From the NCBI RefSeq assembly GCF_900156865.1, contig NZ_LT732529.1, positions 1,205,784-1,269,783 on the forward strand: DNA of 64,000 nt, written 5' to 3'. The notes beneath the pieces were generated by a model, which was given only the letters and a program-made list of their open reading frames with translations, was not told where the DNA came from and ran no database searches. Position numbers and translations under genes: made by a program. This stretch comes from Litchfieldia sinesaloumensis (GTDB lineage: Bacteria > Bacillota > Bacilli > Bacillales > Bacillaceae_L). Shown here one piece after another: positions 1 to 64,000 of the stretch (the first letter of the stretch is position 1; each line of letters opens with the position of its first letter).

Positions 1-875
1 TGATAATACCTTCCTTTTATATACCAAGCACTTAATGCACGTATACCCTCATCGCTAAAACGAACTGTTTCCTCACGGAGTACACTAACAGGGCCAAACC
101 GTTTTCCTTTGTACCAAAGCCACAATAGAACTAATAAACCACTTTGCAAAAGGAGAAGTAGAAACCAACTAGGATACAATGTAGTGAATCCAGAAGCGTT
201 TTTAGTACTATGGACATATTCATCAAAATAATAAATGGACGCTTCGTTATTTGTGATTAACGATAGCACAAGCGATAGATGATCATAGTTTAAGAGATTA
301 TGATTTGTGAGCCACTCTGGTGTAAGTGCAATTATTAATTCCCCTTCACCGATCTTTCGACTGGTTGCAATAACACCTGCATCATCTTCAAGTAAGATGG
401 TCTCGTTTTCAGTTGGAATGATTCGATTTGGTGTTTGTACATTTGCATCATATACTGTTCCCTGATTATCTTTTAGTGAAGTTGTTTCTTCTATGAAGGG
501 TTCGGTGTAAGCAGGAAGTGTTTTCGCTTCAAACATTCCCCTTGGGTTTTCTTTAAATAGTATAAGCTTGTTACCAGCTTGTATAAAATCAAGATATCCA
601 CGCGCTTCTTCTTGTTCTGGTGTAAAATAAGGCTCCACCATAATTAGAACTTGATTATCTTCTTTATTAGTAAGAAGGTTAGGTGAATGCGACCATCTTT
701 TCGCCTTATTTTCATCGTTTAAGTAGGTATATAAAGCCTTAACACCAGTTGGTGCAGGAGATTCAGAAACGTATCGCGGATACACTTTTGGATTATGTGA
801 TTCAATAAAATACGTTAAAAATAGGAGGAGTGTAATCAGTCCAATTAAAATCATCCATACTTTAGGTTTGCGCAT
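1..875 (-). CDS. DUF4350 domain membrane protein (3' end beyond window)
   Basis: About 291 codons are visible; the stop lies left of the window. The protein begins MRKPKVWMILIG and has an N-terminal membrane segment (about residues 7-23), a soluble domain of about 200 residues (motif PAPTGVKALYTYL near 40), and a second hydrophobic segment near residue 240 (WFLLLLLQSGLLVLLWLW). This layout fits DUF4350 proteins, which lie in MoxR/DUF58/DUF4129 clusters of Bacillaceae. The ATG at 873-875 overlaps the end of the upstream DUF4129 gene by 14 bases, so the two are probably translationally coupled. The biochemical role of the family is not established. Family call from pattern memory. Confidence 0.8.
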   Translation of the reverse strand, partial: MRKPKVWMILIGLITLLLFLTYFIESHNPKVYPRYVSESPAPTGVKALYTYLNDENKAKRWSHSPNLLTNKEDNQVLIMVEPYFTPEQEEARGYLDFIQAGNKLILFKENPRGMFEAKTLPAYTEPFIEETTSLKDNQGTVYDANVQTPNRIIPTENETILLEDDAGVIATSRKIGEGELIIALTPEWLTNHNLLNYDHLSLVLSLITNNEASIYYFDEYVHSTKNASGFTTLYPSWFLLLLLQSGLLVLLWLWYKGKRFGPVSVLREETVRFSDEGIRALSAWYIKGRYY

Positions 876-1515
876 GTTCGTTCACCACTCCCCCTTTTAT
901 GTCACTTAGCCACGTAAAGGCTTTATCCCGAAATTGTAAGTATTCAAGCTTATCAATCTCATATTCTCCATATGTTACTTCATCAAACACCAATGCTAAG
1001 TCATAAAACTCATGTGCCCAAGACTGATTGACCTTACGAAGCTCATCATAATATTCCCAGTTTGTTTTCCATGCTCTTGCTTCCAACCATTCTTTTTCGT
1101 GAAAGTAGAGGAGGAGTGCAAGGAATAGATGTCTCGTAGCAGCAGTAAAATCCTGATTTTCTTCTTGCTTTTTAGCTTCTCGCAAGTGTTTTTGATAGGT
1201 CCAGCTTAATTCCTTATCCGAATGAAGAGGTTTCTGTTTGCTAAGCTTTTTACTTCTTGTATTTCGTACTAGGTAAAATACTGCAATCCCTAATAGCAGA
1301 AGAGCACCAAAAATAATCAAAAGAAGTACTAGTTCAGCAGCACCATTTGCAGAGCCGATTGATGGAAATAAATTCTCCAATAAGTCAGCTAACCATTTCT
1401 TTAATTGATTCCACCATTCTTCAAACAAATTCCGAGATTCATCATAGTAAATCCGATATTCTTTTTCGTTTAAAATGTCTTCTATTCGGTCCCTCGCATC
1501 ATTCATTTGTCCCAT
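862..1515 (-). CDS. DUF4129 domain membrane protein
   Basis: A 217-residue protein with an N-terminal amphipathic region, one strong membrane segment (about residues 55-85, rich in Leu/Ile/Ala) and a charged C-terminal helical domain (residues 115-200) resembling DUF4129. It is the middle gene of a tightly packed minus-strand operon: the upstream gene stops at 1532 and the downstream DUF4350 gene starts inside its last codons. In-frame starts GTG 1527, GTG 1524, ATG 1521 and ATG 1515 are possible. ATG 1515 is chosen because a GGTGA sequence sits five bases before it. DUF4129 is often the C-terminal part of transglutaminase-like proteins and co-occurs with MoxR ATPases; no enzymatic role can be assigned. 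Confidence 0.78.
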   Translation of the reverse strand: MGQMNDARDRIEDILNEKEYRIYYDESRNLFEEWWNQLKKWLADLLENLFPSIGSANGAAELVLLLIIFGALLLLGIAVFYLVRNTRSKKLSKQKPLHSDKELSWTYQKHLREAKKQEENQDFTAATRHLFLALLLYFHEKEWLEARAWKTNWEYYDELRKVNQSWAHEFYDLALVFDEVTYGEYEIDKLEYLQFRDKAFTWLSDIKGGVVNEHAQT

Positions 1516-1531
1516 TGTCATCACCACTTAT

Positions 1532-2446
1532 CTATCTTGGTTCATTGAACCCCTCAATCATTTCATCTAAATCCTCTGCATCATGCCTTACTTTTGCGTC
1601 AAGATACATAACCCCATAGCCTACAGCAAACAACAAGGTCGTAAAAATTGTTGTAAGGTTTACAATTAAAGTTAGTAAAACACTGTTTCCTAAAAAGATT
1701 CCGAAGGTTGCTTCAACAGCAAAACTAATCGCACTTATTATTAAAAAGAAAATAACATAAAGGCTAAAAAGAACCCAACCACGTTGTTTAGTTAATTGCC
1801 AACTACGAGAAAATCCAGGAGATTCATAGTCTAATACAACTGAACCAAAATAAAAGCCCCAACGTGTTAATAAATAACCGACTCCAACAAATAAGCCAAG
1901 AGCTAACCCAATGATAAAAAGTATTCCGACAAGTGGCATACCAATGGCACCAACTATTCCTACTGGAACCAATATCATAACCGCCACAAAGAAGAAACCA
2001 AATACAATCAGACTAAACAAAATATTACTTCCGAGCATTGCCCAAAACCGTGTAAATGCTCTTTTAATGACTGAACTAATTGTATACTCCTCATTTTTAC
2101 GGATATGGTTTAAAGCAATTAGGATTGCAGCTTCAGCAACTGGAAATAAAACGAGCCCTATAAGTCCGATAAATAAAGTACCAATGGCACCACCAAGGCC
2201 AATATTTTCAGCAACCACTGTTTCATCAAAGCTCGCAAGTACTTGGCTGAACCAGTCCTCACCAGGTCCAACCTGTCTAAAAAAACTTGTTCCAGACGCT
2301 AACAAGATTAACGCCTCGAGTATGTATACCGGTCCCATGAAGATAAGTAAAATTGTGAAAAAGTCTCGAAAGCGATTTTTACTTAAACTAAATGTGTGAT
2401 CAAGGATTTCCCCAAACCCCTTTGGACGTGAAAATTTTGTATTCAA
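1532..2446 (-). CDS. polytopic membrane protein, GPDPase_memb-like
   Basis: A 304-residue integral membrane protein with about six hydrophobic segments and a short soluble N-terminus (RPKGFGEILDHTFSL). This N-terminal pattern, followed by long Ile/Phe/Val helices, is typical of the glycerophosphoryl-diester phosphodiesterase membrane-domain family (PF10110-like), which has no catalytic domain of its own. The start is a TTG at 2444-2446 preceded by GGGGGATGAC. It heads the operon continuing into DUF4129 and DUF4350. The C-terminus is acidic (DAEDLDEMIEG). Function unknown; a scaffold or lipid-linked role in the MoxR-type cluster is only an inference. Confidence 0.72.
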   Translation of the reverse strand: MNTKFSRPKGFGEILDHTFSLSKNRFRDFFTILLIFMGPVYILEALILLASGTSFFRQVGPGEDWFSQVLASFDETVVAENIGLGGAIGTLFIGLIGLVLFPVAEAAILIALNHIRKNEEYTISSVIKRAFTRFWAMLGSNILFSLIVFGFFFVAVMILVPVGIVGAIGMPLVGILFIIGLALGLFVGVGYLLTRWGFYFGSVVLDYESPGFSRSWQLTKQRGWVLFSLYVIFFLIISAISFAVEATFGIFLGNSVLLTLIVNLTTIFTTLLFAVGYGVMYLDAKVRHDAEDLDEMIEGFNEPR

Positions 2447-2570
2447 TCTGTCATCCCCCTGTCATTCGCTGTTAATTATTTGATTGTCAATATCGCCTAT
2501 TTTAACATTATTCTGGAAGTTTTTCTGTATTAATTTTGAAATAATTTCTAGTAACTGCTAGGTAAAGTGT

Positions 2571-2601
2571 AAAAGCCTGATTCCCATCGTGGAATCAGGC
2601 T
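2571..2601 (-). terminator. intrinsic terminator after the FAD oxidoreductase
   Basis: Perfect 11-bp arms (AGCCTGATTCC at 2574-2584 and its complement at 2591-2601) with a 6-base loop, followed on the minus strand by TTTT. It ends the gene at 2627-3742. Confidence 0.9.
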
Positions 2602-2626
2602 GAATAGGTTATGATTTTTTGAAGGG

Positions 2627-3742
2627 TCATGATTTTATAGCACCTGTAATGTCATATAAGCCTAAATCGATTTCAAGTGGTTGTCCCATGGCAAGCTTTG
2701 CTAGTTCTCCTCCTAAATAAGGACCAACGGTTAACCCAGAAGCACCTAGTCCGTTAGCGGCAAAAAGATTATCAATATCAGGTATCTTACCAATAACGGG
2801 TAGAAAGTCTGGTGTGAAAGGTCTAAACCCTACTCGTGTTTCTAATACCGTTGCTTCTGATAAACCAGGTGCAATTGCAAGGGCTTTATCAATAACTTCA
2901 TGAAGCCCGCCTGCTGTAATTCTATTATCAAGACCTCTGTCATTTTCATGTGTTGCACCTACAACCACTCTTCCCCCATCAAATGCCAAAATATACTGGT
3001 CATTCGGCGGCATAACAACTGGCCAGTTACCTGTGACGGAATCCTCTAAACCTAAATGAACAATTTGAGCTTTTTGTGAAGAAACTTGAAAATCGATACC
3101 AAGTGGACGGAGTAATTCATTTGCCCAAACTCCTGCGGTTATCATGATTTTGCCAGCTTCAATTTCTTCATTATCTATTTTCACACGTATTCGGTTTCCT
3201 TCATTAACGATAAAAGCGCTCCCTTTTCGTTCTACCGCGCCGTAGTGTTTGGCTGAACGAATTAGTGCATTCCGCAACTCACGACCATTTACTCTAGCTG
3301 CACCACTGATATGAACAGATGATAAATCGTTAGTAAGTGGTGGAAAAAGTTCAACGGTTTTTTCTGCATTTAATCGTGTAATTTCTCCGATTTCAGGCGC
3401 ATCTTCTCGGCGGTTATGTGCTCTCTCTTCCATTTTATCAAGCTTATTTTCATCAAAATGAAGACTGATCGCCCCAACTTTTTTATAACCTGTCTTAGTC
3501 TCACCAACCTCTTCAAGCTCATGAATTAATGTTGAATAATAGCTTGCCCCCGCTTTCGCTAAATTGTACCAAGCTTTATTCCTACGCTGTGATAACCATG
3601 GACAGACAATTCCAGCAGCTGCGTCAGTAGCTTGACCTTGTTCATGCCTATCGACAATGATTACTTTCTCACCCGCTTTAGCAAGATGGTAGGCAGTCGA
3701 AGCACCAAGTATCCCTGCACCAATAACAAGATAAGATGTCAT
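2627..3742 (-). CDS. FAD-dependent D-amino acid oxidoreductase (DadA/YurR-like)
   Basis: A 371-residue DAO-family flavoenzyme. The dinucleotide-binding motif (VIGAGILGASTAYHLAKAG) is at residues 5-24, followed by an acidic strand end (VDRHEQG). The C-terminal motif TRVGFRPFTPDFLPVIG and the FAD-contacting GLGASGLTVGPYLG are both present. The family oxidatively deaminates or demethylates amino acids such as D-amino acids, glycine or sarcosine; the substrate cannot be read from sequence. The closest remembered relative is B. subtilis YurR. The gene is monocistronic, with AGGGG upstream of its ATG and its own terminator. Confidence 0.85.
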   Translation of the reverse strand: MTSYLVIGAGILGASTAYHLAKAGEKVIIVDRHEQGQATDAAAGIVCPWLSQRRNKAWYNLAKAGASYYSTLIHELEEVGETKTGYKKVGAISLHFDENKLDKMEERAHNRREDAPEIGEITRLNAEKTVELFPPLTNDLSSVHISGAARVNGRELRNALIRSAKHYGAVERKGSAFIVNEGNRIRVKIDNEEIEAGKIMITAGVWANELLRPLGIDFQVSSQKAQIVHLGLEDSVTGNWPVVMPPNDQYILAFDGGRVVVGATHENDRGLDNRITAGGLHEVIDKALAIAPGLSEATVLETRVGFRPFTPDFLPVIGKIPDIDNLFAANGLGASGLTVGPYLGGELAKLAMGQPLEIDLGLYDITGAIKS

Positions 3743-3915
3743 CTTTTCAAAACCCCTTTTATGTTCTATTGTTCATTATTTTACTAAACTGATCCATTTT
3801 TGTCGAAATTTGTATATTTTTCTAACAGTTATACCATGATATAGGTAACGCTGTAAAATATAGGAAAAAATACATAATGCAGCGTATTTATTTAAACGAA
3901 AGGAGGTCTTGACAA

Positions 3916-4044
3916 TTGGCAAACAAAAATAAAAATAAACAGCCTCAAACAGGAGCAAATAGTATGGACACGGAATTTGGCGCAGAACAAGGTTTAAGTA
4001 AAAAGGCTAGAAAAAAAGCAGCTCGTGAAAATCGTAAAAAATAA
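3916..4044 (+). CDS. 42-residue basic protein, possible gamma-type SASP
   Basis: A TTG start at 3916 follows a perfect AGGAGG (3901-3906) by nine bases and opens a 42-codon frame: Lys/Asn/Gln-rich N-terminus, central NSMDTEFGAEQG, and a strongly basic tail (KKARKKAARENRKK). The Thr-Glu-Phe core, short length and Gln/Asn richness recall gamma-type small acid-soluble spore proteins, but the tail is more basic than in SspE. An intrinsic terminator follows at 4085-4125. That the gene is real is likely; the spore assignment is tentative. The longer minus-strand frame over this site lacks a ribosome binding site. Confidence 0.6.
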   Translation: MANKNKNKQPQTGANSMDTEFGAEQGLSKKARKKAARENRKK

Positions 4045-4084
4045 ATAACATGTAAAATGCAGATTTCGTACCGGTACATATTTG

Positions 4085-4125
4085 ACCTGTTCCTAAGCTT
4101 TTAATTAATTGGAACGGGTTTTTTC
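4085..4125 (+). terminator. intrinsic terminator after the 42-residue gene
   Basis: ACCTGTTCC (4085-4093) pairs with GGAACGGGT (4111-4119) with one G-U pair, followed by TTTTTT. Confidence 0.85.
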
Positions 4126-4279
4126 TTTGTTCGCACGTAATTTCATACGGTAAAGAATTTTAAAAATAACTATAATTAATCATAACTAATGTCCTATTAA
4201 AATAACAACACTTTGCATGTTTCCTAGGTTATTGGACAACTGCATCTGCTCGTATACTCTTGTTAAGGGGTGATTTAGG

Positions 4280-4435
4280 ATGAAACAAATAGAAATTCAA
4301 ATGATACTTTTCGTCGGTGTAACATTGGTTCACGAATATTGGCTACATTGGGGACTTCCAAGAGTCTATTATTGGGATGTAAGGCACAACCATTTGAAAG
4401 AGATTGAGGATAAAAATAATAATAAAATTGCATAG
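4280..4435 (+). CDS. 51-residue protein of unknown function
   Basis: ATG at 4280 follows AAGGGGTG by about eight bases. The 51 codons give a hydrophobic N-terminal half (MILFVGVTLVHEYWLHWGLP) and a charged tail (HNHLKEIEDKNNNKIA). His/Trp/Tyr-rich and possibly membrane-associated. I do not recognise a family. A possible -10 (TATACT near 4253) lies upstream with a poor -35. It converges on the cadA terminator. The clean RBS and codon pattern support a real gene; nothing supports a function. Confidence 0.55.
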   Translation: MKQIEIQMILFVGVTLVHEYWLHWGLPRVYYWDVRHNHLKEIEDKNNNKIA

Positions 4436-4460
4436 AAAAAAGGGATAACCACGTTACCCC
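4436..4460 (-). terminator. intrinsic terminator overlapping the cadA stop
   Basis: On the minus strand GGGGTAAC pairs with GTTATCCC (one G-U pair, loop GTG), then TTTTTT. The hairpin includes the first base of the stop triplet. Confidence 0.8.
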
Positions 4461-6568
4461 TATTCTTTAACTCTTAATAATCTCAAGCTATTTAATGTAA
4501 CAAGTAGAGTTGCGCCCATGTCAGCGAATATCGCAATCCATAATGTCAGCCAACCTGGTACAACTAATAGCAAGGCCAATGCCTTTATACCTAGTGAAAA
4601 TATAATGTTTTGTTTAATAATCATAAGAGCTTTTCGACTCAGTTTGATTGTATAAGGCAATTTACTTAGATCGTCAGACATTAAGGCGATATCAGCCGTC
4701 TCTATGGCTGTGTCTGTACCTGCTCCTCCCATTGCTACACCGATCGTTGAAGCCGCTAATGCAGGTGCATCATTCACTCCATCTCCAACCATCGCTACTA
4801 TTGAATGGTTTGATCGAAGTTTTTTTATGAATGTTAATTTGTCGTCCGGAAGTAAGTCAGCTTGAATCTCAGTCACACCTACATTTTTACCGATGGCATT
4901 TGCGGTTCGCTGATTGTCACCAGTTAGCATCACTGTTTTTTTAATGCCAATCTCATGTAATTTTCGAATTACTTCCTTGGACGAATCTCGTAAAACATCA
5001 GCAACTGCAAGTAGTAAAAGGATTGTATTTTTTGTTCCGAAAAGGATAACGGTTTTACCTTTGTTTTGTAATGCGATAATTTCCTTTTGCATATTCTTTG
5101 GCAGTCCATTGTGTATTTCTTCAAAAAAGCGCGGACTACCAACGAAATAGGTTTCTCCATCAATTTTAGACTTCAAGCCTTTACCTGTAATGGATTGAAA
5201 ATCTTCTATCCTTACATCTTTATATGGAAGATCATCTGCCTTTTTTAGGATGGCAGAAGCAAGTGGATGTTGAGACCCATTTTCGATTGCGGCAGTATAT
5301 GTCAGCCATTTCTGCGCATTTTCATCATAATGCAATATTTCAGTGACTACAGGCATTCCTTTTGTTAAAGTCCCCGTTTTGTCAAATGCAATTACGTTTA
5401 ATGCGCCTGCCTCCTCAAGATAAATCCCACCTTTTATCAGCACGCCGTGTCGTGCTGCATTCCCTATCGCTGTAACAACTGCAACAGGAGTCGAAACGAC
5501 TAAAGCACATGGACATCCTACGACTAGAGCTGCAAGTCCTTGATATATCCATTCGTTCCAACTCGCTCCAAACAACAATGGAGGAACAGCTGCGATTAAA
5601 ATCGCTAAAACGATAATTGCAGGTGTATAGTATTTTGCGAATTTATCAACAAATGCTTGTGAAGGTGCACGTTCAGCCTGCGCTTCTTCAACTAAATGGA
5701 TAATTTTTGCAATTGTTGTGTCCTCGACTCGTTTTGATACTCTAACCTCAAGTAAGCCTTCCTCATTAAGAGTTCCTGCAAATACTTCATCATCGATTGA
5801 TTTGTTAACTGGGACACTTTCGCCTGTTATGGATGCTTGATTAACAGAAGATACTCCTTTAACTACGATTCCATCCATTGCAACCATCTGTCCAGGTTTT
5901 ACGATCATTATGTCACCAATTTGAATATCCTCGACACCGATGACCATTTCTTCCATACCTCGCCGAATCAATGCTTCATTTGGTGCAATATCCATCAGTG
6001 ACTCAATTGATTTTCGGGCTTTATCCATCGAATAGCGTTCCAGAGCTTCACTAATTGCGAATAAAATCACAACCGTTGCTCCTTCCCCCCATTCGCCAAT
6101 CATTGCAGCGCCGATAACAGCTACCGTCATTAGGGTACTCATATCAAATTTGAAACGACTCAGATTCTTAAAGCCTTTTAGAAATAGCGTATAGCCCCCG
6201 ACGACTATGGCTGCTGCATATCCAATTGTTGAAAAGAGATGACCTTCTCCATGTAATTCACCTAATAACCAACTGACAACAAGTAATACTGCAGATATAT
6301 AAACCTTGAATGTTTCTTTTTGTTTCCAGAATGGAACTTGCGGTTCTGCCTTTTCATGTTCTTCCCGTAGCTTCAGATTTTCAAATGCGCCAGCCTTTTC
6401 GAGCTCTTGTATCGATGTGTCTCCGGTTACTGTCAGTTTAGCAGCACCAAAGTTTACACTTGCATCTTTAACACCATCCAGGTGTTTCACGTTTGTTTCA
6501 AACGTTTTCGCACAGCCTGCTCAGGAAAAGCCTTGCACTCGGTAGGTTTTTGTAGCTTGTTCCGACAT
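4460..6568 (-). CDS. cadA: Cd/Zn/Pb-exporting P1B-type ATPase, in-frame TGA at residue 16
   Basis: P-type ATPase closely matching CadA (staphylococcal pI258 type). From the ATG at 6568, with GGGGGTGA five bases before it, the frame encodes the N-terminal HMA domain, membrane helices, TGES (about 248-251), the metal-site CPC (352-354), the phosphorylation motif DKTGT (396-400) and GDGVND, ending RLLRVKE. Codon 16 (6521-6523) is TGA exactly where relatives have the first Cys of GFSCxxC; the second Cys (TGT) is intact. The rest of the frame is open to the end. The only downstream in-frame start (GTG at 6490) has no ribosome binding site. Nonsense mutation, sequencing error or, less likely, UGA recoding are possible. 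No CadC/CzrA regulator is adjacent. Confidence 0.88.
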
Positions 6569-6587
6569 GTTACTCACCCCCGAAAAA

Positions 6588-6611
6588 TGTATACTTTAAA
6601 ATCAGTATACA
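6588..6611. promoter_or_regulatory. inverted repeat upstream of cadA
   Basis: Perfect 7-bp arms TGTATAC (6588-6594) and GTATACA (6605-6611) with a 10-base spacer, 20 bases upstream of the cadA ATG. The position suits an operator for a metal-responsive repressor, but the spacing does not match the usual ArsR-family site, so the regulator is unknown. Confidence 0.45.
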
Positions 6612-6675
6612 CGTTTATTAGTTAAGCGTACTAGATAATCGCTTCATTATAGGCTGACCTTATGTAGTGATGGGG

Positions 6676-7464
6676 TCATTTTCCCCAAACCTCAGCTAAC
6701 GTCATACGAAAAAACTGATCTAAACGATTAGTTGGGTCTGGACACCTATTTTCTAGTGTGGCTACATATTCTTCTAGTTTTTCAATTTTTGTTTTTAAAA
6801 AACCTGATAAATCCAATGATTGCTGATATGACTTTTGACCAGAAGACTTTAGAAATATGATGTTCTCAATTTTTGTTTTTATTTCGTTACTTGGCAAAAG
6901 TTCATCAACTAGGACTTTCAAATCAAGACTACTCATCCGCCCATGCTTAGCTATATATTCTGCCATCAACAGTGGGCGGATTACATTCAAGTAGGTTTTA
7001 ACATCAGGCCCTTTCTCTTCGATGCGTTTAAAGTTCCCTTTTGCCATTTTTACATAATGGTAGATACAGGGTATGGGTGAAAATGTGACGTCTTCAAGTT
7101 GATACATGCTTTCAATAAAGTTTGTTGCCTGACTGTAAATAATACCTGAGTGCATCCATTCCAACAGGCCTGGGTTTGATTTACGTAAAAGACGAAGTGA
7201 CTTTGTTAGCTCCCAACCACTCATGTCCACTAAAGGATTAACAGGAATACTGATTCTATCGTGCTTAGGGACCTCAAGTACATCTCTCTTTTGATCGATT
7301 GAGAGATACCATTCGGTTTTGTGGAGGTAGATAAATCGAACATCGTAATCACTTTCTTCAGACGTTACCCCCCATGTGCGACTACCCGCTTCACATGCAT
7401 AAAGTACTTTCACATCGTATTCAAGTTCAATTTGTTTAATAATTTCTACAATATGATTTTTCAA
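6676..7464 (-). CDS. ycgL: YcgL-type predicted nucleotidyltransferase
   Basis: A 262-residue protein of the predicted nucleotidyltransferase family (PF10127/COG3541). The polymerase-beta-like active site is clear: GSRTWG followed after a short gap by SDYDVRF, i.e. G-S...D-x-D. The TTG at 7464 is chosen over the longer frame from 7500 because AAAGAGGG lies six bases before it and the resulting length fits the family. The substrate of the family is unknown. Its upstream region overlaps the hutG terminator, so it is probably a separate transcription unit rather than part of the hut operon. Confidence 0.82.
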   Translation of the reverse strand: MKNHIVEIIKQIELEYDVKVLYACEAGSRTWGVTSEESDYDVRFIYLHKTEWYLSIDQKRDVLEVPKHDRISIPVNPLVDMSGWELTKSLRLLRKSNPGLLEWMHSGIIYSQATNFIESMYQLEDVTFSPIPCIYHYVKMAKGNFKRIEEKGPDVKTYLNVIRPLLMAEYIAKHGRMSSLDLKVLVDELLPSNEIKTKIENIIFLKSSGQKSYQQSLDLSGFLKTKIEKLEEYVATLENRCPDPTNRLDQFFRMTLAEVWGK

Positions 7465-7483
7465 TACTATCCCTCTTTTGCAT

Positions 7484-7513
7484 GAGAAAAGGAGATGCAA
7501 GATTCATCTCCTT
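7484..7513 (-). terminator. intrinsic terminator of the hut operon
   Basis: AAGGAGATG (7489-7497) and CATCTCCTT (7505-7513) form a 9-bp stem with a 7-base loop, followed on the minus strand by TTTTC. Confidence 0.88.
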
Positions 7514-7533
7514 TACCAACTAGTATTCTCTAT

Positions 7534-9766
<2,233 letters not shown>

Positions 9767-11422
9767 TTACAACATCGGGATATCGACGCCTTTTTCCTTC
9801 GCCACTTCTATTGCCTTTTCATAGCCAGCATCCGCATGGCGAACAATGCCCATACCTGGGTCTGTAGTAAGAACACGTTGTAGACGTTCTTTTGCCAGTT
9901 CCGTGCCATCAGCAACGACAACCATACCAGCGTGTAAGGAATAGCCCATGCCGACCCCACCACCATGATGAACAGAAATCCATGATCCACCAGCAGCAAC
10001 GTTGATTAAAGCATTTAAGATTGCCCAATCTCCCACAGCATCACTACCGTCCTTCATGGCTTCTGTTTCTCGGTTAGGTGATGCAACAGAGCCGCAGTCT
10101 AAGTGGTCCCTACCAATTACAATCGGTGCTTTCAATTCACCTTTAGCTACCAATTCATTAATGGCGAGGCCCATTTTCACGCGCTCACCGTAGCCAAGCC
10201 AGCAAATTCGAGCTGGCAGCCCCTGAAACTCTACCTTTTCCTGAGCCATATCAATCCAACGAAGTAAAGCCTCGTTTTCTGGGAATAATTCTTTTATGAG
10301 AGCATCTGTTCGATAGATGTCTTGTGGGTCACCAGAGAGAGCTGCCCAACGGAAGGGTCCTTTTCCTTCACAGAATAATGGACGAATATAAGCTGGGACA
10401 AAGCCAGGAAAATCAAATGCATTAATCACACCTGCATCTTTCGCAACTTGACGGATATTGTTGCCGTAATCAAAAGTCACAGTTCCCCGACGTTCAAATT
10501 CAAGCATTGCCATAACATGCTTTGCCATCGAAGCAGATGATAGTTCAACATATTTTTTTGAATCGCTCTCTCGTAATTTTGCTGCTTCTTCAACGGTATA
10601 TCCTTCCGGTACATACCCATTTAAAGGGTCGTGTGCGGATGTTTGATCGGTCATTACGTCTATTTGAACGTTACGGTTTAAGAATTCATGATGGACCTCA
10701 GCAGCATTTCCAAGGAGACCAATCGATAATGCCTCACCATTACGCTTTGCTTCTAGTGCCCATTTAATCGCTTCATCGATTGAATCTGTCATTCTATCAC
10801 AATATTTAGTATCAAGACGCTTTTGGATCCGAGATTTATCGACATCAACAGCTATACAAACACCGCCGTTCATTGTAACAGCCAGTGGCTGTGCTCCTCC
10901 CATTCCACCCAAGCCTGCTGTAAGAGTAATCGTTCCTTTTAATGAGCCACCAAAATGCTGTCGTGCTACTTCAGCAAACGTTTCATAGGTTCCTTGTAAA
11001 ATCCCCTGGGAACCGATGTAAATCCAGCTTCCAGCTGTCATTTGCCCATACATCATTAACCCTTTTTGATCAAGTTCGTGAAAATGATCCCAGTTGGCCC
11101 ATTTTGGAACGAGAACAGAATTCGAAAGCAATACACGAGGGGCCGCTTTGTGAGTTTTAAATACTGCAACTGGTTTTCCTGACTGAATTAACATTGTTTC
11201 GTCATTTTCTAAGCGGCGCAGGGTATTAACAATTGCATCAAATGCTTCCCAGTTTCGAGCAGCCTTCCCGATTCCTCCGTACACAACAAGTTCTTCTGGT
11301 TTTTCGGCAACAGCAGGGTCTAAATTGTTATAGAGCATTCGTAGTGCAGCTTCTTGTTCCCATCCTTTACATTCAAGCTCCAACCCCTTTTTAATTCGGA
11401 CGGTACGATTCTGAATGGTCAT
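9767..11422 (-). CDS. hutU: urocanate hydratase HutU
   Basis: A 551-residue urocanase, full length for the family, converting urocanate to imidazolone propionate with tightly bound NAD+. The NAD-binding stretch [16 protein letters not shown] and the signature region with [16 protein letters not shown] are intact. AGAGGGGAATG precedes the ATG. It follows hutH by 15 bases and precedes hutI by 42. Confidence 0.97.
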
Positions 11423-11437
11423 GATTCATTCCCCTCT

Positions 11438-12961
11438 CTAATTAAATTTTACGCTTGGTTCAAAATTGGCTGTCCACACTAGATTATTTTTTTTAAGCCA
11501 TTCCGTTACCCTCTCTATGTCTTCAGCGAACACCCGATCTTCCGTAATCGACGGGCACACTGTTCTTGCTTCCTGATAAAATGCTTTGGTAGCAGGTGCC
11601 ATCTTTTGGGTCCCGCGAAATTCAACCGCCTGGAGGGCACAAATACATTCTATTGCTAACACCCTTCGCACATTTTGGATAATTTGGTAAGCATGACGGG
11701 AGCCGATTGTACCCATGCTTACGTGGTCTTCTTGATTGGCTGAAGACGGGATGGAATCGACGCTTGCTGGATGTGCCAGAGTTTTGTTTTCCGAAACAAG
11801 CGATGCCGCCACATATTGCATGATCATGGCACCTGATTGTAGTCCTGGCTGTGCACTTAAAAATGGCGGTAAGTCATTGAGTTGCGGATTGACAAGTCTT
11901 TCAATCCGACGCTCAGATATACTGGCTAACTCAGCAACAGCTATTTTCATAAAATCCATTGCAATTGCGATGGGTTGGCCATGGAAATTCCCACCCGAGA
12001 CCACTACATTTCCATCTTCGAAGATTAAAGGGTTATCGGTGGCTGCATTCATCTCAATTTCTAGTTTTTCCTTCACATAGTCTAACGCTTGCCAGGAGGC
12101 GCCGTGGACTTGAGGAATGCAACGTAAAGAATATGCGTCCTGGACCCTTTTTTCTCCTTGTCTAGTAATCATTTTGCTTCCCGTTAATAAATCGCGCATA
12201 CGTTTTGCCACAGCCATTTGTTGTGGATACCCGCGTGCTTCATGAATAGCTGGATGAAATGCATCAATGATTCCCTCTAAGCCTTCAAGAGTGAGAGACG
12301 CAATTATTTCACACTGAAAAGCTAGTTCTGATGCTTCTATCCAATTGACCACACCCATTGCAGTCATCGCTTGTGTTCCATTAATTAGGGCCAGCCCTTC
12401 TTTTGCCTGAAGTACTACGGGCTGAATGCCTTCTATCTCAAAAATTTGTGTAGTCGGGAAAATATCGCCCTTATAGTGAACTTTTCCTTCTCCAAGTAGG
12501 ACAAGGGCTAAATGTGACAGTGGTGCTAAATCGCCTGAAGCACCAAGTGAGCCCTGCTGTGGAATAACTGGGTGGATTCTGCTATTTAGTAAAGTCAAAA
12601 GACTTTCCACAATAACTGGTCGAATCCCCGAAAAACCTTTTAACAGTGCATTTAACCGAAGTAAGACCATGGCACGTGAAACCACCTCAGGGAAGGGCTC
12701 ACCAACACCACATGCATGGGATCGGATTAAATTTAGCTGTAAATCATTCACATCATCATCAGCGATAATCACATCACTGAATTTCCCAAATCCTGTATTA
12801 ATCCCATAGATAGTCCGTTTATCTGCCACTATTTTTTCGACTGCTTTGCGGCTTTTTTCTACTTTCATTAACGATTCTCTGCTAATTGTTACGTGTTCGA
12901 ATTCATAACAGATTCGTTTGACTTGCTCTATAGTTAACGACTGACCTGTTAACTCAACCAT
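11438..12961 (-). CDS. hutH: histidine ammonia-lyase HutH
   Basis: A 507-residue enzyme that deaminates L-histidine to urocanate. The Ala-Ser-Gly triad forming the MIO cofactor is in [17 protein letters not shown] (about residues 140-156). Other signatures: [22 protein letters not shown] and [12 protein letters not shown]. The open frame extends to 13045, but that extension runs through the leader terminator. ATG 12961 has a strong GGGGGGATG upstream and gives the normal family N-terminus ([10 protein letters not shown]). Transcription into hutH must pass the HutP-controlled terminator at 13021-13063. Confidence 0.97.
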
Positions 12962-13020
12962 TCGTTCATCCCCCCTACTACTTATGTCATCAGTTCTGGT
13001 TTTAGAAATGAGTCTTACTA

Positions 13021-13083
13021 AAAGAAAAAGAGACGATAATGGCATAGAAATACCATCATCGCCTCCTATTGACTAAAGGACTA
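13021..13083 (-). promoter_or_regulatory. HutP-dependent attenuator: UAG triplets and terminator
   Basis: Between hutP and hutH the minus-strand transcript carries three UAG triplets (13081-83, 13073-75, 13066-68) separated by 5 and 4 bases. A 13-bp stem follows (13051-13063 with 13032-13044, three G-U pairs, loop TTTCTA) and then a U-rich run (13031-13021). Repeated UAG with 4-base spacing is the known HutP-Mg-histidine recognition pattern. HutP would block terminator formation when histidine is present. Confidence 0.88.
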
Positions 13084-13106
13084 TAGGCAATGTAATAAAA
13101 TATACA

Positions 13107-13544
13107 TTATATGTGATTAATTCCGAGACCGATTGTTTCGTGTTCTAGGCCTTTAATTGGAGCCCCTATTGTTCCATAGAAGGCAACAGCAATCCATTCC
13201 CCTTCTTCTTCATTCAAATAAGGTCTTCCTCGAACGATTGCAAATCGTAAACCGACAGTACGGCTTATCTCGCCAATCGCGGTTTGCCCTCTGGTAACAC
13301 CTTCAATTCCCTCAATGATTGCATGGTACAAGGCATGTGTTTCCCGATATTGTGATTCATGAACAAGCCCATGCCGTTTTGCGGCCGTTTCTACAGCTGC
13401 AATTACTTTTTGCATGTTCATCGAACCCACTTTGCCTTGGCACGATTGAACCCACTTTAAAGAAGGGGAAAAAGCTTTCATTTCCTCATCCGTTAATGTG
13501 GCTAAAAGTACAGCAATTTTTCCAATTGCTATTTTTTGACTCAT
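13107..13544 (-). CDS. hutP: hut operon antiterminator HutP
   Basis: A 145-residue RNA-binding protein that, with L-histidine and Mg2+, binds UAG repeats in the hut leader and prevents termination. The metal/histidine ligand region HALYHAI and the C-terminal EHETIGLGINHI carry the conserved His residues. First gene of hutP-H-U-I-G, as in B. subtilis. Upstream are a consensus sigma-A promoter and a CodY-like box. Confidence 0.95.
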   Translation of the reverse strand: MSQKIAIGKIAVLLATLTDEEMKAFSPSLKWVQSCQGKVGSMNMQKVIAAVETAAKRHGLVHESQYRETHALYHAIIEGIEGVTRGQTAIGEISRTVGLRFAIVRGRPYLNEEEGEWIAVAFYGTIGAPIKGLEHETIGLGINHI

Positions 13545-13557
13545 ATCTTAGAACCTC

Positions 13558-13572
13558 TATTTTCTGAATTTT
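13558..13572. promoter_or_regulatory. CodY-box-like sequence in the hut 5' UTR
   Basis: TATTTTCTGAATTTT matches 12 of 15 positions of the CodY consensus AATTTTCWGAAAATT and sits between the inferred transcription start (near 13590) and hutP. CodY control of hut is known in B. subtilis; binding here is inferred. Confidence 0.6.
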
Positions 13573-13596
13573 CCTATTATCTACTATCTTAGTAAT

Positions 13597-13625
13597 ATTG
13601 TAATCGCGAGTAGTTAACAAGTCAA
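13597..13625 (-). promoter_or_regulatory. sigma-A promoter of the hut operon
   Basis: Minus-strand TTGACT (13620-13625), 17-base spacer, TACAAT (13597-13602). Predicted start near 13590. Confidence 0.85.
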
Positions 13626-13690
13626 TGGATTTGGAAAATTTTAGTATATTACTATAGTAGCGATTTAATAGAATAAAGTCTTTAAATGAG

Positions 13691-13719
13691 AATAAACCCA
13701 TTATGAAAATGGGTTTATT
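13691..13719. terminator. hairpin after the MaoC gene
   Basis: Perfect 11-bp arms AATAAACCCAT (13691-13701) and ATGGGTTTATT (13709-13719) around a 7-base loop, overlapping the MaoC stop codon. The trailing T-run is weak. Confidence 0.7.
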
Positions 13720-14119
13720 CATATACTTGAAAAACGATTGTTCCTTTAATTACAGCTTTTTCATGCTGGTTTACAGCAACTACATCAAAAATACGCTTGT
13801 TTTCGTATATTTCTTTTAATGATGCATTTAGAGTGATGACATCATTCAAAAACACCATATTACGAAAGCGGATTGAATAGGTTTTAATAAAACCTTCCTC
13901 GTGGTAAGGGGTGAATAATTTGGCAAGGTTCCCCATTGTCCACATACCATGCGCAATTACACCTGGTAATCCTGCTATATGTGCTTCTTCATCAATTGTA
14001 TGAATTGGGTTGTAATCACCAGATGCGCCTGAATACTTAATCAGATCCATCCTCGAGACAGGCGGAAGCTGAACACTTTGAAGTGAACTTCCACTTTCCA
14101 TTTTCACTATTGAATTCAT
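13715..14119 (-). CDS. MaoC-type (R)-hydratase/dehydratase, catalytic subunit-like
   Basis: A 134-residue hot-dog fold protein. The hydratase signature is visible: YSGASGDYNPIHTIDEEA followed by GLPGVIAHGMW, giving the catalytic Asp and His of (R)-specific enoyl-CoA hydratases and HadB-like dehydratases. The start ATG overlaps the stop of the preceding HadA-like gene (ATGA). With that gene and FabG it forms a three-gene unit for reduction/dehydration of 3-oxoacyl chains; whether substrates are CoA- or ACP-bound is unknown. Confidence 0.85.
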   Translation of the reverse strand: MNSIVKMESGSSLQSVQLPPVSRMDLIKYSGASGDYNPIHTIDEEAHIAGLPGVIAHGMWTMGNLAKLFTPYHEEGFIKTYSIRFRNMVFLNDVITLNASLKEIYENKRIFDVVAVNQHEKAVIKGTIVFQVYE

Positions 14120-14565
14120 GACATCATCGCCTTTCTAACCGCTTCTGTAATAATGACGACTAGCCTTGAAGAGAAAATAGGGTTGCCATTCTTGTCTTCC
14201 CCATTTTCACTGATTGTTAAAAAGCCCATCGTACCAGTAGAGCCTTTTTTCTCTACATAATTGTCCACCTTAGAATAGCAATAAATCTCTTCTCCTACTC
14301 GTAATGGTCGTTCATATTCATATATTTGCTCGCCATGGATTAGCCCTTTTTCAGGTAAAACGAGCCCATCAATACTTCCGTATTCTAAAACTCTTGGAAA
14401 AGTTGGTGGTGCGATATTTGTTTTATACCTGGAAGCATTCCCAATCTGTTCATCAATAAAAATTGGATGAGCATCACCAATGGCTTCAGCGAATTTTTTG
14501 ACAGCGCCTCGTTCAATGACATTTCTTACTTTTGTCGATTGTTTACCGATAAAATCTTTATACAC
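14116..14565 (-). CDS. MaoC-like dehydratase, HadA/FAS1-type N-terminal domain
   Basis: About 149 residues of the MaoC_dehydratase_N type (PF13452). Signature elements are VKKFAEAIGDAHPIF and a late YERPLRVGEEIYCYSKV. Such subunits usually lack full catalytic residues and pair with a HadB-like partner, here the overlapping downstream gene. Starts at 14574, 14571, 14568 (TTG) and 14565 (GTG) are in frame. Because AAAGGAG abuts 14574, the GTG at 14565 or TTG at 14568 is favoured. The RBS overlaps the fabG-like stop region. Confidence 0.8.
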   Translation of the reverse strand: MYKDFIGKQSTKVRNVIERGAVKKFAEAIGDAHPIFIDEQIGNASRYKTNIAPPTFPRVLEYGSIDGLVLPEKGLIHGEQIYEYERPLRVGEEIYCYSKVDNYVEKKGSTGTMGFLTISENGEDKNGNPIFSSRLVVIITEAVRKAMMS

Positions 14566-14579
14566 CAACAACAACTCCT

Positions 14580-15344
14580 TTAATCTTTTGGACCCCCTGC
14601 TACATAAAGAACCTGACCACTTACAAATGATGATTTGTCATCAGCGAAGAAGGCAACGGCATTTGCAATATCACTTGGTTTACCTGTTCGCCCAACTGGG
14701 ATCATCGTAACACTTGCTTCAATTAAGTCTTCGAATGAAATTCCAATTCTTGCAGCTGTTTCCTTTGTCATTTCAGTTTCAATAAACCCAGGTGCAACGG
14801 CGTTCACGGTTATTCCGAATCGTCCCAACTCAATGGCGAGTGTTTTCGTAAAGCCTTGCAAGCCAGCCTTTGCCGTTGAATAATTTGCTTGCCCACGATT
14901 ACCGAGTGCCGATGTCGAAGAGATGTTAATAATTCTTCCAAACTTGTTTTCTACCATATATTTCTGAACGGCTTTTGCGGCATTAAAAGAGCCCTTTAGG
15001 TGCACATTCATGATTGTATCCCAATCCAGTTCTGACATTTTAAAAAGTAAGTTATCACGTATAACCCCCGCATTGTTGACGAGAATGTCAATTGAACCAA
15101 ATGTTTCATACACTTCTTTGGTAGCGGTTTCAACTTCTTCGTATTTTGTTACGTCTGCTACCTTTGAATAGACTTCATATCCTTTTTCGCGCAATTCTGT
15201 TGTTGTCTGTGATAATGCATCCTCATTAATATCAATAAATGCTATTTTAGCGCCTTCTGAAGCTAATTGTTCTAGTATACCCTTTCCAATTCCACGGCTG
15301 GCACCAGTTACAAAGGCGACTCTTCCTTCAAATCTACTTGTCAT
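14580..15344 (-). CDS. FabG-like 3-oxoacyl-ACP/CoA reductase (SDR)
   Basis: A 254-residue classical short-chain dehydrogenase. NAD(P)-binding TGASRGIGKG near residues 14-23, NNAGV, the catalytic Ser of INISSTSALG and YSTAKAG (Tyr-x3-Lys) are all present. It heads the operon with two MaoC-type genes, so it probably reduces 3-oxoacyl thioesters to (R)-3-hydroxyacyl thioesters. A paralogue rather than the housekeeping fabG, judging by context. Good RBS (ATGGAGGTTAGAGT before ATG). Confidence 0.88.
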   Translation of the reverse strand: MTSRFEGRVAFVTGASRGIGKGILEQLASEGAKIAFIDINEDALSQTTTELREKGYEVYSKVADVTKYEEVETATKEVYETFGSIDILVNNAGVIRDNLLFKMSELDWDTIMNVHLKGSFNAAKAVQKYMVENKFGRIINISSTSALGNRGQANYSTAKAGLQGFTKTLAIELGRFGITVNAVAPGFIETEMTKETAARIGISFEDLIEASVTMIPVGRTGKPSDIANAVAFFADDKSSFVSGQVLYVAGGPKD

Positions 15345-15364
15345 ACTCTAACCTCCATTGTTCT

Positions 15365-15395
15365 ATTATATGAATCTCTTGAAACAAATAGTCAA
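15365..15395 (-). promoter_or_regulatory. candidate promoter of the fabG-maoC operon
   Basis: Minus-strand TTGACT (15390-15395) and TATAAT (15365-15370) with a 19-base spacer; an overlapping CATATA gives 17. Confidence 0.6.
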
Positions 15396-15396
15396 A

Positions 15397-15414
15397 ATAC
15401 TAACTAGTTGGTAT
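15397..15414. promoter_or_regulatory. TetR-type operator-like palindrome
   Basis: ATACTAACTAGTTGGTAT is an 18-bp palindrome with one mismatched pair, one base upstream of the -35 of the fabG-maoC operon. The AACTAGTT core is common in TetR-family fatty-acid regulators. No TetR gene is in the window. Confidence 0.6.
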
Positions 15415-15470
15415 GTATGTCTTTATTTTATTTTGAAACTTCAGACAATACAAGAGGAATTTTGCGTATG

Positions 15471-15502
15471 TAAAAAGCCACACAAATTAATCTGTGTGGC
15501 TT
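15471..15502 (-). terminator. terminator after the aldo-keto reductase
   Basis: AAGCCACACA (15475-15484) pairs perfectly with TGTGTGGCTT (15493-15502); minus-strand T-run follows. Confidence 0.88.
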
Positions 15503-15508
15503 AGCTGA

Positions 15509-16351
15509 CTATTCCTCAAACCCAGCAGTCATAGTATCTGGGTCTGATCCTATTCTGTCATTTTTATCTAGTGCACTGATTTTATCCATATCTTCTTGTG
15601 TGAGTTCAAAATCAAAAACATCTGCATTCTCTTGAATACGATGCTCCTTAATTGATTTTGGAATGGTCACAACACCTTGTTGAAGATCCCAACGTAGAAT
15701 GACTTGAGCTACTGATTTATTATATTTTTCACTGATTTCTAGTAGCGTTGGGTCATTTAGTAATTCACCTCGTTTAAGTGGTGACCATGCTTCTAATTGG
15801 ATTCCTTCCCTTTTACAGTATTCATGCAGTTCTGTTTGTGTAAGGTGAGGATGGTACTCAACTTGGTTCACCATTGGTTTAATCTCTGAATTTTGAATGA
15901 GATTTTCAAGATGGTGAATATGGAAATTACTAACGCCAATTGCACGAACGCGTCCGTCTTTATATAGCTTTTCTAGTGCGTGCCATGTTTCAACATATTT
16001 ATCTTTTCCTGGCCAGTGAATGAGATATAAATCTAAGTAATCAAGACCTAATTTTTGTAGGCTTGTTTCAAAGGCTTGTAGTGTAGAATCATAACCTTGA
16101 TCACTGTTCCATACTTTCGATGTAACAAATAATTCTTCGCGGTTAATCCCAGACTCACGAATGGCTTGTCCTACGCCTTCTTCGTTTTGGTAGACAGCTG
16201 CAGTGTCAATACTTTTATATCCATGCTTGATTGCCCATTTAACGGAATCAATTACTTCTTGGCCTTCTTTTACCTTAAATACGCCAAGTCCAAACCATGG
16301 CATCTCTACTCCATTATGTAATGTTGTTGTATCCTGAAGACTTTTTACCAT
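15509..16351 (-). CDS. aldo-keto reductase (YtbE/YvgN-like)
   Basis: A 280-residue NADPH-dependent AKR. The family tetrad is visible: Asp in SIDTAAVYQNEEGVG, the adjacent Tyr, Lys in FVTSKVWN and His in LYLIHWPG. The cofactor-binding C-terminus VTIPKSIKEHRI is also present. The N-terminus (TLHNGVEMPWFGLGVFKV) closely resembles B. subtilis YtbE, whose relatives reduce glyoxal, methylglyoxal and other aldehydes. ATG 16351 is chosen over 16417 because of its AGGAGG. Monocistronic. Confidence 0.9.
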   Translation of the reverse strand: MVKSLQDTTTLHNGVEMPWFGLGVFKVKEGQEVIDSVKWAIKHGYKSIDTAAVYQNEEGVGQAIRESGINREELFVTSKVWNSDQGYDSTLQAFETSLQKLGLDYLDLYLIHWPGKDKYVETWHALEKLYKDGRVRAIGVSNFHIHHLENLIQNSEIKPMVNQVEYHPHLTQTELHEYCKREGIQLEAWSPLKRGELLNDPTLLEISEKYNKSVAQVILRWDLQQGVVTIPKSIKEHRIQENADVFDFELTQEDMDKISALDKNDRIGSDPDTMTAGFEE

Positions 16352-16452
16352 ATAGATCCTCCTATTAGTTGAAAGATTTACCATTAACAGTTTCTCACAG
16401 GTTGGGAGAAAATTCAATTATGAAGGTACGATATCTGTAGTAATCTAAACGT

Positions 16453-16480
16453 GAAAAAGCGATGCCGATTAGGGCGTCGC
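16453..16480 (-). terminator. terminator after the sulfatase gene
   Basis: GCGATGCC (16459-16466) pairs with GGCGTCGC (16473-16480) with one G-U; minus-strand TTTTT follows. Confidence 0.85.
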
Positions 16481-16487
16481 CTGGAGC

Positions 16488-18260
16488 TTATGAATTTGTT
16501 GGTGTTAGCCTTTTTTGTTTGCGTTGTTCATCAAGTAAGTTAGATAGTAATGACTGTACGAGCTTTGATTCAACGATTGCATTGGTAGGATCGGCAAGGT
16601 TTTTTTCTTCCAGTGGATCATTTGTTAGGTTATAAAGTTCAAATTGGTCGGGCACGGGCTCTGTTTTTGTAGTCACTTTTGAGACTGTAATGGTCTGGTC
16701 GTCTGCAACTGGAACTTCAGACAATGATGTCGTTACCACGTCTTGGGTTCCTGGTGTACTCCAAAATTGTGGATTATCGAAATATCGTGTGAATTTCCAA
16801 AGTTCTTTTTTACGCTGTTTACCACTTTGCATATAGACAATCACGGTTTCTAAGTGGTTTGGTTGAATGACAGAATCATAGGGATCACCTGTAAAGCTAG
16901 TTTGATTAAGGCCCCTTGTGACATCGTCATCTGTCATAAAATAAACCGGTTCGTTTGCTCTAAGAAATTGAGATTTCCCCTCGAGTAATGGGGTTAAATC
17001 ACGTCCCACGGGTGGATGTACCTCTGAATGATTCTGGCTTAACTCTTTTATTGTTCTTTTGACGTCAATATCTGCTAATCCTAATAATGTTGGTAAAATA
17101 TCAACATGGCTAGTTAACATCGTAGTTGTTTTACTTTCAGGAAATAGTTTTGGGCTATGAATGATAAATGGTACATGAATCGATTCCTCATAGGCATTGT
17201 ACCATTTTTGAAACAACCCACCATGGGCGCCAAGCATGTCTCCATGATCAGACGTAAAAATGACAATTGTATCTTCATAAAAGCTCGAGTTTTTTAGAGC
17301 ATCATAGACTTTCCCCATTTCTGAATCTACTTGTTTTTGAAGCGAATAATATAATTGGCGGTAATGTAAACTGTCTCTTGTCGGCTGAAAGGTTTTTGGA
17401 TATGTTTTACGATAACTATTTTGTGCCGTGGGTTTTGTATCTAATGATTCTTGAGCTGTAGGTGCAGGTGGTATATGAGGGAGAGTACGATCCACTTCAA
17501 AATTAAATAATGGCGAGTGCTCGGTTAGTTCACCGAATAATGTGATGTCATGTGGGTTTAAAAATGATGAAACAATGAGCCATGGTTGATTCTTTGATTC
17601 ATTTGTTTCCCTATCTAGTGATTGAATGAGTTCCACCGCTTCTCGAGCGAAAACCTCATCACGACCCTTAGTCCCAATTGCTGCAGAGGATGCTGAATTT
17701 CGAGGGTTTGACCCATGTGGCTCAGGACCGAGCCAACCCGAAAATCCAAAATCATCTAAGCGATTAGCATCTAAATAAACCTGCTCTAACTTTCTGTCCG
17801 GGACCCCAGTGGTAGGATTGTAGCTTTGAAGAGAATCGTGTGTACCCGGTATTAAAATATCTGCTACACTCGTGTGCCACTTTCCTTTCCAAAACGTCTT
17901 ATATCCAGCCTGCCGGAAATAATCACCAAACGTGGGAACTGTATTCGGGTCTAGCCAAAACACATCAGGTTCAAAGCTTTCCGCAGCACCTCCGATTGTT
18001 TTGGTAAGTCCATGTAATGATGGATATTGGCCGGTGTAAAGTGTTGCTCTACTCGGAGAACATGCAGTACTTCCTACATAATGGTTTAAAAATTCTAACC
18101 CATTCTTTCGCAGCATTTCCTGAGTTTTAAGGTTTTCCTTACACCACATTTTTAAGTGTTCATCCTCATATGCGGTCGGAAAACGTAGTTCATCAACGAT
18201 AAAAAACAAGATATTAGGTCTACGTTTAGTGGGTGGCCTGTCAATCCCTTTCTTGTTCAC
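16488..18260 (-). CDS. Cys-type sulfatase / alkaline-phosphatase-superfamily hydrolase
   Basis: A 590-residue sulfatase. The metal-binding N-terminal motif is NILFFIVDELR, and the active-site signature is ACSPSRATLYTGQYP: the Cys-x-Pro-Ser-Arg form that must be converted to formylglycine. Further family blocks are FWKGKWH and IVIFTSDHGDMLGAHG (metal-binding DH). No signal peptide is seen, so it looks cytoplasmic. The start is GTG 18260 with AAAGGAGG upstream. Substrate unknown; arylsulfatase-like. No formylglycine-generating enzyme, sulfate transporter or carbohydrate genes are adjacent. Confidence 0.88.
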   Translation of the reverse strand: MNKKGIDRPPTKRRPNILFFIVDELRFPTAYEDEHLKMWCKENLKTQEMLRKNGLEFLNHYVGSTACSPSRATLYTGQYPSLHGLTKTIGGAAESFEPDVFWLDPNTVPTFGDYFRQAGYKTFWKGKWHTSVADILIPGTHDSLQSYNPTTGVPDRKLEQVYLDANRLDDFGFSGWLGPEPHGSNPRNSASSAAIGTKGRDEVFAREAVELIQSLDRETNESKNQPWLIVSSFLNPHDITLFGELTEHSPLFNFEVDRTLPHIPPAPTAQESLDTKPTAQNSYRKTYPKTFQPTRDSLHYRQLYYSLQKQVDSEMGKVYDALKNSSFYEDTIVIFTSDHGDMLGAHGGLFQKWYNAYEESIHVPFIIHSPKLFPESKTTTMLTSHVDILPTLLGLADIDVKRTIKELSQNHSEVHPPVGRDLTPLLEGKSQFLRANEPVYFMTDDDVTRGLNQTSFTGDPYDSVIQPNHLETVIVYMQSGKQRKKELWKFTRYFDNPQFWSTPGTQDVVTTSLSEVPVADDQTITVSKVTTKTEPVPDQFELYNLTNDPLEEKNLADPTNAIVESKLVQSLLSNLLDEQRKQKRLTPTNS

Positions 18261-18450
18261 TAGATTGCCTCCTTTTGTTTAGTTATTCGTTATCATATGT
18301 GTTGAATGCGCTGGGTGTTTATAAGTAGCGGAAGTTTTTAATAAGATTAATCTGAAGGATGTGTTATATCTTTGTCCTATAATCGGTTTCCCACTAATCG
18401 TTTTCCAATATGGCTTTATACCCTTTAGCCCGTTTAACTCCACTAAACAT

Positions 18451-18473
18451 AAAAAAAGAGGCCAAAAGCCTCT
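18451..18473 (-). terminator. terminator after desR
   Basis: AGAGGC (18457-18462) and GCCTCT (18468-18473), followed by seven T on the minus strand. Confidence 0.85.
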
Positions 18474-18490
18474 CTACATTTACAAACCCG

Positions 18491-19090
18491 TTATTTAAAC
18501 CAACCTTTTTCCTTCGATTGTGTGATTGCCTCGATTCGATTTTTGACTTCTAGTTTATCTAGAATGGTTGAAATATAATTGCGAACCGTACCTGTTTTAA
18601 GGCTGAGTTCATCTGCAATTTCTTTTGTATTTTTACCATCTGCAACAAGTTCAAGCACTTCAAGCTCCCGGCCGGTTAACGGATTCTCTTCTGCATATAA
18701 GTCATCCATTAATTCTGGAGCATATACGCGTTTTCCGCTCATTATTGCTCGAATGGAATCTGCTAATTCCTCACTTGGACTATCTTTAAGTAGGTACCCT
18801 TTCACACCAGCTTTTAAAGCACGTTGAAAATAGCCTGTACGCGCAAAAGTTGTTAAAATAATTACCTTACAATCTGTTGCCTTTAACATCTCAGCAGCTT
18901 CAAGTCCTGTTTTTATTGGCATTTCAATATCCATCATACAAATATCGGGTTTAAGCTCTCTTACAAGTGTAATTGCTTCTTGTCCGTTATTTGCCATCCC
19001 CACAACTTCCATATCATCCTCAAGGTTTAAAAGTGATCCAAGCGCACCGAGTACCATTCTTTGGTCTTCTGCAATCACGATTCGAATCAT
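18491..19090 (-). CDS. desR: cold-shock response regulator DesR
   Basis: A 199-residue NarL/FixJ-type regulator: receiver domain with acidic pocket (AEDQ), phospho-acceptor Asp54 (CMMDIEMP) and Lys in LLKDSPSEE, then a LuxR-type HTH (PLTGREREVL-like PLTGRELEVLELVADG, TGTVRNYIS). Its place directly behind a DesK kinase and a fatty-acid desaturase identifies it as DesR, which activates des when membranes become too ordered. It overlaps desK by 4 bases (ATGA). Confidence 0.93.
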   Translation of the reverse strand: MIRIVIAEDQRMVLGALGSLLNLEDDMEVVGMANNGQEAITLVRELKPDICMMDIEMPIKTGLEAAEMLKATDCKVIILTTFARTGYFQRALKAGVKGYLLKDSPSEELADSIRAIMSGKRVYAPELMDDLYAEENPLTGRELEVLELVADGKNTKEIADELSLKTGTVRNYISTILDKLEVKNRIEAITQSKEKGWFK

Positions 19091-20220
19091 AATAGTCCCT
19101 CCACCTCTACCTGTTTTCGTACATTTGGTATTTTAATTATTAATGTTGTCCCCTCGTTCGCTAGGATTTCAAGGCTACCATTTACAAATTCTAAACGTTC
19201 TCTCATTCCTTGAAGGCCATGTCCACCAACAATATCATTCGTTAGAACTGTGCCGATACCATTGTCTTGGACGCTAACGGTTATTTCATCTTCTGTCTGT
19301 ATAATTTCGATCTTGCAGTGTGTTGCCTGACTATGCTTTACCACGTTGTTCACTGCCTCTTTTATAAGCATGCTAATTATATTTTCGTAGAATAACGAAA
19401 CGTCTTTTAGAGGTTCATCTTTAACTAGGTCAAACTCAATACCCGCGGCTTGTAAGATTTCTCTCACTCTGACAATTTCTTCTTTAATTCGAATTCCGCG
19501 CATTTGAGATACCATTTTTCGCACCTCGTTTAAAGCCGTTCGAGCTGTTTGTTGTACATCCTTTAATTCATGCCGCGCTTTTTCTGGATCCTTATAGATT
19601 AGCTTTCTAGCTAAATCACTTTTTAAACCAATCATCGATAGCTTCTGGCCTAAGGTATCATGAAGATCTCTTGCAATCCTTTGACGTTCCTCCTGTTTTA
19701 CAAGTTCTGCAATTCGTTTATTCGCATCTTCAAGCTGTTCCTCAAGCTTCTCTTGTTTCTTTTTATTATGGATATTAAAAGGTAGAAGAATGACACTAAT
19801 CCAAATGATAATAACAAATGGTAGTTGAGTTAAGAAAACGGGTTCCTGTATAACGAGATTATAGTTTATTGAAAAAGTCGTTGCGACTAGATGAATCACG
19901 TATAGTGTTAAAAAAGCTACCCGATTCTTGATGTTTCCATTGTAATACGCTATATAAAATGCAAAATAGATAAATGCAAAAAGAATCGACATGGTTAATG
20001 AAATACCGATTAAAATGGAAGTCCATAAATAAACCGGCCATTTTCTAGAGATAAAGGCAAAGCGTAATGAGATAAAAAATATAATCGTTAAAATAATCCC
20101 TGCAATGATCTCGGGAGTTGATGACGATTGAAAGATAAAATAGAACGGTAGGATACTAATAACTGCCCAGATATAAGGTGATACTCCAGACCATTTTTGA
20201 AAAAGTGAATATTTCTTCAT
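19087..20220 (-). CDS. desK: membrane thermosensor histidine kinase DesK
   Basis: A 377-residue kinase: four to five hydrophobic segments in residues 15-150, a linker coiled coil (about 152-180), the HisKA_3 phosphorylation site RIARDLHDTLGQ with His187, and an HATPase domain with VVKHSQATH (N-box-like), VQDNGIGTVL and GGHGLQGMRERL. DesK senses membrane thickness/order and phosphorylates DesR. Start ATG 20220, five codons inside the open frame, with GAGGG upstream. Confidence 0.93.
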   Translation of the reverse strand: MKKYSLFQKWSGVSPYIWAVISILPFYFIFQSSSTPEIIAGIILTIIFFISLRFAFISRKWPVYLWTSILIGISLTMSILFAFIYFAFYIAYYNGNIKNRVAFLTLYVIHLVATTFSINYNLVIQEPVFLTQLPFVIIIWISVILLPFNIHNKKKQEKLEEQLEDANKRIAELVKQEERQRIARDLHDTLGQKLSMIGLKSDLARKLIYKDPEKARHELKDVQQTARTALNEVRKMVSQMRGIRIKEEIVRVREILQAAGIEFDLVKDEPLKDVSLFYENIISMLIKEAVNNVVKHSQATHCKIEIIQTEDEITVSVQDNGIGTVLTNDIVGGHGLQGMRERLEFVNGSLEILANEGTTLIIKIPNVRKQVEVEGLL

Positions 20221-20321
20221 AGGACATGCCCTCATTTAGTTCATGGTATTTTTGTATCCAATCATATCATAATCATATGATCCTTGGCGCATTTGCGCAA
20301 GAATCCAAGTTATAAGGAAAA

Positions 20322-20345
20322 CCCAGCTTATTTTTCTAAGCTGGG
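20322..20345 (-). terminator. terminator overlapping the des stop codon
   Basis: CCCAGCTTA (20322-20330) pairs with TAAGCTGGG (20337-20345); TTTTCC follows on the minus strand. It separates des from desKR. Confidence 0.8.
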
Positions 20346-21365
20346 GATTTTCTTAACATTCTTTTGCTCTGCAACCATTTCTTTTATCTTACCGTAACCA
20401 ACAAACACTTTTTCTTCTTCATCCCATAGACGGAATTTAAGTGATTTTAGGCTCGTTTTTAAGGTAATGGTTGGTACATGTTGAAGTGGAGCTGTTTGAT
20501 TATGAACCTCTTCTAGCTTGTAATTTGGAACACGTGGGCTTAGGTGATGCACATGGTGATAGCCGATGTTCCCTGTTAACCACTGTAATGGCTTTGGAAG
20601 CTTGTAAAATGAACTTCCTTCGACCGCTGCCTTTACATATTCCCAATTTTCGTCTTCTTCAAAATAGGAATCTTCAAATGTATGCTGAACATAGAATAAC
20701 CATATCCCTGCAATTCCTGAAATCATAAAAATGGTTCCCTGCACGAGTAAAAATGATTGCCACCCGATTGTCAAACATAATATGGTTGCAATTGTAACGA
20801 TTCCGATATTTGTTAAATACGTATTGTATCGTTCTTTCTTTTTTGCTTTTCTTCTGTTAAAGCGATTTTCAATTAAGAATACAAAGATTGGTCCTAAGAT
20901 AAACATGACAAATGGATTGCGGTAGACTCTGTAGCATATTCGCTTCCAGGCAGATGCTTCCAGGTATTCTTCAACTGTCATGACCCAAATGTCTCCTGTA
21001 CCACGCTTATCGAGGTTTGAACTAGTCGCATGGTGGACCGAGTGATCATGCCCCCATTTGCTGTATGGAAATAATGTTAAAATCCCTGTTATAGTTCCGA
21101 TGACTTTATTAGCTTTCCGACTTTTAAAGAAAGAGTGATGACAGCAGTCATGGAAAATAATAAAAGTTCGTACAAGAAAGCCTGCGGCTACTACACTAAT
21201 TGCAAGCGTTAATAGATAGGAAACGTTTAATGAATAATAGGCAAGCACCCATAAACCAAAATAAGGGATGAGGGTGTTGCAAAGCTGAAGTAGACTCGCT
21301 TTAAAGTTTGATTTTTCATATGGAGCTACCTGCTTACGTAAGCTTCGTTGATCTAATTTGTTCAT
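20328..21365 (-). CDS. des: acyl-lipid fatty acid desaturase Des
   Basis: A 345-residue membrane desaturase that introduces cis double bonds (delta-5 in B. subtilis) into membrane acyl chains. The three histidine boxes are intact: HDCCHH (72-77), HDHSVHH (106-112) and HHVHH (about 280). Hydrophobic segments flank the boxes. ATG 21365 is chosen because AAAGGAAAGGAT precedes it. Divergent from the guanylate-kinase-like gene and upstream of desK-desR, the classical arrangement. Confidence 0.95.
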   Translation of the reverse strand: MNKLDQRSLRKQVAPYEKSNFKASLLQLCNTLIPYFGLWVLAYYSLNVSYLLTLAISVVAAGFLVRTFIIFHDCCHHSFFKSRKANKVIGTITGILTLFPYSKWGHDHSVHHATSSNLDKRGTGDIWVMTVEEYLEASAWKRICYRVYRNPFVMFILGPIFVFLIENRFNRRKAKKKERYNTYLTNIGIVTIATILCLTIGWQSFLLVQGTIFMISGIAGIWLFYVQHTFEDSYFEEDENWEYVKAAVEGSSFYKLPKPLQWLTGNIGYHHVHHLSPRVPNYKLEEVHNQTAPLQHVPTITLKTSLKSLKFRLWDEEEKVFVGYGKIKEMVAEQKNVKKIPSLEK

Positions 21366-21496
21366 TTTATCCTTTCCTTTCTTAATTCTCATTTCATATT
21401 TTAGTCAAATTTTTAAATTTCATGAGATGAATTAGGAGGTAAACTCCAATAATTCTCTACGTTTACAATGTTATAGAAGAATTTTGTTTTTCACTA

Positions 21497-21534
21497 GACA
21501 TAGGTGTCATGTGAAAAATATGATAAATGTCATA
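21497..21534. promoter_or_regulatory. candidate DesR-binding region upstream of des
   Basis: Two partly palindromic sites: GACATAGGTGTC (21497-21508) and TATGATAAATGTCATA (21519-21534, 5-bp arms), about 130-170 bases upstream of des. DesR is known to bind tandem imperfect inverted repeats before des; assignment here is inferred. Confidence 0.45.
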
Positions 21535-21600
21535 TGTAGTCATGAATATTTTAAATACACAAAAAATTAATAATCGACATGGGCGAACATAGGGTTTTTA

Positions 21601-21609
21601 TGATATAAT
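21601..21609 (+). promoter_or_regulatory. extended -10 promoter of the guanylate-kinase-like gene
   Basis: TGATATAAT is a TGnTATAAT extended -10. No good -35 at 17 bases. Confidence 0.6.
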
Positions 21610-21650
21610 GAAAAGACAGAATTTTTAAATTAATAAAAAGGAGGAAATAT

Positions 21651-22241
21651 ATGTATCGATTAAAAGATCAGGAGAGAATTTTCATATATACCGGTCCAGA
21701 CGGCTCCGGTAGAAAAACACTAGGCAAAATGGTTGCCACAGCTTTTGATATGCAAACCGTTCCCTCTTTCACAACTCGAAGTCCCCGTCCCTTTGAAAAC
21801 AACGGAGAAGATTACCACTTTGTAAGTAAAGAAACCTTCCAGCAAATGATGCAGCAAAATGAATTCCTAGAGAGTGTCGAAATTGATGGGCATTTTTATG
21901 GGATACGTGAAATTGACATTGTAAATATTTTTAAGAAAAATAAAGTTATCTACTTAACATTAAATCCTGAAGGTGCAACCCTATTGAAGGAAATGTACGG
22001 AGATAAGGCAATTCGTATCTTTGTGTATGCGGATCGCCTAACGGTTTATGAAAGACAGCAAAAGCGTGGAGATAGTGAAGAAGACATTGTACGACACATG
22101 AACCATTATGATGAGACAATGGCTTATAAGGCATTTTGTGAACATGTGTATGAAAACTATGACCTACCTCAGGTCTCCTATCAGATCAGTGAAATGATTG
22201 AAACCTACTTAGATAGACAGTTGATTGCCGATGATTACTAA
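21651..22241 (+). CDS. guanylate-kinase-like protein with altered P-loop
   Basis: A 196-residue member of the guanylate kinase superfamily. GMP-binding features are clear: FTTRSPRPFENNGEDYHFV and the following lid-like region. The P-loop reads GPDGSGRKT (15-23) where true Gmk has GPSGxGKGT: the invariant Lys position is Arg and Lys follows one residue later. It is therefore unlikely to be the essential Gmk and may be a divergent nucleotide-binding paralogue with weak or no kinase activity. AAAAGGAGG precedes the ATG. Monocistronic with its own promoter and terminator. Confidence 0.8.
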   Translation: MYRLKDQERIFIYTGPDGSGRKTLGKMVATAFDMQTVPSFTTRSPRPFENNGEDYHFVSKETFQQMMQQNEFLESVEIDGHFYGIREIDIVNIFKKNKVIYLTLNPEGATLLKEMYGDKAIRIFVYADRLTVYERQQKRGDSEEDIVRHMNHYDETMAYKAFCEHVYENYDLPQVSYQISEMIETYLDRQLIADDY

Positions 22242-22246
22242 AAAAT

Positions 22247-22284
22247 AGCCCCGGTGGTTCACTGAACCAATCGGGGCTTTTTTT
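22247..22284 (+). terminator. terminator after the guanylate-kinase-like gene
   Basis: Long stem with arms beginning AGCCCCG (22247-22253) and ending CGGGGCT (22272-22278), with inner TGGTTCA/TGAACCA pairing, then seven T. Confidence 0.92.
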
Positions 22285-22360
22285 AAAAAAGATTAGAAGG
22301 TATAAAATTCTTTACGTAGTATTTCAATGCCTAGCTCCAGGTGCCTTGTGCTTTTGAATA

Positions 22361-23293
22361 TTACAGGCTGTTAAAACTATCTGTCAGAACTGGAACAACT
22401 TGTTTCTTACGTGAAACTACACCTTTTAATTCAGCAGTTTTGTTTGTTAACGTTACATTAAATGCTTTTTCTACTGCACTTGTCTTCTCACCTATTGCAA
22501 GCCCAACAGAATCATTGTTTAAAATGTCTGTGATAACAAGTAGGAATAGATCAAGTCCGTTTTCAGTAATTTGTTGATTCATTACTTCTTCTAGTTCTGA
22601 TTGTCTTTCAAGAACATCTTTTGGATCAACAACGTTTACTTGAGCAATTTGAACTTTGTTACCATTCATTGAGAATTCTTTTGAGTCTAAAGAGACCAAT
22701 TGTTGTGCTGTTTTGTCACTTACATTAGCACCAGCTTTTAACATTTCAAGACCATAGCTGTCTGCGTCAACACCAGCGACATCTGCCAATTCACGTGCAG
22801 CAACAACATCTTCTTCTGTACAAGTTGGTGATTTAAATAAGAGTGAATCAGAGATAATGGCGGACAGCATTAGCCCAGCAACCTCTTTTGAAATAGCTAC
22901 ATTGTTTTCTTTATATAGTTTGTTAAGGATAGTTGCCGTACAACCCACTGGTTCAACACGGAAATACAAAGGATCACTTGTTTCAAAGTTTGCGACACGA
23001 TGATGATCGATTACTTCTTTAATTTTTACATTTTCCAGCCCGTCAGCACTTTGTTGACGCTCGTTGTGGTCGACTAAAATAACAGATTGGGCCTCGTTTG
23101 CTACATTCTCCACCAAACGTGGTGCTTCTGCATTAAAATAGTTTAAAGCGAATTGTGTTTCACTGTTTACTTCCCCTAAACGTACCGGCTCAGCATCAAC
23201 ACCAAGTTTCTTCTTTAACTCTGCGTATGCGATTGCTGAGCAAATTGTATCGGTATCCGGATTCTTATGACCAAAGACAAGTACTTTTTCCAT
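22361..23293 (-). CDS. ppaC: manganese-dependent inorganic pyrophosphatase
   Basis: A 310-residue family II pyrophosphatase (DHH phosphoesterase) hydrolysing PPi to phosphate. Metal-binding motifs: GHKNPDTD (8-15), VDHNE (74-78) and DHH (96-98); the C-terminal substrate-binding SRKKQVVP is present. The usual GSTATI block reads GCTATI. ATAAGGAG lies upstream. Cytosolic; drives biosynthetic reactions by removing PPi. Confidence 0.95.
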
Positions 23294-23382
23294 TTATTCA
23301 TTACTCCTTATTGCGTATTATGTATGATGTACTCTCTCATTTTACACAAAGATTTGTTTTGGTTAAACAATTTTGGACATTT

Positions 23383-23676
23383 TTATTCGTTTTCTTCATC
23401 TAAATGCGCTTTGCAAAATTCATTAATGACTGCTTCTTCCTCTTCCTCGAGCTCAAAATCAAGTACTTTGCCGTCACCTTTGTTAGTAAAGTAATATTGA
23501 GCGATTCGCTCACCTTTACTATCAACAGCATAAATCACCCTTAGCTCGATCCCACTTTCAGAGTAAAGTTCATCATCTTCTGGCACTTCTATATCCAAAA
23601 AGAATTCATAGCGGTCTCCCTCTAAAATCCCTGTTGGATCTTTTAATTTTTCAACGGTATATTCAGTAATATTCAT
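23383..23676 (-). CDS. DUF6509-like small acidic protein
   Basis: A 97-residue protein starting MNITEYTVEKLKDPTGILEG with a very acidic C-terminus (LEEEEEAVI). I recognise the N-terminal pattern as a small conserved Bacillus family (DUF6509), function unknown. ATG 23676 is preferred over an in-frame GTG at 23688 because AAGGGTGG lies eight bases upstream. Not clearly in an operon with ppaC. Confidence 0.7.
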   Translation of the reverse strand: MNITEYTVEKLKDPTGILEGDRYEFFLDIEVPEDDELYSESGIELRVIYAVDSKGERIAQYYFTNKGDGKVLDFELEEEEEAVINEFCKAHLDEENE

Positions 23677-23858
23677 TAACATTTCCACCCTTCACAAATT
23701 CGATAAACTCCGTAACCATTATACACATTCTTTCCTTAAGAGTGAAAAAATTTCCTATTTCCACTCGATATTCCAAGAAGTCCATATTTTAACTCATAGG
23801 ACTTCCTTTGGATAAATACAATTATAATATATCCTCATCGCAAAGGAGTTGTGGACGG

Positions 23859-24059
23859 ATGGCAGTAATGAATAAAATTGCTTTATTTTTTGTCGTATTA
23901 TACTCCGGTATTATCTTGTCGAATACGTATCTAGGGGAAAATGAACGAGTTCAGTCAAATGTAGTGATTTTTGTCTTAAATGGATTTGCATATATCGTTT
24001 CTGCGATTGAAATGGAAAAGGAAAAGAATCAGTTAGTAGAAAATCGCTCGACAGCATAA
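23859..24059 (+). CDS. 66-residue two-helix membrane protein
   Basis: Begins MAVMNKIALFFVVLYSG, with two hydrophobic segments and a charged C-terminal tail (EMEKEKNQLVENRSTA). AAAGGAG lies ten bases before ATG 23859; ATG 23868 is an alternative. A bidirectional terminator follows immediately. Family not recognised. Confidence 0.65.
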   Translation: MAVMNKIALFFVVLYSGIILSNTYLGENERVQSNVVIFVLNGFAYIVSAIEMEKEKNQLVENRSTA

Positions 24060-24060
24060 A

Positions 24061-24090
24061 ACGACCGCTTCGTAAAAGCGGCCGTTTTTT
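24061..24090. terminator. bidirectional terminator
   Basis: ACGACCGCTT (24061-24070) pairs with AAGCGGCCGT (24076-24085) with one G-U, with T-runs on both strands; serves the small membrane gene and the ArsA-like gene. Confidence 0.9.
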
Positions 24091-25035
24091 CTATTTTGAC
24101 TCAAAAATCCTTGTTTTTAGATGTGTAGCAAATTCCTCCAATAATCCAATTGAATTAATGTCTGTTTCAAATAACGGGATATAAAGTTTTTGTTGCGCTG
24201 GAAATTCATTTTCAATTTTAGATAGGTACTCTTTTTCATTTTCTTTTCGTTTTTTCAGAAATTCACCGTCAGTGTCTTCCGATATGATCTTATTAACAAA
24301 AAGCGTATTAACCGAAATATCATGCCTTCCTAGTAATTTTAGAGCATTTGCTGTTTCGATAATCGGCAGCCGTTCAGGATTGAGGATGAAAATAAAACCG
24401 GTAAGCTTCTTGTTTAATATGATTTTCCTTACAGCAGTGAAGCGCTCTTTTCGTCTTTGCAAGACTTTATAAATTGGATCCTCGATAGGTTCTCCGTCAT
24501 TTAACAATTGTGTATAGGTATCATTTCTCTTTTTTCTTCGTTCAAGCATCCCATCAATCCAAACACCCATTAATTCTGGGAGTGTTAATAATCGAATCGT
24601 GTGCCCGGTTGGTGCAGTATCAAAAATAATCGTATCATAGTGTTTCCCTTCGTCGAGGATGATGGAAACAATCCTATCAAATAAAGCCGCCTCTTCTGCA
24701 CCCGGTGATGAGCTAGCAGCATCAATTTGTCTGTTAACCTCTTCCTGCATATGTGATCCAACTACACCCCTTATATTCTCTTTAACTGTTTTAATATAAT
24801 TCTTTGATTCAATTTCAGGGTCAATCTCGACGGCATCCAATCCAGGATATACTTCAAGGGCTTGGTTATGTAACGATTTATGAAAGATATCCCCCACATT
24901 GTGAGCTGGATCAGTTGATACGAGTAATGTCTTAAGACTATGTTGTGAATGAAGAAGGGCTAGTGCCGCGGCACTCGTGGACTTACCTACCCCACCCTTT
25001 CCACCTACAAAAACGATTCTTTTATCACCAATCAT
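24091..25035 (-). CDS. ArsA/Get3-family ATPase without cysteines
   Basis: A 314-residue anion-transporting-ATPase family protein. The deviant Walker A GGKGGVGKST is at residues 9-18; switch I is STDPAHNVGD and switch II is FDTAPTGHTIRLL. It has a single ATPase domain, like Get3, not the duplicated ArsA. It contains no Cys at all, so it cannot hold arsenite through thiols as ArsA does. ATG 25035 has GGAGGG upstream. It is the last gene behind cstA and the Cys-Cys-tail protein, 14 bases after the latter. A client-handling or transporter-assisting role is inferred only from context. Confidence 0.85.
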   Translation of the reverse strand: MIGDKRIVFVGGKGGVGKSTSAAALALLHSQHSLKTLLVSTDPAHNVGDIFHKSLHNQALEVYPGLDAVEIDPEIESKNYIKTVKENIRGVVGSHMQEEVNRQIDAASSSPGAEEAALFDRIVSIILDEGKHYDTIIFDTAPTGHTIRLLTLPELMGVWIDGMLERRKKRNDTYTQLLNDGEPIEDPIYKVLQRRKERFTAVRKIILNKKLTGFIFILNPERLPIIETANALKLLGRHDISVNTLFVNKIISEDTDGEFLKKRKENEKEYLSKIENEFPAQQKLYIPLFETDINSIGLLEEFATHLKTRIFESK

Positions 25036-25049
25036 TTTATTCCCTCCAA

Positions 25050-25313
25050 TTAACAACAACGAATTCCTGTGAGAGGCGATTTTTCCATCCCCATTCGCAA
25101 ATGCCATTCATGAAATTTTTCAAGCATATATGGATATAGCTCTAATGTGTAGTAGAAAGCAGGATTTGGGAGTCCAAGAGTTTCAGATAAACAGAGAAGT
25201 AAGAATAGGTCGTCTTCGTCTCTTAGTTCCCTTGCAATTTCTGTTCGATGATTTACCGAGAGAATCTCATCGTATAATTGGAGCAACCTTTTCAAGGCTT
25301 CTATTCCCTTCAT
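25050..25313 (-). CDS. 87-residue protein with C-terminal Cys-Cys (cory-CC-star-like)
   Basis: A small helical protein (MKGIEALKRLLQLYDEILS...) ending GIRCC-stop, with one further Cys at residue 41. I recall an NCBI family named 'cory-CC-star' for small proteins ending in CC near cstA and ArsA-type genes; I cannot confirm membership. GAAGGTGAAAGA precedes ATG 25313, which is preferred over the longer frame from 25400 that runs through a terminator-like hairpin. Located between cstA and the ArsA-like ATPase. Confidence 0.75.
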   Translation of the reverse strand: MKGIEALKRLLQLYDEILSVNHRTEIARELRDEDDLFLLLCLSETLGLPNPAFYYTLELYPYMLEKFHEWHLRMGMEKSPLTGIRCC

Positions 25314-25335
25314 TCTTTCACCTTCTTTACATAAA

Positions 25336-25373
25336 GTGAAAAAGGAAGCCCTCTTAATAAGGGTTCCTTTTTC
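25336..25373 (-). terminator. hairpin with T-run between cstA and the CC-tail gene
   Basis: GAAAAAGGAAGCCCT (25338-25352) pairs with AGGGTTCCTTTTTC (25360-25373) with a one-base bulge; the minus strand ends in TTTTTC. Probably a partial terminator adjusting the ratio of cstA to downstream genes. Confidence 0.75.
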
Positions 25374-25383
25374 ATACCTGTAT

Positions 25384-27129
25384 TTACATATTCGAATCAA
25401 AGTTTTGAGGGTTCTCCTTCTTACTTAATTCTTTAAACGCAGTTAATACAATCCAAACAGCGAAGATTAAAATAATACTTCCTAGTATAAATAATAATAA
25501 ATTAGCGTCTGTCCCTCCTACCCCTGCCCAGTCGAAGATAACCTGTTGGACCATTGCCCAAACGGTCATGACGAGTAGGAAAAGCATTGGGATGAGGGTC
25601 ACTAAATAATTACGTCCTAGCCTTTTTAACCAAACGGAAATTAACATTAAGCTAATTGCCGCTAGTAGTTGGTTTGAGGTACCAAACAATGGCCATAACA
25701 CATATCCACCAGAACCAAAACCATTCGGACCTTTTGGTAAAAGGACTAAAGCTGCACTCGTTACGACTGCAACAGTCGTAGCAATATGTGCTTTTTGAAG
25801 TGAAGGCAGTTTATATTCAGAACCTAGCTCTGCAATAATATATCTCATCAGACGTACGGAAGAGTCTAATGTTGTTGCAGCAAAACTAACAACAATAATG
25901 GCGATGATCGTTGCTGCAATGTCAGCAGGAATTCCAATTCCGGTTGCTAACTGGGCACCACCCGAAATGAAGTTTCCTAGTCCCCCAGAGTTTGCTGCGG
26001 CAAAACTACTATATGCTGCTTTAAAATCTCCTGCATTTGCGAATAAAGTAACACAGGCAATAATTGAAATTAGCGCTAGGAATCCTTCACCAACTGCCCC
26101 AAAATAGCCAACAAAGCGAGCGTCGGTTTCTTTATTTAATTGTTTTGAAGAAGTTCCTGAAGATACAAGTCCATGGAAACCGGAGATTGCCCCACATGCG
26201 ATCGTGATAAACATTAGTGGTAACCAAGATTTATCTGTTGCATCTGGGTTCATCATAGGTGCTGTAATTTCTGGATTTAAAAATACCAGTCCTAAATACA
26301 TAATAGCTAACCCAATTACGAGTTGATGAGAGTTAATATAGTCTCTCGGCTGTAGTAATTTCCAGACAGGTAGTGTTGACGCAAAATAACAATAGACCAT
26401 AAGGATAATAATCCAGACAAAGAATGCCATAGACACACCATTAAGTCCAAATAACGTCGTGGCTTCTGCACCGCCAAAGTAACTTACGAGATCAATTTGC
26501 AATGCTGGTATTTTACTAGTAAGAATTGCAGACCCATACATGATAATTAATGCTACAATTGATGGAAGCAACATGCTGCCCTTTTTTCTGTAAACAGCAT
26601 ATCCAATCCAAATGGCAAGTGGTATTTCGATAAACACTGGAATAACACTTGCTGGGAATTTAATAAATAAATTTGAGATAACCCAAGCAAATACCGCATT
26701 AACCATTAAAACCAAAATCAGGATGATAAATAAAAATAAGAGCTTTGCTTTTTTACCTATTAACTTATCTGCAAGTGTACCTACTGATTGCCCCTTGTTT
26801 CTGACTGAGAGGACAAGGGTTCCGAAATCATGTACGCCTGCAGCAAAGACAGTGCCTAATACAACCCATAATAACGCAGGTCCCCAACCCCAATAGACTG
26901 CAATGGCAGGACCAACGATTGGTGCGGCGCCCGCAACTGATGTGAAATGATGTCCCCACAAAACATGTTTCTTTGTTGGAACAAAATCCACACCATCGTT
27001 AAACTCATGTGCAGGTGTAACAAAATTGGGATCAAGCCGGTAAATTTTCTCAGCAACGAATTTTGAATAATACCGATACCCTAAAATAAAGACAATTGTA
27101 CCAAACACAGCTAACCAGATTGCACTCAA
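25384..27129 (-). CDS. cstA: carbon starvation protein CstA (pyruvate/peptide permease)
   Basis: A 581-residue polytopic membrane protein with about 16 hydrophobic segments and the CstA signatures VLWGHHFTSVAGAAPIVGPA, GVHDFGTLVLSVRNKGQSVG and GFHGLVSSGTSSKQL. CstA/BtsT proteins take up pyruvate (E. coli) or have been linked to peptide use. The TTG at 27129 is chosen because GGAGGG lies six bases upstream; the frame is open to 27183 without an RBS. A CcpA site overlaps the promoter. Operon: cstA, CC-tail protein, ArsA-like ATPase. Confidence 0.93.
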   Translation of the reverse strand: MSAIWLAVFGTIVFILGYRYYSKFVAEKIYRLDPNFVTPAHEFNDGVDFVPTKKHVLWGHHFTSVAGAAPIVGPAIAVYWGWGPALLWVVLGTVFAAGVHDFGTLVLSVRNKGQSVGTLADKLIGKKAKLLFLFIILILVLMVNAVFAWVISNLFIKFPASVIPVFIEIPLAIWIGYAVYRKKGSMLLPSIVALIIMYGSAILTSKIPALQIDLVSYFGGAEATTLFGLNGVSMAFFVWIIILMVYCYFASTLPVWKLLQPRDYINSHQLVIGLAIMYLGLVFLNPEITAPMMNPDATDKSWLPLMFITIACGAISGFHGLVSSGTSSKQLNKETDARFVGYFGAVGEGFLALISIIACVTLFANAGDFKAAYSSFAAANSGGLGNFISGGAQLATGIGIPADIAATIIAIIVVSFAATTLDSSVRLMRYIIAELGSEYKLPSLQKAHIATTVAVVTSAALVLLPKGPNGFGSGGYVLWPLFGTSNQLLAAISLMLISVWLKRLGRNYLVTLIPMLFLLVMTVWAMVQQVIFDWAGVGGTDANLLLFILGSIILIFAVWIVLTAFKELSKKENPQNFDSNM

Positions 27130-27187
27130 GCTATTCCCTCCAATACACATTTTTTTATTGCAGGTGTTCAACTTAATGCTCATTTAT

Positions 27188-27217
27188 ATGTTAAATGGTA
27201 TTTGTAAGCGCTGTCAA
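27188..27217 (-). promoter_or_regulatory. cstA promoter with overlapping cre (CcpA) site
   Basis: Minus-strand -35 TTGACA (27212-27217), 18-base spacer, TAACAT (27188-27193). The -35 lies inside a near-consensus cre: TGTAAGCGCTGTCA on the plus strand at 27203-27216. CcpA binding here should repress cstA during growth on preferred sugars. Confidence 0.85.
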
Positions 27218-27316
27218 TATAATTAACTAAAAAATCAATATATTCAAAAATCGACAAAATATGTTGGAATATCAGCGAAAAGATTCTCGCGATATTGTGT
27301 TACTAATCATATAAAG

Positions 27317-27345
27317 AGCCCGCGGAAGATTATACTTCGCGGGCT
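27317..27345 (-). terminator. hairpin terminator after the ABC importer operon
   Basis: GCCCGCGGAAG and CTTCGCGGGC pair with one bulge; short T-run on the minus strand. Confidence 0.7.
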
Positions 27346-27354
27346 TGTCGTATC

Positions 27355-28149
27355 TTATGAAAGCAATGCACGGTCATTTGTCATTTTCGCGCCTCTGATT
27401 CGTTGGAACTCATTTAGTAATTGGTCAACAGTCAAATTGGCTTTTTCCTGTTCATCAACTTCTAGAATAATTTGTCCCTTATCCATCATGATTAGACGGT
27501 TTCCTAAATCGAGTGCTTGCTGCATGTTATGGGTGACCATTAAAGTTGTTAAGTTATATTTTTTAACGATTTCTTTCGTTAAATTCGTAATTAATTCTGC
27601 ACGAGCAGGGTCTAGTGCTGCGGTGTGTTCATCAAGTAACAAAATTGAAGGCTCTGTGAAGGTTGCCATCAATAATGATAATGCTTGTCGTTCTCCACCA
27701 GATAGCAAGCCTACCTTAGCCGATAATCGATTCTCTAATCCTAGATTAAGAGACTCAAGTACTTCCCTAAAGTAATCCTTGCGGTTCTTTGTTACACCTC
27801 TACGTAACGTGCGAGTCTTGTTACGTGAGTAGGCCATTGCAAGGTTCTCTTCAATGGTCATGTTCGGTGCAGTACCTGCCATCGGGTCCTGAAATACACG
27901 GCCGATGAGCTTAGCACGTTTATGTTCCGGTAAAAATGTAACGTCCTTATCTGCTATGACAACAGAACCTGCGTCTGGAATTAGGACTCCAGAGATTACG
28001 TTCATTAATGTAGATTTACCAGCACCATTACTACCAATTACAGTTACAAAATCGCCTTCTTTTAATTGTAAATTGGTCCAATCGAGTGCAACTTTTTCAT
28101 CGGGTGTACCTTCATTAAAGATTTTATGAATTTGATTTAAGTGCAGCAT
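27355..28149 (-). CDS. ABC transporter ATP-binding protein (TrpZ/YcjV-like importer)
   Basis: A 264-residue ATPase: Walker A GSNGAGKST, signature LSGGERQALS, Walker B ILLLDEH and a switch His in VTHNMQQAL. This DEHTAALDP variant is typical of the ATPase paired with TrpX/TrpY-like importers. ATG 28149 (MLHLNQIHKIF) follows GGGTGAG. The start overlaps the permease stop by 26 bases, so translation is coupled. Confidence 0.88.
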   Translation of the reverse strand: MLHLNQIHKIFNEGTPDEKVALDWTNLQLKEGDFVTVIGSNGAGKSTLMNVISGVLIPDAGSVVIADKDVTFLPEHKRAKLIGRVFQDPMAGTAPNMTIEENLAMAYSRNKTRTLRRGVTKNRKDYFREVLESLNLGLENRLSAKVGLLSGGERQALSLLMATFTEPSILLLDEHTAALDPARAELITNLTKEIVKKYNLTTLMVTHNMQQALDLGNRLIMMDKGQIILEVDEQEKANLTVDQLLNEFQRIRGAKMTNDRALLS

Positions 28150-29155
28150 TTGCCTCACCCTTTCTCTCTGAAGGTGCGTTGTTCATTTCTACAAGTTGTT
28201 GTTGGCGTTTAGCTCTTCTGCTCTTCTCTTTTGTACCTTCTAGAATTTTAGGAAGTACTAATGCAATAATTACGATGATGGCTGTAATTAATTTCATATC
28301 TCCAGGTTGGAGAAATTCAACTCGTAGAGCGAGTGAGACAACAATTCGATAAATGATGGCTCCACCAATGACAGCGAGTGTAGCTCTTGCAATAGTTTTA
28401 ACACCGAATAAAGCTTCACCGATTATGACAGATGCAAGACCAATTACAATCATCCCGATACCCATTCCAACATCAGCAAACCCGCCTTGTTGAGCAATAA
28501 GTGATCCTGAGAATGCAACAAGTGCATTGGATAATCCTAGCCCGAGAATTGTCATAAGATTTGTATTTGCAGAAAAGCTGGAAATCATTTTTTTGTTATC
28601 ACCAGTTGCTCTGACTGCAAGACCAATCTCGGTTCGGAGAAAGAAATCAATTAAAAATTTAATCACGAATGTAACAACAATCATAAAGAGTAAAATACCC
28701 CATGTTTTCGGTAAGCTATCTCCTAAACCGATTGCGGATAAAATCGAATTAAAAAAGGAATCTAATCCTAATGAGGAAAATACGTCAGTTACCTTAGTAA
28801 AAGCAGTATCAATATTTAATAAAGAAACATTTGATTTGCCCATAATTCGTAGATTAATTGAATAAAGGGCGATCATCATCAAAATACCAGATAGTAGAGC
28901 GTTAATTCTACCTACCGTGTGTAAGAGTCCAGTTATACTACCTGCAATAAATCCTGCAACAAGGGCTAACAATGTTGCAATAAAAGGATTTACTCCATTA
29001 GTAATTAAGATGGCAGAAACAGCAGCTCCTGTTACGAAGCTGCCGTCAACCGTCAAGTCTGGAAAATCTAAAATACGGAAGGACAGGTATACACCAATTG
29101 CCATGATTGCATAGATGATTCCTGATTCAAATGCCCCAAAAAATGCCGTAAACAT
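28124..29155 (-). CDS. ABC importer permease (BPD type 2, TrpY-like)
   Basis: A 343-residue permease of the branched-chain/sugar permease family (PF02653) with about nine membrane helices. The N-terminal FRILDFPDLTVDGSFVTGAA is characteristic of the TrpY/ABC_sub_bind-associated group, and EIGLAVRATGDNKKMISS is the coupling-loop motif. The C-terminus is Lys/Arg/Gln-rich. It lies between the binding lipoprotein (18 bases upstream) and the ATPase. Confidence 0.88.
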   Translation of the reverse strand: MFTAFFGAFESGIIYAIMAIGVYLSFRILDFPDLTVDGSFVTGAAVSAILITNGVNPFIATLLALVAGFIAGSITGLLHTVGRINALLSGILMMIALYSINLRIMGKSNVSLLNIDTAFTKVTDVFSSLGLDSFFNSILSAIGLGDSLPKTWGILLFMIVVTFVIKFLIDFFLRTEIGLAVRATGDNKKMISSFSANTNLMTILGLGLSNALVAFSGSLIAQQGGFADVGMGIGMIVIGLASVIIGEALFGVKTIARATLAVIGGAIIYRIVVSLALRVEFLQPGDMKLITAIIVIIALVLPKILEGTKEKSRRAKRQQQLVEMNNAPSERKGEANAALKSNS

Positions 29156-29173
29156 ATTGAATCATCCTTTCTC

Positions 29174-30187
29174 TTATTGACCTTCGTAGATGTCAGCAAT
29201 TTCTTCCCATTCAGCTTTTATTTCAATTCCTTGTTCATCCGCTGCTTGCTTGTTAATGAATAACTGCAAACTGTTTGGTAGTTCAACCGGAATTTCAGAA
29301 GCTTTCTTTTCACCTTTTAAAATCTTTGCAGCCATAAGGCCGGATTGGTATCCAATATCAAAATAATCAAATCCGCTTGCTGCAAATCCTCCAGCTTTCA
29401 TTGAATCAAGTTCTCCAACAAATAATGGAATATCCTTTTCATTTGCAACAGAGATAATTGAATCTAATGCTTGAACTGCCGTGTTATCAGTTGGTACGTA
29501 GATTGCATCTACACGATCAACTAGGCTTTCTGCAGCTTGTTTAACTTCAGCAGTTGTTGAAACAGATACTTCAACTAATTCTGCTCCTTCCGATTCAGCA
29601 AACTCTTTTACTTGTTCAACTTGGACAACAGAGTTTTGTTCTCCGGAGTTATAGATAACCCCAATCTTTTTTGCTCCCAATTCTTGTGTAATAAAGTTGA
29701 TTGTTGTTTTCGTAGCATCTGGATGGTTGTCTGTAGTACCAGTGATATTTTCACCCGGCTTGTCAAAGGCTTCAACTAAACCAGCTCCCACTGGATCCGT
29801 TACGGATGTGAAAATAATCGGAATGTCACTAGTTGCATTAAGAGCAGCCATTGCACTCGGTGTTGCATTAGCAAAAATTAAATCTACCTTATCTCCAACA
29901 AAGTTCTGTGCAATTGTTGCTGTATTACTTTGCTCACCTTGTGCATTTTGGAAGTCAATTTTTAAATTCTCGCCTTCTTTAAAACCTTCATCTTCTAAAG
30001 CTTTTTTAAATCCTTCGGTTGCAGCATCTAAGGAAGTATGTGGTGCATATTGTGTAATACCAACTGTCACTTGCTCTTTTTTACCATTGCCATCAGTATT
30101 GCCTGACGCGTCGTCTGATGTGCCACAGCCTGCTAATGCGAGGAATCCTGCTAACAGCACACCTGCGAATTTTTTCGAACCTTTCAT
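29174..30187 (-). CDS. ABC importer substrate-binding lipoprotein (TrpX-like)
   Basis: A 337-residue lipoprotein: basic N-terminus, hydrophobic stretch and lipobox LALAGC with lipidated Cys21, then the ABC_sub_bind fold (PF04392). Blocks such as VGITQYAPHTSLDAATEGFK and IPIIFTSVTDPVGAGLV are diagnostic. Relatives are annotated as tryptophan/tyrosine-binding proteins (TrpX), but the ligand is not determinable here. AGGGGATATCA precedes the ATG. First gene of a three-gene importer operon with a leader of about 120 nt. Confidence 0.9.
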   Translation of the reverse strand: MKGSKKFAGVLLAGFLALAGCGTSDDASGNTDGNGKKEQVTVGITQYAPHTSLDAATEGFKKALEDEGFKEGENLKIDFQNAQGEQSNTATIAQNFVGDKVDLIFANATPSAMAALNATSDIPIIFTSVTDPVGAGLVEAFDKPGENITGTTDNHPDATKTTINFITQELGAKKIGVIYNSGEQNSVVQVEQVKEFAESEGAELVEVSVSTTAEVKQAAESLVDRVDAIYVPTDNTAVQALDSIISVANEKDIPLFVGELDSMKAGGFAASGFDYFDIGYQSGLMAAKILKGEKKASEIPVELPNSLQLFINKQAADEQGIEIKAEWEEIADIYEGQ

Positions 30188-30215
30188 TGATATCCCCTCA
30201 ATCTTTCTGTATTAT

Positions 30216-30300
30216 ATTCTAGTAATCAATTGTTTTACTAGAATAGCATTTTACACACATATACTTCACTGCGAAAAAGCATAAAAGCGTTAATGTGTGT
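30216..30300 (-). promoter_or_regulatory. structured leader of the ABC importer operon
   Basis: The minus-strand 5' UTR contains two inverted repeats: 8-bp ACACACAT/ATGTGTGT (30253-30260, 30293-30300) and 9-bp ATTCTAGTA/TACTAGAAT (30216-30224, 30236-30244). Neither is followed by a T-run, and no T-box consensus is present. May be an operator, leader structure or RNA-stability element. Confidence 0.5.
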
Positions 30301-30314
30301 TATTGTTAATCGTT

Positions 30315-30343
30315 ATATTATCATTCTAGTGATTCAGAGTCAA
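30315..30343 (-). promoter_or_regulatory. sigma-A promoter of the ABC importer operon
   Basis: Minus-strand TTGACT (30338-30343), 17-base spacer, TAATAT (30315-30320). Confidence 0.8.
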
Positions 30344-30483
30344 TTGTTTTCTGAAGATTTCTGATTTTCTCTAATATGTTATCTGCACAAAACAAATTTT
30401 TGGATTTTCCGAAATAGCTATCATATTTAATTTGAGGAAATCAGACAATATAATCATATTTACGTTTAATGGGGTGTGTATAG

Positions 30484-31830
30484 GTGAAGGATTCTCAACA
30501 ATGGTCATCAAAAATCAGCTTTATCTTAGCTGCAGCCGGTTCTGCAATTGGTTTAGGGGCAATTTGGAAGTTCCCTTATGTGGCTGGTACGAGTGGTGGT
30601 GGCATTTTCTTTCTCATCTTTCTTTTCTTTACGCTTTTGATAGGTTTGCCTCTTCTATTAGCTGAATTTGTAATTGGGAGATCCGTACAAAAGAATGCCA
30701 TTCAATCATTTAAAGAGTTAGCACCTCGTTCAAACTGGCACCTAGTTGGACGTTTAGGTTTTGTAACCAACCTGATTTTACTTTCTTTTTATAGTGTTGT
30801 TGGCGGCTGGATACTTATTTATGTGATAAGCGGGGTTACGGGGAGCCTCAATGGACTGACCGAATTCGAATATGGAGCGTACTTTGAAGAAACAATAGCA
30901 AACCCATTTCTCGTCATTTTGGCACAGCTTTTGTTTATGTTAATTACGATAGTTGTAGTTGCAAAAGGAGTTCAAGCAGGGATTGAAAAAGCTAGTAAGT
31001 GGATGATGCCTGCACTATTTATTCTATTTATTGTTATCATCTTCCGTTCAGTCACGCTACCAGGGTCTTTGGAGGGAATCTTATTTATTTTGAAACCATC
31101 CCTCTCATCACTTACTTCCGAAACAATACTGTTTGCTTTGGGCCAGTCATTCTTTGCTTTAAGTGTCGGTGCTACCGTTATGGTAACGTATAGCTCCTAT
31201 CTTTCTAAGAAGGAAAATTTAATCCAATCTGCTTTTTCAGTCGTTTTATTAAATATTCTTGTCACACTTTTAGCTGGTCTTGCGATTTTTCCAGCAGTGT
31301 TTGCATTTGGATTAGAACCTGGTGCAGGTCCTGTTCTCCTATTTAATGTATTGCCAACAGTATTTAGTAAAATGCCGTTTGGAGTGGTTTTTCTCGTCGG
31401 ATTCCTAGTACTTTTCCTATTTGCTACTCTTACATCCTCCTTTTCAATGCTAGAATTAATCGTTGCGTCTATTTCTAAGGGGGATCAGAAAAAACGCAGA
31501 AAAATTGCTTGGGGAGCAGGGCTTCTTATCTTTTTGTTAGGAGTACCCTCCGCTCTTTCATACGGAGTTTTAGCTGAGGTAAGTATTTTTGGACGTTCGG
31601 TCTTTGATTTTGCTGATTATTTGGTGAGTAATATTCTATTACCAATTGGAGCATTTTTTATATCACTATTTGTATCATTTAAAATACCTCGTAATGCTCT
31701 TTATGAGGAACTTCGAAAAGGTAGTAACGTGACTGTCACTCTTTTTAAAATTTGGTTCTTGCTAATTCGCTATGTCGTTCCAATTGTCATTGTCATTGTA
31801 TTTTTACACAGCTTAGGGTTTATTAAATAA
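30484..31830 (+). CDS. sodium:neurotransmitter symporter (NSS) family protein
   Basis: A 448-residue secondary transporter with 11-12 helices. The N-terminal signature [20 protein letters not shown] then [14 protein letters not shown] places it in the NSS/SNF family (LeuT fold), which imports amino acids with Na+. Similar to B. subtilis YocR/YhdH. The start is GTG 30484, preceded by GGGGTG; TATAAT at 30449-30454 is a possible -10 with a weak -35. Divergent from the ABC importer, so the pair may serve amino-acid uptake together, but this is inference. Confidence 0.92.
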
Positions 31831-31839
31831 ATAAAAAAG

Positions 31840-31876
31840 GTATCACATTTTCTCTATTTTTGAGAAAATGATACCA
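31840..31876 (+). terminator. terminator after the NSS gene
   Basis: GGTATCA and ATTTTCTC pair with GAGAAAAT and ATACC around a short loop; a short T/A-rich tail follows. Confidence 0.8.
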
Positions 31877-31888
31877 TTTATTAAACTT

Positions 31889-32016
31889 GTTGATTGGAGC
31901 GTAAGGCACGAGACTCCTGCGGGAAAAGCGTGGCCAGGGAAGACCCCGCAGGAGTGTAGCGACGAGGAGGCTTCCGGACCGCCCGCGGAAAGCGAGTGCC
32001 TGCAGCGGAAATCAAC
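31889..32016. repeat. interspersed GC-rich element, family A copy 1 (128 bp)
   Basis: Bounded by GTTGATT (31889-31895) and AATCAAC (32010-32016). Contains a perfect 11-bp internal inverted repeat ACTCCTGCGGG/CCCGCAGGAGT. Aligns nearly end to end with the reverse complement of 43517-43643. Much richer in GC than its surroundings. Confidence 0.9.
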
Positions 32017-32074
32017 ATCCACTTTAGAAAATGGACTTTTTCAGCTTTTTTATTCATTATTTATTTTGGTAGCC

Positions 32075-33415
32075 TCAATCTTTTTCCTTCACATCTCCCT
32101 CCAGCATCGAATGATTTCGAAGCACATGTACCCTCAGGATTCTTTTTTCATCCATTTCAATTATTTTAAAGGTATAGTTAGCATAGTGTACTTCAGGTCG
32201 ATCTTCAACCGATGGGATATACCCCAATTGACCAATCACAAAACCGCTTAACGTATCATATTCATCTGTTGGGAAGTCAATCTTTAGGATATCTTCGACT
32301 TCATATAAATTAATTCTCCCATCCATTGAATAAGTATTTTCATCGAGTTGAATGTACTCCTCGTCGTCAATTGTATAATCATCATATTCATCAAAAATAT
32401 TACCGACTATCTCTTCAATCAGGTCTTCTATAGTAACAATTCCATCTGTCCCCCCGTATTCATCAATGACGATTGCCATATGTATATTATTTTTCTGCAT
32501 CTCTTTGAATAACTCATTGGTGTGCTTGGATTCTAGAACAAAATAGGGATCACGTAATAAATCCTTTAGGGTAAACGAAAGTTCATCACAATTGTCAACA
32601 AATCTAATTAGTTCCTTTGAGTGTAGAATTCCTACAATCTGATCAATACTTTCATTATAAACTGGAAAGCGTGTGTATCTTTCAACCGAGACAAGGTGTG
32701 AAATTTCTTTTAAGGTGTAATCAAGTGGTATTCCTATGATATCTGTACGATGTGTCATGATATCGGAAACAGTTTTATTATCGAATTCAAATATATTATT
32801 AATCATAAACTTTTCAGATTCTTGGATGGTACCGCGCTCTTTGCCCACATCGACCATCATTCTTATTTCTTCTTCTGTAACATTCTCATCATCTGCGTTT
32901 GGATCAACTCCGAATAGACGAACAAGTGCATTCGTAGACAAAGTAAGCAATTTTACAAATGGTGATGTTACTTTTGAGAGTATGGTTAAAGGCCTTGCCG
33001 CAAGTAATGAAATTTGTTCTGCCTTTTGTAAAGCGAGTCTTTTGGGCACCAGTTCTCCTATTACTAACGTGAAATAGGATAAAATGAGGGTAATTACAAT
33101 GACCGAAATAGTATTGATAAGGGCTGGTGCTATTGGAACTTCAATATCGATGAGCCATTCAGTTAAATATGTAGCAAAGCTACCAGCTGCAAATGCACTA
33201 GCTAAAAATCCGGCTAACGTTATACCAATTTGAATTGTGGCTAAAAACCTACTTGGATTTGATAAGAGCCTGTGCAATAAGACCGCTTTTTTATCCCCAC
33301 TATCCGCCATTAATTTTACTTTATTATCATTTAATGAAACCATTGCCATTTCTGAAGCAGCAAAAAACGAATTTAATAAAATCAAAAAAACTAGAATGAT
33401 TATTTCAACAATCAT
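32075..33415 (-). CDS. CNNM/CorC-HlyC family membrane protein
   Basis: A 446-residue 'hemolysin family' protein: N-terminal DUF21 with three to four membrane helices (residues 1-190; motif LLNSFFAASEMAMVSL), two CBS domains (about 205-335; MTHRTDIIGIPLD and HMAIVIDEYGGTDGIVTIEDL) and a C-terminal CorC_HlyC domain. Relatives act in Mg2+ or other divalent-cation homeostasis; haemolysis is not implied. ATG 33415 has GGAGGTAG upstream and opens directly into the first helix. B. subtilis YhdP/YrkA/YqhB-like. Confidence 0.9.
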   Translation of the reverse strand: MIVEIIILVFLILLNSFFAASEMAMVSLNDNKVKLMADSGDKKAVLLHRLLSNPSRFLATIQIGITLAGFLASAFAAGSFATYLTEWLIDIEVPIAPALINTISVIVITLILSYFTLVIGELVPKRLALQKAEQISLLAARPLTILSKVTSPFVKLLTLSTNALVRLFGVDPNADDENVTEEEIRMMVDVGKERGTIQESEKFMINNIFEFDNKTVSDIMTHRTDIIGIPLDYTLKEISHLVSVERYTRFPVYNESIDQIVGILHSKELIRFVDNCDELSFTLKDLLRDPYFVLESKHTNELFKEMQKNNIHMAIVIDEYGGTDGIVTIEDLIEEIVGNIFDEYDDYTIDDEEYIQLDENTYSMDGRINLYEVEDILKIDFPTDEYDTLSGFVIGQLGYIPSVEDRPEVHYANYTFKIIEMDEKRILRVHVLRNHSMLEGDVKEKD

Positions 33416-33539
33416 AGTAACTACCTCCAATAAAAGAAACAAATCATATTGTTTAAATTCCCCTTTGCTATCTTGCATTATGCTTATTTTACAAACCAGC
33501 TTTGATTCTAATTTAAAAATTACATAAAATTTTTAATTA

Positions 33540-33572
33540 TATCTTGACATCAAGATATATAGTCATTATAAT
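33540..33572 (+). promoter_or_regulatory. yceI promoter with operator 1 over the -35
   Basis: Consensus sigma-A promoter TTGACA (33544-33549), 17 bases, TATAAT (33567-33572). The -35 is inside the perfect palindrome TATCTTGA-CA-TCAAGATA (33540-33557), resembling operators of MarR-family repressors such as MhqR. Confidence 0.9.
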
Positions 33573-33587
33573 TTACCTTAAAGTAAC

Positions 33588-33607
33588 TTATCTTGAATTT
33601 AAGATAA
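33588..33607. promoter_or_regulatory. yceI operator 2
   Basis: TTATCTT (33588-33594) and AAGATAA (33601-33607) around GAATTT repeat the operator-1 motif just downstream of the predicted start, a second repressor site in the 5' UTR. Confidence 0.8.
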
Positions 33608-33643
33608 ATAATTTTAGAATAACTTTTTTGGGGGAATAGAATA

Positions 33644-34177
33644 ATGACAAACACAAAATGGGCAGTAGACGCATCTCACAGCAGTATTGATTTTTCAGTA
33701 AAACACATGATGATAGCAAAAGTAAAAGGTTCTTTCGAGCGCTTTGAAGCTGTTGTAGAGGCTGATCCTGCTGATTTAACGTCAGCTAATATTGAATTTA
33801 ATGTGGATCTATCAAGTGTAAATACAAAAAATGAAGACCGTGACAATCATCTTCGTTCTGCAGACTTCTTTGATGTTGAGAACCATCCTACAATGACTTT
33901 CAAATCTACATCAATTGTTAAAACAGATGAAGATGAGTATGATTTAACAGGTGATTTAACGATTCATGGTACTACAAAGACAGAAACGTTTAAGGTTGTA
34001 TTTGAAGGTGCTGGTAAAGACCCTTGGGGAAATGAGAAAGTTGGTTTTAGTGCAACTGGTACAATTAACCGTAGTGACTATGGTTTAGTATGGAATGCGG
34101 CTCTTGAAACGGGTGGCGTTCTAGTTGGAGACCAAGTGAAAATTTCACTTGAAATCGAAGCAGGTATAGCTGAATAA
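33644..34177 (+). CDS. YceI family polyisoprenoid-binding-like protein
   Basis: A 177-residue lipocalin-like YceI protein without a signal peptide. Typical blocks: WAVDASHSSIDFSVKHMMIAKVKGSF at the start, HLRSADFFDVENHPTMTFKS in the middle and NRSDYGLVWN near the end. Homologues bind polyisoprenoids or amphipathic molecules; cytosolic Bacillus copies are linked to stress or quinone responses. GGGGGAA precedes the ATG. The strong promoter under two palindromic operators suggests tight repression and strong induction. Confidence 0.92.
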   Translation: MTNTKWAVDASHSSIDFSVKHMMIAKVKGSFERFEAVVEADPADLTSANIEFNVDLSSVNTKNEDRDNHLRSADFFDVENHPTMTFKSTSIVKTDEDEYDLTGDLTIHGTTKTETFKVVFEGAGKDPWGNEKVGFSATGTINRSDYGLVWNAALETGGVLVGDQVKISLEIEAGIAE

Positions 34178-34184
34178 CAGTAAT

Positions 34185-34207
34185 GAAAGCAGGCATCGCC
34201 TGCTTTC
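34185..34207 (+). terminator. hairpin 1 after yceI
   Basis: GAAAGCAGGC (34185-34194) pairs perfectly with GCCTGCTTTC (34198-34207). The T-run is short (3 T), unlike its near-copy at 34406-34431. Confidence 0.65.
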
Positions 34208-34208
34208 A

Positions 34209-34246
34209 GAGTGTAGACAAAGTCAATCTTGACTTTGTCTACACTC
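34209..34246. repeat. perfect 18-bp hairpin
   Basis: Arms 34209-34226 (starting GAGTGTAGACAA) and 34229-34246 are exact reverse complements around a 2-base TC spacer; followed by A-TTTTT, so it can act as a plus-strand terminator. Confidence 0.9.
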
Positions 34247-34281
34247 ATTTTTCAAACAATACTAGTACGAATTACTTTCCC

Positions 34282-34406
34282 CAGACTGTCTTGAAAGCGC
34301 TTGTCATACAAGGCGCGCAGCCGATCGAAGACGCGAATAGAAGTTGCCTTCATGAGCGGACGAGAGAGGCAAGCAACGAAGTATGCGAGCGTTTGTCAAC
34401 AGTCTG
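34282..34406. repeat. interspersed element, family B (125 bp)
   Basis: Bounded by 8-bp inverted repeats CAGACTGT (34282-34289) and ACAGTCTG (34399-34406). Internal sequence is GC-rich and resembles a dispersed Bacillus intergenic repeat I remember; not related to family A at sequence level. Confidence 0.7.
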
Positions 34407-34431
34407 AAAGCAGGCATTCGCCTGCTTTTTT
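34406..34431 (+). terminator. hairpin 2, near-copy of hairpin 1
   Basis: GAAAGCAGGC (34406-34415), loop ATTC, GCCTGC and TTTTTT. Nearly the same sequence as 34185-34207. Confidence 0.85.
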
Positions 34432-35911
34432 AGTATTCATATAATAACGTCATGATTTTATTTTCAATTGGTTTTCCATGGGCATCATTCATTAAATTAT
34501 TTAACAGTATTGAAAAAATGAGTGTCTCCCCGCTCTTTGTTTCAATGTAACCTGAAATAGAACTTACTGTGGATACTGTTCCAGTTTTCGCTTTTATCTT
34601 CCCCTCCATCTCTGGAGTTTTCAGACGATATCGTAAGGTTCCTCCTACTAACCGTTCACTATTTCCTGCAACCGGTAAGGAGTTTATGTATACTGGAAAC
34701 CATGATTGGGATTGAACGGAGTATAGAAGCTTTGAGATATCGTTTGCGGACACTAAGTTCACATGTGAAATTCCTGACCCATCTCGTATGACCATACTAC
34801 TTGGATCCACCTCTATTTTTTTCAGTTCTTCCTTGACTACTTCAATTCCAGTATCCCAGCTTCCTTCCCCCCTTCGAACACGTCCCATTTCTTTTACAAG
34901 TGTCTCACCGTGTCCATTGTTGCTTAATTTCATAAAGGGCACTAAGAGTTCAGAAAGAGGAATTGATGTATCAGTCGTGAGTAGTTTAGCTGATTCAGGT
35001 GTTTCGGCAATTCCATCCGTGCCAATCAATTGAATTCCTTGTTTGGCTAGTGCTTGCCTGAACAAATCAAGTGCATATCCTGTTGGCTCCCAAACAGTCA
35101 TCCAATCTTTCACAGGTACGCCATTGAGCGGGATTGTACCTTCAATCGTAATAACATTCTCTCCGTGTTCACGAATGATATCAATATCTTTTGCTCCTTC
35201 TTTGTTGACTGTCTTTGCATTGTTGTTGATTTTTACGTAATTTGTTTCTGGTTGAACCGAGATTTCAGCTTTATCCCCAGCCTTCTTTCCAGGTAAAACT
35301 TCAACAATCAATGTTCCCGAATCATAATCTTTATTAGGGGATGCAGTTAGGGCTGAAACAGCACCGCCATAATAATAAGATTCATCACTCCATGGTAGGT
35401 CAATTGAGTACCGTTCATCATCATACCAGGAATCATCTGCAATTATATTTCCAAAGATGACATCAATTCCTGAGTCTTTCACTTTTTTTGCGAGAACATC
35501 TAAATCTTGCTGAAGAAGAGTTGGATCACCTTTACCCTTCAGATAAAGGTCTCCTGTTAATTTGTTATTAGATATTTCCCCATCTGTATATACTTCTGTT
35601 GAAAACCGATAGTTTTCACCAAGTGTTGATAAAGCCGCTGCAGCTGTTAGTAGCTTTAAATTAGAGGCGGGGCGAAGTCGAATGTCCCCTGCATGCTGAT
35701 ACAGAATCTCTCCTGTTTTTGCTGACCTTATGCTCACACCAGCAATTGCCCCTTTTAGGTTAGGTTCATTTAGGAGAAGTTGGTTGATTTGACCTAGTAC
35801 TTGTTGTTGATTTCCATTCGCATTAACCTTCTCTTGTACCGGTTGAATGGATGTGACAATCGTTAATAAAACAAGTAGTACCGCACATAAGATAACCTTT
35901 CTATCTCTAAT
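34430..35911 (-). CDS. dacC: D-Ala-D-Ala carboxypeptidase/endopeptidase (PBP, S13), apparent ATT start
   Basis: S13-family penicillin-binding protein closely resembling B. subtilis DacC. Active-site motifs: SNLK in RPASNLKLL (SxxK), SNN in LSNNGHGE (SxN) and KTG in KAKTGTVS. Homology and an uninterrupted frame extend upstream of the first GTG (35737) through a signal peptide (VILCAVLLVLLTIVT) with a VNA cleavage-type site. There is no ATG/GTG/TTG in that extension. The best start is ATT at 35909-35911, seven bases after GGGGGAG, giving 493 residues against about 491 for DacC. Exported; trims peptidoglycan side chains. Confidence 0.88.
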   Translation of the reverse strand: MRDRKVILCAVLLVLLTIVTSIQPVQEKVNANGNQQQVLGQINQLLLNEPNLKGAIAGVSIRSAKTGEILYQHAGDIRLRPASNLKLLTAAAALSTLGENYRFSTEVYTDGEISNNKLTGDLYLKGKGDPTLLQQDLDVLAKKVKDSGIDVIFGNIIADDSWYDDERYSIDLPWSDESYYYGGAVSALTASPNKDYDSGTLIVEVLPGKKAGDKAEISVQPETNYVKINNNAKTVNKEGAKDIDIIREHGENVITIEGTIPLNGVPVKDWMTVWEPTGYALDLFRQALAKQGIQLIGTDGIAETPESAKLLTTDTSIPLSELLVPFMKLSNNGHGETLVKEMGRVRRGEGSWDTGIEVVKEELKKIEVDPSSMVIRDGSGISHVNLVSANDISKLLYSVQSQSWFPVYINSLPVAGNSERLVGGTLRYRLKTPEMEGKIKAKTGTVSTVSSISGYIETKSGETLIFSILLNNLMNDAHGKPIENKIMTLLYEY

Positions 35912-35985
35912 AAGTAGTCTCCCCCATTCTAGTACTTTTGTTGGAATCTTTACCCTATTTTATACAAAAGTGTCGAGAATATGAA

Positions 35986-36022
35986 GAGGAAAAAAAGAAA
36001 GCACCTCAATTTGAGATGCTTT
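35986..36022 (-). terminator. terminator after uppP
   Basis: AAAGCACCTCAA (35998-36009) pairs with TTGAGATGCTTT (36011-36022), one mismatch-type pair; minus-strand T-run of seven. Confidence 0.88.
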
Positions 36023-36027
36023 ATAAC

Positions 36028-36858
36028 TTATAGAAATACAAAATAGATTACAGCCGCTAGGATAATGCGATAAATCGCAAACGGTAGTAGTTTAATTTTA
36101 TCAATGAGACGTAAGAAGAACCGAATGGAGATTAATGCAAACACAAATGCACTAATGAATCCAACAATAAATACTGGAAGTGCGTCCATAGAGAAATATT
36201 CAAGGTTCTTCAGTAATGAAATACCACTTGCCCCCGCCATAATTGGAACAGCCATTATAAAGGTAAAGTCTGCCGCTGCTCTATGGCTTAACCCTACAAG
36301 TACACCACCTGAAATCGTGGCACCAGAACGAGAAAATCCTGGCCACAGTGATAAACATTGAATGAGGCCAACGGTTAGGGCTTGTTTATACGTAATTTGA
36401 TCAACAGTTTGCGTGTTAGGATGATTCGCACTATAACGGTCCGCAATAATCATCAGGATTGCGCCAATTACTAACCCAATTAAAACGGTCTCAGTTGTAA
36501 ATAGATAATTATCAATTGTATCCTCAAATAAGACACCAAGGATACCGGCAGGAAGCAAGCCAACAATAATATGTGTTAAACGTAAATGCTTCGCGCCAAC
36601 TGGAACAATTTTGTTTTTTCGATTAAGCCCCAGCAAATCAATAAATCGGTCTTTAAAAACGACTAGTACAGCAAGGATTGATCCAAGCTGAATCACAACT
36701 TTGAACGTATTTGCTGGGTACTTTCCTAGAAATTCCTGTGTTTTCAGCCACATATCATCAACGATGATCATGTGTCCAGTTGAAGATACTGGTGCAAATT
36801 CTGTAAGTCCTTCAACCATTCCAAGTATAATCGCTTTAAGTAATTCGATAATATCCAT
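36028..36858 (-). CDS. uppP: undecaprenyl-diphosphatase UppP (BacA)
   Basis: A 276-residue membrane phosphatase that recycles undecaprenyl pyrophosphate for cell-wall synthesis. Both signatures are intact: EGLTEFAPVSSTGH near residue 16 (Glu-rich active motif) and the second motif PGFSRSGATI. About eight helices. AAAGGAG lies 13 bases before the ATG, longer than usual. It follows a DedA gene by 27 bases; both families are linked to lipid-carrier recycling, so the pairing is meaningful. Confidence 0.96.
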   Translation of the reverse strand: MDIIELLKAIILGMVEGLTEFAPVSSTGHMIIVDDMWLKTQEFLGKYPANTFKVVIQLGSILAVLVVFKDRFIDLLGLNRKNKIVPVGAKHLRLTHIIVGLLPAGILGVLFEDTIDNYLFTTETVLIGLVIGAILMIIADRYSANHPNTQTVDQITYKQALTVGLIQCLSLWPGFSRSGATISGGVLVGLSHRAAADFTFIMAVPIMAGASGISLLKNLEYFSMDALPVFIVGFISAFVFALISIRFFLRLIDKIKLLPFAIYRIILAAVIYFVFL

Positions 36859-36885
36859 AGAACCTAGACGACTCCTTTTTTAAAT

Positions 36886-37500
36886 CTATCTTGTCTTTGA
36901 TCTTCTCTTGGTAAAAAAGATAACAAGAAATCCAATTCCCGCTAATGCGATTAATGCATACGTAATATTTGAGTAAATGTCCATGTAGTGAACAATTGTA
37001 TCCCATGATTCTCCAAAAGCGGCTCCAAGCATAACTAGAATTACATTCCAAATCAATGTTCCGAGCGTTGTAAAAATAATAAACATCCAGAAGTTCATAT
37101 TGGACATCCCTGCTGGAATGGAGATTAAGCTCCTAATTAATGGAACCATTCGACAGAAAAACACTGTCCAGTATCCATATTTATCAAACCAAGCATCAGC
37201 CTTATGGATATCTTCTTTTGTAACACGTAAAATTCGTCCGTATCGATCAACAATTTTCTCTAAACGCTCAACATCTAGTAATCGACCGATTCCATATAAG
37301 ATAATGGCACCTACGACCGATCCAATTGTTGCAGCGATGATGACACCTGTCACTGTTAAAGAAGTTCTTGTTGTCATAAATCCACCTGCGGTTAGAATGA
37401 CCTCAGATGGGATAGGTGGGAAAATATTTTCTACTGCGATTAATAGAAAAATCCCAAAATATCCAAATTGCTCCATAAAATCTGTTATCCAGTTTTCCAT
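36886..37500 (-). CDS. DedA family membrane protein (putative lipid flippase)
   Basis: A 204-residue DedA/SNARE-associated protein. FGIFLLIAVENIFPPIPSEVIL and the FFCRMVPLIRSLISIPAGMS motif (conserved Arg and the [FY]xRxxPxxR-like block) are present. About five hydrophobic segments. DedA proteins such as UptA and PetA translocate undecaprenyl phosphate or phosphatidylethanolamine. Operon with uppP supports C55-P recycling. ATG 37500 is chosen (GGAGG upstream) over a TTG at 37512. Confidence 0.92.
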   Translation of the reverse strand: MENWITDFMEQFGYFGIFLLIAVENIFPPIPSEVILTAGGFMTTRTSLTVTGVIIAATIGSVVGAIILYGIGRLLDVERLEKIVDRYGRILRVTKEDIHKADAWFDKYGYWTVFFCRMVPLIRSLISIPAGMSNMNFWMFIIFTTLGTLIWNVILVMLGAAFGESWDTIVHYMDIYSNITYALIALAGIGFLVIFFTKRRSKTR

Positions 37501-37681
37501 TTTTACCTCCAAATAAGATGCTACTATCCAAACTGTCTTATAAAATTTACGTTATCGTACGTCTCGATAATTGCTCAAAAGGCCCATACAAATTGTATAT
37601 CTTAAAAAGCGCTCACCGATAGATAGCATTCTTATTGTAATCTATGTTTGTCCTAGTTTAAAGTATTCCTTGAAATTTTTC

Positions 37682-38437
37682 CTAGTCATGGATTTCTAAT
37701 ACAACTGGGCAATGATCACTCCCCATTACGTGTGAATGGATTTGCGAATCTTTAAGTCTTTCTTTGAAATGCTCTGATACAATAAAGTAATCGATACGCC
37801 AGCCAATATTTCTTTCACGTACATTACGCATATAGCTCCACCATGTGTATTGATCGGTCGTGTCAGGATAAAAATGTCTAAAGGAATCAATGAACCCTGA
37901 TTGAAGTAAATCTGTCATTTTTCCACGTTCTTCATCTGTGAAGCCTGAGTTTCCACGATTTGATTTTGCATTTTTTAAATCGAGATCAGAATGAGCAACA
38001 TTTAAATCTCCACAGAGCACGATTGGCTTTCTCTCATTTAATTGCAGTAGATACTCGCGAATTCGGTCCTCCCAATCAAGGCGAAAATGAAGTCGTGCTA
38101 AATCTCTTTGCGAATTCGGGGTATAAACATTGATTAAGTAGAACTCATCAAATTCTAGTGTAAGAATGCGTCCCTCCGACTCTTCATTAAGGTCTCCCAC
38201 ACCATATGAAACGGAGAGTGGTTGTTGCTTTGTAAAAACAGCCGTACCTGAATAACCCTTTTTAACCGCGTAGTTCCAATACTGATGATAGCCTTTGAGG
38301 TCAAGATCAATTTGCCCTTCTTGAAGCTTGGTTTCCTGCACACAGAAAATATCAGCATCCATTTCTAAAAAATAATCCATAAACCCTTTTTTCACACAAG
38401 CCCGAAGGCCGTTAACATTCCAAGATACAAGTTTCAT
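37682..38437 (-). CDS. exoA: exodeoxyribonuclease III / AP endonuclease
   Basis: A 251-residue EEP-family nuclease. Motifs: WNVNGLRA, CVQETKL (metal-binding Glu), YTPNS, CGDLNVAH and C-terminal GSDHCPVVLE (catalytic Asp-His). Acts in base-excision repair at abasic sites. 24 bases downstream of an SDR gene on the same strand, possibly co-transcribed. The ATG is about 14 bases after GAGAGGA. Confidence 0.95.
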   Translation of the reverse strand: MKLVSWNVNGLRACVKKGFMDYFLEMDADIFCVQETKLQEGQIDLDLKGYHQYWNYAVKKGYSGTAVFTKQQPLSVSYGVGDLNEESEGRILTLEFDEFYLINVYTPNSQRDLARLHFRLDWEDRIREYLLQLNERKPIVLCGDLNVAHSDLDLKNAKSNRGNSGFTDEERGKMTDLLQSGFIDSFRHFYPDTTDQYTWWSYMRNVRERNIGWRIDYFIVSEHFKERLKDSQIHSHVMGSDHCPVVLEIHD

Positions 38438-38461
38438 AATCTTTAAAGCTTCCTCTCTATG

Positions 38462-39196
38462 TTACTCCTCATATATCATTTTTCTCGTCATGCCACCATC
38501 AACGACTAGATTAATCCCAGTTACAAACTTATTTTTCACATCGGTTAAATAAAGACACGCATTTGCAATGTCTTCCGGTGTACCGACTCGTTTAGAAAAA
38601 TGCTGTTCATGATCAATTTTACGAAGTTCCTCATAGTTCCCTGTTTCAATCCACCCTGGTGATATCGCATTTACTGTAATTTGATATTCTGAGAGAGATG
38701 CGGCTAGAGCATGAGTAATTGCAACAATTCCACCCTTTGTCGCTGCATAGCCTTCTGAATGGGGCTCAGACATTATCGCCCTTGTTGAGGCAATATTAAC
38801 AATGGCTCCACCACTTTCTTTCATATATCTTGCTGCTTCTCTAGAACACAAAAATACACTACGTAAATTTGTATGAATCACATCGTCCCATTCTTCGATG
38901 GTAACTTCGAATGGTGATTTAAATAGGTTTTTACCTGCATTGTTTATTAAAAAATCAATTTTACCATAAGTTTGATAGGTTTGGTTCATTAAATGGATAA
39001 TCTCTTGTTCAAGTCTTACATCTGTTTTTATAAAAATGGCTTCAGCACCTTGCTCATTAAGTTCATGTGTTAGTTTTGTTCCAGCTTCAACGTCCATATC
39101 AGCTAATACGACTCTATCCCCATTTTTTACATAGGCAGTTGCAATTCCTCTTCCAATTCCGTTGGCTGCTCCAGTTACCATTCCTACTCGACTCAT
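38462..39196 (-). CDS. SDR family oxidoreductase
   Basis: A 244-residue classical short-chain dehydrogenase. TGAANGIGRG cofactor motif at residues 8-17, Asp after strand beta-2 (ADMD, favouring NAD), NNAGK, Ser in NIASTRA and YAATKGG (Tyr-x3-Lys). Typical of glucose-1-dehydrogenase/3-oxoacyl reductase-like proteins; substrate unknown. AGGATGG precedes the ATG. Confidence 0.88.
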   Translation of the reverse strand: MSRVGMVTGAANGIGRGIATAYVKNGDRVVLADMDVEAGTKLTHELNEQGAEAIFIKTDVRLEQEIIHLMNQTYQTYGKIDFLINNAGKNLFKSPFEVTIEEWDDVIHTNLRSVFLCSREAARYMKESGGAIVNIASTRAIMSEPHSEGYAATKGGIVAITHALAASLSEYQITVNAISPGWIETGNYEELRKIDHEQHFSKRVGTPEDIANACLYLTDVKNKFVTGINLVVDGGMTRKMIYEE

Positions 39197-39328
39197 TTAA
39201 TCCACCATCCTGTTTATTATTCTTACTAAACTTCCCTTCCCATTATAATCGACGAAGTCTATCTGGCAAAATAAAACAGAGATTCAATGATTACTAGCAT
39301 GATAAAATAGCGTGGAGGAGTGATAAAC

Positions 39329-40300
39329 ATGGGGAGAAAATTGTTAGTTGTTATTTTATTTATCTGTAGTTTACCTATTCTATTAAGCTTAGACCCTATC
39401 ACATATAACTCTTCTTACAAAGCGATGTATGAATCTCCTGAAGGGATTCGATTTCTAAGTTATTCTGAAAGCTGGAATGAACCACAATTAGAAAACCTAT
39501 ATCAAGAACTGATAAAAAATAAACATGGTGAGGAGATTTACCTGCTACAAGAAGTACGTGTAATGGGTGGTTCCTCTCCTACAAATGAACGAATTACAGG
39601 GATTTATCACCCACTGATTAGTAGCATTACTCTTTATAATGGAGATCAACATAATGATGTATCGGAATACAGGAATACATTGTCACATGAATACGGTCAT
39701 CATTTTGCGTATACGTATTTTCCTTCTCATCATTTTCCGTTTTCTAAATGGGCGAAGCTTAGAGGTTTAGATGATGTGCCTGTCCATTGGAACTCGTTTT
39801 TAAATTATTCTCTTACTGTTCATGAATGGCAACCACAAGAGATTTTTGCTGAAGATTATGTGCTGCTATACGGTGCAAGCGACAGAGTTGAACTAGAACA
39901 AGATGTCTATACCAATGAAGGATTTTATATGCGTACCCAGCATAAGAACCAGAAACTTGATAATGTACTTGGAAACGAAGAACTACATCGTTTCATCGAA
40001 AATGAGACAGGAATTCGTATCGACGAGGATCGAAAATTAAAAACTCCAGAACTAACAGCAGTCTCAGAAGAAAATCTCACTTTTTCAGTAGAGAAGAAAA
40101 AGGATGTTGCTTACCGATTAAATGGAGGAGACTATGAATTGTATTCCATTACGGATGACGAAAGTGGTATACTTACTTTTTCGAATATAGACATTACTGA
40201 AAATAAGGTTATTTCTATTGATGTTCTTGATTTAACTACGTCAATCGGCTATCGTACAGATGATATCCGACTACATTTAGAGGAATTGATAGAAAAATAA
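39329..40300 (+). CDS. secreted HExxH zinc-metallopeptidase-like protein
   Basis: A 323-residue protein with an N-terminal signal-type segment (KLLVVILFICSLPILL). The zinc motif HEYGHH is at residues 120-125 (HExxH) and a likely third ligand lies about 50 residues later in EIFAEDYVLLYG, a gluzincin-like arrangement. The C-terminal 90 residues look like a beta-rich domain. I do not recognise a named family. ATG 39329 has GGAGGAG eight bases upstream; a GTG at 39320 is in frame but lies on the RBS. Monocistronic, next to mntR. Confidence 0.75.
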   Translation: MGRKLLVVILFICSLPILLSLDPITYNSSYKAMYESPEGIRFLSYSESWNEPQLENLYQELIKNKHGEEIYLLQEVRVMGGSSPTNERITGIYHPLISSITLYNGDQHNDVSEYRNTLSHEYGHHFAYTYFPSHHFPFSKWAKLRGLDDVPVHWNSFLNYSLTVHEWQPQEIFAEDYVLLYGASDRVELEQDVYTNEGFYMRTQHKNQKLDNVLGNEELHRFIENETGIRIDEDRKLKTPELTAVSEENLTFSVEKKKDVAYRLNGGDYELYSITDDESGILTFSNIDITENKVISIDVLDLTTSIGYRTDDIRLHLEELIEK

Positions 40301-40357
40301 CCGAGTTTCATTATATAATGGTAGTGTAATGTCTTATGATGTTTTGGAAAGGCGGTA

Positions 40358-40780
40358 ATGACGATTCCGACACCGAGTATGGAAGATTATTTAGAAAAAA
40401 TATACTTATCAATTCAACATAAAGGGTACGCTCGAAGTGTAGATATTGCGTCTTCATTAAATGTCCTCCCTTCCTCCGTTACAAAAATGATGCAGAAGTT
40501 GGATGAAGAAGGGTTTGGGATTTACGAAAAATATAGAGGCTTTGTCCTTACTGAAAAAGGAACGTCTGTAGCAAAAAAACTAGTTGAAAAACATGAAATG
40601 CTTGAAGACTTTTTGAAAATGATTGGCGTTCAAGATAAAAATATCTATGAAGAAGTAGAAAAGCTAGAGCATTACATTAGCAAAGAAACTTCTCTATGCT
40701 TGACGACCTTGATTGAATTCTTTGAAGAGAATCCTTCAGTAAAAAAAGAATACTTACAGTATCGAAATCAAAAAATGTAA
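40358..40780 (+). CDS. mntR: manganese-responsive repressor MntR
   Basis: A 140-residue DtxR-family regulator. HTH region SVDIASSLNVLPSSVTKMMQ-like, followed by a wing (YEKYRGFVLTEKG). Mn2+ ligands of B. subtilis MntR are all conserved: Asp and Glu in SMEDYLEKIY, His in KHEMLE, and Glu/Glu/His in EEVEKLEHY. It lacks the SH3 domain, as MntR does. It represses manganese uptake when Mn2+ is sufficient; no mntH or mntABC in the window. Confidence 0.93.
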   Translation: MTIPTPSMEDYLEKIYLSIQHKGYARSVDIASSLNVLPSSVTKMMQKLDEEGFGIYEKYRGFVLTEKGTSVAKKLVEKHEMLEDFLKMIGVQDKNIYEEVEKLEHYISKETSLCLTTLIEFFEENPSVKKEYLQYRNQKM

Positions 40781-40811
40781 AAAAGCTCAGAATGCCTGAG
40801 CTTTTTTATTT
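40781..40811. terminator. bidirectional terminator
   Basis: AAAAGCTCAG (40781-40790) and CTGAGCTTTT (40796-40805), with T-runs both ways, between mntR and the convergent sigma/anti-sigma gene. Confidence 0.92.
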
Positions 40812-42836
40812 TACCTGTATTTGAATGACATCATCTAAATAAGTCGTTCCTTGATAACCATGTATTTGAATCAAATTTGGAACAGCTTTTTCATCAGGAT
40901 TTTGACTTTGAAGTTCAATTTCAAAGCGAGTTGGGACATGTCTTATAGTGTCTCTCCCCCGCTTTACCGCATGTTCATAAAAATCAAAGTCCTCACTACT
41001 ATAGATAGTACCGTCTTGGTCAACAAAAACACTTTCTTGTTCCATCATTCCCATTGAGAACACATTTTGTGTATTTTTATTAAGAAAATCGAAGTGGAAT
41101 GAATCAAAGGGACGATTTTCAATCTCACCAGTGGACACTTTAATGTTCGTTGTTTTATCTCCAACATGTAGCTCATCAATGGAAATTTCACTTCCTAAAT
41201 AATCAAAGGTTTGCGGAAAGCCTTTGTCTATGTCAATTTCCATAATTTGAGAGTCGTTAACGTAATAAGATAGTGAGGTAAAGTGTATCTTGATTTCATC
41301 AGGATCTTCAAAGTAAAGAGAATCAAAGTTGTTTATGAAAGACATCTTATCTCCACTACCATTTGAAAGTGGAAAATTACCAGCGAAAGGATCAACTTTT
41401 ACGACTTTTTCCTCCGTCTTAATCTCTGAAATAACCAATTCATGGATAAATTTATTGTGATCTAATTCTGGTTTAATTCCATATTGGAGGACAGTTGCAG
41501 TTGGAGCAAGAGTAAGTTTCTCAAATTCTACCGGTATACCCCCCACTTTTGCTTTTGCTGCTAAGGGATACTCCTTTGAGGGTTGCTTCACCACCGGAAT
41601 TTCAAAATTCCAATGGCCATTAACAAAAGCATCGTCATCATAAGGGTTGAGCCAGCTTTCAATCGATGAATCGGTTTCAATCTTTTGTAACTTTGATATG
41701 TTCAGTTTGATCGTTTGATTGTCATCTTTAATCGGTAATAAACTAATTTTCCCTTTAAAAATGTCTTCGTCTGTTTCGACTGGTTGAACAGGTAACGAGT
41801 TAATAGGGTAATTTCGTGTTTCCAAAACTTCTCCTTCATTGGCGATGAAAGCTCCAACCCAAGAATTGATACCAAGCTTTTCTTCATCTCTTAAATTTTC
41901 AACTTCATAATAAATCAGGGTCTGGTAGTCGTCAGCGATTGCACTTTTTATAGTAACCCTAACTCCATTGTTTTCCTGCTCAAGATTTAACTCTTCACCT
42001 AGACCATATTTTAAAAATTCTAGTAACTGCTCATCTTCTTGATCACGAAAGTCTAACCAGGAATAATAAAGAAAAGTAAAGCCATTTGTCAAATAAGCAA
42101 TTAAAAGCATAGCTACAATAGAAGAAGTGATACCAGCACTTATTCCGATCCTTTTTCTTTTTTTCCTATTATTCATTTCCTCTAACTCATCAAGGCTCAT
42201 CAATACAGGATCCAAGAAATCAGCAGGAACGTGGATAGCTTCGGCTACATCGATACATTCAGCAATCGTCTTTTGAAAAGCAACAAGTCCAATTTGACAG
42301 ATTTGGCAAGTGTGTAGGTGAATTTCAAGTTCAATTTTATCTGAACGGTTTAATGTTCGATTGATATAATCAATAAATGTATATTGATAATGACTCACTT
42401 CTGCCCCACTTACGCTTTGAATACCATTTTGTATATTTTCTTTAACATTCTCGACTGAAGTGCCGAGAACGATAGCAATCTTTTCGTGAGGTAGTCCAAG
42501 GACATATGTTAAAACCAATTCATCTTTATAATTTGGATCAACTTGGTCGAATAGCGAACCATCTGGGGTAGCATCTTTTCTTTTTTTACATTCCTCCAAA
42601 AAGACAGAGATAAGCCAATTCTCGATAGAAGCATTGTTTTTTTGCTTCGCTACTTCTACATGAACTTTTTTTATCGTATCGAAGAAAACAGTTTGAATGT
42701 CTTCTATGTTTGTCGAATAGACAAAGGCTAACTTATACAAGCTGTTTTTCCTTTGATTAAACCATTTTATGATTGCTCTAATGTCTTTTTTCCGTATCTT
42801 CATTAGTAGATCAGGGTCTGTTTCCGATATGAACAC
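40806..42836 (-). CDS. sigma-like / zinc anti-sigma / extracellular-domain fusion
   Basis: A 676-residue protein with three parts. Residues about 12-85 resemble ECF sigma region 2, and 97-142 resemble region 4 (LVLTYVLGLPHEKIAIVLG, SVENVKENI). Residues 150-195 hold a zinc anti-sigma signature, H173-x3-C177-x2-C180. A membrane helix (229-250) leads to about 425 extracellular residues of DUF4179/DUF5643-like, beta-rich character. Usually the sigma factor and its membrane anti-sigma are separate genes; here they form one frame. Start GTG 42836, nine bases after AAAGGGAGAG. Monocistronic between terminators. Whether the sigma part binds RNA polymerase is unknown. Confidence 0.75.
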   Translation of the reverse strand: MFISETDPDLLMKIRKKDIRAIIKWFNQRKNSLYKLAFVYSTNIEDIQTVFFDTIKKVHVEVAKQKNNASIENWLISVFLEECKKRKDATPDGSLFDQVDPNYKDELVLTYVLGLPHEKIAIVLGTSVENVKENIQNGIQSVSGAEVSHYQYTFIDYINRTLNRSDKIELEIHLHTCQICQIGLVAFQKTIAECIDVAEAIHVPADFLDPVLMSLDELEEMNNRKKRKRIGISAGITSSIVAMLLIAYLTNGFTFLYYSWLDFRDQEDEQLLEFLKYGLGEELNLEQENNGVRVTIKSAIADDYQTLIYYEVENLRDEEKLGINSWVGAFIANEGEVLETRNYPINSLPVQPVETDEDIFKGKISLLPIKDDNQTIKLNISKLQKIETDSSIESWLNPYDDDAFVNGHWNFEIPVVKQPSKEYPLAAKAKVGGIPVEFEKLTLAPTATVLQYGIKPELDHNKFIHELVISEIKTEEKVVKVDPFAGNFPLSNGSGDKMSFINNFDSLYFEDPDEIKIHFTSLSYYVNDSQIMEIDIDKGFPQTFDYLGSEISIDELHVGDKTTNIKVSTGEIENRPFDSFHFDFLNKNTQNVFSMGMMEQESVFVDQDGTIYSSEDFDFYEHAVKRGRDTIRHVPTRFEIELQSQNPDEKAVPNLIQIHGYQGTTYLDDVIQIQVK

Positions 42837-42920
42837 AATTTATGTCTCTCCCTTTGTTAAAACAATTCTTATCTTCATTAGTTCAACATAAAGGTCGTGA
42901 ATCCCTTTTGAAATCAATAA

Positions 42921-42952
42921 AAAAAGACTAAACCTGAATAGATTTAGTCTTT
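42921..42952 (-). terminator. terminator after yndM
   Basis: AAAGACTAAA (42923-42932) pairs with TTTAGTCTTT (42943-42952); T-run on the minus strand. Confidence 0.85.
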
Positions 42953-42959
42953 ATAACGA

Positions 42960-43409
42960 TTATTTCTTTTTTAAATCCTCTGTTTCATTCTCATACTCTT
43001 CCGCAAATTCAGTTTGATAGCTAGGTCTAAATTGCGGTCTTGTCTGTGACTGCTCTTCCGTATTATCAAGTACTTTGTTTTGCATATACGAGTGAAATAG
43101 TGCCTCTGCTAAGGAAATTAAACCGGCTGCTGCAAGGGAAGCTGTTATTAATGCCGATGTATTTTCCATAAACATTGTACTTAAGATCCATATGGCAAAA
43201 AAAGTGAGGCCAAAGTCTGCAATTGTTGCTACTACATTCCCTGTTCTTGGTAAGGTAAATAAATCACCAACTACGTAAGCGAGTCCTGTTACGAGTATAC
43301 TCATAAGTATAATTTCCCCAAAGGAAGCGCCTCTAAATATGCCAAAAAGAGAGAGAAGTACAATGGAAATCATGATAAATTTTATCCCAAGCGCTTTAGC
43401 GTGCTTCAT
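42960..43409 (-). CDS. yndM: YndM family (DUF2512) membrane protein
   Basis: A 149-residue protein with four hydrophobic segments (residues 8-115) and a hydrophilic Gln/Glu-rich tail ending EDLKKK. The pattern GDLFTLPRTGNVVATIADFG is characteristic of DUF2512/YndM. Function unknown; sporulation-associated in some Bacillus. GGGTGATG precedes the ATG. Confidence 0.85.
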   Translation of the reverse strand: MKHAKALGIKFIMISIVLLSLFGIFRGASFGEIILMSILVTGLAYVVGDLFTLPRTGNVVATIADFGLTFFAIWILSTMFMENTSALITASLAAAGLISLAEALFHSYMQNKVLDNTEEQSQTRPQFRPSYQTEFAEEYENETEDLKKK

Positions 43410-43516
43410 CTTTCTACATCACCCTTTATCTTCTTATTTAGACTTATCTTTTGATGACAGTCGGTAGAATATAAAAGGTAATTCTTGGTCACCTTAGGTT
43501 ATCATCGTAAACTTGG

Positions 43517-43643
43517 GGTGATTTCCGCTACTGGCACTCGCTTTCCGCGGGCGAGGCTTGAGCCTCCTCGTCACTACGCTCCTGTGGGGTCTCAAGTCTT
43601 ACGCTTTTCCCGCAGGAGTCTCGTGCCATACGCTCCAATCATC
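43517..43643. repeat. interspersed GC-rich element, family A copy 2 (127 bp)
   Basis: Inverted relative to copy 1. Ends GGTGATT (43517-43523) and AATCATC (43637-43643). Shares long blocks with copy 1, such as CTCGCTTTCCGCGGGC and ACTCCTGCGGGAAAAGCG (complement). Sits downstream of the ABC exporter operon. Confidence 0.9.
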
Positions 43644-43687
43644 GGCGATAATATCACAAGAACCCATTAGCAAAATAAAATACCAAT

Positions 43688-45484
43688 CTATATGACTTGA
43701 TTTTCTAGTTGGCTGGTATATAAGTTGTGGTAATAGCCTTTTTGCTGTAATAGTGTGGTGTGATTTCCTCGTTCGACTATTTCTCCATCTTTTAAGACAA
43801 TGATTTGGTCTGCCTTTTCAATTGTATTTAAGCGGTGTGCAATGATGAAGCTTGTTTTCCCTTTCATCAGGCGCTGTAATGCTTCTTGAATTTTCATTTC
43901 CGTTACGGTATCTATGCTGCTTGTTGCTTCGTCTAAGATTAAAATCGATGGATTTGCAAGGATTGCCCTAGCAATAGAAAGAAGCTGTTTCTGTCCTTGG
44001 CTAATACCGCTTCCGTCCTGATTTAAAATCGTTTTGTATTGATTTGGAAGTTTCATGATAAACGAATGAGCATTTGCTAATTTAGCCGCTTCAATCACTT
44101 CATCATCAGTAGCATCTAATCGACCATAGCGAATATTGTCCAAAATCGATGCTTGGAATAGATAAACATCCTGAAGTACAAACCCCATATTATTACGGAG
44201 GCTTTCCCTCGTTAATGATGAAATGTCAATTCCATCAATCGTAATCGAGCCAGAATCAGGTTCGTAAAACCGGGATAATAAATTGATAATCGTTGTTTTA
44301 CCAGCACCTGTTGGTCCCACAAAAGCAACAGAGTTTCCAGATTTTACATCAAATGTCACACCTTTAATCGTGTTCCCATCCGTCTCATAGGAAAAATGAA
44401 CATGTCTAAATGCAACATCACCTTTAATTTGATTTACTTTTCTTGCTCGCTTCTCATCCTTGGCTTCAACCTCTTCATCTAATACATCAAAAACCCGCTC
44501 GGCTCCTGCAATAGCTGAAAGAAGCGTATTAAATTGATTGGCTAGATCATTGAGTGGCCGTGTAAACTGTCTAGAATATTCTGCAAAAATGACAATCGTA
44601 CCGATCGTGATATGCCCATTTAACGCTAAGATTCCACCTACGCCGGCGATAATAGCAAAGCTTAAATTGTTTAATACGTTCATTAGTTTTGGAATAAAAC
44701 CGGAGTAGGCTTGTGCATAATACCCTGCCTTTTTGAGCCTTTCGCTCTTTTCTAAGAACTCATTAATAACCGTTTCTTCCTGTGAAAAAGTCTTCACAAT
44801 CCGTTGACCCGAGATTGTTTCCTCGATATACCCGTTTAGTTCTCCTAGATGCTTTTGCTGTTCTTTAAAGAGTTTCCCTGTTCGTTTTGTGATCCACTTT
44901 ATCCCAAAAAACATGATTGGAATAATAATCATCGTAATTAACGTTAGTAATGGACTTAACCAAAGCATAATGGCAACTGTTCCTACTAGTGTAAGTACAC
45001 TCGAAAAAATTTGGATAACTGACGTATTTAGCGTCGAACTAACATTTTCAATATCGTTTGTGATTCGGCTCATAAGTTCGCCGTGCTGTCGTTTATCAAA
45101 AAAATGGATAGGTAAGCGGTGTAATTGTTCAAATAGCTCAGTCCGCATCGAGAAGACGGTATTTTGGGCAATTCCTACCATCCAATAGTTTTGGTACCAA
45201 AGAGATAAAGAATGTAGGATATAAACGACTCCTAGTCCCACTAAAAGAAGAAGGATTCCTCTATGGTCGTTGGTTACAATATACTCGTCAATACCTCTAC
45301 CTAACAAAAATGGACCAAGGAGGCCAAGACCAGAACTTGCTACAACCATAGCAAGAACAGCAATCAATAATTTGTGATTAACTGCAAGATAAGCCCATAT
45401 TCTTTTTATTGTTCCGATTCTGTCCTTCGATGATTGCGGTTTTTTGCCGTGCTTTTGCTGTGGACGATTAGTTCGCACCGACAT
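43688..45484 (-). CDS. ABC exporter half-transporter, canonical ATPase site (YfiC-like)
   Basis: A 598-residue fusion of an ABC exporter membrane domain (six helices, about 35-330) and a nucleotide-binding domain: Walker A GPTGAGKTT, signature ISQGQKQ (non-LSGGQ), Walker B ILILDEATSSID with the catalytic Glu, and switch IAHRL. ATG 45484 (MSVRTNRPQ) follows GGGGGGA; longer starts lie in the upstream gene. It overlaps the partner gene by 17 bases. The pair is a heterodimeric exporter, probably multidrug type, as B. subtilis YfiB/YfiC. Confidence 0.9.
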   Translation of the reverse strand: MSVRTNRPQQKHGKKPQSSKDRIGTIKRIWAYLAVNHKLLIAVLAMVVASSGLGLLGPFLLGRGIDEYIVTNDHRGILLLLVGLGVVYILHSLSLWYQNYWMVGIAQNTVFSMRTELFEQLHRLPIHFFDKRQHGELMSRITNDIENVSSTLNTSVIQIFSSVLTLVGTVAIMLWLSPLLTLITMIIIPIMFFGIKWITKRTGKLFKEQQKHLGELNGYIEETISGQRIVKTFSQEETVINEFLEKSERLKKAGYYAQAYSGFIPKLMNVLNNLSFAIIAGVGGILALNGHITIGTIVIFAEYSRQFTRPLNDLANQFNTLLSAIAGAERVFDVLDEEVEAKDEKRARKVNQIKGDVAFRHVHFSYETDGNTIKGVTFDVKSGNSVAFVGPTGAGKTTIINLLSRFYEPDSGSITIDGIDISSLTRESLRNNMGFVLQDVYLFQASILDNIRYGRLDATDDEVIEAAKLANAHSFIMKLPNQYKTILNQDGSGISQGQKQLLSIARAILANPSILILDEATSSIDTVTEMKIQEALQRLMKGKTSFIIAHRLNTIEKADQIIVLKDGEIVERGNHTTLLQQKGYYHNLYTSQLENQVI

Positions 45485-47207
45485 GCTGTGGTCCCCCCTC
45501 TCCAAATTGCGTTTCATACACCTTCTGATAAAATGGTGAGGAATGTAATAACTCCTCATGACTACCTGATGCGATCAATTTCCCATCTTCTACAAGTAAA
45601 ATCGTATCAGTTGCCATTGCCGTGTATATTTTTGACGTTATAATCAACGTAGTACACGAAACATTTTTTAGTTCTTCCAATAGTTTTGCTTCAGTTTTTA
45701 AATCCAATGCACTTGTGCTATCGTCCAATAATAATATTTTTGGATTTCGTATAAGAGCTCTTGCAATCGATATTCGCTGCTTTTGACCACCAGACAGGTT
45801 TACACCCTTTTGTCCAATTACGGTATCATATTGCAATGAAAGCTTTTCAATGGTTTCATGAATTTGCGCCCGCTTAGCAGCCATAATCATTTCTTCCATT
45901 GTCGCATCCTGTTTTCCCCATCGAATATTTTCCTTAATGGTCCCAGTAAATAAAAGTGCTTCCTGCGGAACATAGCCAATTTGTTTTCGAAGCTCGTCGA
46001 GTTTTCTAGCTTTAACATCAATTCCATCGATTAAAACGCTTCCTTGACTTACATCATATAAACGTGGAATTAATTGAAACAAGGATGTTTTGCCTGAACC
46101 CGTCGCTCCAAGAATAGCAACCGTTTCACCTGGTTTTACTGAAAATGAGATGTCCTGTAGCACCTTTGTATTTGTTCCTGGATAAGTGAAATCAACATTT
46201 GAAAACGTTATTGCACCTTGTGGGTTGTTTACACTTTTTACATTGGAAACGGATTCTGTTAAATCAACCTCGGTATCTAATACATCAAGGACACGGTCTG
46301 AAGAAGCTTTTGCCCTTGAAAAATGCATGATAATCCAAGAAAAAACACCTAACGCACCAGTAATCCGAGTTGTATAGTTGATAACTGCTACTACTTCCCC
46401 TACTTGCACACTTCCTGAACTCACATCAAGACTACCGAACCATAGGATTGCGATAATACTTCCATTCATTAAAAGCAAAAGAACCGGCATTGTGATTTCG
46501 ATAAGGCGGAGCGAGGTAATTGTACGTTCTTTCAACTCTTCATTTGCGTTGAAGAAGCGCTTTGTTTCATGTCTCCAGCTTACAAAGGCTTTAATAAGTT
46601 TCATACCCGATAGGTTTTCTCGCATCACACCATTCACAGTATCTAATTTCTGTTGAACGGATTGGAAAAGCCTTCTCGCCTTAGTCATCACAAAAATGAG
46701 GAACAAAACTAAAAATGGGATTGTGACGATTAGCATCATCGCAAGTTTCGGATTTACGAGAAACGCCATGATCATCCCGAAAATAATGAGCATTGGAGCG
46801 CGGATGGCAATACGCAGACTCATAAATACTGTATTCTGCAGTTGAGTGACATCATTCGTCATTCTCGTAATCAAAGTTGCCGTTTCAAATTTCTGTAGAT
46901 TGGCGAAGGAGAAAGATTGGATTTTACCAAACAATTCTTTCCTAACGTCATAAGCAAAGCTCTGACTTGTATGTGAAGCAAAGAAGGAATTGACAATTCC
47001 TGAAATAAAAGCAACCAGAGAGATCGCAATCATGATTCCTCCCCACTTCATTACAACAGAGAGATCCTTTTGCAAAATACCATCGTCGATAATTTTTGCA
47101 ATTAGAAGTGGTTGTACAAGTTCTACTGCCAACTCGACGAATGTTAAAAACAATGCCACTGCAATCGCGAGTCGGTAAGGTTTTAAAAAGGTTAAGATTC
47201 TAAACAT
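45468..47207 (-). CDS. ABC exporter half-transporter, degenerate ATPase site (YfiB-like)
   Basis: A 579-residue membrane-ATPase fusion: six N-terminal helices (about 15-300), Walker A GATGSGKTS, signature LSGGQKQ, Walker B ILLLDDSTSALD. The residue after the Walker B Asp is Asp instead of the catalytic Glu, and the switch position reads ITSKI where a His is expected, so this subunit carries the degenerate site of an asymmetric heterodimer. TTTGGAGG precedes the ATG. First gene of the two-gene exporter operon. Confidence 0.9.
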   Translation of the reverse strand: MFRILTFLKPYRLAIAVALFLTFVELAVELVQPLLIAKIIDDGILQKDLSVVMKWGGIMIAISLVAFISGIVNSFFASHTSQSFAYDVRKELFGKIQSFSFANLQKFETATLITRMTNDVTQLQNTVFMSLRIAIRAPMLIIFGMIMAFLVNPKLAMMLIVTIPFLVLFLIFVMTKARRLFQSVQQKLDTVNGVMRENLSGMKLIKAFVSWRHETKRFFNANEELKERTITSLRLIEITMPVLLLLMNGSIIAILWFGSLDVSSGSVQVGEVVAVINYTTRITGALGVFSWIIMHFSRAKASSDRVLDVLDTEVDLTESVSNVKSVNNPQGAITFSNVDFTYPGTNTKVLQDISFSVKPGETVAILGATGSGKTSLFQLIPRLYDVSQGSVLIDGIDVKARKLDELRKQIGYVPQEALLFTGTIKENIRWGKQDATMEEMIMAAKRAQIHETIEKLSLQYDTVIGQKGVNLSGGQKQRISIARALIRNPKILLLDDSTSALDLKTEAKLLEELKNVSCTTLIITSKIYTAMATDTILLVEDGKLIASGSHEELLHSSPFYQKVYETQFGEGGPQHVGAN

Positions 47208-47296
47208 ATAAGGCCTCCAAATTATGTACCAATCACATATACTTGAAATTCTGAATTATCTTAATCATACAATATAATGAATTATTATTATAGAAA

Positions 47297-47322
47297 AAAA
47301 ACCAAAAGCTAGAGGCTTCTGG
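47297..47322 (-). terminator. terminator overlapping the MFS stop
   Basis: ACCA-AAGC and GCTT-TGGT arms (47301-47322) with a mismatch, followed by a run of seven or more T on the minus strand. Confidence 0.8.
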
Positions 47323-48661
47323 TATTTTCTTGGTTTTGTAGTGTGTGAGGATGTAAGTTTTGGCTGACAATAAAGCTTATTGCTGTAGCGATAGTCACTG
47401 CAATTAACATATACAAAACTAAGTGATGCATACCTTCTGCAACGTCAATCTGACTAGTAATTAGCATCCCCATAATACTTGCTCCAAACGTTGTGCCTAT
47501 ATTACGCGCAAAAAAGTGTAGACTTGTCGACATTCCTTTTTGATGTGCTTCTGCCATCTCTTGTGATCCAATTGTCCCAATCGTAACGATGAGGCCAAAG
47601 GCAAATCCTTGAATCGTTAGGATTGCAAAGAAAAACCAAAAACTACTATTGTGATTAATGAAGAAAGCAAGAACTGCAGATAGAATGAGCATCCCATTTC
47701 CCAAAAAGATTGTTTTACGATATCCATATTTCAAAATCAGTTTCCCTGATGGTACTGATGCAAGCATCCAAGCAGCACTCATCCCAAATAGAACGAGTCC
47801 ACTTATTGTAATTGAAATCCCCTGTACTTCCTGCATAAACAGCGGTACATAATTTTGAAAGGCAAAAATACTTAAGAAGATAAATACCCCATTAATATTG
47901 AGCCAAGATATTTCTTTATTTTTTAAAATCTCAATCGGAATAAAACGTTTATCTGATTTTTTCTCAGACAAGAAAAATGAAATTAGAAAAACGATCCCTA
48001 GCGCATTATAGAGTAATAGATTATCAGTTGTTATCGTGTTCATTAAAAAGGCTAGCATACTTCCTGTGAACAGAACCGCACTTACATAGTTAAGTGGGGT
48101 TTTATCCTTTGTTACAATTTCTTTATATGGAAGTAAACATAGGAGAACAATTATCCCAATCGGTATATTGATAAAGAAAATCCACCGCCATGACATCGTT
48201 TCAACAAAAAATCCACCGATTAAGGGTGCAATGACAGCAGAAACTCCCCACATTGCGGAAAAGAATCCTTGAATTTTTCCACGTTTTTCAATGGAATAAA
48301 GGTCTCCTGCAATAATCATAGTTAGTGGTGTTACTCCACCGGCTCCTAAGCCTTGGATCCCTCGATAGATAATTAATTCAATCATAGAATCCGCTAAACC
48401 ACAGAGTAATGATCCAATTGTAAAGAGAATTACTGAAATACCGAAGATTTTTTTCCTTCCGTAAATATCGGCAAGTTTCCCGAATATTGGTAAGGAAACA
48501 GTAGAAAATAGTACATAAATGGCAAACATCCAACCGTAAAATTTATAACCACCGAGCTTTTCAGCTATTGTTGGTGCAGTTGTCTGAAGGATTGTAGTGT
48601 CCATCGCACTAATAAGCATTGCAAGAACAATACTTACTAAAACAAATGGTTTTGATCTCAT
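47309..48661 (-). CDS. MFS drug-efflux transporter (DHA2-like)
   Basis: A 450-residue major facilitator with about 12-14 helices. Drug:H+ antiporter motifs: MDTTILQTTAPTIAEKLG (motif D1), GKLADIYGRKKIF (motif A) and RGIQGLGAGG (motif B). A Gly/Pro motif C-like stretch follows (SAVIAPLIGGFFVE). Probably exports hydrophobic drugs or metabolites. It lies on the same strand upstream of the ABC exporter but has its own terminator. Confidence 0.88.
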   Translation of the reverse strand: MRSKPFVLVSIVLAMLISAMDTTILQTTAPTIAEKLGGYKFYGWMFAIYVLFSTVSLPIFGKLADIYGRKKIFGISVILFTIGSLLCGLADSMIELIIYRGIQGLGAGGVTPLTMIIAGDLYSIEKRGKIQGFFSAMWGVSAVIAPLIGGFFVETMSWRWIFFINIPIGIIVLLCLLPYKEIVTKDKTPLNYVSAVLFTGSMLAFLMNTITTDNLLLYNALGIVFLISFFLSEKKSDKRFIPIEILKNKEISWLNINGVFIFLSIFAFQNYVPLFMQEVQGISITISGLVLFGMSAAWMLASVPSGKLILKYGYRKTIFLGNGMLILSAVLAFFINHNSSFWFFFAILTIQGFAFGLIVTIGTIGSQEMAEAHQKGMSTSLHFFARNIGTTFGASIMGMLITSQIDVAEGMHHLVLYMLIAVTIATAISFIVSQNLHPHTLQNQENTRSL

Positions 48662-48761
48662 CTCGTCTTCCCCTTTGAGCTTAGAATTATTTTATTATAC
48701 TACAGAAAATGGCAATGAAAAGGATAACATAAATGTGTCTTAACAAAAAAGAGGTTATTTG

Positions 48762-49712
48762 ATGATTCGTATTACTGCAATTACAGAAAAAGATGAACGG
48801 TTAACAGGCATCCCTATTTCAGAAATTAAACAAACGGAGTGGAAATGGTATTGGATTGATTTTAATCAACCTACTGATGAGGAGATTAATGAGTTGTCAG
48901 CGACACTTCATTTTCATCCGCTTGCGATTGAAGATTGCATCCATATTTTACAGCGACCTAAATTAGATTTTTATGAAAAGAACACATTCTTTGTTACTCA
49001 CAGCCTTCACCAAGCAACATTAGAAAAAGAAGAAATAACTATATTTTTAGGAGAAGGGTATATTGTAACGTTCCATTTAAAAGAATCAGGTGAAGTCAAT
49101 GATGTCTGGAACCGCTTAATGGTGACGGAAACACCAGAAAGTTGGGATCCCTCCCTTGTTTTGTATCATATTATCGATAAACTAGTTGATAATTATTTTC
49201 CGATAGTGTATCAACTTGAGGATACATTAAATGCAATTGAAGATAATTCAAATGAGAAATCAATGGAAGAGCTCCTTGATGAACTCTTCGATACGAGGCA
49301 TAATTTGCTAACGCTGAGGCATACGGTTACACCGATGAGAGATTTAGTATATCGCATTATTAACTCCCATCGTCTCGACCTTTTACAACACCGAATTGAA
49401 TACTTTCATGACATTCATGATCATTTGTTGAGGCTTACTGAAAAAATAGATGCAAGTCGTGAGCTAACAGCAGATATTCGAGATAGTTATTTGTCGTTAA
49501 ATTCACATCAAACCAATAAGGTAATGCGAATTTTAACTGTTATTACGACGATTTTCATGCCACTAACGTTCATTGCCGGTATTTATGGGATGAACTTCGC
49601 ACATATGCCCGAACTTACTTATAAGTATGGATATTTTGTGATACAAGGCATTATGATCGTGATTGGAATTGGAATGTTTGTCTGGTTTAAGCAAAAAGGC
49701 TGGTTCCGTTGA
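48762..49712 (+). CDS. corA: CorA family magnesium transporter
   Basis: A 316-residue CorA: soluble N-terminal funnel domain, long helices, and two C-terminal membrane helices with the pore signature GIYGMNF (GMN). The C-terminal basic cluster FKQKGWFR is typical. ATG 48762 preceded by AAGAGG; the TTG before it is not needed. Mg2+ (or Co2+/Ni2+) uptake. Terminator at 49752-49790. Confidence 0.93.
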   Translation: MIRITAITEKDERLTGIPISEIKQTEWKWYWIDFNQPTDEEINELSATLHFHPLAIEDCIHILQRPKLDFYEKNTFFVTHSLHQATLEKEEITIFLGEGYIVTFHLKESGEVNDVWNRLMVTETPESWDPSLVLYHIIDKLVDNYFPIVYQLEDTLNAIEDNSNEKSMEELLDELFDTRHNLLTLRHTVTPMRDLVYRIINSHRLDLLQHRIEYFHDIHDHLLRLTEKIDASRELTADIRDSYLSLNSHQTNKVMRILTVITTIFMPLTFIAGIYGMNFAHMPELTYKYGYFVIQGIMIVIGIGMFVWFKQKGWFR

Positions 49713-49751
49713 TGTGTTTTGAATCGAGTGATTTTAATAAAGGTAGCAAAT

Positions 49752-49790
49752 AAGTGTCTTTAGTCACCTATGGCTAAGACACTTTTTATT
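49752..49790 (+). terminator. terminator after corA
   Basis: AAGTGTCTTTAG (49752-49763) pairs with CTAAGACACTT (49774-49784) with a one-base bulge, then TTTTTATTTTTTT. Confidence 0.88.
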
Positions 49791-49886
49791 TTTTTACAAA
49801 AACTTTCTGAAAATACTATTAACGACCCCCTCATTTCGTATATAATAAATTTTGTTAGAGTATCGAAATATATGGGGGTAACAAAT

Positions 49887-51701
49887 ATGACAAAGGTTAA
49901 AGAAAAGCTATTAACTCGTGCTGAGGTACCGGTTGAGCAAACCTGGAAACTGGAAGACTTGTTTCCATCCGTTGATGCGTGGGAACAAGAATTAGCAGCA
50001 GTTGAAGCCGATGTTTCAACCGTTACAAAATATAAAGGGCAATTAGGAAATGGTTCTAAGACATTATTAGATTGTTTACTTGCTGAAGAAGAACTTACAA
50101 AACGTATGATTTTAGTTGGTACATATGCAAGTCTTCGCTTCAATGAGGATGCGACGAATTCTGAAAATCAAGGGAATGCAGCAAGAATATCGTCCATCTT
50201 TGCTAAAATTGGTGCTGCCTTATCATTTATCGAGTCTGAAATCCTCTCATTACCAGATGGAGCGATTGAGCAATACATAAAGGAAGAAAAAGAATTAGAA
50301 GTATTTCAAAATAACTTAAATAAAATAATAGAGAAAAAGCCACATACGCTTTCACCGGAAACGGAAGAAGCGTTAGCTGCTCTAGGTGAAGTTCATGATG
50401 CACCGTATATGATATACCAACGAAGTAAAGCATCTGATATGACGTTCCCATCATTTACCGATGAGGAAGGAAATGAACTCCCTCTTTCTTTTGCATTATT
50501 TGAGGATCGTTATGAGCTTTCTGAAAATCCTACAATCCGAAGAAACGCATTCAAGGCTTTCTCTGAAACGTTAAAAAAATACCAAAATACATTTGCAGCA
50601 GCTTATGGTACTGAAGTTAAGAAACAGGTTGCTCTTTCAAAACTACGTAACTATGATTCTGTAACGGATATGCTCTTGCATCCACAACAGGTTACGCTAG
50701 AAATGTACCATAATCAGTTAGACATTATCCAAACCGAGCTTGCACCACATATGCGCAAATTTGCAAAATTAAAGCAACGCGTTCTAGGATTAGACACGCT
50801 TCACTTTAGTGATTTAAAAGCACCTCTAGATCCTGATTTTAATCCGAAAACGACTTATGAAGAAGCTTCTAAAACGATTCTTGAAGCTTTGAAGGTAATG
50901 GGTCCTGAATACAGTGCAATTATGGAAAAAGGATTAACTGAGCGCTGGGTGGATCTCCCTGCGAACGTTGGAAAATCCACAGGTGCATTCTGCTCTAGCC
51001 CATATGGTTCACATCCATACATTTTAATTACTTGGACGGATACAATGCGCGGTGCATTTATTTTAGCTCATGAGCTCGGCCATGCAGGTCATTTCTATTA
51101 TGCAAATGGACATCAGCGAGTTGGAAATACACGTCCATCTACTTACTTTATCGAAGCTCCTTCAACTATGAATGAATTGCTTCTAGCAGAGCATCTTTTA
51201 TCGAACACGGACGATAAGAGAATGAAACGTTGGGTCATTCTTCAGTTATTAGGAACGTACTATCATAATTTCGTAACCCATTTACTTGAGGGTGAATATC
51301 AACGTCGCGTATACGCTCTTGCGGAATCAGGAAAACCAATCACGGCTCCTGCTTTAAGTGGTATCAAGGGTGATGTATTAAAATCCTTCTGGGGAGATAC
51401 AGTTGAGATTGATGAAGCTGCAAGTTTAACATGGATGCGTCAACCTCATTACTATATGGGACTATATCCTTACACCTATTCTGCAGGGTTAACAGCATCT
51501 ACTGCTGTTGCGCAGTTAATTAAAGAAGAAGGTCAGCCTGTAGTTGACCGCTGGATTGAGGTTTTAAAAGCTGGTGGTACAATGAAGCCACTTGAGTTAA
51601 TGAAATATGCTGGTGTAGATATGTCGAAGCCAGATGCTATTCGTAAGGCAGTTTCTTATGTTGGAGAATTGATTTCTGAATTAGAAGGACTTTACGAGTA
51701 A
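49887..51701 (+). CDS. pepF: oligoendopeptidase F
   Basis: A 604-residue M3 zinc metallopeptidase. Catalytic motif ILAHELGHAGHF (HExxH) with the downstream Glu (APSTMNELLLAEHLL). Typical PepF/M3B architecture: N-terminal helical region and EEGNELPLSFALFEDRYELS. It degrades cytosolic oligopeptides of 7-17 residues. ATG 49887 has GGGGGT upstream; the frame is open to 49770, but that segment contains a -10-like TATAAT near 49841. Confidence 0.95.
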   Translation: MTKVKEKLLTRAEVPVEQTWKLEDLFPSVDAWEQELAAVEADVSTVTKYKGQLGNGSKTLLDCLLAEEELTKRMILVGTYASLRFNEDATNSENQGNAARISSIFAKIGAALSFIESEILSLPDGAIEQYIKEEKELEVFQNNLNKIIEKKPHTLSPETEEALAALGEVHDAPYMIYQRSKASDMTFPSFTDEEGNELPLSFALFEDRYELSENPTIRRNAFKAFSETLKKYQNTFAAAYGTEVKKQVALSKLRNYDSVTDMLLHPQQVTLEMYHNQLDIIQTELAPHMRKFAKLKQRVLGLDTLHFSDLKAPLDPDFNPKTTYEEASKTILEALKVMGPEYSAIMEKGLTERWVDLPANVGKSTGAFCSSPYGSHPYILITWTDTMRGAFILAHELGHAGHFYYANGHQRVGNTRPSTYFIEAPSTMNELLLAEHLLSNTDDKRMKRWVILQLLGTYYHNFVTHLLEGEYQRRVYALAESGKPITAPALSGIKGDVLKSFWGDTVEIDEAASLTWMRQPHYYMGLYPYTYSAGLTASTAVAQLIKEEGQPVVDRWIEVLKAGGTMKPLELMKYAGVDMSKPDAIRKAVSYVGELISELEGLYE

Positions 51702-51708
51702 AATTAAA

Positions 51709-51741
51709 TGAGGGTATCCCAAAAGCTTTGGGGCCCTCTTT
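51709..51741 (+). terminator. terminator after pepF
   Basis: GAGGGTATCCCAAAA region pairs with TTTGGGGCCCTC (small internal asymmetry), then TTTTTG. Confidence 0.85.
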
Positions 51742-51876
51742 TTGTATGGCGGTATTACATAAGAAGATTTCCACTTCAGGTGGACGCTTTCTTACCTATA
51801 GTCAAGTTTTTATAAAATTATTTATCTGTTAACAATGATTTATATAGTTTAATGCTGCCGACAGGCTGTTCCTCTC

Positions 51877-51922
51877 CGTTCCGGCGCTCGCTTTTTCGCG
51901 GGGCATGTCTTGAGCCTCCTCG
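51877..51922. repeat. interspersed element, family A fragment
   Basis: GCTCGCTTTTTCGCGGGG and TTGAGCCTCCTCG match the left half of copy 2 (43540-43570) with substitutions and indels; the other half is missing. Lies downstream of the VOC gene. Confidence 0.65.
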
Positions 51923-51951
51923 GGAGAGAAAGGCCTACACACTGATAACTA

Positions 51952-52341
51952 TTACCCTGTGCATGCCATAATTACATTTCCATCAGGGTCTTTGAAATTA
52001 AACCAAGCAAAGCTCTCTCCTACTCTTTCGATTTCTCTTACAATTTCAATATCGTTGGATTTAATAAATTCATAGGCAACATCTATATCGTCAACCAGAA
52101 AGTTAAAAATGGGGCTTGGTGATGGTTTATGGATGAAAGTCGGATCAAAGCTGTGGTCATCTAATGTTAAACTCGTTGTCCCATTGATTGGTATGTTATA
52201 CACAGGAGACTGCACTTTATTCAAATCCGGTGCTTGTCCTAAAAGGTTGCTGTACCATTCCACTGATTTCTTTAGATCTGATACATGGATGAAAATTCCA
52301 CCGATTGTATTTTTAATTGGTGATTGATTTGAGTTATTCAT
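51952..52341 (-). CDS. VOC family (glyoxalase-like) protein
   Basis: A 129-residue single vicinal-oxygen-chelate protein with the beta-alpha-beta-beta-beta repeats: GGIFIHVSDLKKSVEWYSNLLG at the N-terminus and FNFKDPDGNVIMACTG at the C-terminus. Candidate metal ligands (His in FIHV, Glu in the second half) are only partly obvious. Substrate unknown. AGGGATG precedes the ATG. Confidence 0.85.
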   Translation of the reverse strand: MNNSNQSPIKNTIGGIFIHVSDLKKSVEWYSNLLGQAPDLNKVQSPVYNIPINGTTSLTLDDHSFDPTFIHKPSPSPIFNFLVDDIDVAYEFIKSNDIEIVREIERVGESFAWFNFKDPDGNVIMACTG

Positions 52342-52420
52342 TGCAACACATCCCTTATAAAAATTTTACTAACTTATATCCTACTTTTGCCATTACTCGA
52401 TAGGTATCATCAAAAACATT

Positions 52421-52591
52421 CTACATAAATTTGATAATACCTTTTAAATATGTAAATCTTACTATTGATAAAATGAATCTTATAAAATGAATCCGACTCC
52501 CACTTTGTGAAGTGTCGGCCAATTGTTCATTATTCTCAAAGCTATTAGAGGAGAATTGAGTCGAAGAAACGTCATTTTTCCGTATGTTCAT
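52421..52591 (-). CDS. 56-residue hypothetical protein
   Basis: Starts MNIRKNDVSSTQF after AAAGGGAG (eight-base spacing). Ser/Asn-rich N-terminal half and a hydrophobic/basic C-terminal half (IHFIRFILSIVRFTYLKG). No family recognised. The RBS is the main support; it may be spurious. Confidence 0.35.
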   Translation of the reverse strand: MNIRKNDVSSTQFSSNSFENNEQLADTSQSGSRIHFIRFILSIVRFTYLKGIIKFM

Positions 52592-52658
52592 ACTCGATTC
52601 TCCCTTTCTATTTATCAAAACAGTGTTAACGAATTCTACATAAACCGGTCCATCTTAG

Positions 52659-53105
52659 TTAAATACATGTAAACGACTGGATCTGACGTAAGCTAATTCC
52701 GAAATACATCCATCTGAATCCATTCCATCTGTACCCTGAGACAGATCTTCTTCCTACAAATGTTGGATAGAACCAGAATTGTTCAGGTCCGCGTAGCCAT
52801 ACATAGGTATACCTGAATAAACACCCTCTAATACTACCTGGATCGACGGCGAAAGTTTGAGCTTGTTGAGTTTGTGTCGGGACAAACGATGGTGGTGGTG
52901 CGGTTGGAGGTCCACCACCTTGACCTTGGCTAGGTGGGCCGAATGGTGGAAATCCACTAGGCCCTTGACCAGGTGGTCCCATTGATCCGCCACCAAAAGG
53001 TGGAAAAAATGAACCTAATTGTCTCTCATATTCATAGTCGTAAGAAATACCATTGTGGTCTGGTTGTGGCAATCCCATTACATGATAGGGGTCATAATAA
53101 TACAT
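52659..53105 (-). CDS. Gly/Pro/Gln-rich protein with aromatic C-terminal domain
   Basis: A 148-residue protein: YYYDPYHVMGLPQPDHNG N-terminus, a low-complexity Gly/Pro/Gln/Phe middle (about 33-80) and a C-terminal aromatic/Arg-rich block (RYTYVWLRGPEQFWFYP, GRRSVSGYRW, FRWMYFG). No signal peptide. The composition resembles spore-coat or exosporium-associated proteins of Bacillus, but I cannot name a family. AAGGAGTG precedes ATG by ten bases. Monocistronic. Confidence 0.7.
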   Translation of the reverse strand: MYYYDPYHVMGLPQPDHNGISYDYEYERQLGSFFPPFGGGSMGPPGQGPSGFPPFGPPSQGQGGGPPTAPPPSFVPTQTQQAQTFAVDPGSIRGCLFRYTYVWLRGPEQFWFYPTFVGRRSVSGYRWNGFRWMYFGISLRQIQSFTCI

Positions 53106-53202
53106 CTGTCTAAATCACTCCTTATTCATAGACTACTAGCATCCTATTCCATAGGCTTACGCCTTTAAACTTGTACCTCCAAAATGTGCGTTTACCCATA
53201 AT

Positions 53203-53252
53203 AGAAAAAAACACCTGCCTCTACTACTAAGAATAGTATCTAGAGGCAGGTG
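53203..53252 (-). terminator. terminator after the two-module isoprenoid synthase
   Basis: CACCTGCCTCTA (53212-53223) pairs perfectly with TAGAGGCAGGTG (53241-53252), followed by a minus-strand T-run of seven. Confidence 0.93.
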
Positions 53253-53259
53253 CCAGAGT

Positions 53260-55629
53260 TTAGTGGTCTCTATGAACAAAGTAATTCAAAATATATTTTA
53301 AAAATGTAGTTTTGAGTGGAATCTCTTGTAAGGCATCTAACGCCAAACAATAATGTTCCCACATTGCTTTTTTCGCATCTTGTACTCCAAGTACAGAAAC
53401 AAAGGTTGAATGATTGTTTTCAGCATCTTTCCCAATGGTTTTTCCAAGCACACTAGAGGTACCCTCGACATCTAGTAGATCATCCTTAATTTGAAAGGCA
53501 ATACCTGCATGATAGGCAAACTTTTTTAACGCTATTGTTTCTGCTTCACCTACTTTTGCGAGAATAGCGGGCATAATCAGTGAGGCTTCAAATCCTTTTC
53601 CGGTTTTTAAGAAGCACATTTGGTTTAATTGTTCGAGCGTTAATTGTTTTCCTTTAGATTCTAAGTCTAGCGCTTGCCCCTTGCACATATCCATTGTTGT
53701 TTCTGTTGAGTATTGGATTAATTTTAATACCGTTTTCGAATCGTATTGTGAAAGTGACGTTTGCTCAAATATAGCTCTTTGAGTCAGAAACAGACCGGTT
53801 AATTCCGCAACAGCTGTACTATATGACTGATGGACTGTTGGTCTCCCTCGTCGGAAAGAAGCATTATCTTGAGCCGGAAGGTCATCGTAAATCAAAGAGG
53901 CTGTATGCATGTACTCAATAGATTTTAAAAGTGGAGTAATTGCATATTCATCTAATTCGAATTCTTTTACCCCCACCATCCATGTAACGATTGGCCGTAA
54001 TCGTTTCCCGTCTCCTGCGAGACTATGATTTGAAGCATCCGATATCGATGATGATTCTGTATGATTTTGAATGTGCAACTGGTTATTTAGCTTTGAGCGA
54101 ACTTCTATAATCAAATCAGTGAATGAATTCTGTTCGTCTTGATCCTTTTTTAAACTGTTTACCATATGGTCGCGTAAAAGTTTATCAAAGAAATCAACGT
54201 CATCTGCTTTACGAACCATTTTTTGTATCGTGCGATCTAACTCTGGATTTCCCGTTGCAAATGTGTCCATGACTTCATCATATACTTTAGTGCCTACTTT
54301 CTTTTTAAAACGTTTTAAGCCATTAATGGCACGGTTTAATATGATTTCTCGAGCTTTTTGATCATAATTGTACACATTGTAAATCAAATAAGAAATGACA
54401 GCCCAATATAGTTCATATGGATTTACTAGATCAGAACGATGTTTATAATAGGTTAAATAATACGTATAAGGTGTTACTGCACCATGCTCCATGTCGGAAA
54501 ACATGTCTGCAAAGTCATCCGCCAACTGATTATATATACCATAAAGGAAGATACGTTTGTTAATCTCTTTATCCTCAGGAGCAGTTAGAAGTGAACGGAC
54601 AATCATACGGGAGGATGCAGATTTAATGATAATTGGGATATATAATTCCTCATTGGTATACGTGTCATTTGATAGCACCTTCTCCCTGTCGACCTCTTGG
54701 GATTTGAAAAAAACATAGGTTTGTTCAAAAAAAGAATGTAAGGTTTCTTGAGGTTGATGATCCTTAATAAACTGGAAGGCTTCGGCAAGCTCAGAATGTA
54801 TAAATTCGAGTAATTCTTTGTTGTCCTCTGGCCATTCCCCTAATGCAGGTACAGTTTGTGTTATAAGAGTGATTCGAATCAGATTGGAATACTCCCTTTT
54901 TTCCTGATCGGACAGGACTTTTGCATCCAAAAGGTCATCAATAAATGGATAAGTGAGTCCATAGGCATACCCTAATCGTATCGCTGTATCAAGTTTTTTT
55001 GAGCGTTCTTCCTGGGAAGGAGTTCCACGCATCTCTTCAATCTCGTTGATTATGACACCTGCAATAATCTTAATTAATTTTCTTCTGGCATGTGTTCGGT
55101 CCATTCCCTCTGGTATGTTTGTAGAAACGGTCTTTAATTTATCCATCAACCAGATAATCGTACTTTCAATACCTTCCTTTTGGCCCCAGCGATATAACCC
55201 AGCCATACTAAAAAGATCGATATCTTCTTTATTATCCTTGGATGTAACTTCTAGTAAATGATTCTTTAAACTAGTGACAACGTTTTGTATTCTTGTTTGT
55301 GTAGCACTAGAAGTAAGGTCTTTTCCCATATCTCTCATAAAAATATAGGAGATACTACGATCCAAATAACGTTCTAGCTTCCCCCTATAATGTAGGTACC
55401 GTATATAATTGTAATATCCTTCGTTTTCTAATGCCTTTTTCCTATTTGTTTTAAAAGGAATAATTGAACGATGAATATGATCTTGTTTCCAGGAGTGAAA
55501 GTCATTGGTTAATTGTGTAACATACTTCTTCTCTTGGACATCTTGAAAAAGCGCTTGAAAATACTCAGTAGCCATCTTCTCAGCGAGCTGATAGCTTTTT
55601 TCAGTATTCTTTTTTACTCCAACATTCAT
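53260..55629 (-). CDS. two-module isoprenoid synthase: unknown N-domain + polyprenyl synthetase
   Basis: A 789-residue protein. Residues about 505-789 form a complete trans-prenyltransferase: GDGKRLRP (539-546), first Asp-rich motif YDDLPAQDN (581-589) followed by RRGRPTVH, CKGQALD, and second Asp-rich motif FQIKDDLLD (712-720). The first ~500 residues are helical and match no family I know. They carry two similar motifs, GLTYPFIDDLLDAK (224-237) and GIYNQLADDFADMFSDME (364-381), suggesting a diverged isoprenoid-synthase-like fold, for example a terpene cyclase or degenerate prenyltransferase. A normal bacterial prenyl synthase is about 290-350 residues. GAGGT lies eight bases before the ATG. 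Monocistronic. Confidence 0.85.
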   Translation of the reverse strand: MNVGVKKNTEKSYQLAEKMATEYFQALFQDVQEKKYVTQLTNDFHSWKQDHIHRSIIPFKTNRKKALENEGYYNYIRYLHYRGKLERYLDRSISYIFMRDMGKDLTSSATQTRIQNVVTSLKNHLLEVTSKDNKEDIDLFSMAGLYRWGQKEGIESTIIWLMDKLKTVSTNIPEGMDRTHARRKLIKIIAGVIINEIEEMRGTPSQEERSKKLDTAIRLGYAYGLTYPFIDDLLDAKVLSDQEKREYSNLIRITLITQTVPALGEWPEDNKELLEFIHSELAEAFQFIKDHQPQETLHSFFEQTYVFFKSQEVDREKVLSNDTYTNEELYIPIIIKSASSRMIVRSLLTAPEDKEINKRIFLYGIYNQLADDFADMFSDMEHGAVTPYTYYLTYYKHRSDLVNPYELYWAVISYLIYNVYNYDQKAREIILNRAINGLKRFKKKVGTKVYDEVMDTFATGNPELDRTIQKMVRKADDVDFFDKLLRDHMVNSLKKDQDEQNSFTDLIIEVRSKLNNQLHIQNHTESSSISDASNHSLAGDGKRLRPIVTWMVGVKEFELDEYAITPLLKSIEYMHTASLIYDDLPAQDNASFRRGRPTVHQSYSTAVAELTGLFLTQRAIFEQTSLSQYDSKTVLKLIQYSTETTMDMCKGQALDLESKGKQLTLEQLNQMCFLKTGKGFEASLIMPAILAKVGEAETIALKKFAYHAGIAFQIKDDLLDVEGTSSVLGKTIGKDAENNHSTFVSVLGVQDAKKAMWEHYCLALDALQEIPLKTTFLKYILNYFVHRDH

Positions 55630-55766
55630 AATAGATACCTCAACTTTTGTTCAATGCATTATACTTAATCGTATTCACGTCGTTCTTCCTTTAAACTATC
55701 ATATTATATTTTTTACTACTACAATTTTGGATCGACGGTTGTTTCTAAAAGATAATACATCAACAA

Positions 55767-55812
55767 AAAAACAGCAAGAGGAAAAGTTTTAGTTTTTTCC
55801 TCTTGCTGTTTT
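55767..55812 (-). terminator. terminator after the SDR gene
   Basis: 18-bp perfect arms (55768-55785 with 55795-55812) ending AAAA/TTTT; T-run on both strands. Confidence 0.93.
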
Positions 55813-55847
55813 ACGAACTAGCTATTTCAGGTTTGCCCTTCATTCTA

Positions 55848-56582
55848 TCATTGTGCTGTAAGTCCACCATCTACAACAAATTCTGAACCTGTAGAGTAAC
55901 TTGAATCATCCGAAGCTAGATACAAAACTATGTTAGTTACTTCTTCAGGCTTTGCAATTCGACGATTTGGGATGAATTTCGCAAATTCCTGTATTGCTTC
56001 CTTTGCATCATCTTGAGCAATCATTGGTGTTTCAATTACGCCAGGGTGAACGGAATTTACACGAATGCCCATATGAGCCAGTTGAAGAGCAGCCGCTTTT
56101 GTCATACCACGTACTGCAAATTTTGTATCAGTGTAGCCAATCGCGCCACCCACGAGTCCGTTGATTGAAGAAATATTAATTATTGAACCGCCCTTTGTTT
56201 TTTGCATGGACGGTACTACTGATTTCATCCCAAGAAAAACTGAGACTTGATTAATGTCTAAAATTCTTCTATATTCTTCTTCTGTGATTTCCATTAAACT
56301 TTTGTTCATGCTGATACCAGCATTGTTGACTAGAATATCAATTGGACCAAACGTTGATTCTGTTTCACTAACAACTGTTGCCCAATCATCAGCCTTTGTT
56401 ACATCTTGTTTAATGAATCGAGCATGATCACCAAGTTCTTTTTCTAATGAATTTCCATCATCTTCAAGAATATCCGTAAAAACAACTTTTGCACCTTCAG
56501 CAACAAACCTACGTACATGAGCTGCTCCCATACCACGTGCTCCACCAGTAATAACCGCAACTTTACCGACTAATTTACTCAC
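55848..56582 (-). CDS. SDR family oxidoreductase (glucose 1-dehydrogenase-like)
   Basis: A 244-residue classical SDR. TGGARGMGAAHVRRF cofactor motif, Asp after strand beta-2 (TDIL), NNAGIS, Ser in INISSINGLVG and the catalytic YTDTKFA (Tyr-x3-Lys). The C-terminal STGSEFVVDGG is typical. GTG 56582 is preferred (AAGGAG eight bases upstream) over a GTG at 56591. Substrate unknown; hydroxysteroid/glucose/3-hydroxyacyl type. Monocistronic. Confidence 0.88.
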   Translation of the reverse strand: MSKLVGKVAVITGGARGMGAAHVRRFVAEGAKVVFTDILEDDGNSLEKELGDHARFIKQDVTKADDWATVVSETESTFGPIDILVNNAGISMNKSLMEITEEEYRRILDINQVSVFLGMKSVVPSMQKTKGGSIINISSINGLVGGAIGYTDTKFAVRGMTKAAALQLAHMGIRVNSVHPGVIETPMIAQDDAKEAIQEFAKFIPNRRIAKPEEVTNIVLYLASDDSSYSTGSEFVVDGGLTAQ

Positions 56583-56714
56583 AATGCCCACTCCTTATGT
56601 ACAGTACTAAATTTATTTTAAACACAATCTTATTTTATATTAAAAAATGGGTCATTGAGGTACTATTATTTGACCAAAATTCTACAAATACATAGAGTTG
56701 CATCAAACTTAAAT

Positions 56715-56741
56715 AACCTGAGCTTGTAATAAACTCAGGTT
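56715..56741 (-). terminator. terminator after topB
   Basis: AACCTGAG (56715-56722) pairs with CTCAGGTT (56734-56741); weak T-run. Confidence 0.75.
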
Positions 56742-56763
56742 GTTATACTTCGATTTAATAAAC

Positions 56764-58935
56764 TTACTTATCTAGCTTTAGTTTGGCCAGTGCATCGGCT
56801 AATGCTGTGTTGATTGGCTCTTCCTTTTGTTGCTTTTTCATGTAATTGGATACTTCTTTTTTAGATAGTTTACCACTTTGATTCTTTTTACGGCGCTCGT
56901 TGAAGGTAGATAGTTTTTCTCTATGGCCACATTTACACACAAATAGTTGACCTTCCCCTTCTCCACGCAGTTCCAGTTTCTTATGACAATTCGGGCATCT
57001 TGCGTTTGTTAGTTTCGCGATGTTTTTACGATGACCACATTCGCGATCTTGACAGACTAGCATTTTCCCTTTTTTTCCATTTACTTCAAGCATTAATTTA
57101 CCACAGTCCGGACATTTTGTTCCTGTGATATTATCATGCTTGAATTTTGAGTCACTTGTTTTGATCTCAGAGACAACTTCTTTTGTATATTGCTTTATAT
57201 CTGAAATGAAAGCATTTTTCTTTAAGCGGCCTTTCGCAATTTGCTCAAGTTTTTGCTCCCATTCAGCTGATAGTACGGGGGATTTTATATCCTCTGGGAC
57301 AAATTCTAAAAGTTGTTTCCCTTTATTCGTAATATGAATGTCTTGCCCTTTCTTTTCAATTAAAAATGTATTGAAAAGCTTATCGATAATATCCGCACGT
57401 GTTGCCACTGTACCTAGTCCACCTGTTTTGCCGATTGTATCGATTAAATCTTTACTTTCTCCTGCCATATATTTAGCAGGGTTTTCCATTGCGGAGAGCA
57501 AAGTACCTTCATTGAACGGCTTAGGTGGTTGTGTTTCTTTATTGATTTCTTTAATACTAAGGAGCTTCACAGTCATCCCTGGCTGAATCGATGCTGGAAT
57601 TTGACCTTCATCATCATTCTCATCCATTGAAGTGATAACCTCTTTCCACCCTATCGACGTAACTGTGATCCCTTTTGCAGTGAAAGATTCTTTACCTATA
57701 CGGGCCAGTACTGTTTTTTGTTCATACGTATAAGGTGGAAGAAATACGGCTAAAAAGCGTTTTACGATGAGATCATAGATTTTCTCTTCCTTAGCGGATA
57801 AAGCTTGTAAATTCGGGCGCTCTTCAGTTGGAATGATTGCGTGGTGGTCTGTCACCTTGCTATTATCAACAAACGATTTATTCGTCTTAATTCCGCTCTT
57901 CAAAATCTTTGCACCAATTTTAGAGTATGGCTGAACCATACATGCTTCAATTCGATCCTTCAATGTCTCAATCATATCGGTTGATATGTATTTTGAATCT
58001 GTACGTGGATAAGTTACTAGCTTGTGCTGTTCGTAAAGCTTTTGAAGGACATTTAAAGTTTCCTTTGCTGAGAAGCCAAATCGCTTATTGGCATCACGTT
58101 GAAGCTCTGTTAAATCATAAAGATGTGGAGCATAGCTTTTCTTTTGCGACGTTTGGACATCGATGATTTCGGCTTCTTGTCCTTGTAGGGAACGTACAAT
58201 GGAAGATGAGACTTCTTTTTTGAAAATACGTTGCTCCTTTGTTTTTTCATGCTGCCATTTTAGGGTTAAACCGTCAGCTACTGCTCTAATTTCAGTGTAT
58301 GGAACGGGTTTGAAGTTTTTAATTTCCTCTTCGCGCTTAGCAATAATGGCAAGTGTTGGTGTTTGGACACGGCCACATGAGAGTTGTGCATTAAATTTTG
58401 TTGTCAATGCTCTAGTAGCATTAATCCCAACAAGCCAGTCAGCCTCGGCACGTGCGACAGCAGAAGAATAGAGATTTTCGTATTCTTTTCCGTTTTTGAG
58501 GGTAGCAAAACCTTGTTTAATGGCTTTATCTGTCACAGATGAAATCCATAAACGCTTAATCGGTTTACTTGTTTTTGATTTTTCAATGATCCATCTAGCA
58601 ACCAGTTCTCCTTCTCGACCTGCGTCCGTTGCAATAATGATTTCACCGACATCCTTCCGGTGCATTTGGGTCTTTACAGCACTATATTGTTTGCCAGTTT
58701 GCTTGATTACGACAAGACTTAATGGATTAGGAATAATCGGTAGGTGCTCTAGCTTCCACGATTTATATTGTTCCCCGTATTTTTCAGGGTCTGCTAGTGT
58801 AACAAGATGTCCTAATGCCCATGTTACGATATATTTATCTCCTTCGAAAAAGCCATTCCCCTTCTTGTGACAATTAAGGACACGGGCGATGTCTCTCCCA
58901 ACAGATGGTTTTTCAGCAAGAACTAGTGATTTCAT
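56764..58935 (-). CDS. topB: DNA topoisomerase III
   Basis: A 723-residue type IA topoisomerase. TOPRIM metal residues (AEKPS near 7-11; ATDAGREGE 102-110), catalytic Tyr309 in LVTYPRTDSKY, and the conserved CGRVQTPTL. The C-terminus has two Cys4 zinc-ribbon-like units (CPDCG...CQDRECGH and CPNCH...CKCGH). Removes precatenanes and recombination intermediates. TTGGAGG before the ATG. Confidence 0.96.
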   Translation of the reverse strand: MKSLVLAEKPSVGRDIARVLNCHKKGNGFFEGDKYIVTWALGHLVTLADPEKYGEQYKSWKLEHLPIIPNPLSLVVIKQTGKQYSAVKTQMHRKDVGEIIIATDAGREGELVARWIIEKSKTSKPIKRLWISSVTDKAIKQGFATLKNGKEYENLYSSAVARAEADWLVGINATRALTTKFNAQLSCGRVQTPTLAIIAKREEEIKNFKPVPYTEIRAVADGLTLKWQHEKTKEQRIFKKEVSSSIVRSLQGQEAEIIDVQTSQKKSYAPHLYDLTELQRDANKRFGFSAKETLNVLQKLYEQHKLVTYPRTDSKYISTDMIETLKDRIEACMVQPYSKIGAKILKSGIKTNKSFVDNSKVTDHHAIIPTEERPNLQALSAKEEKIYDLIVKRFLAVFLPPYTYEQKTVLARIGKESFTAKGITVTSIGWKEVITSMDENDDEGQIPASIQPGMTVKLLSIKEINKETQPPKPFNEGTLLSAMENPAKYMAGESKDLIDTIGKTGGLGTVATRADIIDKLFNTFLIEKKGQDIHITNKGKQLLEFVPEDIKSPVLSAEWEQKLEQIAKGRLKKNAFISDIKQYTKEVVSEIKTSDSKFKHDNITGTKCPDCGKLMLEVNGKKGKMLVCQDRECGHRKNIAKLTNARCPNCHKKLELRGEGEGQLFVCKCGHREKLSTFNERRKKNQSGKLSKKEVSNYMKKQQKEEPINTALADALAKLKLDK

Positions 58936-58994
58936 TTCAATTCCTCCAATTCATTCTTCTTATTATACACGATTTGGATTTGAAGGCATAAAGA

Positions 58995-59018
58995 AAACTC
59001 GGTATTAACACCGAGTTT
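58995..59018 (-). terminator. terminator overlapping the histidine kinase stop
   Basis: AAACTCGGT (58995-59003) pairs with ACCGAGTTT (59010-59018); minus-strand T-run TTTTCTTT. Confidence 0.85.
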
Positions 59019-60126
59019 AATGATTATTAGGGAGAGTAATTTTAAATTCTGTTAAGTAGGAATCTGATGAACAAGAAATGGTACCACCATGTTTTTCGAT
59101 GATTTTTTTACATACAAAAAGTCCTATCCCTGTTCCAAATTCCTTAGTTGTATAAAACGGTTCAAAAATGGTATCAAGCGATTCTTTTGGTATTGCCGGT
59201 CCATTGTTTGAGATGGAAACGACAATTTCTTTATCACATCTATGACCTTTTATCGTAATACTTCTATCCGTTTCTCGCTGTCTTAATGCGTCGATGGAAT
59301 TCATAAGTATATTCAATAATACCTGTCTAATTTCGTCTTCATTTACCGTAATACTGATATCATCAGCAATATCAGTTGAAACGTTTACATCCCCGTCTAA
59401 AATACTAGCGTAGATGAACTCGGTAATTTCAGTAAACATACTGTGCAATGAGACCTCTTCTTGCTGATTATCAATTAGTTCTTTCTTTGAGACATGCAAG
59501 AACTGAGAAATTTTATAATTCAACTGATTTAATTCATGGCTTATGATATCTAAGTACTTTACGTCTGGGTTGTCATTACCAATGAGTTTGACAAAGCCAA
59601 TTACAGCTGTAAGTGGATTGCGAAATTCATGAACAAATGTCGATGCCATTTGACCGAGTATGGTTAGACGCTCCTGATGACTTTGGTCGATGTAATGAAT
59701 TTTATCTTGGAGCTGTTTCTCTTTCATTTCCGTGTATTTTGAAACAGCATGGTAGGAAAATAAATCGAAGATTCGATTTACTTCTTCGAAAATAGGTTCT
59801 AGTTTATCGTGATCAATCCCTGAGCGATAAATATACTTAAGTATTTCGCTCCTTCCAAGATTGACATTATAGACAAATTCCCCGATATTAATATTTGCTT
59901 CCACTCGTTCTTCTGCCAGTTTACAAGCAAATGTTTTTAGTTTTTCTTCATCAATAGGAGTAATCAATGAGTTCTTTATGAGTTCAAACATTGATAATCC
60001 ATTCAATACTAATTTGTCCTTGTGAACATCATCCTCAGACATGACTGATTTCTCTTTCCATGATTTTAAAAAGAATGATAGATTGCTTTCTAGGTAATAG
60101 ATGAGTTCTGCAGCGGCTTGATTCAT
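59017..60126 (-). CDS. cytoplasmic sensor histidine kinase
   Basis: A 369-residue kinase without membrane segments. Residues 1-140 form a helical sensor domain resembling the 'histidine kinase N-terminal' family (PF09385-like). The HisKA motif STFVHEFRNPLTAVIGF has phospho-acceptor His166. The HATPase domain has QVLLNILMNSIDAL (N box), ISNNGPAI (G1), EPFYTTKEFGTGIGL (F/G2). No response regulator is adjacent, so it is an orphan kinase, possibly feeding the sporulation phosphorelay. ATG 60126 (MNQAAAEL) follows AAAGGACC; ATG 60144 lacks an RBS. Confidence 0.88.
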   Translation of the reverse strand: MNQAAAELIYYLESNLSFFLKSWKEKSVMSEDDVHKDKLVLNGLSMFELIKNSLITPIDEEKLKTFACKLAEERVEANINIGEFVYNVNLGRSEILKYIYRSGIDHDKLEPIFEEVNRIFDLFSYHAVSKYTEMKEKQLQDKIHYIDQSHQERLTILGQMASTFVHEFRNPLTAVIGFVKLIGNDNPDVKYLDIISHELNQLNYKISQFLHVSKKELIDNQQEEVSLHSMFTEITEFIYASILDGDVNVSTDIADDISITVNEDEIRQVLLNILMNSIDALRQRETDRSITIKGHRCDKEIVVSISNNGPAIPKESLDTIFEPFYTTKEFGTGIGLFVCKKIIEKHGGTISCSSDSYLTEFKITLPNNH

Positions 60127-60291
60127 TTGTTCAGGTCCTTTCATAAAATACGATTAAAGTCCATAATATGTATTTATTCTACATATTTTGCGGAATTCCT
60201 TTTTGAATTTTAGAAAAATTAAAATAGTAGACAAGTTTTATGGGAGGGCAAGCATACATTATATTGAGACAAACTATAGGAGGGTTGATTA

Positions 60292-60738
60292 ATGAATTTT
60301 GTAGTGATTAAAAGAAGTTGGATTGTTACCGCTTTTGTTGCTGCATTGGTCGTAATTGGAGGATGGATTTGGCTGAAACCAGAGATCATTCCAACCATTG
60401 CACCACAGGCTGCGAAAGACGATGTCGTGATACATATTACAACTGGAGAACTTAAATCTAAGACGGATGACGGCAAAGAAATTGAATCCTACTTTTGGAA
60501 TCCTGGAACGGTCTATGTACCCGATGGCAAAGAAGTAACGTTTAAGATTTATGGTGTAAATGGGAAAGAGCATTCATTTTACATTGAAGGTACAGACATA
60601 AAGGGCACTGTAAAAAAAGGAGAGGAAATCACCGTTAACGCCACTTTTAAAGAAGAGGGTATGTACCGTATCATCTGCTTAAATCACTCTGATATCAATA
60701 ATAATGGTCCGATGATTGGTTATATTGTCGTAGATTAA
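60292..60738 (+). CDS. membrane-anchored cupredoxin-domain protein
   Basis: A 148-residue protein with one N-terminal membrane helix (residues 8-28) and an extracellular cupredoxin domain. Type 1 copper ligands can be placed: His94 (GKEHSF), Cys129 (RIICLNH), His132 and Met141 (NNGPMIGY). Such proteins carry electrons or bind copper outside the membrane. ATAGGAGGG precedes the ATG. No copper ATPase or oxidase adjacent; monocistronic. Confidence 0.85.
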   Translation: MNFVVIKRSWIVTAFVAALVVIGGWIWLKPEIIPTIAPQAAKDDVVIHITTGELKSKTDDGKEIESYFWNPGTVYVPDGKEVTFKIYGVNGKEHSFYIEGTDIKGTVKKGEEITVNATFKEEGMYRIICLNHSDINNNGPMIGYIVVD

Positions 60739-60764
60739 TTTTTAGTGTAGCTAGGAAAAATGCC

Positions 60765-60795
60765 AAACAGGAGAATTTCTTCTCCTGTTTTTTTA
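60765..60795. terminator. bidirectional terminator
   Basis: AAACAGGAGAA (60765-60775) pairs with TTCTCCTGTTT (60780-60790), then T7; serves the cupredoxin gene and perhaps the convergent gene. Confidence 0.9.
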
Positions 60796-61191
60796 GATTT
60801 TTTTTACTGTAATGGCATTCGTTGTTTTTTTGACAATACAATCTTCAATATCTGCTTGTCCAAGGAGACCAAGAGTTATGGCGGCTTCTATTTTCTGTTG
60901 GTCGGGCTGCTTTGTAATTTGAATGCAGTCAACAAGATTTAATTCTTCTAATCTCTGAACCATCTTCTCGTTGTGATAGCCTTCTGAGGAACGAATAATG
61001 CGTTGAATTTTGTAATCCCCTACTACTGATTCCCCTTTTTCATGCTTACCAACTGTTTCATCGAAATACGAATTAAAAGCCTTTTTTAATTCCTTCAGTT
61101 CCTTCTCAATCTCCTTCGCCTTTTCACTTAATGTGAAATATCTTGTAATCAGTTCTTCTCGTAGCTGTGTAAAAGACGTTGAATCTTGCAT
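60793..61191 (-). CDS. hypothetical coiled-coil protein
   Basis: A 132-residue soluble protein. Residues about 8-50 form a charged coiled coil (REELITRYFTLSEKAKEIEK) and the remainder looks alpha/beta. No recognised domain. ATG 61191 (MQDSTSF) has GGGGTG upstream, preferred over ATG 61227. Lies downstream of yojO on the same strand with a 131-base gap. Confidence 0.65.
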   Translation of the reverse strand: MQDSTSFTQLREELITRYFTLSEKAKEIEKELKELKKAFNSYFDETVGKHEKGESVVGDYKIQRIIRSSEGYHNEKMVQRLEELNLVDCIQITKQPDQQKIEAAITLGLLGQADIEDCIVKKTTNAITVKKI

Positions 61192-61322
61192 ATGGTTCAC
61201 CCCATTTTTTTTTTGATACTTCATCATATGTTTGGGGATGGAAGAACATTCTTTTCACTAATATAGAAAAAACAAAGGAGCAAGACTTTATGCAAGCTTT
61301 GCTCCTCCCTTTTGGCCACTCT

Positions 61323-63239
61323 TTATATGCTCTTGTATAACAGCTTCTTCAGTAATGGAAATAGTACATCTGGTAATTGCTCGATGTTTGGAACTAAGAT
61401 GCTGTATTTTCCATAGATATTTTGGATTGTTGTTTGTTGGCCTTCATCAATCTCTCCATTTGATAAGAAGACATTGATAACTTCGATGCCATGTTTTCTT
61501 GCTTTTAGAACCGCTTCGTGTGTGTCTATAATTCCATTTTGCTCATAATCAAATGCTGCTGGTTCGCCATCTGAAAAGACGAGAAGGAATTTTTGTTTTT
61601 CGGTTCGTTGTAATAATTTTTTCGTTTGCAAGCGGATTGAAAAACCGTCGCGGTTGTCCTCCTCAGGCTCGAGTTGCATCATTTCCGCCCCGTAGTTTCT
61701 CTTTAAGCTTGAATCAAAATCAATAACGGTTTGCATGTAGTTTGGTTGTTTCGTACTATCTGCATCATTTGTATCTTCCCAGAAACCTGTAACATCATGA
61801 GGAACCTGGACGGACTTTAATGCTTCATGAAAAAGGGCAATCCCGAGCTTTGTTTGATCCATTTTATCGTACATTGATGCCGAGCAATCGACTAACAGTG
61901 AGAACACAGCATCAATCTGATGGGATGGCTGCTCTTTTTTATAAAAGAGTCTGGGATTGTCGTCCGTAAAAATGCGTAACAGTTTTTTATTTAAGCGTCC
62001 AAAGTGCAAGTCTCCTCTGGGGAGGTTCTTTTTATGCTCCAAGGTTTTTAGAATCATTTGCTTTAATTTTTTTTGATAAGGAGCAATGATAGCTTTGTTC
62101 TTTTCGTACTGAATAACCTCAGCATCCGTTGGTTTTCGAGCTTTCTTAAAGACGGGATAAGCAAAACGATTTTCTTTTCCAAATTCGGATTCTGCAGATC
62201 CTTCTTTGTCCGTATGGACTAATTCCATCGCTTCAAGCTTTGAATAATCGCTGTTTTTACTTTTTCGAGACGAACCTTGGGCAATTCCTAGCGCTTGGTC
62301 ACCCTCTTCGCCTTCTCTCGCGCCCTCGCCCATTAGATTAGTTTTAGAGCCTTGTTCTAAATCAAATTGTAAAAAGCTTTTGGTAGGTGTGCTTGTTTCT
62401 CGATGCCACGTCTCGAATTTTTCCTCATGGATGTCCTCGTCGCCTTTTTTTACATCATCAAGCTCATCGTTATTTTTCAGTTTATCTTTCCGTTTCAGGT
62501 CATCAATTGTTAAGCCTTCCTCAAGCCGTTCATAATCCAGCTCAGGCAAATGAAAATACGTATTTAACATGTCTTCGTCAAGGACATCTTCTAAAACGTC
62601 AACAATCTCTCGACAAAGAGAACCAATCTCTTTTGTTGATTTTGCGTCGAATACTTTTTCAATTTGTCTTCGAAGAAACGGAACCACAAGATCAATCTTT
62701 TCCTGAATCGGAGGAATATCTTCAAGTGGTGATTGTGCTGTTAAAAGTATAAATAGCGCATTAAATAAAGCATCCGTTGGTACACTTTTGACCATATTTA
62801 CATGGAGTTGGTCTTGATAGTACTTACGGTATATACGACGTCGCTCCGTAAACGATTTTCGAGTTCCTGGACGTTCTTTAGTGCAAAGCTCTTCGAGACG
62901 AAAGTCTTCAAAAAGCATCAATAATTGCTTTGCAAACTTCGGTAGTTCAGAGCTTTTGCAGAATGTTAAATATCGGTCGATTTCTTTAAAATCCGTGTAT
63001 TTTATACTGCCAATTGTTCGTAAAAACACATCGCTAAGTAATCCGTTTCGTTTGTCATTCGCTGGTCGATTATCCCAAAAATGGCTAATGATGATTTTTT
63101 GTTGAATCGGGTCCAGGTATGACTTGTAGCCTAACTCAATTTCAAGTTCGGGATTTTTTGAGATTGTTTTGGCAAGGTCTGATAACTCCATGAACAAGAA
63201 GGAGTCTACCTTCTTATCATTAAATTGAATAAATCTCAT
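61323..63239 (-). CDS. yojO: VWA domain protein YojO (NorD/CobT-like)
   Basis: A 638-residue protein: helical N-terminal half, an acidic/charged linker (about 245-380) and a C-terminal von Willebrand A domain with the MIDAS motif DCSASMYD (451-458) and later metal-site residues in VFSDGEPAAFD. It partners with the MoxR-type ATPase immediately upstream, as in B. subtilis yojN-yojO and norQ-norD; such pairs act as chaperones that insert cofactors or activate complexes. The client is unknown. ATG 63239 overlaps the yojN stop region by coupled translation. Confidence 0.88.
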   Translation of the reverse strand: MRFIQFNDKKVDSFLFMELSDLAKTISKNPELEIELGYKSYLDPIQQKIIISHFWDNRPANDKRNGLLSDVFLRTIGSIKYTDFKEIDRYLTFCKSSELPKFAKQLLMLFEDFRLEELCTKERPGTRKSFTERRRIYRKYYQDQLHVNMVKSVPTDALFNALFILLTAQSPLEDIPPIQEKIDLVVPFLRRQIEKVFDAKSTKEIGSLCREIVDVLEDVLDEDMLNTYFHLPELDYERLEEGLTIDDLKRKDKLKNNDELDDVKKGDEDIHEEKFETWHRETSTPTKSFLQFDLEQGSKTNLMGEGAREGEEGDQALGIAQGSSRKSKNSDYSKLEAMELVHTDKEGSAESEFGKENRFAYPVFKKARKPTDAEVIQYEKNKAIIAPYQKKLKQMILKTLEHKKNLPRGDLHFGRLNKKLLRIFTDDNPRLFYKKEQPSHQIDAVFSLLVDCSASMYDKMDQTKLGIALFHEALKSVQVPHDVTGFWEDTNDADSTKQPNYMQTVIDFDSSLKRNYGAEMMQLEPEEDNRDGFSIRLQTKKLLQRTEKQKFLLVFSDGEPAAFDYEQNGIIDTHEAVLKARKHGIEVINVFLSNGEIDEGQQTTIQNIYGKYSILVPNIEQLPDVLFPLLKKLLYKSI

Positions 63240-63249
63240 TGTTAAAACC

Positions 63250-64000
63250 TCACTCAAACAGTGTTTCTGCTATATTTTTAACCGCTGCTTTCTCCCGATC
63301 GTCCTCAAGTTTTTCAATAATGCCACGTTCGATTGCTCGTAGTGGCGGCATGTACATTGCCAAATCACATGTGTCAATTAATGCACGTATTGACGCAGCT
63401 TCTTCTGAAAGCATACCCCCACGCACCTGGGTAATTAAATCGGATGACAAGGATACAAATTTATTGATTAAATTCTCATCCTGTAATTGGGTTTGTGTAT
63501 GAAGAACTTCCCTCAGCGTTTCGCCTTGAATATAGGGAACATCAATAACGACAAAGCGGTTTTTAAGTGCTTCATTCAATGGAACAGTTCCTACATAGCC
63601 TTCATTGATAGCGGCAATAACACCAAAGCCATTTTCTGCACGAACGACTTCAGCTGTAAACGGATTTGTAATCATTTTCCGGTAATCAAGAACTCCATTT
63701 AAGATTGGAAGTGTTTCCGGCTTCGCCATATTAATTTCATCAATGTAAAGCAAGTAGCCTTTCTTCATTGCATTGATGACAGGGCCTGACACAAATTCAA
63801 TTTTCATTTTCCCATCATGTTCTTGGATCGTTTTATAGCCTAGTAAAGCTTCAGCATCCAGGTCGACTGAACAGTTGATGCTGTACATTGGTTGTGCAAA
63901 TAATTGGGAAATGGTTTCGGCAAGCTTTGTTTTTCCAGATCCAGTTGGACCTTTTAGTAGCACATTCTTTCCGATACTTAATGCAATGACCGCATCACGA
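63250..64000 (-). CDS. yojN: MoxR-family AAA+ ATPase YojN (5' end beyond window)
   Basis: The visible C-terminal ~250 codons include Walker A GPTGSGKT, Walker [16 protein letters not shown], sensor residues in [14 protein letters not shown], and the arginine-rich end; the frame stays open to the right edge. The GTG at 63963 is internal, not a start, because the conserved upstream segment ([13 protein letters not shown]) continues. AAA+ partner of the VWA protein YojO, with which it overlaps. Similar to NorQ/CbbQ. Confidence 0.88.

Follow-up and report, generated by a model that had tools for sequence, protein, structure and literature searches.

A fused gene of Bacillales may encode a one-chain, two-step isoprenoid enzyme

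Can a single bacterial protein both make a prenyl diphosphate and convert it to a terpene? This question is raised by a gene of Litchfieldia sinesaloumensis that lies in a stretch of 64,000 nt (GCF_900156865.1, NZ_LT732529.1, positions 1,205,784-1,269,783), which we call the window and whose positions serve as coordinates below. A sequence-only reading of the window had proposed that one gene at 53260-55629 encodes a complete prenyl diphosphate synthase module behind an N-terminal domain with aspartate-rich motifs of its own, and had likened this protein to the chimeric terpene synthases of fungi. The gene is indeed one intact open reading frame of 789 aa on the minus strand with no internal stop (Table 1). 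It had also been credited with its own promoter and a strong terminator. The terminator stood up, being found by stem-loop folding where a simple pattern scan missed it. The promoter did not, as a consensus scan of 52600-56000 returned 8 sites against a shuffle mean of 10.9, with 0 minus-strand sites in the gap before the gene. A search for an upstream motif beyond the ribosome-binding site yielded only that GAGGT-type site, present as exact GAGGTAT in 23 of 79 distinct stretches. The neighbouring upstream gene on the same strand encodes an SDR-type dehydrogenase and has its own stem-loop, so the fused gene looks, from its sequence context, to be monocistronic in this genome. The genes around it match CorA, oligopeptidase F (M3), glyoxalase, SDR, DNA topoisomerase, and histidine kinase; no isoprenoid gene lies beside it in the window and, as had been claimed, no carotenoid or quinone gene. 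Downstream, positions 52659-53105 (minus strand) encode a Pro/Gly-rich protein of 148 aa that has no Pfam match and looks like a surface or spore protein; few of the 42 loci have a relative of it.

Table 1. Coordinates of the features of the fused gene in the window. Fractions are the share of 78 distinct fused sequences that have the residue.
Feature	Position	Strand	Details
Whole gene, 789 aa	53260..55629	-	ATG start, no internal stop; open frame 796 aa
Ribosome-binding site GAGGT	55637..55641	-	Read from the sequence
Intrinsic terminator past the stop codon	53205..53254	-	Fold of -29.3 kcal/mol, then a T run
N-domain, residues 1-495, predicted all-helical	54145..55629	-	No Pfam, NCBIfam or PDB sequence family; AlphaFold2 pLDDT 84.8, pTM 0.85
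N-domain basic cluster R183-K184-K187, N-terminal to the first motif	55069..55083	-	All three 78/78
N-domain first Asp motif DDLLD, residues 231-235	54925..54939	-	D231, D232, D235 78/78
N-domain basic helix K336-R345	54595..54624	-	K336, S340, R341, R345 78/78
N-domain second Asp motif QLADDFADMFSD, residues 368-379 (GIYNQLADDFADMF at 364-377)	54493..54528	-	Q368, D371, D372, D375, D379 78/78
C-module, residues 510-789, trans-prenyl diphosphate synthase by sequence	53263..54102	-	PF00348 and NCBIfam FPP-synthase model
C-module GKRLRP, residues 541-546, which we take to be the IPP-site motif	53992..54009	-	K542, R545 78/78; R543, P546 77/78
C-module Ala577, five residues ahead of the first Asp motif	53899..53901	-	Ala 77/78, Gly 1/78
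C-module first Asp motif DDLPAQD, residues 582-588	53866..53886	-	D582, D583, D588 78/78
C-module RRG, residues 593-595	53845..53853	-	78/78
C-module second Asp motif DDLLD, residues 716-720	53470..53484	-	D716, D717, D720 78/78

Conservation was scored over 78 distinct fused sequences longer than 740 aa, the query included, from which copies and fragments had been removed but near-relatives had not, so that the rows are not independent. An earlier set of 58 rows had included the window gene twice (L003, L045) as well as near-duplicates and L040, a fragment.

The C-terminal half drew a match in both family searches. PF00348 matched residues 529-754 with an E value of 1.1e-50, over the Pfam cut-off, and the NCBIfam FPP-synthase subfamily model aligned its positions 8-288 of 288 with residues 510-789 at 222 bits, below its cut-off of 275 bits. 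With two Asp motifs, GKRxRP, and RRG also in place, and with K675 and T676 unvarying as well (78/78), residues 510-789 are by these sequence features a complete trans-prenyl diphosphate synthase, confirming the module that had been placed at about 505-789. Passages in PMC11048977 state that eubacterial FPP synthases bear an aromatic residue five positions before the first Asp motif, that this residue limits the chain to FPP, and that yeast FPP synthase with Tyr changed to Ala at this site makes FPP and GGPP. Because the fused proteins have Ala or Gly there and not an aromatic residue, the product of the C-module is predicted to be GGPP (C20) or longer, which is more likely than FPP. The same position is Tyr in the IspA-type enzyme of the same genome (L002). 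Against a GGPP-type enzyme stands the result that the best NCBIfam model for the C-module is that of the FPP synthases. This genome has three PF00348 genes, namely the fused gene and two that we presume from their motifs to be HepT-like and IspA-like; with the IspA-like protein the C-module shares 35% identity, and with the HepT-like one 28%. In a tree of 52 rows that has long branches and unsettled bootstrap values, 21 C-modules fell on one side of a branch (100/99) beside four FPP-synthase-like rows.

What, then, is the N-domain? The sequence-only reading had called for profile searches, and these placed residues 1-495 in no sequence family of Pfam, NCBIfam or the PDB. The only Pfam match was Dsl1_C (0.0085), which scored 16 bits where the cut-off is 30 and which we took as chance, NCBIfam gave 0 matches, and a PDB sequence search with the N-domain profile at E up to 10 gave chance-level matches only. 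Nevertheless, the two aspartate-rich motifs that had been described are present, the first in the wider form FIDDLLD at residues 229-235, and they are laid out as are the first and second motifs of prenyl diphosphate synthases. Poor conservation had been named as grounds for doubt, but D231, D232, D235, D371, D372, and D375 do not vary among the fused sequences. The N-domain thus shares motif register and layout with the trans-prenyl diphosphate synthases, the family to which the C-module belongs, but differs from them in having about 100 extra N-terminal residues and in lacking a PF00348 match, GKRxRP, the His seven residues before the first motif, and the RRG after it. On PF00348 and the IPP-binding residues it therefore falls outside that family, and its use of IPP is not expected. 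A possible substitute for the IPP-site residues is the basic cluster R183-K184-K187. The domain also departs from canonical class I terpene synthases; it has DDLLD, but DDxxDxxxD replaces NSE/DTE and no Pfam model matches. PF19086 was not found in the window's own genome. We considered D379 (i+8) as a terpene synthase NSE signature and rejected it, since Asp is found likewise in 13 of 28 ordinary synthases (those of 31 that fitted the second-motif pattern; 3 did not) and in 46 of 78 C-modules. Likewise, we dropped the idea that the N-domain arose from the C-module by internal duplication, as the profile match between them spans only 23 columns with an E value of 0.12.

We modeled the N-domain with AlphaFold2 from 24 sequences and obtained an all-helical fold (Table 1). 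Compared with the PDB by Foldseek, the full N-domain had 391 matches at E up to 10, of which 0 reached 0.001 and the best was 0.043. Among the best 50 of these 391 rows, 48 were prenyl diphosphate, terpene or squalene synthases by title or recognized name; the other two were an HMGCR-UBIAD1 complex and an ACP-HEPS2 model. A core model of residues 100-495 from 39 sequences was less confident than that of the full domain (pLDDT 78.1, pTM 0.72), and its best 50 of 554 rows comprised 49 such synthases and the ACP-HEPS2 model, with a best E value of 0.0086. For both models the TM-scores were mostly 0.25-0.5, and the rmsd was over 10 Å in every row among those listed. For the class I superfamily, then, we have an all-helical model with class I neighbors at E values above 0.001. 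Given the weak E values, low TM-scores, and large rmsd, the models point at best to a divergent class I isoprenoid synthase fold. The reading of the protein as a two-module isoprenoid enzyme is partly supported; the best PDB neighbors of the N-domain are class I and the motif register agrees, but the matches are weak (best E 0.04).

In no library did the N-domain find better fold matches than in a viral one. An uncharacterized protein of Cedratvirus kamchatka (BFVD A0A6G8MX44; E 8.5e-5, rmsd 5.3, probability 1.00) was the only match under 0.001, followed by a likewise uncharacterized protein of Pithovirus LCPAC403 (BFVD A0A481ZCB8; E 2.2e-3, probability 1.00), and the third match had a probability of 0.14. 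These are single-domain proteins of 293 and 305 aa that are likened to the N-domain by fold only. By these model comparisons, they may be unrecognized isoprenoid enzymes of giant viruses. A terpene synthase is reportedly on record for Orpheovirus.

Alignment of profiles gave a view of descent. The profile of the N-domain (79 rows) aligned with that of 31 prenyl diphosphate synthase (IDS) ORFs, two of which (L154, L173) lie on very long branches and may be in wrong frames, over 217 columns with first motif on first and second on second. The score was 28.8, whereas 80 block shuffles had a mean of 16.1 and a maximum of 22.4, so that 0 of 80 scored as high. For the squalene/phytoene synthases and for YtpB/DUF2600, 21 of 80 block shuffles were as high as the N-domain itself in each case, and no relation was detectable by sequence. 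Thus only IDS, of three families compared by profile, scores above its shuffles, and the N-domain seems from its sequence to be an offshoot of the lineage of prenyl diphosphate synthases. The hhalign probability for the N-domain against IDS was 4%, which counts against the two-step reading that we develop below; as yardsticks, the squalene/phytoene synthases, which are known to share the IDS fold, gave 13% and YtpB gave 1%.

A comparison with YtpB had been suggested, and it ended in the negative as far as sequence goes; the genome encodes YtpB elsewhere, in a gene of its own. According to passages in PMC7839719, YtpB and BalTS (DUF2600, PF10776) are Bacillales enzymes that ionize and cyclize a prenyl diphosphate, and BalTS, a relative of YtpB, has a class I-like structure. 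Since BalTS is class I-like, the failed sequence comparison says nothing about the fold of the N-domain. The fused protein differs from these enzymes in that it has no PF10776 match and in that their motifs, DYLDNLxD and DY(F,L,W)IDxxED, are absent from it.

The likeness to IDS bears on two other readings of the N-domain. It could be a second chain-elongating prenyl diphosphate synthase, the two halves together building a long linear chain in two stages. Its motif register and layout would suit such an enzyme, but the missing GKRxRP, His, and RRG would not, and we consider this very improbable. Alternatively, the N-domain could be a class I prenyltransferase whose acceptor is not IPP but, for example, an aromatic, a second isoprenoid (in irregular coupling) or a peptide like those modified by the peptide prenyltransferase ComQ, to which it would pass the prenyl group made by the C-module without cyclizing it. 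Both N-domain motifs are IDS-like DDxxD motifs, IDS alone beats its shuffles, and the want of a recognizable IPP site fits another acceptor. However, no acceptor-like gene is generally linked to the fused gene; no small ORF within 1.2 kb of it recurs at more than 7 of 42 loci or beyond a single clade. We therefore regard an acceptor prenyltransferase as unlikely.

We lean, with some reserve, towards a two-step isoprenoid enzyme in one chain, in which the product of the C-module is converted to a terpene by the N-domain. In the first step the C-module very probably condenses IPP with an allylic starter to form a prenyl diphosphate. This product would then pass to the all-helical, class I-type N-domain, where the two Asp motifs would hold Mg2+ and the diphosphate would be ionized. 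As the N-domain has no recognizable IPP-binding residues, the cation would be turned into a terpene, a hydrocarbon or alcohol that is probably cyclic, and not elongated. We infer cyclization and the identity of the product from sequence and models. Among ORFs of at least 90 aa at 42 loci no neighbor family is general, the widest being a merged ABC-transporter-like cluster at 14 of 42; with no tailoring gene generally linked, the single gene may give the whole product.

This arrangement resembles that of the fungal fused prenyltransferase-terpene synthases (PTTS). As described in passages of PMC8307374 and PMC8190136, these enzymes, such as the fusicoccadiene synthase PaFS, have the class I domain N-terminal and the prenyltransferase C-terminal, and in PaFS most GGPP stays on the enzyme; a passage in PMC8307374 calls such fusions unique to fungi. 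The likeness that had been claimed holds for domain order, since one chain carries the domains in the order described in those passages with the prenyltransferase at the C-terminus (PMC8307374, PMC8190136). The differences are that the fused gene is bacterial and its N-domain profile has no sequence match to any PDB chain, that the N-domain has about 495 residues where PaFS has at most 344, that about 15 residues separate the last N-domain helix from the C-module match where PaFS has a linker of about 70, and that the second N-domain motif is of DDxxD type in place of NSE/DTE. We take the fused protein to work like a fungal PTTS without being a member of that group, since no relation in sequence links the N-domain to known terpene synthases and its second motif departs from NSE/DTE.

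Selection was compared between the halves. Both were under purifying selection in all 14 pairs tried, some of which had saturated dS, with dN/dS of 0.04-0.30 for the N-domain and 0.03-0.15 for the C-module. The N-domain value was the higher in 13 of the 14 pairs, and this somewhat faster evolution counts against the two-step reading. This slightly greater tolerance of change would suit an N-domain that is a non-catalytic partner of the C-module, regulating it or setting its chain length as does the HepS/HexA small subunit of heterodimeric synthases. Passages of PMC7839719 describe such heterodimers, in which one subunit sets chain length and is not catalytic, and fusion would fix the ratio at 1:1. 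Yet a non-catalytic partner would have no need of motif aspartates and nearby basic residues that are unvarying in 78 of 78 sequences, and the unfused relatives described below have no adjoining prenyl diphosphate synthase gene in their partial neighborhoods. We hold a non-catalytic partner to be quite unlikely and retain the two-step enzyme as our preferred reading.

We found the fused gene at 41 named loci with 55-70% identity. They belong to Paenibacillus genomes, to genomes of Bacillaceae and Sporosarcina type, and to a single MAG labeled Clostridia. Of these loci, 23 were used in A1 and 38 in A2. Two were excluded from both: L029 (Oceanobacillus salinisoli) has a stop inside the stretch expected from relatives, and in L040 (a Bacillus MAG) the fused gene is split into two frames, which may reflect decay or assembly error. 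Close copies in L012 (the MAG labeled Clostridia) and L090 (G332, outside the window's class) may reflect transfer or mis-binning. In whole genomes, counting the window's own each time, the family was matched in 15 of 17 genomes of the taxonomic family, 27 of 199 of the order, and 9 of 398 of the phylum. All family and order matches and 8 of the 9 phylum matches were fused frames of 776-859 aa. The family is thus patchy in Bacillota and spread over many Bacillaceae and Paenibacillus genomes. The remark that such a protein is unusual in Bacillus is right as to patchiness, but this is no oddity of Bacillus, as the gene is found fused across Bacillales. Plasmids gave 0 matches, and viral contigs held no relative by sequence. 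YtpB was matched in 61 of 61 order genomes, in one (G054) only as broken pieces, so the fused gene does not replace YtpB. Only 1 of 299 genomes searched had a PF19086 match.

The ninth phylum match (G558) is a distant, unfused relative of the N-domain at a contig end, and its congener G516 has a complete unfused copy of 419 aa with no Pfam match; these are 2 of 15 genomes of that class. The N-domain profile matched this pair with a probability of 95 over 186 columns, and the existence of two distant unfused relatives shows that the N-domain is an independent unit. At L122 5848-9561 an unfused relative lies 482 bases downstream of genes of the M56 (BlaR1-type) peptidase and PF03965 penicillinase-repressor types.

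One neighbor recurs. A gene for the protein adenylyltransferase SelO (selO, PF02696 by profile match) is found close to the fused gene and in the same orientation at 11 of 42 loci, of which 7 belong to a single Neobacillus-type group; its side and its distance vary. It is likewise near the fused gene, again on the same strand, in 8 of 36 other regions (L180, L195, L190, L183, L186, L203, L204, L194). With G516 and G558 set apart, 35 of 43 fused-gene genomes have selO. Nine of these 35, which represent six genera, have the two genes no more than 10 kb apart, on the same strand in 9 of 9, against a chance expectation of about 0.16 when genomes are treated as independent. As a control, among the 44 genomes that have selO, 0 have YtpB less than 10 kb away from it by their coordinates. 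In the window's own genome selO and the fused gene are 528 kb apart. In G558, selO and the unfused relative share a strand and are separated by 2.5 kb (L123 3577-5052). The link may be functional, through adenylylation of the enzyme or shared regulation, or may be inherited from an old gene order. Terpene synthesis does not explain this recurrent neighbor, which counts against the two-step reading.

Our literature search, with most subscription journals outside its reach, led us to recognize no paper that deals with this gene or reports a prenyltransferase-terpene synthase fusion from bacteria. We regard as evenly poised the fuller proposal that this is an independently evolved bacterial chimeric terpene synthase, in which a new, IDS-derived class I terpene synthase family that current family models miss and a GGPP-type synthase fused to it yield a di- or higher terpene from a single Bacillales gene that in some genera shares a locus with selO. 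If the fused protein is a bacterial counterpart of the fungal enzymes with a sequence-unrelated N-domain, the same architecture would have arisen twice. The repeated selO neighborhood would offer a second handle on the biology of the fused enzyme. Since the phylum has few canonical terpene synthases of the PF19086 type, the family would be an overlooked source of terpenes in common soil and plant-associated Bacillales.
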